NCBI GenBank assembly: GCA_022826185.1
Contig: JAJDVH010000138.1
Location: forward strand, 1 to 35,790
Source: Alphaproteobacteria bacterium
GTDB taxonomy: Bacteria > Pseudomonadota > Alphaproteobacteria > Bin95
Direction of reading: 5' to 3'
DNA: 35,790 nt
How positions within the stretch are numbered: the stretch's first letter is position 1; each line of letters begins with the position of its first letter. The notes beneath the pieces are model-generated. The model did not search any database and was not told the origin of the DNA. It worked only from the letters and a program-made list of their open reading frames with translations. Shown piece after piece: positions 1 through 35,790 of this stretch. The position numbers were made by a program, and so were the translations under genes.

Positions 1-1
1 A

Positions 2-100
2 AGAGGACGCTATGACAGGCATACGAAACGAGCCCAGCCGAAAAAGGACATCTGGCTGCGACCGCTCCGCAAGGACTGGAAGCGGACGCTCAATCGCTGA
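2..100 (+). CDS. Possible C-terminal end of a truncated gene
   Basis: From base 2 to a TGA at 98-100 there is an open frame of 32 codons with no start inside the window. The peptide is basic (ending ...KDWKRTLNR) and I do not recognise it. It could be the tail of a gene that begins to the left of the window, or chance: 32 codons is short. The neighbouring integrase begins about 50 bases later on the same strand, so the two might be co-transcribed, or this could be flanking DNA next to an integration boundary. No attachment-site repeat could be identified because the other end is not in view. Confidence 0.22.
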   Translation, partial: RGRYDRHTKRAQPKKDIWLRPLRKDWKRTLNR

Positions 101-151
101 ATCCATCACCCTCATCACCGCGTGACCGAACGCTTTCTTGCGGGGATCGCC

Positions 152-1324
152 ATGCCGACGCAGATCAAGATCACCAAGCGGGTCATCGACAGCATCGAGT
201 GCGACGGAACCGACCGCTTCTACTGGGACCGGGAGCTGCCGGGCTTCGGGATGCGGGTTCGGGCGTCCGGCCGCAAGTATTTCGTTACCCAGTTCCGGGC
301 CAGCGGTCGGCTTCGCCGCATGACCCTGGGCCCGGTCACGGCCATGACCCCGGAGATTGCGCGCAAGCGCGCCATGGCCCTGCTCTCCGAAGCGAAGGCG
401 GGAGGCGATCCTGCCATGCAGCGGGACACGGACCGCAAGGCGGCAACGGTCAAGCTGCTCGGACAGCGGTTTCTCAACGAGTACGTCCCCGACCACTGCA
501 AGGAGAGCACCGCCTACGAATATCGGCGTTCGGTCGAGCTGTTCATCGACCCCAGGATCGGCAGCCGCAAGGTGACCGAGGTCCAGAGAAAGGATATCGC
601 CGAACTGCATCATGCGATGCGCAAGACGCCATATCAGGCCAACCGCACCCTCGGTGTGCTCTCGAAGATGTTCAACATGGCCGAAGTCTGGGGCCTCCGC
701 CCCGACGGGTCGAACCCCTGTCTGCACGTCAAGCGCTTCAAGGAAGAGAAGCGCGAGCGCTTCCTGAGCGCCGAGGAGTTCCAGCGCCTTGGTGCGGTTC
801 TCGACGAAATCCTCAAGGACGGCTCCGAGACCCGTTCGGCCGTCGTGGCCATCCGCCTGCTGATGCTGACCGGCTGCCGGCTTTCGGAGATCCAGAAATT
901 GCGCTGGGAGCATGTCGACCTGGATGCCGGCGAGCTGAACCTGCCGGACACGAAAACGGGCGGCCGGGCGGTGCCGTTGGCGCCTTCGGCGGTGCGGCTG
1001 CTGGAGTCCCTCCCCCGCGACGACGACAGCCCGTGGGTGATCGTCGGCCGGAAGGCGGGCAGCCATCTCACCGATCTTCAGCATCCCTGGCGACGCATCC
1101 GGGACCGCGCCGACCTGCCCAACGTGCGAATTCATGACCTCAGACACTCGTTTGCCAGTAGGGCACTGGCGCTGGGCGAAGGGCTGCCGATGATCGGAAA
1201 GCTGCTCGGTCACACGCAGGTGCAGACAACCGCCAGATACGCTCACTTGGCCCGGGATACTGTGAAGGCATCAGCCGCGCGCATCGGCGACAGCATCGAC
1301 AACGATCTCGAAGCCATGCCATAA
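152..1324 (+). CDS. Tyrosine-type site-specific integrase
   Basis: A phage/ICE-type integrase of 390 aa that would catalyse integration and excision of the element it belongs to. The N-terminal ~80 residues look like the arm-binding domain of P4-type integrases (LPGFGMRVRASG, then a K-Y-F-V-T-Q-F-R strand), residues ~100-190 are the core-binding helices, and the catalytic domain follows. The full catalytic set is visible: R243 (GCRLSE), K268, H328-x-x-R331 (HDLRH), H354 (LLGH) and the nucleophile Y363 (ARYAHL). I chose the ATG at 152, which has a purine-rich GGGGAT just upstream, over an in-frame GTG at 122 with no ribosome site. Codon composition is less GC-rich than the backbone further right. 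It converges with the ATPase gene on the opposite strand. It is not related closely to the three recombinases at 3663-7125. Confidence 0.93.
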   Translation: MPTQIKITKRVIDSIECDGTDRFYWDRELPGFGMRVRASGRKYFVTQFRASGRLRRMTLGPVTAMTPEIARKRAMALLSEAKAGGDPAMQRDTDRKAATVKLLGQRFLNEYVPDHCKESTAYEYRRSVELFIDPRIGSRKVTEVQRKDIAELHHAMRKTPYQANRTLGVLSKMFNMAEVWGLRPDGSNPCLHVKRFKEEKRERFLSAEEFQRLGAVLDEILKDGSETRSAVVAIRLLMLTGCRLSEIQKLRWEHVDLDAGELNLPDTKTGGRAVPLAPSAVRLLESLPRDDDSPWVIVGRKAGSHLTDLQHPWRRIRDRADLPNVRIHDLRHSFASRALALGEGLPMIGKLLGHTQVQTTARYAHLARDTVKASAARIGDSIDNDLEAMP

Positions 1325-1368
1325 GGTGCTTGTTGGATTTCACCGACGATCTCACAGACCGTTCCCAA

Positions 1369-2538
1369 TCACTGCACCCTATTCATGAATTCGTCGAAGA
1401 GCGGAACGGTGAAGGCGGCATAACCATATCTCGGGCTGAAGATCATGCCGTTGTGGATCAGCGCTTCGCGGGTGGGGCCGAGCTGCTGGGATGACTTGCC
1501 GAGCTCCTTGGCGATCTGCCCAGTTCGGTGAGGACCGGGCCCGCATCTCGCCATGGCGTGCAGATAAGCCTTCTGTGGATCCGACAGCCGTTCGTACCGC
1601 GATCTGAAGAAGTTGCGGTCCAGTCGCTCGATCACGGCGGCGCTGGCTTTCTCCAAGTCCTTCACGGTAATGGGGGTGACTTGTGCGGTATTCCATGCCT
1701 GATATCCCCATTCCTGAAGGAAGTAGGGATATCCCTGCGTTGCGGCTATGACCGCGGTAATCGCCTCTTCCTCGAATTCGACATCTGCCCGCGCCGCCGG
1801 CCTGACCAGCGCACGTCTCGCCTCGACCGGTTCGAGGGGGCCTATATCCGGATACTCGAAGAGGCGCTCCGCATAGGTTTTCGCTTCGCCCGTGAGTCTG
1901 ACCACGAGCGGCAGCCCTGCGCCAACGACGAGCAAGGGGAGCCGCTTCTGGTCTACCCGATGCACCGCCATAATCAGCGCCTCGAACTCCTCTCGCGACA
2001 GGTTCTGGATTTCGTCAATGAGGATCACGATGGAAGTGTCGCGGGCCCTGGCCGCCTCACCGGCGGCAATGAAAACTTCCCCGAGATCACGGCTCAGTGT
2101 GCCGCTGTCCGCGATACCTGGTTCGCTATCGATGTCCACGGCGAACTCGATACCCTCCACCTTGATCCTTATCGCCCCGACGAAGCTCTTCAACACGCGC
2201 AACCCGGTCTTTACATGTTCGTTCACGCCCTTGGCCCGGTCGAGCTTCAGCAGAAGCGAGCGCAGGGTTGCGACGATTGTCTTCGACAGGGGTTCGTGAT
2301 TGCCGATCTCGATGAAGTCCGACAGCGCACCCTCCTCGTCCGCTATCGCCTGGGCCTCATTCAGCAAAACCGTCTTGCCGACCCCGCGCAGCCCCACGAA
2401 CATGAGGCTACGAGCCGATTGCCCGGATCTGTTGCGCTGTATGGCGAGACGGGCATCGGCAAGAACGCCGTCGCGACCTGCGAGTTCCGGCGGCGGCGTG
2501 CCCGCTCCCGGGGCATACGGGTTCACACGAGGGTCCAT
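1369..2538 (-). CDS. AAA/STAND-like ATP-binding protein (AAA_16/Orc1-like)
   Basis: A 389-aa P-loop ATPase. Walker A is G49-LRGVG-K55-T56 and Walker B is VILIDE with D175/E176; a sensor-like strand LLVVGAG lies near residue 207, and the last ~60 residues (DPQKAYLHAMA...TGQIAKELG...LIHNGMIF) look like a winged helix. This architecture fits the Orc1/Cdc6-like and STAND-related ATPases often annotated just as ATP-binding protein. The substrate is unknown. The start has a clear ribosome site (AGAGGTGA, about 4 bases before ATG on the minus strand). The gene stands alone, converging with the integrase, and has a perfect palindrome 57-81 bases upstream that may be its operator. Lone ATPases beside integrases are often cargo, sometimes defence-related, but nothing in the sequence proves that here. 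Confidence 0.85.
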   Translation of the reverse strand: MDPRVNPYAPGAGTPPPELAGRDGVLADARLAIQRNRSGQSARSLMFVGLRGVGKTVLLNEAQAIADEEGALSDFIEIGNHEPLSKTIVATLRSLLLKLDRAKGVNEHVKTGLRVLKSFVGAIRIKVEGIEFAVDIDSEPGIADSGTLSRDLGEVFIAAGEAARARDTSIVILIDEIQNLSREEFEALIMAVHRVDQKRLPLLVVGAGLPLVVRLTGEAKTYAERLFEYPDIGPLEPVEARRALVRPAARADVEFEEEAITAVIAATQGYPYFLQEWGYQAWNTAQVTPITVKDLEKASAAVIERLDRNFFRSRYERLSDPQKAYLHAMARCGPGPHRTGQIAKELGKSSQQLGPTREALIHNGMIFSPRYGYAAFTVPLFDEFMNRVQ

Positions 2539-2594
2539 TCAGTCACCTCTAGGATGTTTAGCTATCACTAGCATAAACATTGTCGACGCACACC

Positions 2595-2619
2595 AGTTTA
2601 TAGGGCATTCCTATAAACT
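2595..2619. promoter_or_regulatory. Palindromic operator candidate upstream of the ATPase gene
   Basis: Two perfect 10-base arms, AGTTTATAGG and CCTATAAACT, flank a 5-base spacer GCATT. The site lies in a locally AT-rich patch 57-81 bases upstream of the minus-strand ATPase start, where a promoter should be. The symmetry is what a homodimeric repressor or activator would bind. I cannot name the regulator; no regulator gene of a standard family is adjacent. A transcription-stop function is unlikely because no T tract follows in either direction. Confidence 0.5.
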
Positions 2620-2639
2620 TCCTACAACCTGAGCCCTGT

Positions 2640-3049
2640 TCGCCCCGGTCACACGCTTTCCCCTGTCCGCCATTCCTCGACTGTCGGTCCGCCCTCATCA
2701 ATCCTCCAGCCACCACGATGCCGCCTCGCCGATCCCCGTCCTGTCGGACCTGACGCAGATCCCCACCGTAAGTTCCCGCCACCCTCAACGATAGCCGCAA
2801 CCCTGTCGGGATGGCGTCCAGAACGGCCGGCTTCGGCCGCTGTCTTCATTCCAGGTCCGGGCGTTACCTGCCCCCGACAGCCGCTACGTCCGCCACATGA
2901 ACGGTCATCGCCACCGCAGTCGTTGCCGGGACGTCATGACTGTCTTCCCGCTCACCGGTGTGAACGGCGCCGGCCCTGGCGCCAATGGACGGCACCAACT
3001 GCCGTCAGGAGGCGGAGGCCGGCGTCTCCCGGGCGAAGCGGGGGATCCG
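2640..3049. other. Intergenic stretch without a supported gene
   Basis: About 410 bases between the operator candidate and the hairpin in front of the next small gene. Open frames here lack a convincing ribosome site and have unnatural composition. Small self-complementary runs such as GGCGCC...GGCGCC near 2967-2984 are expected in DNA this GC-rich. This is where the less GC-rich left block gives way to the GC-rich backbone. Confidence 0.5.
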
Positions 3050-3087
3050 GGAGCGGTCTCCCGCGCCGCCAGCCGGGAGACCGCTCC
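3050..3087 (+). promoter_or_regulatory. Hairpin covering the ribosome binding site of the next gene
   Basis: Perfect 13-base inverted repeat: arms 3050-3062 (GGAGCGGTCTCCC) and 3075-3087 (GGGAGACCGCTCC) with a 12-base loop. The right arm holds the likely Shine-Dalgarno GGGAGA and ends on the base directly before the ATG at 3088. In RNA the site would be buried in a very stable stem, suggesting translational control. As DNA it could equally be a protein-binding site. A shorter version of the same core (CGGTCTCC...GGAGACCG) sits in front of the helicase gene at 22130. Confidence 0.55.
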
Positions 3088-3279
3088 ATGTCCGTCAAAC
3101 TCACCGATCTGCGCCGGGCGGCCGAGCTCCGCCCGGACCTCTACCGCACCTATGCCGAGCTTGAGCGGCGCATCGGCCACACGCTGTCGCCGACGCGCCG
3201 GCCGCTTCCGGAAGTGATGGGCATTCCGCCGGTCGCCGGCAGCGATTCCGAAAACCTGACCGGCCCGGTCGGCGCCTGA
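3088..3279 (+). CDS. Small hypothetical protein, 63 aa
   Basis: MSVKLTDLRRAAELRPDLY... a charged, helix-prone protein with no signal peptide or membrane segment. I do not recognise a family. Support for it being real is the ribosome site GGGAGA at correct spacing and typical backbone codon use. It sits upstream of the MoxR-like ATPase gene with about 150 bases between, so it may be the first gene of that operon. Its ribosome site lies inside a perfect 13-bp stem, which may keep translation low unless the stem is opened. Confidence 0.55.
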   Translation: MSVKLTDLRRAAELRPDLYRTYAELERRIGHTLSPTRRPLPEVMGIPPVAGSDSENLTGPVGA

Positions 3280-3431
3280 CCGCACACGCCGGCCTTGCGC
3301 CGGCTCCCCGCATGGCGCGACGGCCACAAACCCCGCAGCAGGGCGAGGGGAGGGCCGCGGAGTTTCCGGTGAACGGCGGGGTGCCCGGTGGGAGTGCCCG
3401 CGCCGCATTTCCGCCAATCCGGAGGCCGCCC

Positions 3432-3535
3432 ATGACCTTGCCCGACAACATCTCCGCCGACTACACACTGCGCCCGAGCGAACTCGCCGAAGTCCTCGCC
3501 GTCCTCGTCGAGGCCCGCCAGCCCTGCATGGTCTG
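3432..3535 (+). pseudogene. MoxR-like AAA ATPase, 5' fragment (split by RIT element)
   Basis: Codons 1-34 of a MoxR-family ATPase, starting at an ATG with GGAGG seven bases upstream. The peptide MTLPDNISADYTLRPSELAE...ARQPCMV is the usual lead-in to the P-loop of this family (L-x-x-L-V-E-A-R-x-P-x-M). At 3536 the sequence runs into a mobile element and the frame ends after five foreign codons at a TAG (3549-3551). Joining base 3535 to base 7241 restores an uninterrupted frame of 342 codons including stop, with PCMV-WGAPGCAKS across the junction. The fragment alone has no catalytic motif. Confidence 0.85.
3529..3535. repeat. Left copy of 7-bp direct repeat flanking the RIT element
   Basis: TGGTCTG occurs here and again at 7234-7240, at the other junction. 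Collapsing the two copies into one restores the MoxR-like reading frame exactly. It may be a target duplication, or the crossover core shared by element and target, as expected for tyrosine recombinases; one insertion cannot tell these apart. Confidence 0.75.
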
Positions 3536-3622
3536 TAATGGTGACGGCTAGATAATGGAGAGTAGGTGCGCCGCGACCCTGTAAGACCGGGCTTCAGGGC
3601 CGGAGCCGCTCACCATTTCTAT
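3534..3622 (+). repeat. RIT left inverted repeat (89 bp)
   Basis: Reverse complement of 7122-7210 with one mismatch (C at 3545 against A at 7199 on the other side). Its outer end carries AATGGTGA (3537-3544) and its inner end the opposite-strand version of AAATGGTGAGC (3609-3619). These paired motifs are likely recombinase-binding arms. The repeat ends 40 bases before the first recombinase start, so it probably also holds or touches the promoter. Confidence 0.9.
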
Positions 3623-3662
3623 ACGGTGCTCCTCCGCTGTTTCAGGCAAGAGGAGCGAGGCG

Positions 3663-5207
3663 ATGCCATCGTGCAAATCTGGACCGAAGCCCGGCTATCT
3701 TCTGGGTCCATTCGGACCGTTCATTCAGGAGTTCGCGACCTACCTCGGCGACGCGGGGGTTGGCCCGAGTCAACGCGGCAAGCTTTGGCGTGTCGCCGAG
3801 GATGTCCTGACCTGGCTGCAGCGCGACGGTACGGCGATCGACGCAGTCGATGACGCCGTGTTGCGGCGATTCAGGGATGAGTACTGCGAGGAGTTTCTAA
3901 AGGGTCGCGAACACCACAGACCTTCTCAGATTCGTGCGACGCTGTACATGAATTGCGCGCGCTGGCTCGTTCGATTCGCCGAGCACAGGGGTGACGCCCG
4001 ACGTCCTGGAGATCTCGCCGACGGCTTGCGCCACCTCGATGAGTACCTCGCCCAGTTGGGTGCCGAAGGTTATACGGTCCGGACCCTGACGGGCCGCCGC
4101 TACACTTGCCACCACTTCCTGACCTGGCTCCACCAGTGCCGCATCCCGCTGGCGGAGGTGAATGCCGAGACCCTTGAGCGGTTCATCGACCATGACTGTG
4201 TATGCCCGTGGAGGATGCGCAAGATAGAGAAGCTGAAGTCCCGGCATAGCGGTTCAATCAAGTCGTTTCTGCGGTTCCTCTCCACTCGCGGGGTGATGCC
4301 GGACGCTTTCCCGGTCGAAGATTCCGGCGCCGAGATGCCGCTGTTCCGTTCGTGGCTCCGGCGCCATCGCGGAATCGGCGATGTCACCATTGGCAAGTAT
4401 GTGAGAACCCTCTCCTTTGTCTTGCCCGACCTGGGCAGCGACCCTCAGCTCTACGACGCGGCTCTCATCAGGGGTGTCATGCTGAGCCGCTTCGCCAAGG
4501 TCGCCCCGGAATACGCCCGGGAAATGACCAAAGCCCTACGCATGTATCTACGCTTCCTGGCCTCGAATGGCGCGTGTCGAGCGGAACTCGTCAACGCGGT
4601 GCCGTCAGTGCCGCAGGCGCGCCTCGCGACCCTGCCACGTTACATCCCAACCGATGATATCGAACGGCTGATCGCGTCGTGCGACCTGACGAGAGCGGTG
4701 GGAGTGCGCGACCGGGCAGTCCTGCTGTTGCTGGCCAGGCTGGGGCTCCGTGGAGGCGACATCTGCGCGCTTCGGCTGGACGACATCGATTGGGCGAAGG
4801 CTCTCGTCAAGGTCGGCGGGAAGTCGAAAAGAACCGTTCAGTTGCCGCTTCCCCAGGACGCTGGAGACGCGATCCTGGCCTATATCGAGAAGGCGCGTCC
4901 GCGAGTCGATGAAGACAAGGTGTTCCTGCGCGTGCCGGCCCCGCATGTGCCATTCCCCTCTTCGAACGCCGTCACCCACATCGTGTGTCGCGCTCTGAAC
5001 CGAACTGGCATGCACGACGCCCACCCCCGGGGAGCCCAGCTCTTCCGGCACTCCACGGCGACCGGCCTGCTGCGGTCCGGGGCCTCGCTGGAAACCGTCG
5101 GCACCCTGCTGAGGCATCGGCTGCCGAGTACCACCGCGATCTACGCCAAGGTCAATGTCCCCATGCTCCAGGAAGTGGCGCAGCCCTGGGTGGGAGACGC
5201 CCGATGA
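3663..5207 (+). CDS. RIT tyrosine recombinase A
   Basis: First and longest (514 aa) of the three recombinases. The N-terminal ~330 residues hold SAM-like core-binding helices, apparently two such blocks, then the catalytic domain: Arg in LGLRGGD, Lys in the GGKSKR turn, the H-P-R-G...FRHST motif, LLRHR, and the nucleophile Tyr in TAIYAKVN. ATG at 3663 is preceded by AGAGGAGCGAGG. The stop overlaps the start of recombinase B (ATGA at 5204-5207), indicating coupled translation. Such trios are thought to act as a unit, each protein contacting a different site or doing a different step; which one cleaves which strand is not known from sequence. Confidence 0.92.
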   Translation: MPSCKSGPKPGYLLGPFGPFIQEFATYLGDAGVGPSQRGKLWRVAEDVLTWLQRDGTAIDAVDDAVLRRFRDEYCEEFLKGREHHRPSQIRATLYMNCARWLVRFAEHRGDARRPGDLADGLRHLDEYLAQLGAEGYTVRTLTGRRYTCHHFLTWLHQCRIPLAEVNAETLERFIDHDCVCPWRMRKIEKLKSRHSGSIKSFLRFLSTRGVMPDAFPVEDSGAEMPLFRSWLRRHRGIGDVTIGKYVRTLSFVLPDLGSDPQLYDAALIRGVMLSRFAKVAPEYAREMTKALRMYLRFLASNGACRAELVNAVPSVPQARLATLPRYIPTDDIERLIASCDLTRAVGVRDRAVLLLLARLGLRGGDICALRLDDIDWAKALVKVGGKSKRTVQLPLPQDAGDAILAYIEKARPRVDEDKVFLRVPAPHVPFPSSNAVTHIVCRALNRTGMHDAHPRGAQLFRHSTATGLLRSGASLETVGTLLRHRLPSTTAIYAKVNVPMLQEVAQPWVGDAR

Positions 5208-6127
5208 CCATGATCGACAACGTGGAACGTTACCTCACCTTCAAGCGCCATCTGGGATACAAGTTCGACCAGGCCGCCCGCATCCTGCGAGCCTTCGCCG
5301 ACGAGACCGACGCCGGTTGCGATGAGTTGATCCGCGCCATCGCCGTTATCGACTGGTCCCGGAAGGCAGGCACGGCCGGGCAGGCGCAGATCCGGCTCCG
5401 GGTAGTTGCTGACTTCGCCGCTTGGCTGCACGCCGAAGACCAACGCCACGAAGTTCCATCGCGAGATGCCCTCGGCCGAGTGCCGGTGCGAAGATCCTCC
5501 CCTCATCTCCTGAGCCTGGGCCAAGTCAAGGAGATCATGGACGCAGCGCTGTTGATGAAGAGCACGGGCCCACTCAACCGGTACACCTACCACTACATGA
5601 TCGGATTGCTCGCCACCACCGGGCTGCGGCTGTCGGAGGCGCTCGCTCTGAAGCTGAACGACATTACTGCCGACGGGCTGGTGGTCCGGGCTTCGAAGCT
5701 CGGAAAATCGAGACTGGTTCCGCTTCATGACAGCACCAGCAAGGCGCTGGACCGTTATCTCGAAATCAGGATGCGCATGGGCGGCTCCGACGAGCACCTG
5801 TTCGTTCTCTCGAGCGGCAAACCCCCGCATCACTCCACTCTATCGAAGATCTTCCTCAGGCTCGCCAGGCAAATCGGCCACCGTGGCGGTCCCGGGGAGC
5901 CCGGCTCTCGATTGCACGACTTGCGGCACGGATTCGCCACGCGTTCGCTTGAGAACGCGGTCGTAGCCGATCGCGACAGCGTCAGCCGACACGTTCTGGC
6001 GCTGTCCACTTATCTGGGGCACGTCAACATGGCCTCCACCTACTGGTATCTGGAGGCCACGCCGGTCCTGCTCCGCGGGATCGCCCGAGCTGCGGAAGCC
6101 ACACATGCAGGGAGGGCGACCCGATGA
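5204..6127 (+). CDS. RIT tyrosine recombinase B
   Basis: Second recombinase, 307 aa. The start is the ATG overlapping the stop of A; an upstream in-frame extension is not needed and lacks a ribosome site. The N-terminal ~110 residues are the core-binding domain (VERYLTFKRHLGYKFD...). Catalytic residues are visible as Arg in TTGLRLSEA, Lys in SKLGKSR, H-D-L-R-H-G-F-A, YLGH, and the nucleophile Tyr in the STYWYLE segment. The C-terminal tail after the tyrosine is short. It overlaps recombinase C by ATGA at 6124-6127. Confidence 0.92.
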   Translation: MTMIDNVERYLTFKRHLGYKFDQAARILRAFADETDAGCDELIRAIAVIDWSRKAGTAGQAQIRLRVVADFAAWLHAEDQRHEVPSRDALGRVPVRRSSPHLLSLGQVKEIMDAALLMKSTGPLNRYTYHYMIGLLATTGLRLSEALALKLNDITADGLVVRASKLGKSRLVPLHDSTSKALDRYLEIRMRMGGSDEHLFVLSSGKPPHHSTLSKIFLRLARQIGHRGGPGEPGSRLHDLRHGFATRSLENAVVADRDSVSRHVLALSTYLGHVNMASTYWYLEATPVLLRGIARAAEATHAGRATR

Positions 6128-7125
6128 CCGAGCTCGCGCCCTATATCAGCGCGTTCCTTGGGGAGCATCTACCCCGCGATCGCGGTGCCAGCCGCCACAC
6201 GATCGAGAGTTACGCCGTGAGCTTCACTCAGCTCGTCTGTTTTGCGGAAGCCAGATACGGCGTTCGTCCCTGCAAGATCATGATCGAACAGTTGACGGCC
6301 GATCTGATCCTCGACTTCCTGGAATATCTGGAGCGTGATCGGGGAGCCACAATCGGGACACGCAACGTACGGTTGGCTGCGTTCAAATCCTTCTTCCGAT
6401 ACCTCGAGTACAGGGTTCCATCCTGTCTCGCCCTGGCCGGTCAGGTCCACGCGATCCCACTCAAGCGGCGAAACGAGCCAGTGGTCGATTATCTCGATCA
6501 TGACGAGGTACAGGCCCTGCTGGACGCGCCCGATCCGGGGACGCGTTCCGGGATACGCGATCGCGCAATGCTGCACCTTGCGTACGCCGCCGGGCTGCGC
6601 GTGTCGGAGTTGGTTGGAATCGCATGCAACGATGTCGAACAACCCGGCCTCGACGCCGTCCGCATCCATGGAAAGGGGCGTCGAGAACGCTCGTTGCCGC
6701 TGTGGACGCAAACGCGATCCGTCATCCGGGACTGGCTGGCAATCCGTCCCGACGGATCAAGCGACCATCTGTTCCTCAACGCCCGCGGCGTCGGCATGAC
6801 GCGACACGGCTTCGCTCACCGTCTGAAGCTACATGCTGCGACGGCGCGGCGAGCCGTACCATCCATCGCCACCAAGCGAATTAGCCCGCATGTGCTTCGA
6901 CACGCCTGCGCGATCCACACCCTGGAGGCCACGCGCGACATCCGCAAAGTGTCTCTCTGGCTGGGTCATGCAAGCGTTCAGAGCACGGAGATCTACCTCC
7001 GGGCCGATCCCGTGGACAAGCTGGACGTCCTTGCTGCGCGGCAACCACCGTCGGTGCGGAAGGGAGTCTTCATGGGTGCGACCGACCGTCTGATGGCGAT
7101 ATTGCACGACGCGAAGCGCCAATAG
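6124..7125 (+). CDS. RIT tyrosine recombinase C
   Basis: Third recombinase, 333 aa, XerC/D-like in layout. Core-binding domain at ~1-100 (SRHTIESYAVSFTQLVCFAE), then catalytic Arg in AAGLRVSEL, Lys in HGKGRRER, HVLRHACA, LGHASVQST and the nucleophile Tyr in TEIYLRAD. About 45 residues follow the tyrosine, more than usual for XerC. The stop codon TAG (7123-7125) lies inside the right inverted repeat, so gene and terminus have co-evolved with almost no spacer. Confidence 0.92.
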   Translation: MTELAPYISAFLGEHLPRDRGASRHTIESYAVSFTQLVCFAEARYGVRPCKIMIEQLTADLILDFLEYLERDRGATIGTRNVRLAAFKSFFRYLEYRVPSCLALAGQVHAIPLKRRNEPVVDYLDHDEVQALLDAPDPGTRSGIRDRAMLHLAYAAGLRVSELVGIACNDVEQPGLDAVRIHGKGRRERSLPLWTQTRSVIRDWLAIRPDGSSDHLFLNARGVGMTRHGFAHRLKLHAATARRAVPSIATKRISPHVLRHACAIHTLEATRDIRKVSLWLGHASVQSTEIYLRADPVDKLDVLAARQPPSVRKGVFMGATDRLMAILHDAKRQ

Positions 7126-7210
7126 AAATGGTGAGCGGCTCCGGCCCTGAAGCCCGGTCTTACAGGGTCGCGGCGCACCTACTCTCCATTATCTAGCCAT
7201 CACCATTACA
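7122..7210 (-). repeat. RIT right inverted repeat (89 bp)
   Basis: Reverse complement of the left repeat with a single mismatch. It contains the stop codon of recombinase C at its inner end and an AAATGGTGAGC motif at 7126-7136. Unlike the left end, a further 23 bases of element DNA lie between this repeat and the host junction. Confidence 0.9.
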
Positions 7211-7214
7211 CAAA

Positions 7215-7234
7215 AAATGGTGAGCTCACCATTT
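7215..7234. repeat. 20-bp perfect palindrome at the RIT right junction
   Basis: AAATGGTGAG-CTCACCATTT is its own reverse complement. Each half repeats the AAATGGTGAGC motif found at the inner ends of both 89-bp repeats. Its last base is the first base of the right TGGTCTG. It is probably a recombinase dimer-binding site close to the crossover point; the left end lacks a counterpart. Confidence 0.7.
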
Positions 7235-8162
7235 GGTCTGGGGGGCGCCGGGCTGCGCCAAGAGCGCGCTCGCGCAGCAGACCGCCGCCGGGGCCGCGCG
7301 CCGCTATGTCGATGTGCGCGCGCTGCTGCTCGATCCCGTCGATCTGCGCGGCATCCCCTGGCGCGACGAAGACGGCCGCACCCGCTGGGCGCCGCCGGCC
7401 TTCCTGCCGCCCGCCGGCGATCCCGGGCGCTGGCTCATCAACCTGGAGGAGCTGCCCTCGGCCGTGCCGATGGTGCAGGCCGCGCTCTACCAGCTGGTGC
7501 TCGACCGCAAGGTCGGCGAATACGAGCTGCCGGAAGGCGCCTCTCTGATCGCCTGCGGCAACCGCGAGAGCGACCGGGGCGTGGTGCACCGGATGCCGAC
7601 CCCGCTGGCGTCGCGTTTCGTCCACCTGGAGATCCGGGTGGACGCGGAGGACTGGCTCGCCTGGGGGGCGGCCCACGGCATCGCGCCCGAGGTGCTGTTC
7701 TACATCCAGATGCGCCCGGACCTGCTGCATGTTTTCGATCCCCAGTCGAAGGAGAAGGCGTTCTGCTGTCCCAGGACCTGGGAGATCGTCTCCAATGTCG
7801 TGAACGAGCGCGGCAATCTCGATCCGGCGGTGGAGCGGGCGCTGTTCCGGGGCACGGTGGGCGAGGCGGCGGCGGTCGAGTTCTCGGCCTTCCTCAAGGT
7901 CTGGCGCGAGCTGCCCCATCCGAGGGCCGTCATCGACGATCCCGAGAACGCGATCGTGCCGGACAATGCCAGCGCGCTGATCGCGGTCTGCGGCGCGCTC
8001 TACCGCATGGCCGACGACATCACGCTCGGCTCCATCGTCACCTACGCCCAGCGCCTGCGCCGCGAGGTCGGCGAGTTCCTGGTCGGCTCCTGCATCCGCC
8101 GCGATCCCGACCTCCAGCGCTCGCCCGCCTTCATCCGCTGGGCCGCCGCGCGGACGCAGTGA
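7233..8162 (+). pseudogene. MoxR-like AAA ATPase, 3' fragment (P-loop to C-terminus)
   Basis: The remaining 307 codons of the split ATPase. Walker A is G-A-P-G-C-A-K-S directly at the junction (residues 36-43 of the rebuilt protein), with Ala where the family normally has Gly before the Lys. LINLEE (~100-105) is the Walker B equivalent, and CGNRESD...PLASRF (~153-175) covers sensor 1 and the arginine finger. The rebuilt protein would be 341 aa, normal for MoxR-type ATPases that work with VWA-domain partners. The insertion leaves a TTG in frame just before the P-loop but no ribosome site, so a shortened protein is possible but doubtful. The partner genes (DUF3150, DUF2201/VWA) follow downstream and may also lose expression. 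Confidence 0.85.
7234..7240. repeat. Right copy of 7-bp direct repeat flanking the RIT element
   Basis: TGGTCTG, identical to 3529-3535. Directly after it the interrupted ATPase gene resumes at GGGGGCGCC. Confidence 0.75.
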
Positions 8163-8172
8163 CGGACGCGTC

Positions 8173-8346
8173 ATGCCGCGCTTCCATACCCACAGCGCCA
8201 TCCTCGGAGACGTGCCTCTGAAGGCGCGCACGCCCGACGAGGCCATACGCGAAGTCCGCACGGGCGACTGGCCGGACCGGACGATGGACGTCTTCGACGC
8301 GGCCACCCACGAGGAGCTCGCCGTCCCGATCGACGTCGAGCCCTGA
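8173..8346 (+). CDS. Small hypothetical protein, 57 aa
   Basis: MPRFHTHSAILGDVPLKART... starts 10 bases after the ATPase stop and ends with DVEP. It is acidic, with no membrane segment; I do not recognise a family. Support comes from its position inside the MoxR-DUF3150-VWA operon, same strand, and typical codon use (T-P-D-E-A-I-R-E-V-R looks like a structured helix). The ribosome site is weak (GACGGACG), so translation may be coupled to the ATPase gene. Confidence 0.5.
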   Translation: MPRFHTHSAILGDVPLKARTPDEAIREVRTGDWPDRTMDVFDAATHEELAVPIDVEP

Positions 8347-8419
8347 CTCCGGGCGGCTCCGCTCTCAATCACACCCTCCGGGCGCCGCAAGGCGTTCGCA
8401 ACCGGGAGTACCCCCACCC

Positions 8420-9331
8420 ATGAATCTCAGCCATGACGCCATGCTGGTCAGCCTGCGCATCACCGCCTGGTCGGGCCGGCTCTACGACCGCCAGGCCAGC
8501 ACCCATGTCGCCGTCCACCACGAGGCGAGCGTCACCGCCGGGCGCTACAACAAGTGCCTGCTGCCCAAAGCCGCCTTCGCTACGCTCACCGCCACCATGA
8601 GCGCGGCGCGCAGCACCCACTACGCCCAGACACTGCCCTGGGACGACCAGGGGAGCCGCCTGCTCACCGTCGCCAACTACGAGGACTACACCAAGCTGAT
8701 TGACGGCCTGCGCGAACGCATGGTGCGCGAGCGCGCCCGCTTCATCGAGGACTATGACGACAATATCGAAAAGGCCCGGCTCGACCTCGGCAAGCTGTTC
8801 CGCATCGAGGACTACCCCTCGAAGGAAGCGCTGCAGGGCAAGTTCGGCCTGCGCTACCGGATCGTCCCGGTCCCGGACGCCGACCACTTCATGGCGAAGC
8901 TGGCCTCTGACGACACCGAGCGGGTGAAGCGCGACATCGAGAGCCAGATCGAGGAGCGCCTCCACGACGCGGTGGGCGACCTCTACCGGCGCCTGGGCGA
9001 GGCCGTGGAGCGGGTCTCCGAACGCCTGCGGGAGGACGATGAAGGCAAGCCGCTGGTGTTCCGGGACTCGATGATCGGCAACATCCGCGACCTGGTCGAC
9101 ATCGTGCCGCGTCTCAACATCTTCGGCGACGACGCGCTCGCGCAGCTCTGCCAGCAGGTGAAGGACAGGATCGCCGGCGTTGAGCCGGACGCGCTCAGGC
9201 CGTCCCGCGACTTCGATCCGGTCGCCCGCGCGCGAGTGAAGCGCGATGCCGACGCGCTGGCGGAGAAGTTCGCAGGCTACTTCGCGCCGGCGGCGGAGGC
9301 CGCCCCGGAGCCCGTGCGGGAGGCCGCGTAA
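8420..9331 (+). CDS. DUF3150-family protein
   Basis: A 303-aa mostly helical protein that I assign to DUF3150, a family usually found beside a MoxR-like AAA ATPase and a VWA protein in phages, plasmids and integrative elements, as here. Function is not established. Visible features are an N-terminal segment with conserved-looking R-x-x-x-W-S-G-R-x-x-D, a long coiled region around 90-210 (RERMVRERARFIEDYDDNIEKAR, DTERVKRDIESQIEERL), and an Ala-rich tail. The ATG has CCGGGAG upstream. Its stop overlaps the next start (TAATG at 9329-9333), implying coupled translation with the VWA gene. It probably mediates between ATPase and VWA partner; this is inference. Confidence 0.72.
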   Translation: MNLSHDAMLVSLRITAWSGRLYDRQASTHVAVHHEASVTAGRYNKCLLPKAAFATLTATMSAARSTHYAQTLPWDDQGSRLLTVANYEDYTKLIDGLRERMVRERARFIEDYDDNIEKARLDLGKLFRIEDYPSKEALQGKFGLRYRIVPVPDADHFMAKLASDDTERVKRDIESQIEERLHDAVGDLYRRLGEAVERVSERLREDDEGKPLVFRDSMIGNIRDLVDIVPRLNIFGDDALAQLCQQVKDRIAGVEPDALRPSRDFDPVARARVKRDADALAEKFAGYFAPAAEAAPEPVREAA

Positions 9332-10734
9332 TGGCAGCGCGGGTACGCTCGGAGTCGGCGCAGCGGGTCAGTGGCTGCGTCACCGCGCTGCTGAGGGAGC
9401 AGCCCTTCTTCGGCAGCCTGGCGCTCCGCCTGCCGATCCGCCCCGACGCGGGCCGCGAGACGCTGGCGAGCGACGGGCGGGAGATCCGCTATTCGCCGCA
9501 ATGGATCGCCGAGACCGACGCCCACCTCATCGAGACCGCCATCGCCCGGGTGGTGCTGGCCTGCGCGCTCAAACACCACACCCGGCGGCAGAACCGCGAC
9601 CCGGAACGCTGGCAGCGCGCCTCGCAGCTGGTCACCCACGGGCTGCTGAGGGACGCCGGTTTCACCCTGCCGCCCGACGCCGAGGCCTGGGACGGGATCA
9701 GCGTCGAGGAAGCCTATGACCGCCTTCCGGAGCCGGACGAAGGTGAATCCGGCGACAGCGGTCCGCCGGACGCTGGGGCAGGTTCCGGCGCCGATGCGGC
9801 CGGCGCTCCGATGCCCGACGGAAGCGACCCGTCCGAACAGGGCGATGACGGCGATGGCGGGGATACCGGCGATGCGCTGGATCCTCCAGGCGGCGATGAC
9901 GGGGACGGCGACGGTTCGCCGGAAACGTCGAACGGTGACGGCGGCGCCGACAACAACAACGACGGCAGCGGCGCCCCCGCAAGCTGCGATCCGTCGGGCA
10001 CCGGCGAGGTCATGGACGCGCCGGCCGGCGGCGGCAGCGCCGCTTCCCCGCCTTCGCCGGGCGACGTGACGCTGGAGGAGCAGGCCTGGGACGAAGCCAT
10101 GCACCAGGCGCTCAGTCTCGCGAAGGCCGAGGGCAAGGCGCCGGGCGGCATCGAGGAGACCGTGCGCGGCGCGCATGCGAGCACGCTCGACTGGCGCTCG
10201 CTGCTCCGGCGCTACATGACTGACGCCGTGAAGAGCGACTACAGCTGGAGCGTCCCCAACCGGCGCTTCATCGACTCCGGCCTCTATCTCCCCTCGATCC
10301 ATTCGGAGGGCATGGACGCCATCGCCGTCATTATCGACACCTCGGGCTCGCTGCCGGCGGCCACCCTGGCGGAGTTCTGGGCGGAGCTGCGCGAGGTGGC
10401 CAGCGAGATCAGGCCCGGGCGCGTCGTCGTGCTCCAGGTCGACGCCGCCGTGCAGGACGCCGAGGAATACGCGCCCGACGAGCTTCCCGACGAGATCGCG
10501 ATCAAGGGGCGGGGCGGCACCGACTTCCGCCCAGGCTTCGAATGGCTGGACGAACAGGGGATACAGCCGGGCGTGTGCCTCTACTTCACCGACATGGAGT
10601 GCTCCAACTACCCCGAGATCGAGCCCTCATTTCCCACGATATGGGTGAACTATTCGAGCCCGCCGCCGGACTGGAACCGAGAGCCCTGGGGCGAGCGCAT
10701 CGACATCGGCCCCGCCGGGAGCGCCGCGCCGTGA
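9331..10734 (+). CDS. DUF2201-type protein with C-terminal VWA domain
   Basis: 467 aa in three parts. Residues ~10-135 resemble the DUF2201 N-terminal putative metallopeptidase domain (ALKHHTRRQNRDPERW...GLLRDAG...VEEAYDRLP). Residues ~137-240 form a very acidic Asp/Gly-rich linker. The C-terminal part is a von Willebrand A-like domain with an intact MIDAS motif D336-x-S338-x-S340 (IIDTSGS). In the N-terminal domain, the place where relatives carry HExxH reads R-V-V-L-A, so the peptidase motif seems lost while the downstream H-H is kept. This organisation is CobT/DUF2201-like; with the MoxR-like ATPase it would form an ATP-driven remodelling pair. The ATPase partner is disrupted upstream by the RIT element. 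Confidence 0.8.
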   Translation: MAARVRSESAQRVSGCVTALLREQPFFGSLALRLPIRPDAGRETLASDGREIRYSPQWIAETDAHLIETAIARVVLACALKHHTRRQNRDPERWQRASQLVTHGLLRDAGFTLPPDAEAWDGISVEEAYDRLPEPDEGESGDSGPPDAGAGSGADAAGAPMPDGSDPSEQGDDGDGGDTGDALDPPGGDDGDGDGSPETSNGDGGADNNNDGSGAPASCDPSGTGEVMDAPAGGGSAASPPSPGDVTLEEQAWDEAMHQALSLAKAEGKAPGGIEETVRGAHASTLDWRSLLRRYMTDAVKSDYSWSVPNRRFIDSGLYLPSIHSEGMDAIAVIIDTSGSLPAATLAEFWAELREVASEIRPGRVVVLQVDAAVQDAEEYAPDELPDEIAIKGRGGTDFRPGFEWLDEQGIQPGVCLYFTDMECSNYPEIEPSFPTIWVNYSSPPPDWNREPWGERIDIGPAGSAAP

Positions 10735-10963
10735 CCCGCGGCGTCCACGGCGCCCCGGCCGAGGCGCTCAGGCAGGCGCTCGAAACCCTGGCGAAACTCG
10801 CCTTCTGGATCGCGTGGACCGCCGACCCCGATTGTACCCCGAGTCCCCGGTCAGCGCCCGCTGTCTGCGCGATGCCGCAGGCGGTCTCCGCAAGGCCGCC
10901 GACCATCTCGACGCCGCAGCCGAAAGGATCGACAAAATTGACTGCAATGCAGGCAATACTTAA
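10731..10963 (+). pseudogene. Small gene, possibly frameshifted
   Basis: A GTG overlapping the stop of the VWA gene (GTGA, 10731-10734) opens a frame reading VTRGVHGAPAEALRQALETL...FWIAW, which looks coding. After about 10840 the coding-like composition moves to another frame (LYPESPVSARCLRDAAGG then HLDAAAERIDKID), which ends at TAA 10961-10963 and has its own weak GTG at 10814. The picture fits one ~78-residue gene broken by a single-base change, or two tiny overlapping genes. No slippery heptamer typical of programmed frameshifting is visible. I do not recognise the protein. Confidence 0.35.
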
Positions 10964-10995
10964 CTTTGCGGCAATAGCGCGAACGGAGGATGCCC

Positions 10996-11238
10996 ATGGC
11001 CAGCATCACCATCAGGAACCTCGACGAGGGGGTAAAGCGCCGCCTGCGGGTGCGCGCCGCCGAGAACGGCCGCTCGATGGAGGAGGAGGCCCGCGACATA
11101 CTGGGCCGCTCGGTCGGCGAGGCGCCGCCGCCGAAGGACCTGGGCCGGGCCATCCATGCCCGTTTCGCCGCGCTGGGCGGCGTCGAGCTCGAGCTGCCCG
11201 AGCGCGGCCCGATGCGCCCCCCGCCCGAGTTCGGATGA
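10996..11238 (+). CDS. FitA/VapB-type ribbon-helix-helix antitoxin
   Basis: 80 aa. The N-terminal MASITIRNLDEGVKRRLRVR with AAENGRSMEEEAR is a ribbon-helix-helix DNA-binding domain of the FitA class; it should dimerise, bind the promoter of its own operon, and use its C-terminal tail (RFAALGGVELELPERG...PPPEFG) to block the toxin. The ATG at 10996 is preferred over one at 10990, because GGAGG ends directly before the latter. The patch upstream (10930-10985) is unusually AT-rich for this window and likely carries the autoregulated promoter. It pairs with the PIN toxin 11 bases downstream. Confidence 0.88.
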   Translation: MASITIRNLDEGVKRRLRVRAAENGRSMEEEARDILGRSVGEAPPPKDLGRAIHARFAALGGVELELPERGPMRPPPEFG

Positions 11239-11248
11239 GCGGGCGGCG

Positions 11249-11683
11249 ATGATCGTCCTCGATACCAACGTGGTGTCCGAGCTGATGCGCCTCACGCCCG
11301 ATCCTGCGGTCATGGCGTGGTTTTCCGGGCAGGACTCGGCCGGGCTCCACCTCACCGCGGTGAGCGAGGCGGAGCTGCGCGCGGGCGCGGCCATCCTGCC
11401 CCCGGGCCGGCGCCGCGACCGCCTCGCGGCCGAGATCGACGCGGCGATCGGCGAGGACTTCGCCGGACGGGTGCTGCCCTTCGACAGCGCCGCGGCCCGG
11501 GCCTATGCCGCGATTGCCGCGTCCCGCCGGTCCCTGGGCCGCCCGATCCTGGAGGCCGACTGCCAGATCGCCGCCATTGCCCGCGCGAGGGATGCGGCGG
11601 TAGCGACCCGGAACGCCCGGGACTTCGCGCATTGCGGCATCGCCGTGATCGATCCCTGGACCGCAGGCCCGGCCGCACCCTGA
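11249..11683 (+). CDS. FitB/VapC-type PIN-domain toxin ribonuclease
   Basis: 144 aa PIN domain, expected to be a Mg-dependent RNase, with known relatives cutting tRNA or rRNA. Acidic active-site residues are all visible: D5 (LDTNVVSE), E42 (AELRAG), D104 (EADCQIAA) and D125 (TRNARDF). So the toxin appears intact. It starts 10 bases after the antitoxin stop with a poor ribosome site (GCGGGCGGCG), consistent with coupled, lower expression than the antitoxin. Such pairs usually stabilise mobile DNA by post-segregational killing. Its target cannot be read from sequence. Confidence 0.9.
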   Translation: MIVLDTNVVSELMRLTPDPAVMAWFSGQDSAGLHLTAVSEAELRAGAAILPPGRRRDRLAAEIDAAIGEDFAGRVLPFDSAAARAYAAIAASRRSLGRPILEADCQIAAIARARDAAVATRNARDFAHCGIAVIDPWTAGPAAP

Positions 11684-12047
11684 GCATCGACGCGGCCCTC
11701 CGCTTCCGGGACCGCCGCGCGCCCTTCGACAGCCCTTTGCAACGTCCGACGCCGTGCCGGCCATCGCGCCGTTTCCCGATCCTGACATGAGCTTCGACAA
11801 GCGGCCGCCATCCCGGCGCTGCCGGTAGCGCCCCCGGCCGGCGCGCTTCCGCCCGCACGCGTTGTTCCGCCGTTTCCGATACCGCCGCCCCGCGCCGTCC
11901 GCCCGTTATCGGCGCCGGCGACCGCCGGGCTGCGCCGTCCGGAGGGGAGCATGGCGGCGGTTTCGGGCGGCGCGGACGCGGGCCGGCGGGAGTCGCTCGC
12001 CGAACCCCGCTTCCGTGCATTTCCACACACCATTGACGGAGGTTCGC
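11684..12047. other. Intergenic region upstream of the ParB-like gene
   Basis: 364 bases with no supported gene. An ATG at 11951 has a good ribosome-site look-alike (GGAGGGG), but its frame would overlap the ParB-like gene out of frame and has no coding signature. The region should contain the promoter of the long operon that begins at 12048; no convincing -35/-10 pair or clear palindromic operator could be picked out. Confidence 0.45.
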
Positions 12048-14543
12048 ATGAACTTCATCGCCCCCGGGGCCGGGCCGCTCATCCGGGAGATCCCGCTCTC
12101 CCGGCTCGCGCTCGCGCCCGAGAACGTCCGCAGGACCCCGCCCGATCCCCGGGCCGACGTCGAGCTCAAGGCCTCCATCGCCGCTCTCGGCCTGTTGGAG
12201 AACCTCGTCGTCCGCGCCGATGACAACGATGCCGAGCGCTACGTCGTGGTCGCCGGCGGGCGCCGCTACAAGGCCATGCAGGCGCTGGTCGAGGACAAGG
12301 TGTTCGACGCCGACCACCCGGTGCCCTGCCTGGTCAAGAGCGAGGTCGAACCCGCCGAACTCTCGCTCGCCGAGAACGTCATCCGCGTGCCGATGCACCC
12401 CGCCGACCAGGTGGTCGCCTTCTCCGAGCTCGCCCGGGCCGGCCAGTCGGTCTCCGCCATCGCGGCGCGGTTCGGCGCCTCCGAGCGCATCGTCGAGCAG
12501 CGCCTCCGCCTCGGCAACGCCGCGCCGGAACTGCTGGACGCCTACCGGGCCGACGAGATCGACCTGGAGGTGCTGAAGGCCTTCGCCGTCACCGCCGACC
12601 GCGAGCGCCAGATGGCGGTCTGGGAGCAGGTCGTGGGCCAGGGCTACCGCCCGTCGGCCTGGCAGGTGAAGCGCCTGCTGACCGAGGAGCGGGTGCCCGG
12701 CGCCACCGCAATCGCCCGCTTCGTCGGGGTCGAGGCCTATGAGGCCGCCGGCGGCCTGGTCATGCGCGACCTGTTCGCCCGGGACGATGAGAGCGGCGTC
12801 TGGTTCGAGGACCCCGTTCTGCTGGCGAAACTGGCCACGGACAAACTCCGGGCGGCCGCCGACGAGCTCGCGACCCGCTGGAAGTGGGCCAGGGCCATGG
12901 TCGAGGTCTCGTGGGACGACGCCGCCCGCTACGGGCGCATCGAGCCCCAGCCGGCGGACCCCACCCCGGAGGAGCAGGCCGAGACCGCGAAGCTGGAGGC
13001 CCGGCAGGCCGAACTCAGCGAGATCGACGACGAGCAGTGGACCGCGGAGTTGGTCTCGGAAGCCGAAGCCATCGATACCCGCCTCGACGAGATCGCGGGC
13101 GCCGTCGATGCCCGCGCGGTGTTCCGCCGCGAAGACCTCGCCATGGCGGGCTGCATCGTCACCGTCGGCCATGACGGCGCGATGCAGGTCATCCAGGGGC
13201 TGGTGAAGCCCGAGGACATGCCGAAGCCGGAAGAGACCGGCGGCGCCTCCCCGGCCGCCAACGGTCACGACGCGCATGCCGCCACCCATGGCGTCCACAC
13301 CGGCGGTCCTGGCGTTCACACCGCCGGTTCGTCCGTCTCGACGCCGATGGCGCCGCCGCGCGACCGCGAGTCCGAGGCGCGCAAGGAGGCGGGCGTCGGC
13401 ATCGGCCTGGCCGACGACCTGCGCCATATCCGGACGGCGCTGGTCAAGGCGCATCTCGCCGGGGACTTCGAGGCCGCCTTCGACCTCGCGGTGTTCCAGT
13501 TGGGGCGCTCCGTCTTCAGCACGGGCTACACGCCGCACGCGCTCGACATCGCCATCCGCGAGACCTCCGACCGGCCGAACATCCGGATGAACGACGCCGG
13601 TTTCGCCGGCTGGTCGCCGGGCGAGGCGATGCTGGAAGACCGCTCGGGCCTCTCCATGGACTGGCTGGAGATCGAGGACGACGGCCAATCCTTCGCGGCG
13701 CTGCGGGCGCTGTCCGAGGCGGAGAAGCAGGCGCTGTTCGCCGCCTGCGTCGCGCGCACGGTGAAGCCCCAGCTCGCCTTCGAGCCCGAGGCGCGTCCCG
13801 AGCTCGAAGCCACCGTCGCCCGGCTCGACATCGAGTTCGCGAAGCACGTCCGGCCCACGGCGGACATGCTGTGGTCGCGGATCAACAAGAGCCGCATCCT
13901 GAAGATCGCCCGCGCGGTGCTGAGCCCGTCCTGGGCCACGGCGCGGTCGAAGAACAGGAAGCCGGTGCTGGCCGAGGCGATGGAGGCCGCGTTCGCGGCG
14001 GGCGACCCGCCGGTCGGGGTCAGCCCGGCCATGCACGCCGCCGCGCTCGCCTGGGTCCCGCCGGGGTTCGCGGCGTTCGACACGGGCGGCGCCGGCGACG
14101 AGGCGGACAGTGCGAAAACCGCGCAGTCCGCCGCGGCCCCGGAACCCGCCGGGCCGGCCGCCAATATCGGGGCCGGACAGCAAGACGCGCTGCCCGCCGC
14201 CAACGGCCATGCGATCGAGGCCGCGCCGGAACCGGAACCCGCCGATCCGGCCGCCGATACCGCGGCCGGGCAGCAAGACGCGCCACCCGCCGGCAACGAC
14301 CATGCGCCCGAAGCCGTGCCGGAACCGGAACCGGCGAATGGCGCGGTGGCCCATGCCGGCAACGGCGCCGCCGAGCCGGTCGACCCCGGTCCGGACGCCG
14401 GTCGCGGCGATAGCGGGGAGGCCGATCCCGACCCCGCCATTGCGGGGGGACCGGACGGCATCGCGGCGAGCGGTCCGGTCAACGGCCATGCCGCCCACCC
14501 GGACCCGATGGAGATCCCCGAGTTCCTCCGCCGCGTCCACTAG
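12048..14543 (+). CDS. ParB/RepB/Spo0J-family protein with long C-terminal extension
   Basis: 831 aa, far longer than chromosomal ParB (~300 aa). Residues ~10-125 are the ParB N-terminal CTPase/nuclease-like domain: P-E-N-V-R-R (24-29), GGRRYKA (70-76) and ENVIRVPMHPADQ (109-121). A helix-turn-helix follows at ~133-155 (SVSAIAARFGASERIVEQRL). The middle ~260-690 is helical and unassigned, with a His-rich linker around 425-445. The end (~690-831) is a low-complexity Pro/Glu/Ala/Gly region containing 31-residue repeats. The ATG at 12048 has GGAGG five bases upstream. No parA neighbour is seen, so plasmid partition is not certain; long orphan ParB-like proteins of this kind are common on alphaproteobacterial plasmids and integrative elements. 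Confidence 0.88.
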   Translation: MNFIAPGAGPLIREIPLSRLALAPENVRRTPPDPRADVELKASIAALGLLENLVVRADDNDAERYVVVAGGRRYKAMQALVEDKVFDADHPVPCLVKSEVEPAELSLAENVIRVPMHPADQVVAFSELARAGQSVSAIAARFGASERIVEQRLRLGNAAPELLDAYRADEIDLEVLKAFAVTADRERQMAVWEQVVGQGYRPSAWQVKRLLTEERVPGATAIARFVGVEAYEAAGGLVMRDLFARDDESGVWFEDPVLLAKLATDKLRAAADELATRWKWARAMVEVSWDDAARYGRIEPQPADPTPEEQAETAKLEARQAELSEIDDEQWTAELVSEAEAIDTRLDEIAGAVDARAVFRREDLAMAGCIVTVGHDGAMQVIQGLVKPEDMPKPEETGGASPAANGHDAHAATHGVHTGGPGVHTAGSSVSTPMAPPRDRESEARKEAGVGIGLADDLRHIRTALVKAHLAGDFEAAFDLAVFQLGRSVFSTGYTPHALDIAIRETSDRPNIRMNDAGFAGWSPGEAMLEDRSGLSMDWLEIEDDGQSFAALRALSEAEKQALFAACVARTVKPQLAFEPEARPELEATVARLDIEFAKHVRPTADMLWSRINKSRILKIARAVLSPSWATARSKNRKPVLAEAMEAAFAAGDPPVGVSPAMHAAALAWVPPGFAAFDTGGAGDEADSAKTAQSAAAPEPAGPAANIGAGQQDALPAANGHAIEAAPEPEPADPAADTAAGQQDAPPAGNDHAPEAVPEPEPANGAVAHAGNGAAEPVDPGPDAGRGDSGEADPDPAIAGGPDGIAASGPVNGHAAHPDPMEIPEFLRRVH
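14141..14326 (+). repeat. 93-bp tandem repeat inside the ParB-like gene
   Basis: Two imperfect copies with period 93 bp (31 codons), starting at the GGAACC motifs at 14141 and 14234, with a partial third from 14327. Each encodes a stretch like PADPAADTAAGQQDA...AANGHA...APEPEP. Length polymorphism between strains would be expected. Confidence 0.65.
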
Positions 14544-14646
14544 GCGCCGTCGCACCAGCGCCCCGTCGGCGCATTGCCCTGGGTTCCACGCCCCAGGTGA
14601 CGCCGGCGGGGCGTTTCCGTTTCCGCAATTGCATGGAGGTCCGTCC

Positions 14647-16407
14647 ATGAACCGGACGATCCGCGCCCGCATTCACGAAACCGCCGTGAAGCGGGTCACC
14701 CGCATCTATGCCGCCACCCCGGCCGACATCTTCGCCGAGACCCTGCAGAACAGCCGCCGCGCCGGCGCCACGCGGGTGCGTATTTCCGTTTCCGCCCCCA
14801 CCGTCCGGCCGGACGAAGTCGCCGCCATGACGGGCGAGACGCTGCTCACCGTCACCGTTTCCGACGACGGCGCCGGCATCGCCGATCCCGCCGTGCTGCT
14901 CAGCTTCGGCGAGAACGGCTGGGACGAGGCGCTGGTGCGGCGCGAGGATGCCGCCGGCTTCGGCTTTGCCAGCCTCGCGCGCAGAAACTGCACGGTGTCA
15001 TCCAGGCCGCGTTCATCCGACGGGGAGATACTGGCCGGCTGGCGGGTCCAACTGGCGCCCGAGCATTTCCTCGGGGACGCCGACGCCGAAGTCCACGCCG
15101 ACGATGAGGCCTCCTATCCCTGGGGCACGTCGATTTCGTTCGAGGCCACAGAAGACATCGCGGCCATTCGCAACGCGGCCGAGACCGCCGCCTGCCATTA
15201 TCCGCTGCCGGTCGTGTTCGAGGACCGCACGGAAGACGGTGCCGCCGGCCCGGAAGAACTACTGCGCCAGGCCTTCCTCGACGGCGCGGTCCATGCCGAG
15301 CCCTGGCGCGGCCTGGTCTTCGGGGTCTTCAAGAGCCGCCATGACGGTTACAGGGACCCCGACCTCAATTTCTTCGGCCTCACCCTGACGGTCGGCCTGC
15401 CCACGGTCGAGACCGTCCACGGCGCGACCTGGTCCGTGTTGGCGGACGTCGACGACTGCCCCGAACTCGAACTGGTCCTGCCGGCGCGCAAGGAAGCCGT
15501 CGAGAACGCCTTCCTGACGGAGATGCGCGAGGCCGCGCGGCTCGCGGTCTACCGCGCCATGGCGGCCGTTCCCGACCCGCGCCCGGTCTTTGAGGACTGG
15601 AGCCGGGCGCGCGAGGCCGGCATCGATATCGCGCCGCCGCCGGCCGTGCTGCGGCCCTGGCGGCCCTCCATGGCCGAGGCCGACTACTGGCGCGACTCGG
15701 CCAGGCCGACGGAGGCCGGCCACGGCGCCCTGGTCATGGACTGCGACCCCGAGCCCCCGGAAGCCCAGGCGCTCTGGCGCGCCGCCGAACGCGACGGCAT
15801 CGCACCGCGCCTGTTCGAGGCCGACCGCCGGCTCGAAGGCTATGGCTGGTATGACGGGCTCGACCGCGCGGCGGCCGTCTCCATCCTGGCCTCGGGGGGC
15901 GGCGAATGGCTCTGGATCGAAGACTGGCCCCTGCCCGAGCGGGCAAGGTCGAGAGCAGCCCGGCTGCCGCCCCGGCCCGCAGCGATCCGCATCGAACTCA
16001 CCGTCCGCCCCGCAGCGGGGGGCTGCCGCACGATCGGCATTCCGGCCGACATGGCGTTCGCCGGCGAAGCCTGGAGCCACATCGACGACACGCTGCCGTT
16101 GGTGACCCGGGACAGCGCCCTCCAGCCGCATGAGCTGGCAGCCCTGCTCCGGGCCGGGTTCTTCTCGCCGTCGGACGATGTCGAGGCGGACAGCTGGGAG
16201 ACCCAGAGGGACCGCTTCGACGAGGAGGCGCTTCACCTGGCGACGCGGCTGCTGCTCAGCGACGACGAGGCCTGCCGGCAGTCCATCGCCGAGGCGGTCC
16301 GGCGCGAACTCATGTGGTTCGTGCCCGGCGACCGCGCCGTCGACATCCGCATCCGCCGGCCCGACGTGACCGTGACCCTCGGCGCCGCCCCGGAGCCCGC
16401 GCCGTGA
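14647..16407 (+). CDS. GHKL-type ATP-binding protein
   Basis: 586 aa. The N-terminal ~200 residues carry a Bergerat (GHKL) ATP-binding fold: N-box E31-TLQ-N35, G1 DDGAGI (73-78), G2 AAGFGFAS (102-109). No histidine-kinase phosphoacceptor domain, Hsp90 signature or MutL motif is evident, so it is an uncharacterised GHKL ATPase. The ~350-residue remainder is unassigned. The last ~41 residues (SIAEAVRRELMWFVPGDRAV...) resemble the C-terminal half of the small protein at 16839-17105. Start ATG 14647 has GGAGG upstream; frames extending leftward overlap the ParB-like gene and are spurious. The stop overlaps a GTG start at 16404. Confidence 0.8.
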   Translation: MNRTIRARIHETAVKRVTRIYAATPADIFAETLQNSRRAGATRVRISVSAPTVRPDEVAAMTGETLLTVTVSDDGAGIADPAVLLSFGENGWDEALVRREDAAGFGFASLARRNCTVSSRPRSSDGEILAGWRVQLAPEHFLGDADAEVHADDEASYPWGTSISFEATEDIAAIRNAAETAACHYPLPVVFEDRTEDGAAGPEELLRQAFLDGAVHAEPWRGLVFGVFKSRHDGYRDPDLNFFGLTLTVGLPTVETVHGATWSVLADVDDCPELELVLPARKEAVENAFLTEMREAARLAVYRAMAAVPDPRPVFEDWSRAREAGIDIAPPPAVLRPWRPSMAEADYWRDSARPTEAGHGALVMDCDPEPPEAQALWRAAERDGIAPRLFEADRRLEGYGWYDGLDRAAAVSILASGGGEWLWIEDWPLPERARSRAARLPPRPAAIRIELTVRPAAGGCRTIGIPADMAFAGEAWSHIDDTLPLVTRDSALQPHELAALLRAGFFSPSDDVEADSWETQRDRFDEEALHLATRLLLSDDEACRQSIAEAVRRELMWFVPGDRAVDIRIRRPDVTVTLGAAPEPAP

Positions 16408-16745
16408 GCCGGCCTTGGACCGTGCAGGTCGGCTACATGGTCCATTACGCCAACACCGTCACGGTCGAGGCGGACACGCTCGATGAAGCCCTTGAGAAGG
16501 CCATCGGGACCGCCAACGAAGACCCTGCCGGCTGGCGCAGCACCGATCATGTCACCGACACACATGTCGATGCGGTCAGCGAAGGCGCCGGCGCCGATCC
16601 GTGGGGCGGCGGCGCGCTGCCCGTCCCGGACCGCTTCGCCGAAGGCGGCGAACCCCCGCTGGTGACCGTGCGGATCGGTCCCGACGGCACGCCCGACGCC
16701 CGCGTCGAAGGCGGTAGGGCCAGGGTCCGCATCCTCGACGCCTGA
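16404..16745 (+). CDS. Conserved hypothetical protein, 113 aa
   Basis: Starts at GTG within the stop of the GHKL gene (GTGA), so translation is likely coupled. Residues 5-60 (VQVGYMVHYANTVTVEADTLDEALEKAI...) look like a small alpha/beta domain; I recall similar N-termini in uncharacterised proteins of phages and integrative elements but cannot name a Pfam family. The C-terminal half (PLVTVRIGPDG...ARVRILDA) is beta-rich. No signal peptide, membrane segment or catalytic motif is seen. Confidence 0.65.
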   Translation: MSRPWTVQVGYMVHYANTVTVEADTLDEALEKAIGTANEDPAGWRSTDHVTDTHVDAVSEGAGADPWGGGALPVPDRFAEGGEPPLVTVRIGPDGTPDARVEGGRARVRILDA

Positions 16746-16838
16746 CCGCCCGCCGGCCCGCCGCCATCCCATCCACCCCGAAGCCGTCCCGGCGCCGCCG
16801 CGCGCCGGGACCGCCCGCAATCGAGGAAGACCGCAGCC

Positions 16839-17105
16839 ATGAAGCTCGCCACCTTGCCTGCTACCGACGCCATGCCCGCCGCCCTTCCCCCCGTATCGGT
16901 CTCCGGGGCAGGCTCACCGCAATCCGGGGTTCCCGTTCCGGACGGCCCCGGCGACGAAACGCAGAAGCGCGCCATCGCCAATGCCGTCTGGACCGACCTG
17001 CTCTGGCTGATGCCGACCGGCCGCACCGTCACGGTCACTGTCCGCGACGGCAGGGTTGCGGTCGAGCTCGGCCCGCCCGGCCCGATGCCGGAGGCGCCGG
17101 CATGA
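16839..17105 (+). CDS. Small protein resembling the C-terminus of the GHKL protein
   Basis: 88 aa. The N-terminal ~40 residues are a Pro/Gly/Ser-rich leader. Residues ~45-88 read AIANAVWTDLLWLMPTGRTV then VTVRDGRVAVELGPP, matching the last 41 residues of the GHKL protein two genes upstream (SIAEAVRRELMWFVPGDRAV then DIRIRRPDVTVTLG). The shared pattern is IA-x-AV-x3-L-x-W-x2-P-x2-R-x-V plus a beta hairpin. This suggests a shared interaction module, or a stand-alone copy that competes for the same partner. The stop overlaps the RadC-type gene start (ATGA at 17102-17105). Confidence 0.65.
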   Translation: MKLATLPATDAMPAALPPVSVSGAGSPQSGVPVPDGPGDETQKRAIANAVWTDLLWLMPTGRTVTVTVRDGRVAVELGPPGPMPEAPA

Positions 17106-17851
17106 GCCCGCTCGACACGCCCGATGCCGGCCTCCGCGAGATGCCGCTGTTCGACGTGCCGGCGGGCCCGGCCTCCGTCCGGGAGGCCGCCAGCCGCCGC
17201 CGGCTCCGGGCCCGGTTCCTGCGCGCCGGGCGCCACGCGGTCGACGACCGCGAGCTGCTGGAGCTGCTGCTCTCCGGCTGCCGTCCGGCAGACGATGCCG
17301 GAGCGCTCGCCGGCGCCCTGCTGGACATGTTCGGCACGGCGCCGCGTGCGCTCGCCGCCCGCCCGGACCGGCTGCGCGCCGTGCCCGGCCTGTCAGAGGA
17401 CGCCATCGCCGCCCTCAAGACCGCCGAGGCGCTCGGCATCCGCATGGCGCGCGAGCATGTGCCGCAAACCGTGCGCCCGTCCCTCGGCGGGTATAACAAG
17501 GTGATCGACTACTGCCGCACGCTGGCCGGGCACCGCGAGGTCGAGGAGTTCCATGCCTTGTACCTCGATCGCAAGAACCGGCTTCTGGCCGACGAGTGCC
17601 TCCATAAAGGCTCCGTCTGCCACACGCCGGCCTATCCCCGGGAGATCTGCATCCGCTGCCTGGAACTACAGGCCAGCGCGGTCGTTGCGGTTCACAATCA
17701 TCCGAGCGGTTCGACCGATGCGTCGCGCGCCGACATCGCCATGACGAACCGCATCCGGGACGCGCTGAAGACCATCGAGGTCACGCTGCTCGACCACGTC
17801 ATCGTAACCCCGAGCGGTTCGTTCAGCTTCCAGACCAGCGGTCTGCTCTGA
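17102..17851 (+). CDS. radC: RadC-type JAB/MPN-domain protein
   Basis: 249 aa, normal for the family. Helix-hairpin-helix-like N-terminal region (~25-120, VPGLSEDAIAALKTAEALG) followed by the JAB1/MPN domain. The zinc-binding set is visible: E149 (EEFHALYLDRKN), H198 and H200 in HNHPSG (198-203), and D211 (S-R-A-D-I). RadC was once thought to act in recombinational repair, but its biochemical role is unresolved; mobile-element copies are frequent and have been proposed to process DNA or proteins. It starts on the stop of the preceding small gene, so it belongs to the same operon. Confidence 0.92.
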   Translation: MSPLDTPDAGLREMPLFDVPAGPASVREAASRRRLRARFLRAGRHAVDDRELLELLLSGCRPADDAGALAGALLDMFGTAPRALAARPDRLRAVPGLSEDAIAALKTAEALGIRMAREHVPQTVRPSLGGYNKVIDYCRTLAGHREVEEFHALYLDRKNRLLADECLHKGSVCHTPAYPREICIRCLELQASAVVAVHNHPSGSTDASRADIAMTNRIRDALKTIEVTLLDHVIVTPSGSFSFQTSGLL

Positions 17852-17899
17852 CAGGCCCGCAGCCGCCGCTTCCCTCTCTCCCCCGCAAGGAACCCGACC

Positions 17900-18316
17900 A
17901 TGCCCGAACCCGGCAAAGACACCGCATTCGGTCCCGTCATCTTCGTCTACACCCGCGCCCAGGCGATCGAGGACGGCATCCTCGTCGACGTCTCCGACAC
18001 CGCGCGGGAGGCGGGGTTCAGGATTCCCGTCGCGGTTACGCGCGCAGTCTGGGACCGCCTGGTGGCCTTGCCCGAAGGCTACCAGGGCTTCCAGGACGAG
18101 CGCGGGCGCCTCTGGGACGTCGTCTGGATGGCGCATTACTACGCGCGCCGCGCCTCGGACCGCGACCGCGTGACCATGAGCGTGCTGGTGCGCGACATCC
18201 GCAAGGACCTCCGCGACAGCAACCGGCCGCCTCGCAGGCACTGCCCTATCGTGGCGATCGGCGCCGGGGAACAGGATGAGCCGGTCGTGACCATAATGTT
18301 CCCCGAAGACGACTGA
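17900..18316 (+). CDS. DUF6573-family protein
   Basis: 138 aa. The opening F-V-Y-T-R-A-Q-A-I-E-D-G-I-L-V-D-V-S with T-A-R-E-A-G-F and V-A-V-T-R-A-V-W is the signature I associate with DUF6573, a family of unknown function common on plasmids and phages. The middle (GRLWDVVWMAHYYARR) and the end (VTIMFPEDD) are also family-like. No catalytic motif. Start ATG 17900 has CAAGGAAC upstream. It converges with the minus-strand gene at 18332, 15 bases away. Confidence 0.75.
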   Translation: MPEPGKDTAFGPVIFVYTRAQAIEDGILVDVSDTAREAGFRIPVAVTRAVWDRLVALPEGYQGFQDERGRLWDVVWMAHYYARRASDRDRVTMSVLVRDIRKDLRDSNRPPRRHCPIVAIGAGEQDEPVVTIMFPEDD

Positions 18317-18331
18317 GCCCCGCGACCGGCG

Positions 18332-18598
18332 TCAGCCGTCCGCGCCGTCCGGCTTCCCGTCCTGCCGCGGCATGCCGTAGGCCGGTGGCGCGCTGTGACC
18401 GGGCCCGCACGGCCTCCTGAAACATTTCATGCCGGACAATTCGAGTTGGTCCACGATCAATTCCGCAAAGGGTCGGAACCGGTCGTGGTCGCCGGGGCCC
18501 CGCTTCTTCGGCCAGAAGCGCTCCGCCTTGCGCAGCGCCATGTCGACCGAGAACACCAGGTCGTCCCGCGACACCGGGATGGTGTGCTTTCTCTCCAT
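18332..18598 (-). CDS. Small protein divergent from the SRAP gene, likely SOS-controlled
   Basis: 88 aa, MERKHTIPVSRDDLVFSVDMALRKAERFWPKKRGPG... I do not recognise a family. The N-terminal two-thirds looks folded and helical; the C-terminal third has Cys-rich M-K-C-F-R-R-P-C-G-P-G-H and a disordered tail. The start at 18598 is preferred; a TTG at 18643 would extend it through the regulatory region. The LexA-type box lies 20-34 bases upstream, in the span where its promoter must be, so it is probably induced with SRAP on DNA damage. It lacks a strong ribosome site. Confidence 0.55.
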   Translation of the reverse strand: MERKHTIPVSRDDLVFSVDMALRKAERFWPKKRGPGDHDRFRPFAELIVDQLELSGMKCFRRPCGPGHSAPPAYGMPRQDGKPDGADG

Positions 18599-18617
18599 GG
18601 CTTGCAAAATATCACAG

Positions 18618-18632
18618 GAACAATAGAAGAAC
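18618..18632. promoter_or_regulatory. LexA-type SOS box (GAAC-N7-GAAC)
   Basis: GAAC at 18618-18621, seven bases (AATAGAA), GAAC at 18629-18632. This is the direct-repeat LexA operator (GTTC-N7-GTTC on the other strand) known from Alphaproteobacteria. It sits in the only AT-rich patch between two divergent starts (18598 on minus, 18674 on plus), the second being an SOS-response-associated peptidase gene. Position, spacing and context agree. Confidence 0.75.
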
Positions 18633-18673
18633 AATAGTGACAAGCCATCGCCGGTGCGGATAATCGGGCCTGA

Positions 18674-19366
18674 ATGTGCGGTCGATTCACCCAGCGTCTG
18701 TCATGGGCGGAGTTGCACGAGCTGATGGACCTCATCGGCGCGCCGCTCAACCTGCGGCCCCGCTACAATGTCGCGCCGAGCCAGGACGTCGCGGTCGTGC
18801 GCGCCGCGCCCGACGGCCGCTCGCTGGCCATGCTCCGGTGGGGGTTGATTCCCGCCTGGGCCAGGGACGCGGCGATCGGCCACAAGCTCATCAATGCGCG
18901 GTCCGAGACGGCGGCGCAGAAGCCGTCCTTCCGCTCGGCCTTCCGCCATCGGCGCTGCCTGGTCCCGGCCGACGGCTTCTATGAGTGGCGGCGCAGCGGC
19001 GGAACCCGCCAGCCCTGGCTGTTCGGCCTCCGGGACGACGCACCCATGGTCTTCGCGGGCCTGTGGGAGCGCTGGACGGTCCCGGAAGGCGCCGCGCTCA
19101 CCGGATCGCTCGCCGAGCGCAGCCCCGGCGATGCGGTCGAGACCTGCACGATCCTCACCACCGCCGCCAACGGGACGGTCGCGCCGGTGCATGGCCGCAT
19201 GCCGGTCATCCTGCCGCCCGACGCCTGGGACGCCTGGCTGACGGGCGGGGAGGTTCCGCTCGATCCGTGTCCGGCGGACGCCATGACGGCCTGGCCGGTG
19301 AGCACGCATGTCAACCGGCCCGCCAACGACGACCCGCGCTGCATCGAGCCGGTCTCGCTGCTCTGA
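18674..19366 (+). CDS. yedK: SOS response-associated peptidase (SRAP; YedK/HMCES family)
   Basis: 230 aa, the usual size. It protects abasic sites in single-stranded DNA by forming a covalent link through the N-terminal cysteine. All signature residues are visible: C2 exposed after Met removal (MCGRF), N32 in RYNVAP, W-G-L-I-P-x-W (56-62), E104 in GFYEW and H173 in VHGRMP. Start ATG 18674 is fixed by the need for Cys at position 2. A LexA-type box 42-56 bases upstream predicts induction by DNA damage. In a mobile element it would protect single-stranded DNA made during transfer or replication, alongside SSB. Confidence 0.95.
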   Translation: MCGRFTQRLSWAELHELMDLIGAPLNLRPRYNVAPSQDVAVVRAAPDGRSLAMLRWGLIPAWARDAAIGHKLINARSETAAQKPSFRSAFRHRRCLVPADGFYEWRRSGGTRQPWLFGLRDDAPMVFAGLWERWTVPEGAALTGSLAERSPGDAVETCTILTTAANGTVAPVHGRMPVILPPDAWDAWLTGGEVPLDPCPADAMTAWPVSTHVNRPANDDPRCIEPVSLL

Positions 19367-19578
19367 GTTTGGGCCGCCGGGCGGCCTGACCCTCTCCCTC
19401 CCGTCAACCCCGTTCCGGAGCGGCCCCGCCGTTCCGTCCCGCTCCGCCGCGCCTCCCGCCGCCCGGAGTCCGGCCAGCCGGCGCCGGGCAGGCCGGCAGG
19501 GCGGCGCGGGAGGCCCTGCGCCGCGCCGCATCGCCGCCAAGACCGCTCCCCGTCACACATCACCATGGACACCCTGTC

Positions 19579-20385
19579 ATGACACCGTTTCCCGACCCCT
19601 CCCGCCAGGGCGCCGATCGCCGGACGGCCCCGGCGGCGCCCCTGGGCGAACGGCCGCCGATCGTGACGCCGGCGGACATCTGCGACGATGCGATCGCGCT
19701 GCTGGAAGCCGGCTGGACCCGGGAGGGCGCACTCGACGCCGAAGGCCGGTCCTGCAACGCGCTCTCGCCGCAGGCCCGGCGCTTCTCCCTCGACGCCGCC
19801 ATGCGCAGGGCGGCCTACGACCTGGGCGGCCGGCATTGCCGCGACCGGCTCGACCCCGGCGATACCGCGGGCGACGCGCTGCGCGCCCTGGCCGGCCATC
19901 TCCACGCCATGCTGCGCAAGGCGCTGCCGGCCGGTTCGACGGAACTCCTTGTCTTCGACAAGGTCTGCGACAGCCGGGAGATCGCGGTGGCGGTTCTTCA
20001 CTCCGCCCGCGCCTTCCTCCCGGAATATCCCGGCCTCCGGCCCCGGACCGCAACGAAGCGCAGGCGCCCGGGCGTCCATGCCTTCCTGGTCGAGGGCGAG
20101 GAGGCGGCCATCCTGCAGCGCGACGGGCAGTATTGGCGCATCCGCGGCTTCGGCGAGGCCGGGCGCTGCCATGCCGCCCAAACCCTTTCGGGGGTCCGGC
20201 GCTATTGCGAGATGTTCGCCTTCGCCGAGGCCGAGAGGACCCGGAAATACCGGATCGAAAAGCGCCGGCGCATCGCCCGGCTGCTCGCCGCCGACCGTTC
20301 CCCCGGCGTCTGGCGCGAGGTCCGCCGCATCCTCGAAAACCCGCTCGATACCGCCCCGCCGGCCGCTGCCCCTCCGCGCGAATGA
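19579..20385 (+). CDS. DUF6197-like protein with unassigned C-terminus
   Basis: 268 aa. Residues ~30-115 (TPADICDDAIALLEAGWTRE...GRSCNALSPQARRFSLDAAMRRA...) resemble the DUF6197 family, small helical proteins of unknown function in phages and plasmids. The C-terminal half carries a compact strand-rich segment (HAFLVEGEEAAILQRDGQYW, R-I-R-G-F) and a basic helical stretch (ERTRKYRIEKRRRIARLL) that could bind nucleic acid. The ribosome site is poor; a five-codon frame ATG...TGA (19564-19581) ends on its start, so re-initiation is possible. Function unknown. Confidence 0.6.
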   Translation: MTPFPDPSRQGADRRTAPAAPLGERPPIVTPADICDDAIALLEAGWTREGALDAEGRSCNALSPQARRFSLDAAMRRAAYDLGGRHCRDRLDPGDTAGDALRALAGHLHAMLRKALPAGSTELLVFDKVCDSREIAVAVLHSARAFLPEYPGLRPRTATKRRRPGVHAFLVEGEEAAILQRDGQYWRIRGFGEAGRCHAAQTLSGVRRYCEMFAFAEAERTRKYRIEKRRRIARLLAADRSPGVWREVRRILENPLDTAPPAAAPPRE

Positions 20386-20450
20386 AACACGGCGGCGACG
20401 CCCCGCGCCGGGCTTCCACCCCGATCAACCCGACACCTGAAGGAGCCGCC

Positions 20451-21251
20451 ATGCTTCACAGGATCACCGGCCGCGCCACGAAGTGCGGCCCCTCCGCGAT
20501 TTCCGCGATCGCCGGCGTGCCGACGCACGAGGCCGCCGCCGCCATCCGCCGCCTGTTCGACCGCCGCTCGGTCAACGGCGTCTTCATGGACGAGCTCGCC
20601 GCCGCGCTCGCCGAGTTCGGCTGGACGCCCGATTACGCCATCCACCATCCGAAGCTCCGCGAGCGCCGTTTCGCGCGCCGCGAGGATGCCTGGGAGCGGA
20701 TTTTCGCCGGCCTCCCCTTCGACGAGCGCGCCATGACGCTCGGCACGTTCCTCGACCCCGCGCCGGCCGGAACCTGGGCGATCTCCGCCAGCAACCATTT
20801 TATCGCCTATGCCGACGGCTTCGTCGCGGACTCGGGTGCCTGGGTTGAGCGCAAACCCCGCCCGTGGTTCCGCGCCGACCCCGACTGCGACCGCGTCGCG
20901 CGGCGGCGCATCCGCGAGGCCGTCCGGTTCGTACGCGCCGCCCCCGGCGACGCCCGCCGCGTCCCGGCGCCGGAAAGCGGGCAAGCCACGGATGGGCCGG
21001 CTCCGGCCGGCGCCGGACCGTCCCGCCCGGCTTCGCCCCGGCCCGTCCCCGACGGCAAGGAAGCCCCGCTGACAGGCAGGTTTCTGGTCAGGTCCCGGAT
21101 GTTCACGCTCGGCATCGGCGCCGCCATGGACAGCCGTTTCGACAGCCGCGAGGAGGCGGAAGCCTATGTCGACCGGGCGATGAAGCACTTCCCGGGCAGC
21201 CGCTACGACATCCGCGAAGACGCTGGCGATCCCGGCGCGCAGGAGTGCTGA
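20451..21251 (+). CDS. Putative papain-like cysteine peptidase
   Basis: 266 aa; the start ATG has GAAGGAG upstream. The N-terminal ~140 residues carry the pattern of a papain-like (C39/NlpC-type) fold: K-C12-G-P-S-A-I at the start of a helix, a conserved-looking helical middle (MDELAAALAEFGW), then N-H116-F-I-A-Y and V-A-D127-S-G on successive strands, giving a Cys-His-Asp triad in the right order. There is no signal peptide, so it would act in the cytoplasm. Residues ~150-195 are a disordered Pro/Ala-rich linker, and ~200-266 a separate small domain (FLVRSRMFTLGIGAAMDSRF, then REEAEAYVDRAMKHF). The peptidase assignment is inference from motif order; substrate unknown. Confidence 0.55.
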   Translation: MLHRITGRATKCGPSAISAIAGVPTHEAAAAIRRLFDRRSVNGVFMDELAAALAEFGWTPDYAIHHPKLRERRFARREDAWERIFAGLPFDERAMTLGTFLDPAPAGTWAISASNHFIAYADGFVADSGAWVERKPRPWFRADPDCDRVARRRIREAVRFVRAAPGDARRVPAPESGQATDGPAPAGAGPSRPASPRPVPDGKEAPLTGRFLVRSRMFTLGIGAAMDSRFDSREEAEAYVDRAMKHFPGSRYDIREDAGDPGAQEC

Positions 21252-21253
21252 CC

Positions 21254-21898
21254 ATGCCCCGGGTCATCGAGATCACGGTCTACACGATCGACGAGCTTTC
21301 GGACGCGGCGAAGGAGGCGGCCCGCGCCTGGTATCGCCAGTCCTGCCTCGACTACGAGTGGTACGACTTCGTCTACGAGGATTTCCAGACCATCTGCGGG
21401 ATCCTCGGCGTGACGCTCCGCACCAGCCCCGTGCGCCTCCATGGCGGCGGAACCCGCGACAAGCCCCGGATTTTCTGGAGCGGTTTCGCAAGTCAGGGCG
21501 ACGACGCGAGCTTCGAGGGCTCGTACAGCCATGCCAGGGGCGCCGTCAATGCGATCCGCGCCCATGCGCCCAGGGATGACGAGCTGCACCGCATCGCCGA
21601 CGCCCTGCAGGCCGTCCAAAGGCGCAATTTCCACCAACTGCATGCCACGATCAGGCAGCGCGGGCGCTACTGCCACGAATACACGATGACCATTGACGTC
21701 GAGCGCGACAGCCCGACCTGGCAGCCGCCGACGGACGGTGCCGAGGACGCGGTGACCGAGGCCATGCGCGGCCTCGCGCTCTGGCTCTACCGCCAGCTCC
21801 GGGACGCCTACGAGGCCGAAACCTCCGACTGCGCCGTCGACGAGGCCCTCTCCGATCATGAGTGGACCTTCAAGGCGAACGGCGAACGCTTCGGCTGA
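21254..21898 (+). CDS. Conserved hypothetical protein of phages and mobile elements
   Basis: 214 aa, starting three bases after the previous stop (TGACCATG) with AGGAG upstream. I recognise the pattern of an uncharacterised family frequent in phages and plasmids: helix with A-K-E-A-A-R-A-W-Y, D-Y-E-W-Y-D-F-V-Y-E-D-F, then F-W-S-G-F-A-S-Q-G-D-D-A-S-F-E-G-S-Y and a conserved R-N-F-H-Q-L and H-E-Y-T-M. The C-terminus (LALWLYRQLRDAYEAE...SDHEWTF) is helical. No known catalytic motif; cytoplasmic. I know no experimental function for this family. Confidence 0.65.
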   Translation: MPRVIEITVYTIDELSDAAKEAARAWYRQSCLDYEWYDFVYEDFQTICGILGVTLRTSPVRLHGGGTRDKPRIFWSGFASQGDDASFEGSYSHARGAVNAIRAHAPRDDELHRIADALQAVQRRNFHQLHATIRQRGRYCHEYTMTIDVERDSPTWQPPTDGAEDAVTEAMRGLALWLYRQLRDAYEAETSDCAVDEALSDHEWTFKANGERFG

Positions 21899-22094
21899 CC
21901 CGCTCCGCCTGAGCCGGCCCTGAACGACTCCGGCTCCGCAGGCGCTCCCGCGCCTCCCCGAACGGCATTTCCCGCCCGCGCCCGCGCAGGGTTTCCCCGG
22001 CGCGCCCTGCGCCGGCAGGAGGCAGTCGGGCCCGTCGGGGGCGGGCCGGCGGGGCCGGGCGGGAGGAATTCCGTCCCTCAGCTCAGCATCCCGC

Positions 22095-22125
22095 CGGTCT
22101 CCCGTCCCTTCCCGCACGGAGACCG
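22095..22125 (+). promoter_or_regulatory. Inverted repeat over the helicase ribosome site
   Basis: Arms CGGTCTCC (22095-22102) and GGAGACCG (22118-22125), 15-base loop, four bases before the ATG at 22130. The right arm contains the ribosome site GGAG. The core matches the stronger hairpin at 3050-3087, also directly before a start codon, suggesting a shared control by RNA folding or by a DNA-binding protein. Confidence 0.4.
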
Positions 22126-22129
22126 CCCC

Positions 22130-25100
22130 ATGCTCGACGCCCCGCAGGCGCCGGACGCCCTCGCGCGTCCGCTTCCTCCCGCCGCCATCGACCCGCCCGC
22201 AGCGCCGGCCCGGCCGGTGGCGGGCGACGCCCTCTTTGCCGCGGCCCGGACCCTGCTGCCGGTGCTGGAGGCGGGCCGGCCCCTCGACGCCGCGACCCTG
22301 CGGGCCGCCATGACCGACGCATTCGGCGGCTCGGACGCCGCCGGCGCCTGGGTCTGGAAGGACGCCTACGAAGCCGCCGAAGCGGCCGTCGCGATCTTCA
22401 TGCAGCGCTACGGCCTGGGCATGCGCCGGACCGCCGGCGGGCCGCGCCGCATGCTGGCGATGCTGGAGGCCCTCGCCGCGCTGGAGCCCTCGCATACAAG
22501 GCGCTCCGAGGAGCAGGTCCGGCTCCAGCAGTTCTCGACCCCGCTGCCGCTCGCCTATGCCGCCCTCCAGGCCGCCGCGGTCCGACCGGGCGACACCGTG
22601 CTGGAGCCCTCCGCCGGCACCGGCATGCTGGCGGTCATGGCGCAATGCGCGCTGGGCGACCGGGTGGCGGGCGCGCTCCATCTCAATGAATACGCCCACA
22701 CGCGGGCGCGGCTGCTGACGCAGCTGTTTCCCGAGGCCGTCGTCACCGCGTTCAACGCGGAGGCCATTGCCGACCGGCTGCGCGACGTCCGGCCGACCGT
22801 GGTGCTGATGAACCCGCCCTTCTCGGCCACGCCCGGCGTGGACCGCATCACCCGCGACGCCGACCTCCGCCATGTCCGCTCCGCCGCCTCGATGCTGCCG
22901 CCGGGCGGCCGGCTGGTGACGATCACGTCCGCCCATTGCGCGCCGGGCGACACCGTCGGCCGTCTCGATCCCCCGGCCCGCTGCATCTTCACCATGGCGA
23001 TCGACGGGCGCGCTTATGCAAGGCGGGGCACCGGCTTCGACACCCGCCTCACCGTGCTGGAGCGCGGCGCCGGGCCCGCCGTGGGGCTGGACGGAACGGC
23101 ACGCGCCGCCAACGCCGCCGAGCTGCTCGATGCCGTCATCGCCCGGGTGCCGCCGCGCCGGCCGATCGGGCCCATTCCGGTCCCGTCCGGCCCCGCCCGA
23201 GACCTGTTCGGCAAGCCGGTCGCGCCCAAGTCTGCGCCGCGGCGAGGTCCGAAGCCCGCATCCACCGCCGAGACCCGGCAGGCCCATGACTGGGGGACGG
23301 TCTCCGAACTGATCCTCGAGACCGGGCCGGCGGAGCCGGTTGCCGCCGACGGCGCCGCCGCCGACACCGGCCCCTATGCGCCCTGGCGGCCGGGCGCGGT
23401 GCGGGTGCCGGGGGCGGTCGAGCATCCGACGCCGCTGGTGCAGTCCGCCGCCATGGCCGCCGTGCCCCATCCGGCGACGGCCTGGCGACCCATTCTGCCG
23501 GAACGCGTCGTGACAAACGGCCTGCTGTCGGACGCCCAGCTGGAAAGCGTCGTGCTGGCGGGCGAGGCCCATAACCGCCATCTCGCCGCGCAGTACCGCA
23601 TTGGCTCCCAGTGGGAGACCGTCCACCGCTGCCCGGAAGACGGGGAGGAAATCGACACCTCCTTCGTCACCCAGGACGGGGAGACGCTGTCGGAGCCGGT
23701 GAGGTTCCGCCGGGGATGGATGCTGGGCGACGGCACCGGCTGCGGCAAGGGCCGGCAGGTCGCCGCCATCATCCTCGACAACCGGCTGAGGGGCCGCAAA
23801 CGCGCCCTCTGGCTCTCGCAGTCCGACAAGCTGCTGGAGGACGCGCGCCGCGACTGGACCGCTTTGGGCGGGCTTGAGAGCGACGTCATCCCGCTCGGCA
23901 ATTTCCGGCCGGGCATGGAGATACCGCTCGACGAGGGCATCCTGTTCGCGACCTACGCCACGCTGCGCTCGCCCTCCCGCCAGGGCAAGCCCTCGCGGCT
24001 GGAACAGATCGTCGAATGGCTCGCCGGCTCGCTCGAAGAGGAGGACCGCCACGCCTTCGACGGCGTGATCGTGTTCGACGAGGCGCATGCGATGGCCAAC
24101 GCGGCGGGCTCCAAGTCCGAACGCGGCGACACGAAGCCGTCGCAGCAGGGAAGGGCCGGATTGCGGTTGCAGAACGCACTGCCGGACGCCCGCATCGCCT
24201 ATGTGTCCGCCACCGGCGCCACCACGCTGCCGGGCCTGGCCTATGCCGGACGGCTCGGCCTCTGGGGCGCCGGCGAGACGCCGTTCGAGACCCGCGTCGA
24301 GTTCATCTCCGCCATGGAAGCCGGCGGCGTCGCCGCGATGGAGGTCGTCGCCAGGGACCTGAAGGCGCTCGGCCTCTACCAGGCGCGCGCGCTCGCCTAT
24401 GACGGTGTCGAGGTCGACATTCTCGAACACCCGCTGACGCCGGAGCAGCGCCGCATCTACGACGCCTATGCCGGCGCCTTCAAGGTGATCCACCACAATA
24501 TCGAGGAGGCGCTGAAGGCGACCGGCATCGTCCAGGGCGAGGACACCCTCAACAAGAGGGCGAAATCCGCCGCGCTGTCGGCGTTCGAGGGCACCAAGCA
24601 GCGCTTCTTCGGCCATCTGCTGACCGGCATGAAGTGCCCGAGCCTGATCCGCGCCATCGAGGCCGACCTCGACGCCGGCCGCTCGGCTGTGGTCCAGCTC
24701 GTCTCGACCGGCGAGGCATTGATGGAACGGAGGATCGCCGAGGTTCCGGCCTCGGAGTGGGACGACCTCAATATCGACCTCACGCCCCGCGACGCCATCC
24801 TCTCCTATCTGATGCACGCCTTCCCGGTGCAGCTCCAGCAGCCCTTCACCGACGACGCCGGCAATCTCCTCAGCCGGCCGGCCCGGGATGAAGACGGCCA
24901 CCCGGTGATCAGCAAGGAGGCCGAGGACCGGCGCGACGCGCTGATCGAGAAGCTCGCCGCGCTCCCGCCGGTGCCGACGGCGCTCGACCAGATCGTGCAG
25001 AAGTTCGGGCATGAGGCCGTCGCCGAGGTCACGGGACGGTCGCGGCGCGTGCTCAGGATCGTGGAGGCGAAGGGCGAGCGCCTCTCGCTCCGCAGCCGGC

Positions 25101-26623
25101 CCGCGTCTGCCAACCTCGCCGAGACCGCCGCGTTCATGGACGGCGAGAAGCGCATCCTGGTGTTCTCGATGGCCGGCGGCACCGGGCGCAGCTACCACGC
25201 GGACCTTTCCTGCGAGAACACCGAGCGGCGCATCCACTATCTGCTGGAGCCCGGCTGGCGGGCCGACCAGGCGATCCAGGGGCTGGGCCGCACCCACCGC
25301 ACGCACCAGGCCTCGGCGCCGCTGTTCCGGCCCGTCACCACCGACGTGAAGGGCGAGCGCCGGTTCATCGCCACCATTGCCCGGCGCCTCGACAGCCTGG
25401 GCGCCATCACGCGCGGCCAACGGGATTCGCAGACCGCCATGGGCGGCAGCGACGCCGCGCTGTTCCGCGAGAGCGACAACCTCGAATCCGACTATGCGAA
25501 GGCCGCGCTCAGGCAGTTCTACAGCGCCCTCTGGCGGGGCCGCATCGAGGGCTGGAACGCGGAACGCTTCCAGGAGTCGACCGGCCTCAAGATCGCCCAT
25601 GAGGGCGGGCTCAAGGACGACCTGCCGCCCATGCCGCAGTTCCTCAACCGGCTGCTGGCGCTCCCCATCGCCGAGCAGAACCAGCTCTTCGCCGAGCTGG
25701 AGTCGCGCATCGCCAGCAATATCGAGCAGGCGATGGAGGCCGGCAGCTACGAGGTCGGCGTCGAGACGGTCCTCGCCGACTCGCTCACCGTCGCCGGACG
25801 GGAGACGCTCTACGAGCATCCGGGCACCGGCGCGGCCACCGAGCTGGTCGAGATCGTCCGCCGCGACAGGCTGGTTCCGCTCACCGCCGATGCGGCATTG
25901 GACATCGGCATGCGCGATCCGGCGCCGGACAGCCTGCCCCGGACTGGATCCGGGGGCAAGCCGCGGCTGGTTGTCAACACCCGCTCGAAGCGCGCCGCCG
26001 TCCTGCTGCCCGCGCCGTCGCGCATGCTGGACAATGGCGGGGTGCAGGAGCGGGTGCAGCTGATCCGGCCCGTCACACGGGACCGCATGGCGCAGGCCGA
26101 GTTCACCGCCTCCAACTGGGGGCGCGCCGACGAAGCCCGCTGGCGCATGCTTTGGAACCACGAGATCGGCGAACTGCCGAGCCATCGCGAGTCCCGCTTC
26201 TGGCTCGCCTCCGGCCTGCTGCTGCCGGTCTGGGACCGCCTGCCGGCCGAGAACATGCGGGTCAGGCGGCTCACCAGCGATGACGGCATATCCCTCATCG
26301 GGCGCGTGCTCGACGCCGAGCAGGTGCGCTCCGTGCGCGCCGGATTCGGCCTCGACGGCGGACCTGCCATGACCGGCGCGGAAGCCTTCGCGGCGGTGAT
26401 GGAGCGCGGCAACGCGCTCGGGCTTGCCAACGGCTGGCGGCTCGCGCGCCGGCGCCTGATGGGTCGCGACCGGGTCGAGATCGAGGGACCGGCCGACACC
26501 GACCTGCCCGCGCTGCGGCGCATGGGCTGCACCGTCGAGATCGTTTCGTTCCGCGCCCGGATATTCGCGCCCAAAGCGGACGCGGTGGAGCGCATCCTCG
26601 ACCGCTGGCCGCTCGCCGCGTGA
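22130..26623 (+). CDS. Methyltransferase-Strawberry notch helicase fusion protein
   Basis: 1,497 aa. Residues ~125-330 form a class I SAM-dependent methyltransferase of the N6-adenine type: E159-P-S-A-G-T-G165 for SAM binding and N228-P-P-F231 as catalytic motif. Residues ~450-900 are the Strawberry-notch superfamily 2 helicase/ATPase: Walker A G535-TGCGKG541 and D650-E-A-H653. The Strawberry-notch C-terminal helicase half follows, with GGTGRSYHAD and motif VI Q1050-GLGRTHRT. The last ~350 residues are unassigned. Such fusions are common on plasmids, phages and integrative elements of Alphaproteobacteria, with unknown role; proposed uses are DNA modification or replication-coupled remodelling. 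The start is chosen by GGAG, eight bases upstream, which lies in an inverted repeat. Confidence 0.92.
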   Translation: MLDAPQAPDALARPLPPAAIDPPAAPARPVAGDALFAAARTLLPVLEAGRPLDAATLRAAMTDAFGGSDAAGAWVWKDAYEAAEAAVAIFMQRYGLGMRRTAGGPRRMLAMLEALAALEPSHTRRSEEQVRLQQFSTPLPLAYAALQAAAVRPGDTVLEPSAGTGMLAVMAQCALGDRVAGALHLNEYAHTRARLLTQLFPEAVVTAFNAEAIADRLRDVRPTVVLMNPPFSATPGVDRITRDADLRHVRSAASMLPPGGRLVTITSAHCAPGDTVGRLDPPARCIFTMAIDGRAYARRGTGFDTRLTVLERGAGPAVGLDGTARAANAAELLDAVIARVPPRRPIGPIPVPSGPARDLFGKPVAPKSAPRRGPKPASTAETRQAHDWGTVSELILETGPAEPVAADGAAADTGPYAPWRPGAVRVPGAVEHPTPLVQSAAMAAVPHPATAWRPILPERVVTNGLLSDAQLESVVLAGEAHNRHLAAQYRIGSQWETVHRCPEDGEEIDTSFVTQDGETLSEPVRFRRGWMLGDGTGCGKGRQVAAIILDNRLRGRKRALWLSQSDKLLEDARRDWTALGGLESDVIPLGNFRPGMEIPLDEGILFATYATLRSPSRQGKPSRLEQIVEWLAGSLEEEDRHAFDGVIVFDEAHAMANAAGSKSERGDTKPSQQGRAGLRLQNALPDARIAYVSATGATTLPGLAYAGRLGLWGAGETPFETRVEFISAMEAGGVAAMEVVARDLKALGLYQARALAYDGVEVDILEHPLTPEQRRIYDAYAGAFKVIHHNIEEALKATGIVQGEDTLNKRAKSAALSAFEGTKQRFFGHLLTGMKCPSLIRAIEADLDAGRSAVVQLVSTGEALMERRIAEVPASEWDDLNIDLTPRDAILSYLMHAFPVQLQQPFTDDAGNLLSRPARDEDGHPVISKEAEDRRDALIEKLAALPPVPTALDQIVQKFGHEAVAEVTGRSRRVLRIVEAKGERLSLRSRPASANLAETAAFMDGEKRILVFSMAGGTGRSYHADLSCENTERRIHYLLEPGWRADQAIQGLGRTHRTHQASAPLFRPVTTDVKGERRFIATIARRLDSLGAITRGQRDSQTAMGGSDAALFRESDNLESDYAKAALRQFYSALWRGRIEGWNAERFQESTGLKIAHEGGLKDDLPPMPQFLNRLLALPIAEQNQLFAELESRIASNIEQAMEAGSYEVGVETVLADSLTVAGRETLYEHPGTGAATELVEIVRRDRLVPLTADAALDIGMRDPAPDSLPRTGSGGKPRLVVNTRSKRAAVLLPAPSRMLDNGGVQERVQLIRPVTRDRMAQAEFTASNWGRADEARWRMLWNHEIGELPSHRESRFWLASGLLLPVWDRLPAENMRVRRLTSDDGISLIGRVLDAEQVRSVRAGFGLDGGPAMTGAEAFAAVMERGNALGLANGWRLARRRLMGRDRVEIEGPADTDLPALRRMGCTVEIVSFRARIFAPKADAVERILDRWPLAA

Positions 26624-26715
26624 CTCCCGGAGAATTCGCCCGTTCAATGCCCGGCCGGGATACGTATCGCCGGCCGGGCGGCGGCCGCTGCCGCCGCAAC
26701 CGAAGGAGAGCCCCC

Positions 26716-26982
26716 ATGACCGCGCAGACCCTGCCGGACGAACCCAATTTCTGTTTCGCACCGGCTTATGACGTCGAGACCGAGGTGCAGCAGATCCGCA
26801 TCGTCATCGAAGGACTCGCCGGCCATATCCCGACCGCGCTGGTCACGCTCGATCTCGAGCAGGCGCTCGACATCTGCGACAAGCTCAACCGCCGCCTCGG
26901 GCTGGACCGGGAGGCCTGGACCGTCATGGTGGCCGCCTCCATGCAGGCCGAGGACGATCCCGACAGCCCGCTCTTGCATTGA
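26716..26982 (+). CDS. Small hypothetical protein, 88 aa
   Basis: MTAQTLPDEPNFCFAPAYDV... starts 92 bases after the helicase, with GAAGGAGAG nine bases upstream. The body is one amphipathic helical unit (EVQQIRIVIEGLAGHIPTAL, LDLEQALDICDKLNRRLGLD). No membrane segment or catalytic motif. It may be an accessory of the helicase, by position only. Family not recognised. Confidence 0.6.
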   Translation: MTAQTLPDEPNFCFAPAYDVETEVQQIRIVIEGLAGHIPTALVTLDLEQALDICDKLNRRLGLDREAWTVMVAASMQAEDDPDSPLLH

Positions 26983-27304
26983 TTGCGCCGCGGCAGGAGC
27001 CCCGCTCCGGTCGCCGCCGGCCCTGGAGCGCCGGGAGGCTGCGCGCGACCGACTGCGAAACCGTCCGCGCCTTCCCCTCGTAGCGGAGCGGACCGGCCGG
27101 CCTCTCGCCGGCGCCCGTCCCGTTTCTGCTGCCGCCAACGGCGCCGCCGGCCGCGCGCATCCCGACCTTGCTCCGCAGCCGGCCCGCCGCCCTCCGCGGT
27201 AATCGCCGGCGCGCGAGCCACCAACCGCCGATCCGGACAGCGCGGCTGCGCAGCGGGGGCCCGGACGGCAATCGCCGCATCCACAGACCGCAAGGGAGAC
27301 GGAC
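26983..27304. other. Intergenic stretch with a decayed gene remnant
   Basis: 322 bases without a supported gene. The part 27162-27234 resembles 29470-29580, which holds the 3' end of a minus-strand membrane protein gene and its downstream flank: both contain GACCTTGCTCCGC and, further on, CGCGAGCCACCA, which on the minus strand encodes W-W-L-A-R-R-R. Here no intact frame follows, so it looks like a degraded partial copy. Confidence 0.4.
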
Positions 27305-27376
27305 ATGCCGGAACTCATCGCCACCCGGACCTGCGGGGCGGGCAGTGACCGGGCCTGCAAGGAGACGACCCGATGA
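27305..27376 (+). CDS. Possible 23-aa leader peptide
   Basis: ATG with a good ribosome site (AAGGGAGACGG) opens a 23-codon frame, MPELIATRTCGAGSDRACKE..., whose TGA overlaps the ATG of the next gene (ATGA 27373-27376). It could be translated to drive coupled initiation downstream. The protein itself is too short to judge; the overlap may simply reflect the sequence around the next ribosome site. Confidence 0.35.
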   Translation: MPELIATRTCGAGSDRACKETTR

Positions 27377-27993
27377 CGATTTACAAGGTATTGGCCGAGG
27401 GCATGGAATGGCACTCATTGCGGACGCTGGACGCGGCGGTCGCATGCTGGTGCGTGCTGCGGCTGGAAGCGCCGGAGCTGCGGGCGAAGGTGGTGCGCCA
27501 CGGCGAGTGGCCGCCGCTGACCGTGCTGGCGCATTCCAATGGCGTGTGCGCCGGTGTCCCGACCGCTCTTCGCCTCAGAAACGAGGCGATGAGGCGCGCC
27601 ACTTACGGCGCGCAGACGCGGGCGGAGATACTCGAGCAGGCGCGGTTCTGGGCCATCGACCGGATCGGGCGGCAGCCGAAGGCGGGCTACAAACCGTCCC
27701 CGGCCATTATGCCTGCCATCGCCTACAGCCCGGCCGTCCTTGCCGCCGGGCTCGACGACAGGCCGGTCGAGTGGATCAACCGGTATGGCAAGGGCCGCAA
27801 GATGGACCGGACCCAACTGCGGCGCGCCGGGAACCTGACCCAGGCGAGCGCGCAAGCCTTCAACGCATGGCAGGAGAGCGGGCTGCTCGGGCCGCTGGAC
27901 GGGCTCTATTGCCGCTTCGCCGGCGAAAGCATCGGCGAAGCGCGCGTGCTGCTGTTCGAGCGTCTCGACGCCCGGCAGGAACAAGACGCATGA
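27373..27993 (+). CDS. Hypothetical protein, 206 aa
   Basis: MTIYKVLAEGMEWHSLRTLDAA... cytoplasmic, mixed alpha/beta, with no recognised motif. A Lys/Arg/Tyr-rich section (RIGRQPKAGYKPSP, NRYGKGRKMDRTQLRRAG) suggests nucleic-acid or nucleotide contact, which is only a guess. GCAAGGAG precedes the start at correct spacing. The stop is shared with a 20-codon frame at 27990. Family not recognised. Confidence 0.6.
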   Translation: MTIYKVLAEGMEWHSLRTLDAAVACWCVLRLEAPELRAKVVRHGEWPPLTVLAHSNGVCAGVPTALRLRNEAMRRATYGAQTRAEILEQARFWAIDRIGRQPKAGYKPSPAIMPAIAYSPAVLAAGLDDRPVEWINRYGKGRKMDRTQLRRAGNLTQASAQAFNAWQESGLLGPLDGLYCRFAGESIGEARVLLFERLDARQEQDA

Positions 27994-28052
27994 GCGCGAT
28001 CGCCTGCCGGACCTGCCGGGAGTGCGGCCGGCGCACCGGCTGCGGCGCATAG
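27990..28052 (+). CDS. Possible 20-aa cysteine-rich microprotein
   Basis: ATGA overlap with the preceding stop opens MSAIACRTCRECGRRTGCGA. Four cysteines (C-x2-C-x2-C-x5-C) in 20 residues are striking, but 20 codons in GC-rich DNA can arise by chance. No separate ribosome site is seen; coupling to the upstream gene would be needed. Confidence 0.25.
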   Translation: MSAIACRTCRECGRRTGCGA

Positions 28053-28125
28053 GAGTGCGCATGGATGCAGGGCGCGGGATCGAGCATTCCGCAGCCTGCA
28101 ACACCGATCGAAGGGAGACGACACG

Positions 28126-28347
28126 ATGACAATGAGCACAGCGGACAAGGAATATATCGCCGGCCTGTTCCGGCGTTACGGCTTCCACCTGACCTTCGCA
28201 AAGCGCTTCGTCGACCGGGGTTTCGTCGCCCATACCAGCAAGGGCGGTGAGCTGCGCCGGCGGTTCCGCAGCTGGGCGGAGGTCGATGCGTATTTCAAGG
28301 GCATCGACGATGCGTTCGACCGCCGCGAGGACATCCCGCGCTTCTGA
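28126..28347 (+). CDS. Small hypothetical protein, 73 aa
   Basis: MTMSTADKEYIAGLFRRYGFHLTFAKRF... a basic, compact protein with an R-R-R-F-R-S-W-A-E-V-D-A-Y-F core. Start at 28126 with GAAGGGAG upstream; ATG at 28132 is less well spaced. No membrane segment. Not recognised. It is one of several sub-100-residue genes in a row between the helicase and the SLOG/SSB region. Confidence 0.55.
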   Translation: MTMSTADKEYIAGLFRRYGFHLTFAKRFVDRGFVAHTSKGGELRRRFRSWAEVDAYFKGIDDAFDRREDIPRF

Positions 28348-28435
28348 TCCGTCCGCAGGTCCGCGCCTCCGCCTCGCAGTTCGACTGCGCGGGAGGTTTC
28401 CTTACAGGACCGCCACATTCGCCAGGGAGGTATCC

Positions 28436-28957
28436 ATGAGCATCGCCGAACAGGCCGTCGCCATGATTGCGCAGGCGGCCGACGACGAGATCGAGTTTGC
28501 GCGCGGCGCAGACGCCGAGGACCTTGAAGGACACGACCCGGAGGCCGTGGCCGAAGAAATCGAGCGGCTCGTGTCCGCCCTTCGCGGCATGGAGCGGACA
28601 AGGAAGATGGTCCGCGGCCTCGTTGCGGCGTTCAAGAACGTCGACCGCCGCGCGGCCGAAGACGAGCTGGTCGCCGAAGCGGAGGCCTGGGCCGGCGAGG
28701 CCGCGCCGGAAGAATGCATGCCGAAGGAACCGGAGCCGGAGGCCGGGCCGCGCGACTGGCTGGTTCCCGTGTTCGTCCACGATAGGGCCTGCTATCGCGG
28801 CACGGCGCGTGTTGCTGCGCCGACGGCGGCCCAGGCGCGCGAGCGCTTCGACGATGACCCATGGGCCTACGAGATCGACGGCCTGAAGTTGGTCGAGAAC
28901 GACGACACGGCCCGCGAGGCCGACGAAGACCGCCCGGTCGAACCGGTGGAGGGCTGA
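28436..28957 (+). CDS. Hypothetical acidic protein, 173 aa
   Basis: Start ATG 28436 with AGGGAGG upstream. Residues 1-100 are helical and probably coiled-coil (DPEAVAEEIERLVSALRGME, then RAAEDELVAEAEAW), followed by an acidic linker (PKEPEPEAG). A small C-terminal domain at ~108-155 (WLVPVFVHDRACYRGTARV, then AQARERFDDDPWAYEIDG) resembles short beta-alpha modules seen in uncharacterised phage proteins. Very acidic overall. Function unknown. Confidence 0.6.
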   Translation: MSIAEQAVAMIAQAADDEIEFARGADAEDLEGHDPEAVAEEIERLVSALRGMERTRKMVRGLVAAFKNVDRRAAEDELVAEAEAWAGEAAPEECMPKEPEPEAGPRDWLVPVFVHDRACYRGTARVAAPTAAQARERFDDDPWAYEIDGLKLVENDDTAREADEDRPVEPVEG

Positions 28958-28960
28958 CCC

Positions 28961-29050
28961 ATGGCGATGAGACCGGCACAACTGCGCGGCGCGGGCGGCT
29001 GGATCGAGGGCAGCCGGCAGGCCATCGCCCGTCCGGGGGACGAGGCATGA
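28961..29050 (+). CDS. Possible 29-aa protein coupled to the next gene
   Basis: ATG three bases after the preceding stop opens MAMRPAQLRGAGGWIEGSRQ..., ending in a TGA that overlaps the next start (ATGA 29047-29050). GGAGG lies eight bases before the ATG, inside the end of the upstream gene. Plausible as a short coupled frame; identity unknown. Confidence 0.35.
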   Translation: MAMRPAQLRGAGGWIEGSRQAIARPGDEA

Positions 29051-29316
29051 GGGGGCGCGTTTCGAGACTGCCGGACATGTCGTTCCGCGCGTGCGGAGGC
29101 GAGTATTTCGCCGGGGAGGCCGGCCTTGTCTGGCGCGTCTTCAGACATGCCCGCGGGCACTGGCTCGGCGAGGCGCTCGACCCGGAGACGGGCATGATCG
29201 GCAATGTGGGCGCCATGTATGGCGGCCGCGGCTGCCGGACCCCCGAAGCCGCCATGCAGGCTTGCGCCGCGAGCGCAGGGCGGCCGGGCTGCAGGACAAC
29301 CGAATGCGCGGCCTGA
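29047..29316 (+). CDS. Small hypothetical protein, 89 aa
   Basis: MRGRVSRLPDMSFRACGGEY... starts on the stop of the previous short frame. Body: YFAGEAGLVWRVFRHARGHWLGEAL, then a C-terminal stretch with several Cys (RGCRTPEAAMQACAAS, GCRTTECAA). The W-x-V-F-R-H...W-L-G-E-A pattern looks like a small beta-sheet domain. Not recognised. It is the last plus-strand gene before the convergent membrane protein. Confidence 0.5.
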   Translation: MRGRVSRLPDMSFRACGGEYFAGEAGLVWRVFRHARGHWLGEALDPETGMIGNVGAMYGGRGCRTPEAAMQACAASAGRPGCRTTECAA

Positions 29317-29544
29317 CGCGGCAGTGGACGGCCGCTCTCGACACCCGGCGCCCGAGCGAGCGCAGCCGGCCCGGCGCCGTCTTGCCCGGTTCGCGGTTGC
29401 CCCGTTCGCTCGCCACTGTACTGCGTAGCCGGCCCGGCAACGTCCGGCCACCATCGGGGCTCGCACATGGCGACCTTGCTCCGCTGCCGTCCGGCTGTCC
29501 ATCGAGGCTTCCATGCGCCAGCCGTGCTTCGCCGCCGTCCGGGA

Positions 29545-29919
29545 TCATCGGCGCCGCGCGAGCCACCACCGGACGATCCAGGCCGGCAGGCTGAGCAGCA
29601 CGGCCCAGACGACGATCGCCGCGGGGCCGAGCAGGCCGGCGACCACCGTCCCGGCGACGGTCGGGACGCCCAGCCCGATGCCGACCGCCCAGGCCGCGCG
29701 CCGATATCCGAGCCGCCGGAGGCTGCGGCAGCCCAGCGCGAGCGGCAGCCCGCAGAGTGCGACCGGGGCGAGCGAGCCCAGCGCCGCGAGCAACGCCCCG
29801 GGCTCCGCGAACGAGGCGTCCCCGAACCGCATCGCCGCCTGCGCGACGACCCCGGCCGGCAGCCAGAGCAGCGCCAGCGGCCAGAACCCGTGACGCCCGA
29901 TCCATCCGCGCCCTTCCAT
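29545..29919 (-). CDS. Small integral membrane protein
   Basis: 124 aa with about four hydrophobic segments: FWPLALLWLPAGVVAQAAM (~12-30), LLAALGSLAPVALCGLPLAL (~40-59), AAWAVGIGLGVPTVAGTVVA (~69-88) and AAIVVWAVLLSLPAWIV (~94-110), ending in the positively charged WWLARRR, which would stay in the cytoplasm. Function unknown. Start at 29919 has AGGGA upstream on the minus strand; a longer upstream extension lacks support. It is the only membrane protein seen in the backbone and the only gene on the minus strand between 18600 and the window end. A decayed piece of its 3' end appears at 27162-27234. Confidence 0.65.
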   Translation of the reverse strand: MEGRGWIGRHGFWPLALLWLPAGVVAQAAMRFGDASFAEPGALLAALGSLAPVALCGLPLALGCRSLRRLGYRRAAWAVGIGLGVPTVAGTVVAGLLGPAAIVVWAVLLSLPAWIVRWWLARRR

Positions 29920-30058
29920 GCCGTATCCCTGCACCGGACGGGGGTAGCCTTCAAGCAGGCACGGACCGCATATCGCCGTGGAGGTGGAGAGGAGCGCGCG
30001 GGGAGCGAAGCCGCTGACGGAGAGGGAGCGGCGGCCAACGCAACCGGGGAGATCGGAC

Positions 30059-30595
30059 ATGGCGACATTGCGATATGCGGGGATCGGGGCGCGGGCGACG
30101 CCGGCCGGTGTGCTGTCCGACATGGGCGTCATGGCGGGATGGCTGGCGCGGACCGGCTGGCATCTGTCTTCCGGCGGCGCGGACGGGGCCGATGCTGCGT
30201 TTGCGGCGGGAGCCCCGGCGGAGCAGCGGACGGTATGGCTGCCGTGGCGGGGCTATAACGGGCATCGGGGTCCGGACTGCCGGGTGCTGTCGGCGGCGGC
30301 GATGGCGGCATGCATGGAGATCGCGCAGCCCCTGCATCCGGCGTGGGAGCGGTGTTCGCCGGCCGTCCGCAAGCTGCATGCCCGGAACGCGGCGGTGCTG
30401 TTGGGCGAGGCGCTGGACCGGCCGGTGGATGCGGTCGTGTGCTGGAGCGAACGCGGCGCGGTAACCGGCGGCACGGGGATGGCCATCCGCATCGCCCAGG
30501 CCCGCGGCGTCCCGGTGCTGAACCTGGGGTCGATGACGCCGCGTGCGGTCTGCGAGCGCCTGGCCGCGATCCGCCGCGCCGTCCATCCGTCGTAG
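30059..30595 (+). CDS. SLOG-fold protein (DprA/YoqJ-like)
   Basis: 178 aa, single domain. The Rossmann-like SLOG signature is clear: R-Y-A-G-I-G-A-R-A-T-P at the N-terminus, S-S-G-G-A-D-G-A-D-A-A-F (~37-48), LPWRGYN, and G-A-V-T-G-G-T-G-M-A near residue 138. This fold binds nucleotides or NAD-like ligands; DprA loads RecA on single-stranded DNA, but phage- and plasmid-type short forms like this one are uncharacterised. ATG 30059 has GGGGAGATC upstream. It is divergent from the membrane protein and leads the gene group with SSB and the macro-NADAR protein. Confidence 0.78.
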   Translation: MATLRYAGIGARATPAGVLSDMGVMAGWLARTGWHLSSGGADGADAAFAAGAPAEQRTVWLPWRGYNGHRGPDCRVLSAAAMAACMEIAQPLHPAWERCSPAVRKLHARNAAVLLGEALDRPVDAVVCWSERGAVTGGTGMAIRIAQARGVPVLNLGSMTPRAVCERLAAIRRAVHPS

Positions 30596-30722
30596 AGGAG
30601 GAGGCGAGCGCCTGTCGGGCGAGTGTCCGGCAGGGCGGAGGGAGTGGGTCCCCCGCGCCGATGCCGGATCGGTGTCCGGCACAGGTTGCCGGACCGGGCA
30701 ACGGCAGAGGAGGTCCCGCCCC

Positions 30723-30938
30723 ATGTTCCATCCCGATACATCCCTCGACCGGCTGGCCGAGCTCGGCATCGACCCGGCGGCGGTCCGCGAGGTCGTCGAG
30801 GACGAACGCGCGATCCGCTGTCCCGACCGCGGCGCCGTCTATCCCGCATACGGCTTCGCGAGCCTCACCCCGGAACCGGGCCTGGCGGAGCCGCCGGAGC
30901 CCTGGGACCCGGCGTCGTCGCTCCCTCCGGCCGGTTAG
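30723..30938 (+). CDS. Small hypothetical protein, 71 aa
   Basis: MFHPDTSLDRLAELGIDPAA... with GAGGAGG nine bases upstream. Helical N-terminus (VREVVEDERAIRC), then P-D-R-G-A-V-Y-P-A-Y-G-F and a Pro-rich tail. Acidic, cytoplasmic, not recognised. It lies between the SLOG protein and SSB genes, all on the same strand. Confidence 0.5.
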   Translation: MFHPDTSLDRLAELGIDPAAVREVVEDERAIRCPDRGAVYPAYGFASLTPEPGLAEPPEPWDPASSLPPAG

Positions 30939-31048
30939 AGGTGGAGGAGGGCTTGAAGAGGTTGAACGGTCGGGGGGTCGGGGGAGTGGCCCCGGCCCCG
31001 GTCGTTCGCAACCCATCGTCATCATCCAGACCATGAAGGGGAATCGTC

Positions 31049-31504
31049 ATGGCATTCGGACTCAACCGCGTGGAACTGATCGGCCGCCTCGGCGCCGACG
31101 TGACCGTCAACCACCTGATGAGCGGCGGGCGCGTCGCCAACCTCTCGATCGCGACCGACGAGTCGTACATCAACAAGCAGACCGGCGAGAAGGTCGACAA
31201 GACCGAGTGGCACCGGGCGGTCACGTTCCAGGAGGGGCTGATCGACATGCTGGAGAAGCACGCCATCAAGGGCCGGCTGGTCTATATCGACGGCAAGCTC
31301 CAGACCCGCCGCTGGTCGAAGCCGGGCGAGGAGGGCGACCGGTTCTCGACCGAGATCCTGCTGGTCCCGGGCGGCCGGGTGCAGTTCCTCGACAAGCCGA
31401 ACGGCAACGGCGCCGGCATGCAGCCCGACCCGGACGCGGTGGGCGACACCGGCGCCGCTCCGGCCTACGCGCCCTCCGACCTGGACGATCAGATCCCGTT
31501 CTGA
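31049..31504 (+). CDS. ssb: Single-stranded DNA-binding protein
   Basis: 151 aa. N-terminal OB fold with the expected order N-R-V-E-L-I-G-R-L-G, S-G-G-R-V-A-N-L-S-I-A-T, TEWHRAVTF, KGRLVYIDGKLQTRRW, and a short variable tail ending D-D-Q-I-P-F, the acidic tip that recruits replication and repair proteins. Size and tail are as in chromosomal SSB, so it should be functional. It may protect element DNA during transfer and recombination. GAAGGGGAA precedes the start, and a strong intrinsic terminator follows 25 bases after the stop. Confidence 0.96.
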   Translation: MAFGLNRVELIGRLGADVTVNHLMSGGRVANLSIATDESYINKQTGEKVDKTEWHRAVTFQEGLIDMLEKHAIKGRLVYIDGKLQTRRWSKPGEEGDRFSTEILLVPGGRVQFLDKPNGNGAGMQPDPDAVGDTGAAPAYAPSDLDDQIPF

Positions 31505-31528
31505 GCGACCATTCCTCCCTCCCGCCTC

Positions 31529-31561
31529 GGGGGCCGGCGCTTCGCGTCGGTCCCCTTTTTT
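31529..31561 (+). terminator. Rho-independent terminator after ssb
   Basis: An 11-pair stem (31529-31539 with 31545-31555; two G-U pairs), a CTTCG pentaloop, and six T residues at 31556-31561. This is the clearest intrinsic terminator in the window and should end the SLOG-SSB transcript, making the macro-NADAR gene the start of a new unit. Confidence 0.88.
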
Positions 31562-31703
31562 GCAGCCGGGCCGGAGTCCTTCCCCCCATGCCCGTCCGGC
31601 GCGCGCCGCCGGAGCCGGAGAGGAGCGCCGGTGGGGCGTTCCGTTACCCGGGAGGAGTGCCGGCTCGGCCTTCCCCGATCTTCCCGCACCAGGAGCACCG
31701 CCC

Positions 31704-32786
31704 ATGATCCGTTTCACCCGCGGCGACCTCTTCGCGTCCGGCTGCCAGGCCCTCGTCAACCCTGTCAACTGTGTTGGCGTGATGGGCCGGGGGCTCGCCC
31801 TCCAGTTCCGGCATCGCTTCCCGGCCAACTACGAGGCCTACCGCGACGCCTGCGCGCAGCGCGCGGTCCGGCCCGGGCGCTGCCTCGTCTTCGACGCCGG
31901 CGCCGGGCCGGCGCGGTTCGTGGTCAACCTCCCGACGAAGCGCCACTGGCGCGACCGCAGCCGCATCGAGGACATCGCCGCCGGTCTCGACGACCTGGCC
32001 CTCATCCTGCGCCGCCGCGCCATCGCCTCCGTCGCCATCCCGCCGCTCGGCTGCGGCCTGGGCGGACTGCCCTGGCCCGCCGTCCGCTCGCTGCTGCTCG
32101 ACCGCCTCGCGCCCTGCGCGGACGCCTCGATCGTCATCTTCGAGCCCGGCGGACCGGAGCGGAGGCGCGCTTGCAGCGGGGCGCAGCGCGGCAGGGCCGG
32201 AGGGAGCCCGCCGCCCGCAACGGAGGATGACGCCATGCGTATCTACAACCGCGACGAGGTTTGCCCGTTCCGCTTCACCCGCGAGATTTGGGGCGAGTTC
32301 AGCAACTTCGCGCCGCTGGCCGCGCCGATCGCCGCCGGCCCGTGGACGTTTGCGACGTCCGAGCACTTGTACCAGGCGGCGAAGTTCGGCGCCGCCCCGG
32401 CGGTGCAGCGCCGGATCGCCGGCGCGCCGACGGCGCGCGAGGCCGCCGCCATCGGCCGCGGCACAGCCGCCGGCCTGGACCCGCGCTGGACCGAGCAGCG
32501 GGTGAACGTCATGCGCTGGGTGCTGCGCATGAAGCGCGAGGCCAACGCCGCTGCGATCGACGCCGCGCTGGCGCGCAGCGGCGAGCGCGCGATCGTGGAG
32601 GTCTCGACCCGCGACCCCTGGTGGGGCGCGAAGCCGGACGGCGACCGCTACCGCGGCGCCAACGTGCTGGGCCGGCTCTGGATGGAGCTCCGCCAGCAGG
32701 CCCGCGACGGCGATCCCGCCGCGCGCGCCGCCGCCTGGACCGGGCGCATCCGCGTCGGGCGGCTCGCCGATGCGCCCCGCGCCTGA
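31704..32786 (+). CDS. DarG-type macrodomain fused to a NADAR domain
   Basis: 360 aa. Residues 1-150 are a macrodomain of the DarG/TARG1 type: ALVNPVNCVGVMGRGLAL, N75-L-P-T-K79-R-H-W (the Lys matches the catalytic one of DarG) and P-P-L-G-C-G-L-G-G-L. DarG removes ADP-ribose from thymidine in DNA. A 28-residue Arg/Gly/Pro-rich linker leads to a NADAR domain (~178-345): EFSNFAPL, T-S-E-H-L-Y-Q-A-A-K-F, R-D-P-W-W-G and GANVLGRLWMELR. NADAR proteins remove ADP-ribose from guanine bases. No DarT toxin is in view. The linker DNA contains GGAGG and an in-frame ATG at 32235, so NADAR may also be made alone. Start ATG 31704 has AGGAG upstream. Confidence 0.85.
   Translation: MIRFTRGDLFASGCQALVNPVNCVGVMGRGLALQFRHRFPANYEAYRDACAQRAVRPGRCLVFDAGAGPARFVVNLPTKRHWRDRSRIEDIAAGLDDLALILRRRAIASVAIPPLGCGLGGLPWPAVRSLLLDRLAPCADASIVIFEPGGPERRRACSGAQRGRAGGSPPPATEDDAMRIYNRDEVCPFRFTREIWGEFSNFAPLAAPIAAGPWTFATSEHLYQAAKFGAAPAVQRRIAGAPTAREAAAIGRGTAAGLDPRWTEQRVNVMRWVLRMKREANAAAIDAALARSGERAIVEVSTRDPWWGAKPDGDRYRGANVLGRLWMELRQQARDGDPAARAAAWTGRIRVGRLADAPRA
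32222..32237 (+). promoter_or_regulatory. Internal ribosome site and start for NADAR alone
   Basis: GGAGG at 32222-32226, then ATG at 32235, in frame with the macro-NADAR protein and directly before its NADAR domain (MRIYNRDEVCPF). It would give a separate 183-aa NADAR protein. The sequence before it looks like an ordinary intergenic spacer that has lost its stop codon. Confidence 0.5.
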
Positions 32787-32928
32787 CCGGCGCGCGCTCC
32801 GCCCGCCCGGCCCGAAGCCGTCCGGGCTCCGCGCCCGTGCTTCGCTCGGGCCGTTCGCTTTTCCGCGCCGACCGGAGGCGGAGGCCGGCCGGTACCGGGC
32901 GTCCCGCATGGCTTGAAGGAGGTCCCGC

Positions 32929-34035
32929 ATGCAGCACGAACCGTCTCCCGCCGCCGCCGTCGCCGCCGCGCTTGCCGCGCGCACCGAGGCGGTCTGCCGG
33001 CAATATCTGCCGCACGGCCGCCGGCAGGGCCGCTACTGGGTCTGCGGCGACCTCGACGGCGCTCGCGGGCGCTCGCTCTTCGTCCGCCTCTCCGGCTCGG
33101 GCAAGCCCGGCGGCTGGACGGATGCGGCAACGGGCCAGCACGGCGACCTGCTCGACCTCATCCGCTACCGCATCAACGCGCCGACGCTGCGCGCGGCGCT
33201 CGACGAGGCGCGGCGCTTCCTCGCCTTGCCGGCGGCCCCGGATCGCGATCCGGAGGACTGCGTTCCGGACGCCCCGGACGCGCCCTATGACGCGACCGAG
33301 GCGGCGCGGCGCCTGTGGCGGCGCTGCCGCTCCATCGACGGCAGCCATGCCGAGCGCTATCTGCTCGCGCGCGGGCTCGCGCGCTGTCGCTTCGCGGCGC
33401 TGCGCTTCCATCCCTCGCTTCGCTACCGCGATGGCTCGGCGGTGCGCCGCTTCCCGGCGCTGGTCGCCGCCGTCACCGGCGGCGATGGCCGCCTGCTCGG
33501 CGTGCATCGCACCTGGCTCGATCCGCGCCGGCCCGCCAAGGCGGGCGTCGCGCTGCCGCGCAAGGCGCTCGGACGCATTCGCGGCCTCGCCGTGCGCTTC
33601 GGCGCGCCTGCCGGCGGCCTCACTCCGCTCGTCGTCGGCGAGGGCATCGAGACGGTGCTCTCCCTGGTGACCGCCGTCCCGGAGATCCGCGCGGCGGCCG
33701 CGCTGTCGGCCGGGAGCCTCGGCGCGTTCGCGCCGCCGCCCGGCACGGCCCGCCTCGTCATCGCCCGCGACAATGACGAGGACGGCGCGCTCGCTGCCGA
33801 GCGCCTCGCCCGGCGCTGCGCGCAGGCGGGCGTCGCCGCCACCGTCATCGTGCCCGTCGGCAACGACTTCAACGACGACCTCGTCGATCTGGGCGCCGCC
33901 GCGCTGCGCGCCCGCTTCGCGCCGCTGTTCCGCGCCAGAGCCCGCCCGGCGGTTGCCGGAGGAGAAGAAAAGCGGGGGGCCGGGCGAGCCGACCCGAGGA
34001 GAGGAGGGAGCCGATGGATGCCGTCATCAACCTGA
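32929..34035 (+). CDS. Toprim-domain protein (plasmid primase-like)
   Basis: 368 aa. N-terminal ~110 residues (EAVCRQYLPHGRRQGRYWVCGDLDG...GKPGGWTDAATGQHGDLLDLI) match the zinc-finger-like/DUF7146-type module that precedes Toprim in plasmid primase-helicase relatives, although the CHC2 zinc cysteines are not complete. The Toprim domain covers ~230-340: L-V-V-G-E-G-I-E-T holds the catalytic Glu, I-A-R-D-N-D-E-D-G the Asp pair, and G-N-D-F-N-D-D follows. It probably makes primers or cuts DNA during replication of the element. No helicase domain is attached. GAAGGAGG precedes the start; the 3' end overlaps the DUF4326 gene by 22 bases. Confidence 0.85.
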   Translation: MQHEPSPAAAVAAALAARTEAVCRQYLPHGRRQGRYWVCGDLDGARGRSLFVRLSGSGKPGGWTDAATGQHGDLLDLIRYRINAPTLRAALDEARRFLALPAAPDRDPEDCVPDAPDAPYDATEAARRLWRRCRSIDGSHAERYLLARGLARCRFAALRFHPSLRYRDGSAVRRFPALVAAVTGGDGRLLGVHRTWLDPRRPAKAGVALPRKALGRIRGLAVRFGAPAGGLTPLVVGEGIETVLSLVTAVPEIRAAAALSAGSLGAFAPPPGTARLVIARDNDEDGALAAERLARRCAQAGVAATVIVPVGNDFNDDLVDLGAAALRARFAPLFRARARPAVAGGEEKRGAGRADPRRGGSRWMPSST

Positions 34036-34349
34036 AGCGCGAACCGAGGCTGCGCGAGGCGTTCGAACATGCGCTTATCGTGAACAACACCGTGCTGGTC
34101 GACCGCCGCACGAAATGGGGGAACCCCTGGCGTGTCGGCCAGGACGGCACGCGCGAGGAGGTCATCGCCCGCTACCGCGCCGATCTCTGGCGCCGCATCC
34201 GCGTGGGCGAGGTGTCCCTGGAAGAGCTCGCGGAGCTGGACGGGTGCTGGCTGGCCTGCTGGTGCGAACCGCTGCCCTGCCATGGGAACGTGCTGGCGCG
34301 TGCGGCAACCTGGGCGTCTGGGCAGCTGACGGAGCGGGCAGGTGCGTGA
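34014..34349 (+). CDS. DUF4326-family protein
   Basis: 111 aa with the family signature: K-W-G-N-P-W (~35-40), R-E-E-V-I-A-R-Y-R-A-D-L, and the C-terminal L-A-C-W-C-E-P-L-P-C-H-G-N-V-L motif with Cys and His that could bind metal. Function unknown; these proteins often travel with phage and plasmid nucleotide-metabolism genes. The start overlaps the Toprim gene and has its own GGAGGGAG. It sits two genes after the macro-NADAR protein. Confidence 0.8.
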   Translation: MDAVINLKREPRLREAFEHALIVNNTVLVDRRTKWGNPWRVGQDGTREEVIARYRADLWRRIRVGEVSLEELAELDGCWLACWCEPLPCHGNVLARAATWASGQLTERAGA

Positions 34350-34647
34350 TGCGGCCGGGTATGTGCGATGCCTTCGGCCCGGGCTATCCGCTCATATCTC
34401 CGGTCGCTGGCGCTCCCTCCGAAACCGCTCCTATCCCTATCGCCTTCGGTCGCAAGCTCCCTGCGCGCTCCGCTTGCAAGCATGGCGGCTAGGTCCGGGG
34501 GAGCGGTTCGGAGGCCGTGCCGCGCCGCGACGCCAATGGGGTCCGTGCGGGTGGAGAGAATTGGCCAACCGACGTGCTGTCCCATTGTGCCACACGTGCT
34601 CGCGCCAGCAACCCTGAAGGGTCCTCCGGTCGCTGCGCTCCCTGCGG
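34350..34647. other. Intergenic stretch with short repeats
   Basis: About 300 bases with no convincing gene. A 47-codon frame begins on the DUF4326 stop (TGATG, 34347-34351) and ends at 34492, but it runs through repeat-like DNA: CTCCGGTCGCTG-GCGCTCCCT near 34398 recurs, one base shorter, near 34624, and CTCCGAAACCGCTCC is followed by its near reverse complement GGAGCGGTTCGGAG near 34500. The content looks like palindromic intergenic repeats rather than coding DNA. Confidence 0.4.
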
Positions 34648-34815
34648 CCTGGGCAAGAAGCTCTAGAGGGGCGGAGTGGTGCGGAAAGTAGCCGACCGTG
34701 AAGATCGCGTGGCAGAGGCCGAGCGCGTCCTGCAACGGCGGTGCGAACGCGATCTTCCGCACCAAGATTCGGCGACTTTCCGCACCACTCCGCCCCAAGA
34801 GCTTCTAAGCCCAGG
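34648..34815. repeat. 168-nt long imperfect palindrome (MITE-like or structured RNA)
   Basis: Outer arms CCTGGGC (34648-34654) and GCCCAGG (34809-34815); next AGAAGCTCT (34656-34664) with AGAGCTTCT (34798-34806); then a 22-base perfect block at 34668-34689 with its complement at 34776-34797; then GCCGA with TCGGC; and an inner GAAGATCGCGT (34700-34710) with ACGCGATCTTC (34747-34757) around a 36-base loop. No open frame of note. It could be a miniature transposable element lacking a transposase, or a folded RNA in the leader of the DUF2493 gene 82 bases downstream. Confidence 0.7.
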
Positions 34816-34897
34816 TGCTTCCCCTGCGCGCGCGTGAGCCAAAGAGCCATCACATCGGCGCACAACGCTCCGGTGCTTGCAACAGGAGACAATCGTC

Positions 34898-35790
34898 ATG
34901 AACATCATCGAGAACATCGACACCATCGAGACCGCCGGGCAGTCCGCCACCGCGACCGTCTGCGAGAACGCCGCCCTCTACGGCGCGACCCCCGAGCGGG
35001 ACGAGTTCGACACCCGCGAAGTCTGGGACGCCGACGACGCCACCGCCGCGGTGCTGGAGTCCTTCCGCATCCTCGCCGAGGGCGTCGGCCCGGACGGAAC
35101 ACAGCTCGCCGACGAGCGCGAGGGCCTGCTCTGGGGCTTCGTCTACATGCTCGACGCACAGACCAACCGCCTCGACCGGGCGGCGGACAAGCTGATGCCG
35201 GACCTCCGCGACCTCCAGCGCGCCCAGGACGGCACCGAGATCAAGTCGCTGGAGCTGGAGATGACCACCCACCGGGCGCAGTGCCTCACCGACCGCCGCG
35301 ACGCCTTCGAGACCATGCGCGACGCCGCCGCCGTGCAGTACCGCGAGACCACCGGCGAGGTCTGGCGTCCGAGGCGCGGCAGCCACGTCTCGCAGACCGG
35401 CACGCTGACCAGTGCGGCCATCGACGCCCGCGACTACCAGCGGGCGAGGAAGGACCGCGAGACCATGGCGCACCTGCCGCAGGGAACGCTGGTCGCCATC
35501 GCCGGCGGCAAGGACGTCGCCGACCCCGCCGCGGTGATCGCCAGGCTCGACCAGGCGCGCGCCAAGTACAGCGACATCGTGATCGTCCACGGCGGCGGCC
35601 CCGGCGTCGAACGGATCGCCGCGCGCTGGGCCGAGCGGAACGGCGTCCACCAGGTCGTCTGCAAGCCGGACTGGGACCGCCACGGCAGGGCCGCCCCGTT
35701 CCGCCGCAACGAGGAGCTGCTGAACCTCCTGCCCAAGGGCGTCATCGCGTTCCCCGGCTCCGGCATCACCGAGAACCTGATCGACCGCGC
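34898..35790 (+). CDS. DUF2493 (SLOG-fold) protein, incomplete at window end
   Basis: At least 297 codons; the frame is still open at the last base. Start ATG 34898 has CAGGAGAC upstream. Residues ~1-190 are an N-terminal helical region (EVWDADDATAAVLESFRILAEG, ...WGFVYMLDAQTNRLDRA, ...LELEMTTHRAQC). From ~195 the DUF2493 domain begins: G-T-L-V-A-I-A-G-G-K-D, then D-I-V-I-V-H-G-G-G-P-G-V-E-R-I-A-A-R-W-A, Q-V-V-C-K-P-D-W, R-R-N-E-E-L-L and I-A-F-P-G-S-G-I-T. This is the YAcAr/SLOG type thought to bind a nucleotide or ADP-ribose-like ligand. Such long DUF2493 proteins are typical plasmid and integrative-element genes. Confidence 0.88.
   Translation, partial: MNIIENIDTIETAGQSATATVCENAALYGATPERDEFDTREVWDADDATAAVLESFRILAEGVGPDGTQLADEREGLLWGFVYMLDAQTNRLDRAADKLMPDLRDLQRAQDGTEIKSLELEMTTHRAQCLTDRRDAFETMRDAAAVQYRETTGEVWRPRRGSHVSQTGTLTSAAIDARDYQRARKDRETMAHLPQGTLVAIAGGKDVADPAAVIARLDQARAKYSDIVIVHGGGPGVERIAARWAERNGVHQVVCKPDWDRHGRAAPFRRNEELLNLLPKGVIAFPGSGITENLIDR

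Follow-up and report, generated by a model that had tools for sequence, protein, structure and literature searches.

A DarG-type macrodomain without DarT runs in frame into a NADAR gene in an SSB- and primase-bearing cassette of a predicted conjugative element

A DarG-type macrodomain without a DarT partner was found in a cassette of ssDNA-handling genes, and its reading frame continues into that of a YbiA-type NADAR protein. The cassette lies at the end of the window, by which we mean the whole stretch of 35,790 nucleotides that was analyzed (Table 1). We judge the chances to be about even that a captured DarG catalytic domain in this cassette protects the DNA of its carrier element from base-modifying defenses such as DarT. 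The joined frame is real but, judged by comparison with related loci, is best read as a run-on that arose by chance-like loss of a stop, and the data argue only weakly for a designed chimera.

Table 1. Positions of the cassette features in the window
Feature	Position	Strand	Basis or remark
DprA-like SLOG protein (SLOG1)	30059-30595	+	No Pfam family; fold comparison
ssb, single-stranded DNA-binding protein	31049-31504	+	Pfam SSB 1.9e-21
Terminator-like hairpin 3' of ssb	31529-31555	+	12 pairs, then T6; same sequence in L003 and L001
Macrodomain insert (the ssb-nadar site of L003 is empty)	31639-32145	+	About 507 bp; left edge uncertain (31609-31638)
SD of the macrodomain gene	31691-31695		AGGAG
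Joined frame	31704-32786	+	360 aa
DarG-type macrodomain	31704-32153	+	Residues 1-150; Pfam Macro, PADLOC DarG, tree
Codon of catalytic Lys79	31938-31940		
Linker, former nadar 5' leader	32154-32234	+	Residues 151-177; alignment to relatives; low pLDDT
SD of nadar	32222-32226		GGAGG, eight bases before ATG 32235
YbiA-type NADAR	32235-32786	+	Own ATG 32235 (residue 178); Pfam NADAR
DUF7146-Toprim primase-like protein	32929-34035	+	Pfam DUF7146 4.6e-33, Toprim_3 3e-21
DUF4326 protein	34014-34349	+	Pfam DUF4326 1.3e-23; no solved relative
YAcAr (YspA-like SLOG) protein	34877-35788	+	Pfam YAcAr 1.2e-23; runs off the contig, which ends at 35790

The joined frame contains no internal stop, and the original prediction that it holds both a macrodomain and a NADAR domain was confirmed by a profile search of each half, in which Pfam Macro matched residues 18-129 (4.2e-21) and Pfam NADAR matched residues 195-332 (4.1e-20). 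The NADAR domain itself was delimited to residues 178-336. The motifs named in that prediction are all present, namely NLPTKRHW with the catalytic Lys at residues 75-82, EHLYQAAKF at 220-228, and WWG at 306-308. The same joined frame occurs at 90% identity in an independent assembly, locus L001, which rules out an assembly error or frameshift artifact as its cause; no other close relative shares it. Such a frame is not improbable: a single in-frame junction, with odds of about 1 in 3, suffices, and at the GC content of this DNA stops are rare. The structure model of the joined protein was poor (mean pLDDT 48.8, and about 24 in the linker), so we make no claim on how the domains pack.

The best solved relatives of the macrodomain in the PDB were two DarG macrodomains (143 and 136 bits), whereas TARG1 chains scored only 28-29 bits. 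Thus, of the DarG/TARG1 type initially proposed, the DarG group was supported by these scores and by the tree, and the TARG1 group was ruled out. The macrodomain shares with DarG of the DarTG2 system the N-F/L-P-T-K-R/K-H-W motif, and in the alignment its Lys79 falls on Lys80 of the T. aquaticus protein. However, the PADLOC DarG match (3.2e-64) covers only positions 1-151 of 329 in the profile, and DarG profile matches end at 151/329 and 154/338, indicating that the C-terminal DarT-binding domain is missing. The NCBIfam DarG score was 208 bits, below the cut-off of 250. The element macrodomain, 150 aa long, therefore differs from the DarTG2 antitoxin in having neither DarT nor the DarT-binding domain and in its new partners SSB, AlkB, NADAR, and primase; its stand-alone relatives are also about 150 aa in length. 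In a tree of 41 macrodomains, the 20 element copies grouped in a single clade (support 96/84) that lies within the DarT-linked DarG proteins, the tree being rooted at the midpoint and its direction resting on the paraphyly of the DarT-linked group. None of the 20 has an adjacent DarT or a DarT-binding domain, and DarT adjoins 16 of the 17 DarG-length macrodomain loci in a class survey, as counted by table inspection with matching of survey coordinates. On these sequences, the simplest reading is that the element captured the catalytic domain of a DarG and that DarT and the DarT-binding half were lost. The dN/dS of the macrodomain against L001 is 0.24, indicating purifying selection. A search of viral contigs for close relatives returned matches at the macrodomain level only.

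As had been predicted, no DarT partner was found: PF14487 matched neither in the window nor elsewhere in its 4.48-Mb genome (G000), which is rated 100% complete. Genome G014, in which a contig of 148 kb holds the same cassette, also lacked any PF14487 match. A darT gene just beyond the window, past the contig end at 35790, was considered and rejected on the basis of these two genomes. They are metagenome assemblies, in which binning could misplace a contig, and this counts against our preferred explanation. DarT is present in 3 of 21 sister or element-bearing genomes, which makes the proposed targeting of a rival DarT plausible, and in G003 and G021 it adjoins a DarG-type macrodomain. Real DarTG systems thus occur within the same genus, and the element cassette holds none.

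In the NADAR half, the active-site equivalents are Glu220, Lys227, Glu299, Asp304, and Trp307, all invariant in 11 relatives, and their spacing matches that of E43, K50, E125, D130, and W133 in the NADAR of P. nicotianae (PMC11543638). Since Glu299, and not Asp, stands at the E125 position, as in E. coli YbiA and the P. nicotianae protein, this NADAR is of the YbiA type and not DarT1-linked; the assignment of Glu299 rests on motif spacing and on the YbiA alignment (PMC11543638). A role as a DarT1-type antitoxin (BC4488) was ruled out by Glu299, which occupies the position of D171 in the E. coli C7 protein. The window protein resembles the NADAR of DarT1-NADAR pairs (DarTG1, BC4488 type) in fold family and in the conserved active-site Glu and Lys, but it has Glu299 instead of the marker Asp and no DarT1 nearby. 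It differs from other YbiA-type NADARs in lying in an element cassette, joined in frame to a macrodomain. NADAR domains are found among validated defense proteins (PMC13092281), and the window NADAR scored 128 bits against the NCBIfam NADAR anti-phage model, below the cut-off of 240. A literature search for the source of this anti-phage system, NF053876 (DS32_2), identified none. The dN/dS against L001 was 0.22, indicating that the NADAR half is also under purifying selection.

Related loci suggest how the two frames came to be joined. Most genome relatives of the joined frame match the NADAR half only. Stand-alone nadar in L002, L003, L004, and L006 starts at the ATG equivalent to that in the window, and in the last three of these loci ssb lies directly upstream. 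Window 31400-31638 matches L003 6725-6976 (87%) and window 32146-32300 matches L003 6939-7093 (95%), so that the macrodomain appears as an insert in the empty ssb-nadar site of L003. The insert is bordered by an imperfect repeat of some 38 bp (31600-31638 and 32146-32184, both resembling L003 6939-6976), which is possibly a trace of the insertion route. In L002 and L003 the linker stretch forms the leader of a stand-alone nadar gene, and the nadar SD and ATG remain intact inside the joined frame. In stand-alone macrodomains the fold is directly followed by the gene's own stop, as in L096 (IVIHEPVHR-stop), and in L116 a TAA separates the macrodomain gene from nadar. In the window and L001 the macrodomain stop was lost at one common junction, which indicates that the two joined frames represent a single event. 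Together, the own stops in relatives, the empty site in L003, and the leader with its SD and ATG in the linker point to a run-on. The products expected from it are a two-domain protein and free NADAR made from its own start. The single frame was originally regarded as a meaningful feature in itself. That view did not hold, as the macrodomain gene was inserted between ssb and nadar and lost its stop, and relatives keep the genes apart.

For the same reasons, it appears improbable that selection maintains the joined protein as a bifunctional enzyme for thymine and guanine ADP-ribose whose fusion is itself beneficial, as was first proposed. The single event, the low-confidence linker derived from an old leader, the greater number of stand-alone versions, and the stop in L116 all count against such an enzyme. 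In addition, plasmids and phages yielded no Macro-NADAR match with 80% query coverage. A selected enzyme would be consistent with the L001 frame, which is still open at a dS of about 0.24 with both halves under purifying selection (changes in the linker are too few for a judgment on selection), and with the recurrence of fusion in the clade, where macrodomains are also joined to AlkB at six loci and to SLOG-DUF4326-NADAR at one.

The gene order in L001 is SLOG1, ssb, AlkB, macrodomain, nadar, Toprim, DUF4326, and YAcAr, and the window has the same order without AlkB. The AlkB family assignment is PF13532 (1.7e-21). In L096 the order is ssb, nadar, AlkB, macrodomain, Toprim, and DUF4326. Within 3 kb and on the same strand, the 20 element macrodomains are accompanied by SSB (14), AlkB (10), Toprim (10), SLOG1 (9), YAcAr (7), NADAR (5), DUF4326 (4), and DarT (0), where the counts are not independent because loci are related in sets (six Macro-AlkB and four SSB-Macro-SSB). 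The recurrent partners SSB, AlkB, SLOG, primase, and DUF4326 were not part of the original prediction. The start of SLOG1 was moved from 29978 to 30059 by comparison with relatives. Its model (pLDDT 82) is nearest to DprA among PDB folds, with a weak E-value of 0.01, and it matches phage proteins annotated as DprA-like with E-values down to 5e-14; the homologous part of the L047 protein weakly matches DprA PF02481.

Several of these domains are fused in other loci. The macrodomain and AlkB share one 358-aa frame at six loci in three genomes (L128-L133; for example, L128:8005-9081 and L130:2832-3905), preceded by SLOG1 and followed by ssb and Toprim where the contig is long enough, and translation of the AlkB part may begin at an internal start. 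Full-length Macro-AlkB was not found in 72,556 plasmids, 50,697 phages, IMG/VR contigs, or 399 genomes of the phylum, and a literature search found no paper with both DarG and AlkB. One protein of a same-genus genome (L047:6552-9698; L032:106-3150) combines Macro, SLOG, DUF4326, and NADAR, which are separate genes in the window. It measures 1,014 aa from its ATG and 1,049 aa from stop to stop, has a long C-terminal region, and is followed by a Toprim gene. In another genome of the genus (G006), YAcAr, YAcAr, NADAR, and SLOG occur in giant frames (L050:4858-10455, 1,866 aa; L051:4327-9183, 1,619 aa). SSB-Macro-SSB loci, in which the macrodomain follows one ssb and precedes more, were seen in three same-genus genomes (L059, L060, L061, and L062) without NADAR or AlkB. 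Tandem Macro-NADAR proteins and the four-domain network have already been described for viruses (PMC9503650; PMC7824862). New, as far as our searches extend, are a DarG clade that lacks DarT and is carried by conjugative elements, the link of this clade to SSB and AlkB, and the Macro-AlkB frame.

The main rival explanation is that the cassette binds or destroys NAD-derived soluble ADP-ribose signals of TIR, Sir2, or similar immunity and does not repair DNA, which we regard as rather unlikely. It would agree with the prediction published for the viral SLOG/Macro/NADAR/DUF4326 sets (PMC9503650; PMC7824862), and with the joining of these domains in the sister genomes. The same four domain types, neighboring or fused, are all present in window 30059-35788; the difference is that the elements here are bacterial and conjugative and also contain SSB, AlkB, and primase, and AlkB is not known to be among the published sets. 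YAcAr and DUF4326 are predicted there to act on ADP-ribose derivatives and not on DNA (PMC9503650), which counts against DNA protection. The removal of soluble signals is harder to reconcile with a macrodomain that is specifically of the DarG group with its Lys kept, with SSB, AlkB, and primase as the commonest partners, and with a SLOG1 fold nearer to DprA than to ThsA, both weak. To our knowledge, AlkB has no role on ADP-ribose signals. Thus, the AlkB, SSB, and primase partners favor nucleic acid as the substrate and YAcAr and DUF4326 favor nucleotides, and DNA protection and removal of soluble signals may occur together.

RNA could also be a substrate of AlkB, as its nearest solved chains are ALKBH8 and ALKBH6, a point against DNA protection. 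It is very improbable, though, that the cassette as a whole serves RNA repair or metabolite detoxification, with NADAR as an N-glycosidase of riboflavin intermediates or RNA guanosine, AlkB acting on tRNA, and the macrodomain on RNA-linked ADP-ribose. NADARs do reverse guanosine ADP-ribosylation in RNA (PMC11833690), and the NADAR half scored 71.7 against TIGR02464, just below the cut-off of 73.7, but SSB, primase, and the DprA-like protein act on DNA and no riboflavin or RNA-ligase gene was recognized in the cassette.

The carrier proved to be a mobile element, as had been proposed. In L001, the cassette occupies about 113.8-120.2 kb of a 148-kb contig that also contains the F-type transfer genes TraD, TraG, TraU, and TraC and a relaxase of the TrwC type, which is encoded on the opposite strand at 127.9-128.8 kb, about 8 kb away; TraI_2 had no match. 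By gene content, the element is therefore conjugative. Anti-defense leading regions of plasmids are enriched in SSB genes (PMC11541004), a point in favor of DNA protection, and the cassette resembles them in having SSB beside candidate counter-defense genes on one strand. It differs in that the text of that paper does not include NADAR, DarT, or ADP-ribosylation, and oriT was not located here, so that a leading-region position is only putative, which counts against DNA protection.

Protection of element DNA would then proceed as follows. DarT2 modifies thymidine at N3 and DarT1 modifies guanosine, both in ssDNA, and these marks are reversed by DarG macrodomains and NADARs (PMC11543638; PMC7003065). 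The macrodomain captured from DarG would have joined an ssDNA cassette of SSB, DprA-like SLOG, Toprim primase, and up to three base-restoring enzymes, and in the window its gene would have been inserted behind ssb and, with its stop lost, run into the NADAR leader. The macrodomain is predicted to remove thymine N3-ADP-ribose, NADAR to remove guanine-ADP-ribose, and AlkB, in the relatives, to restore alkylated bases. On cell entry or single-strand replication, these enzymes would erase the adducts of recipient or rival ADP-ribosyltransferases such as DarT. Placed beside the SSB and primase of the element, they would ensure that its single-stranded DNA can still be read where the recipient has such defenses. 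More generally, but at somewhat below an even chance, conjugative elements may carry a direct-reversal base-repair cassette for ssDNA, with its enzymes sometimes fused, that guards entering DNA against base-modifying immunity and in which a freed antitoxin macrodomain serves as a general counter-defense. YbiA-type and phage NADARs hydrolyzed guanine-ADP-ribose in vitro but failed to protect cells against DarT1 (PMC11125620), and the lack of rescue counts against the predicted protective role. So does the terminator-like hairpin between ssb and the macrodomain gene, which may place them on separate transcripts and makes co-transcription uncertain; the hairpin is a consensus match only, of which 2 were found in the region and 1.2 expected by chance.

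If DNA protection is true, erasers of DNA ADP-ribosylation occur in conjugative elements as they do in phages, and the targets of DarT-type defenses include incoming conjugating DNA in addition to phages. ADP-ribose removal would also be paired with AlkB, for which we know of no earlier case. AlkB enzymes work on the Watson-Crick face, the same face as the N3 adducts that DarT2 leaves on thymine. The finding would in addition give a physiological role to orphan DarG-type macrodomains and YbiA-type NADARs, an open question in the literature (PMC11125620).

Further mobile-element genes were seen in the window, including a RadC gene and, named by eye, an integrase-like ORF at the left edge and genes for a ParB-like protein and a large SNO-type helicase/methylase. 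Three tyrosine-recombinase-like ORFs that follow one another on one strand at 3663-7125 resemble, by eye, a recombinase trio. TrwC relaxase matches numbered 11 in G000 and 17 in G014, so both hosts are loaded with conjugative elements. The bin names suggest that the host bacterium is associated with sponges.
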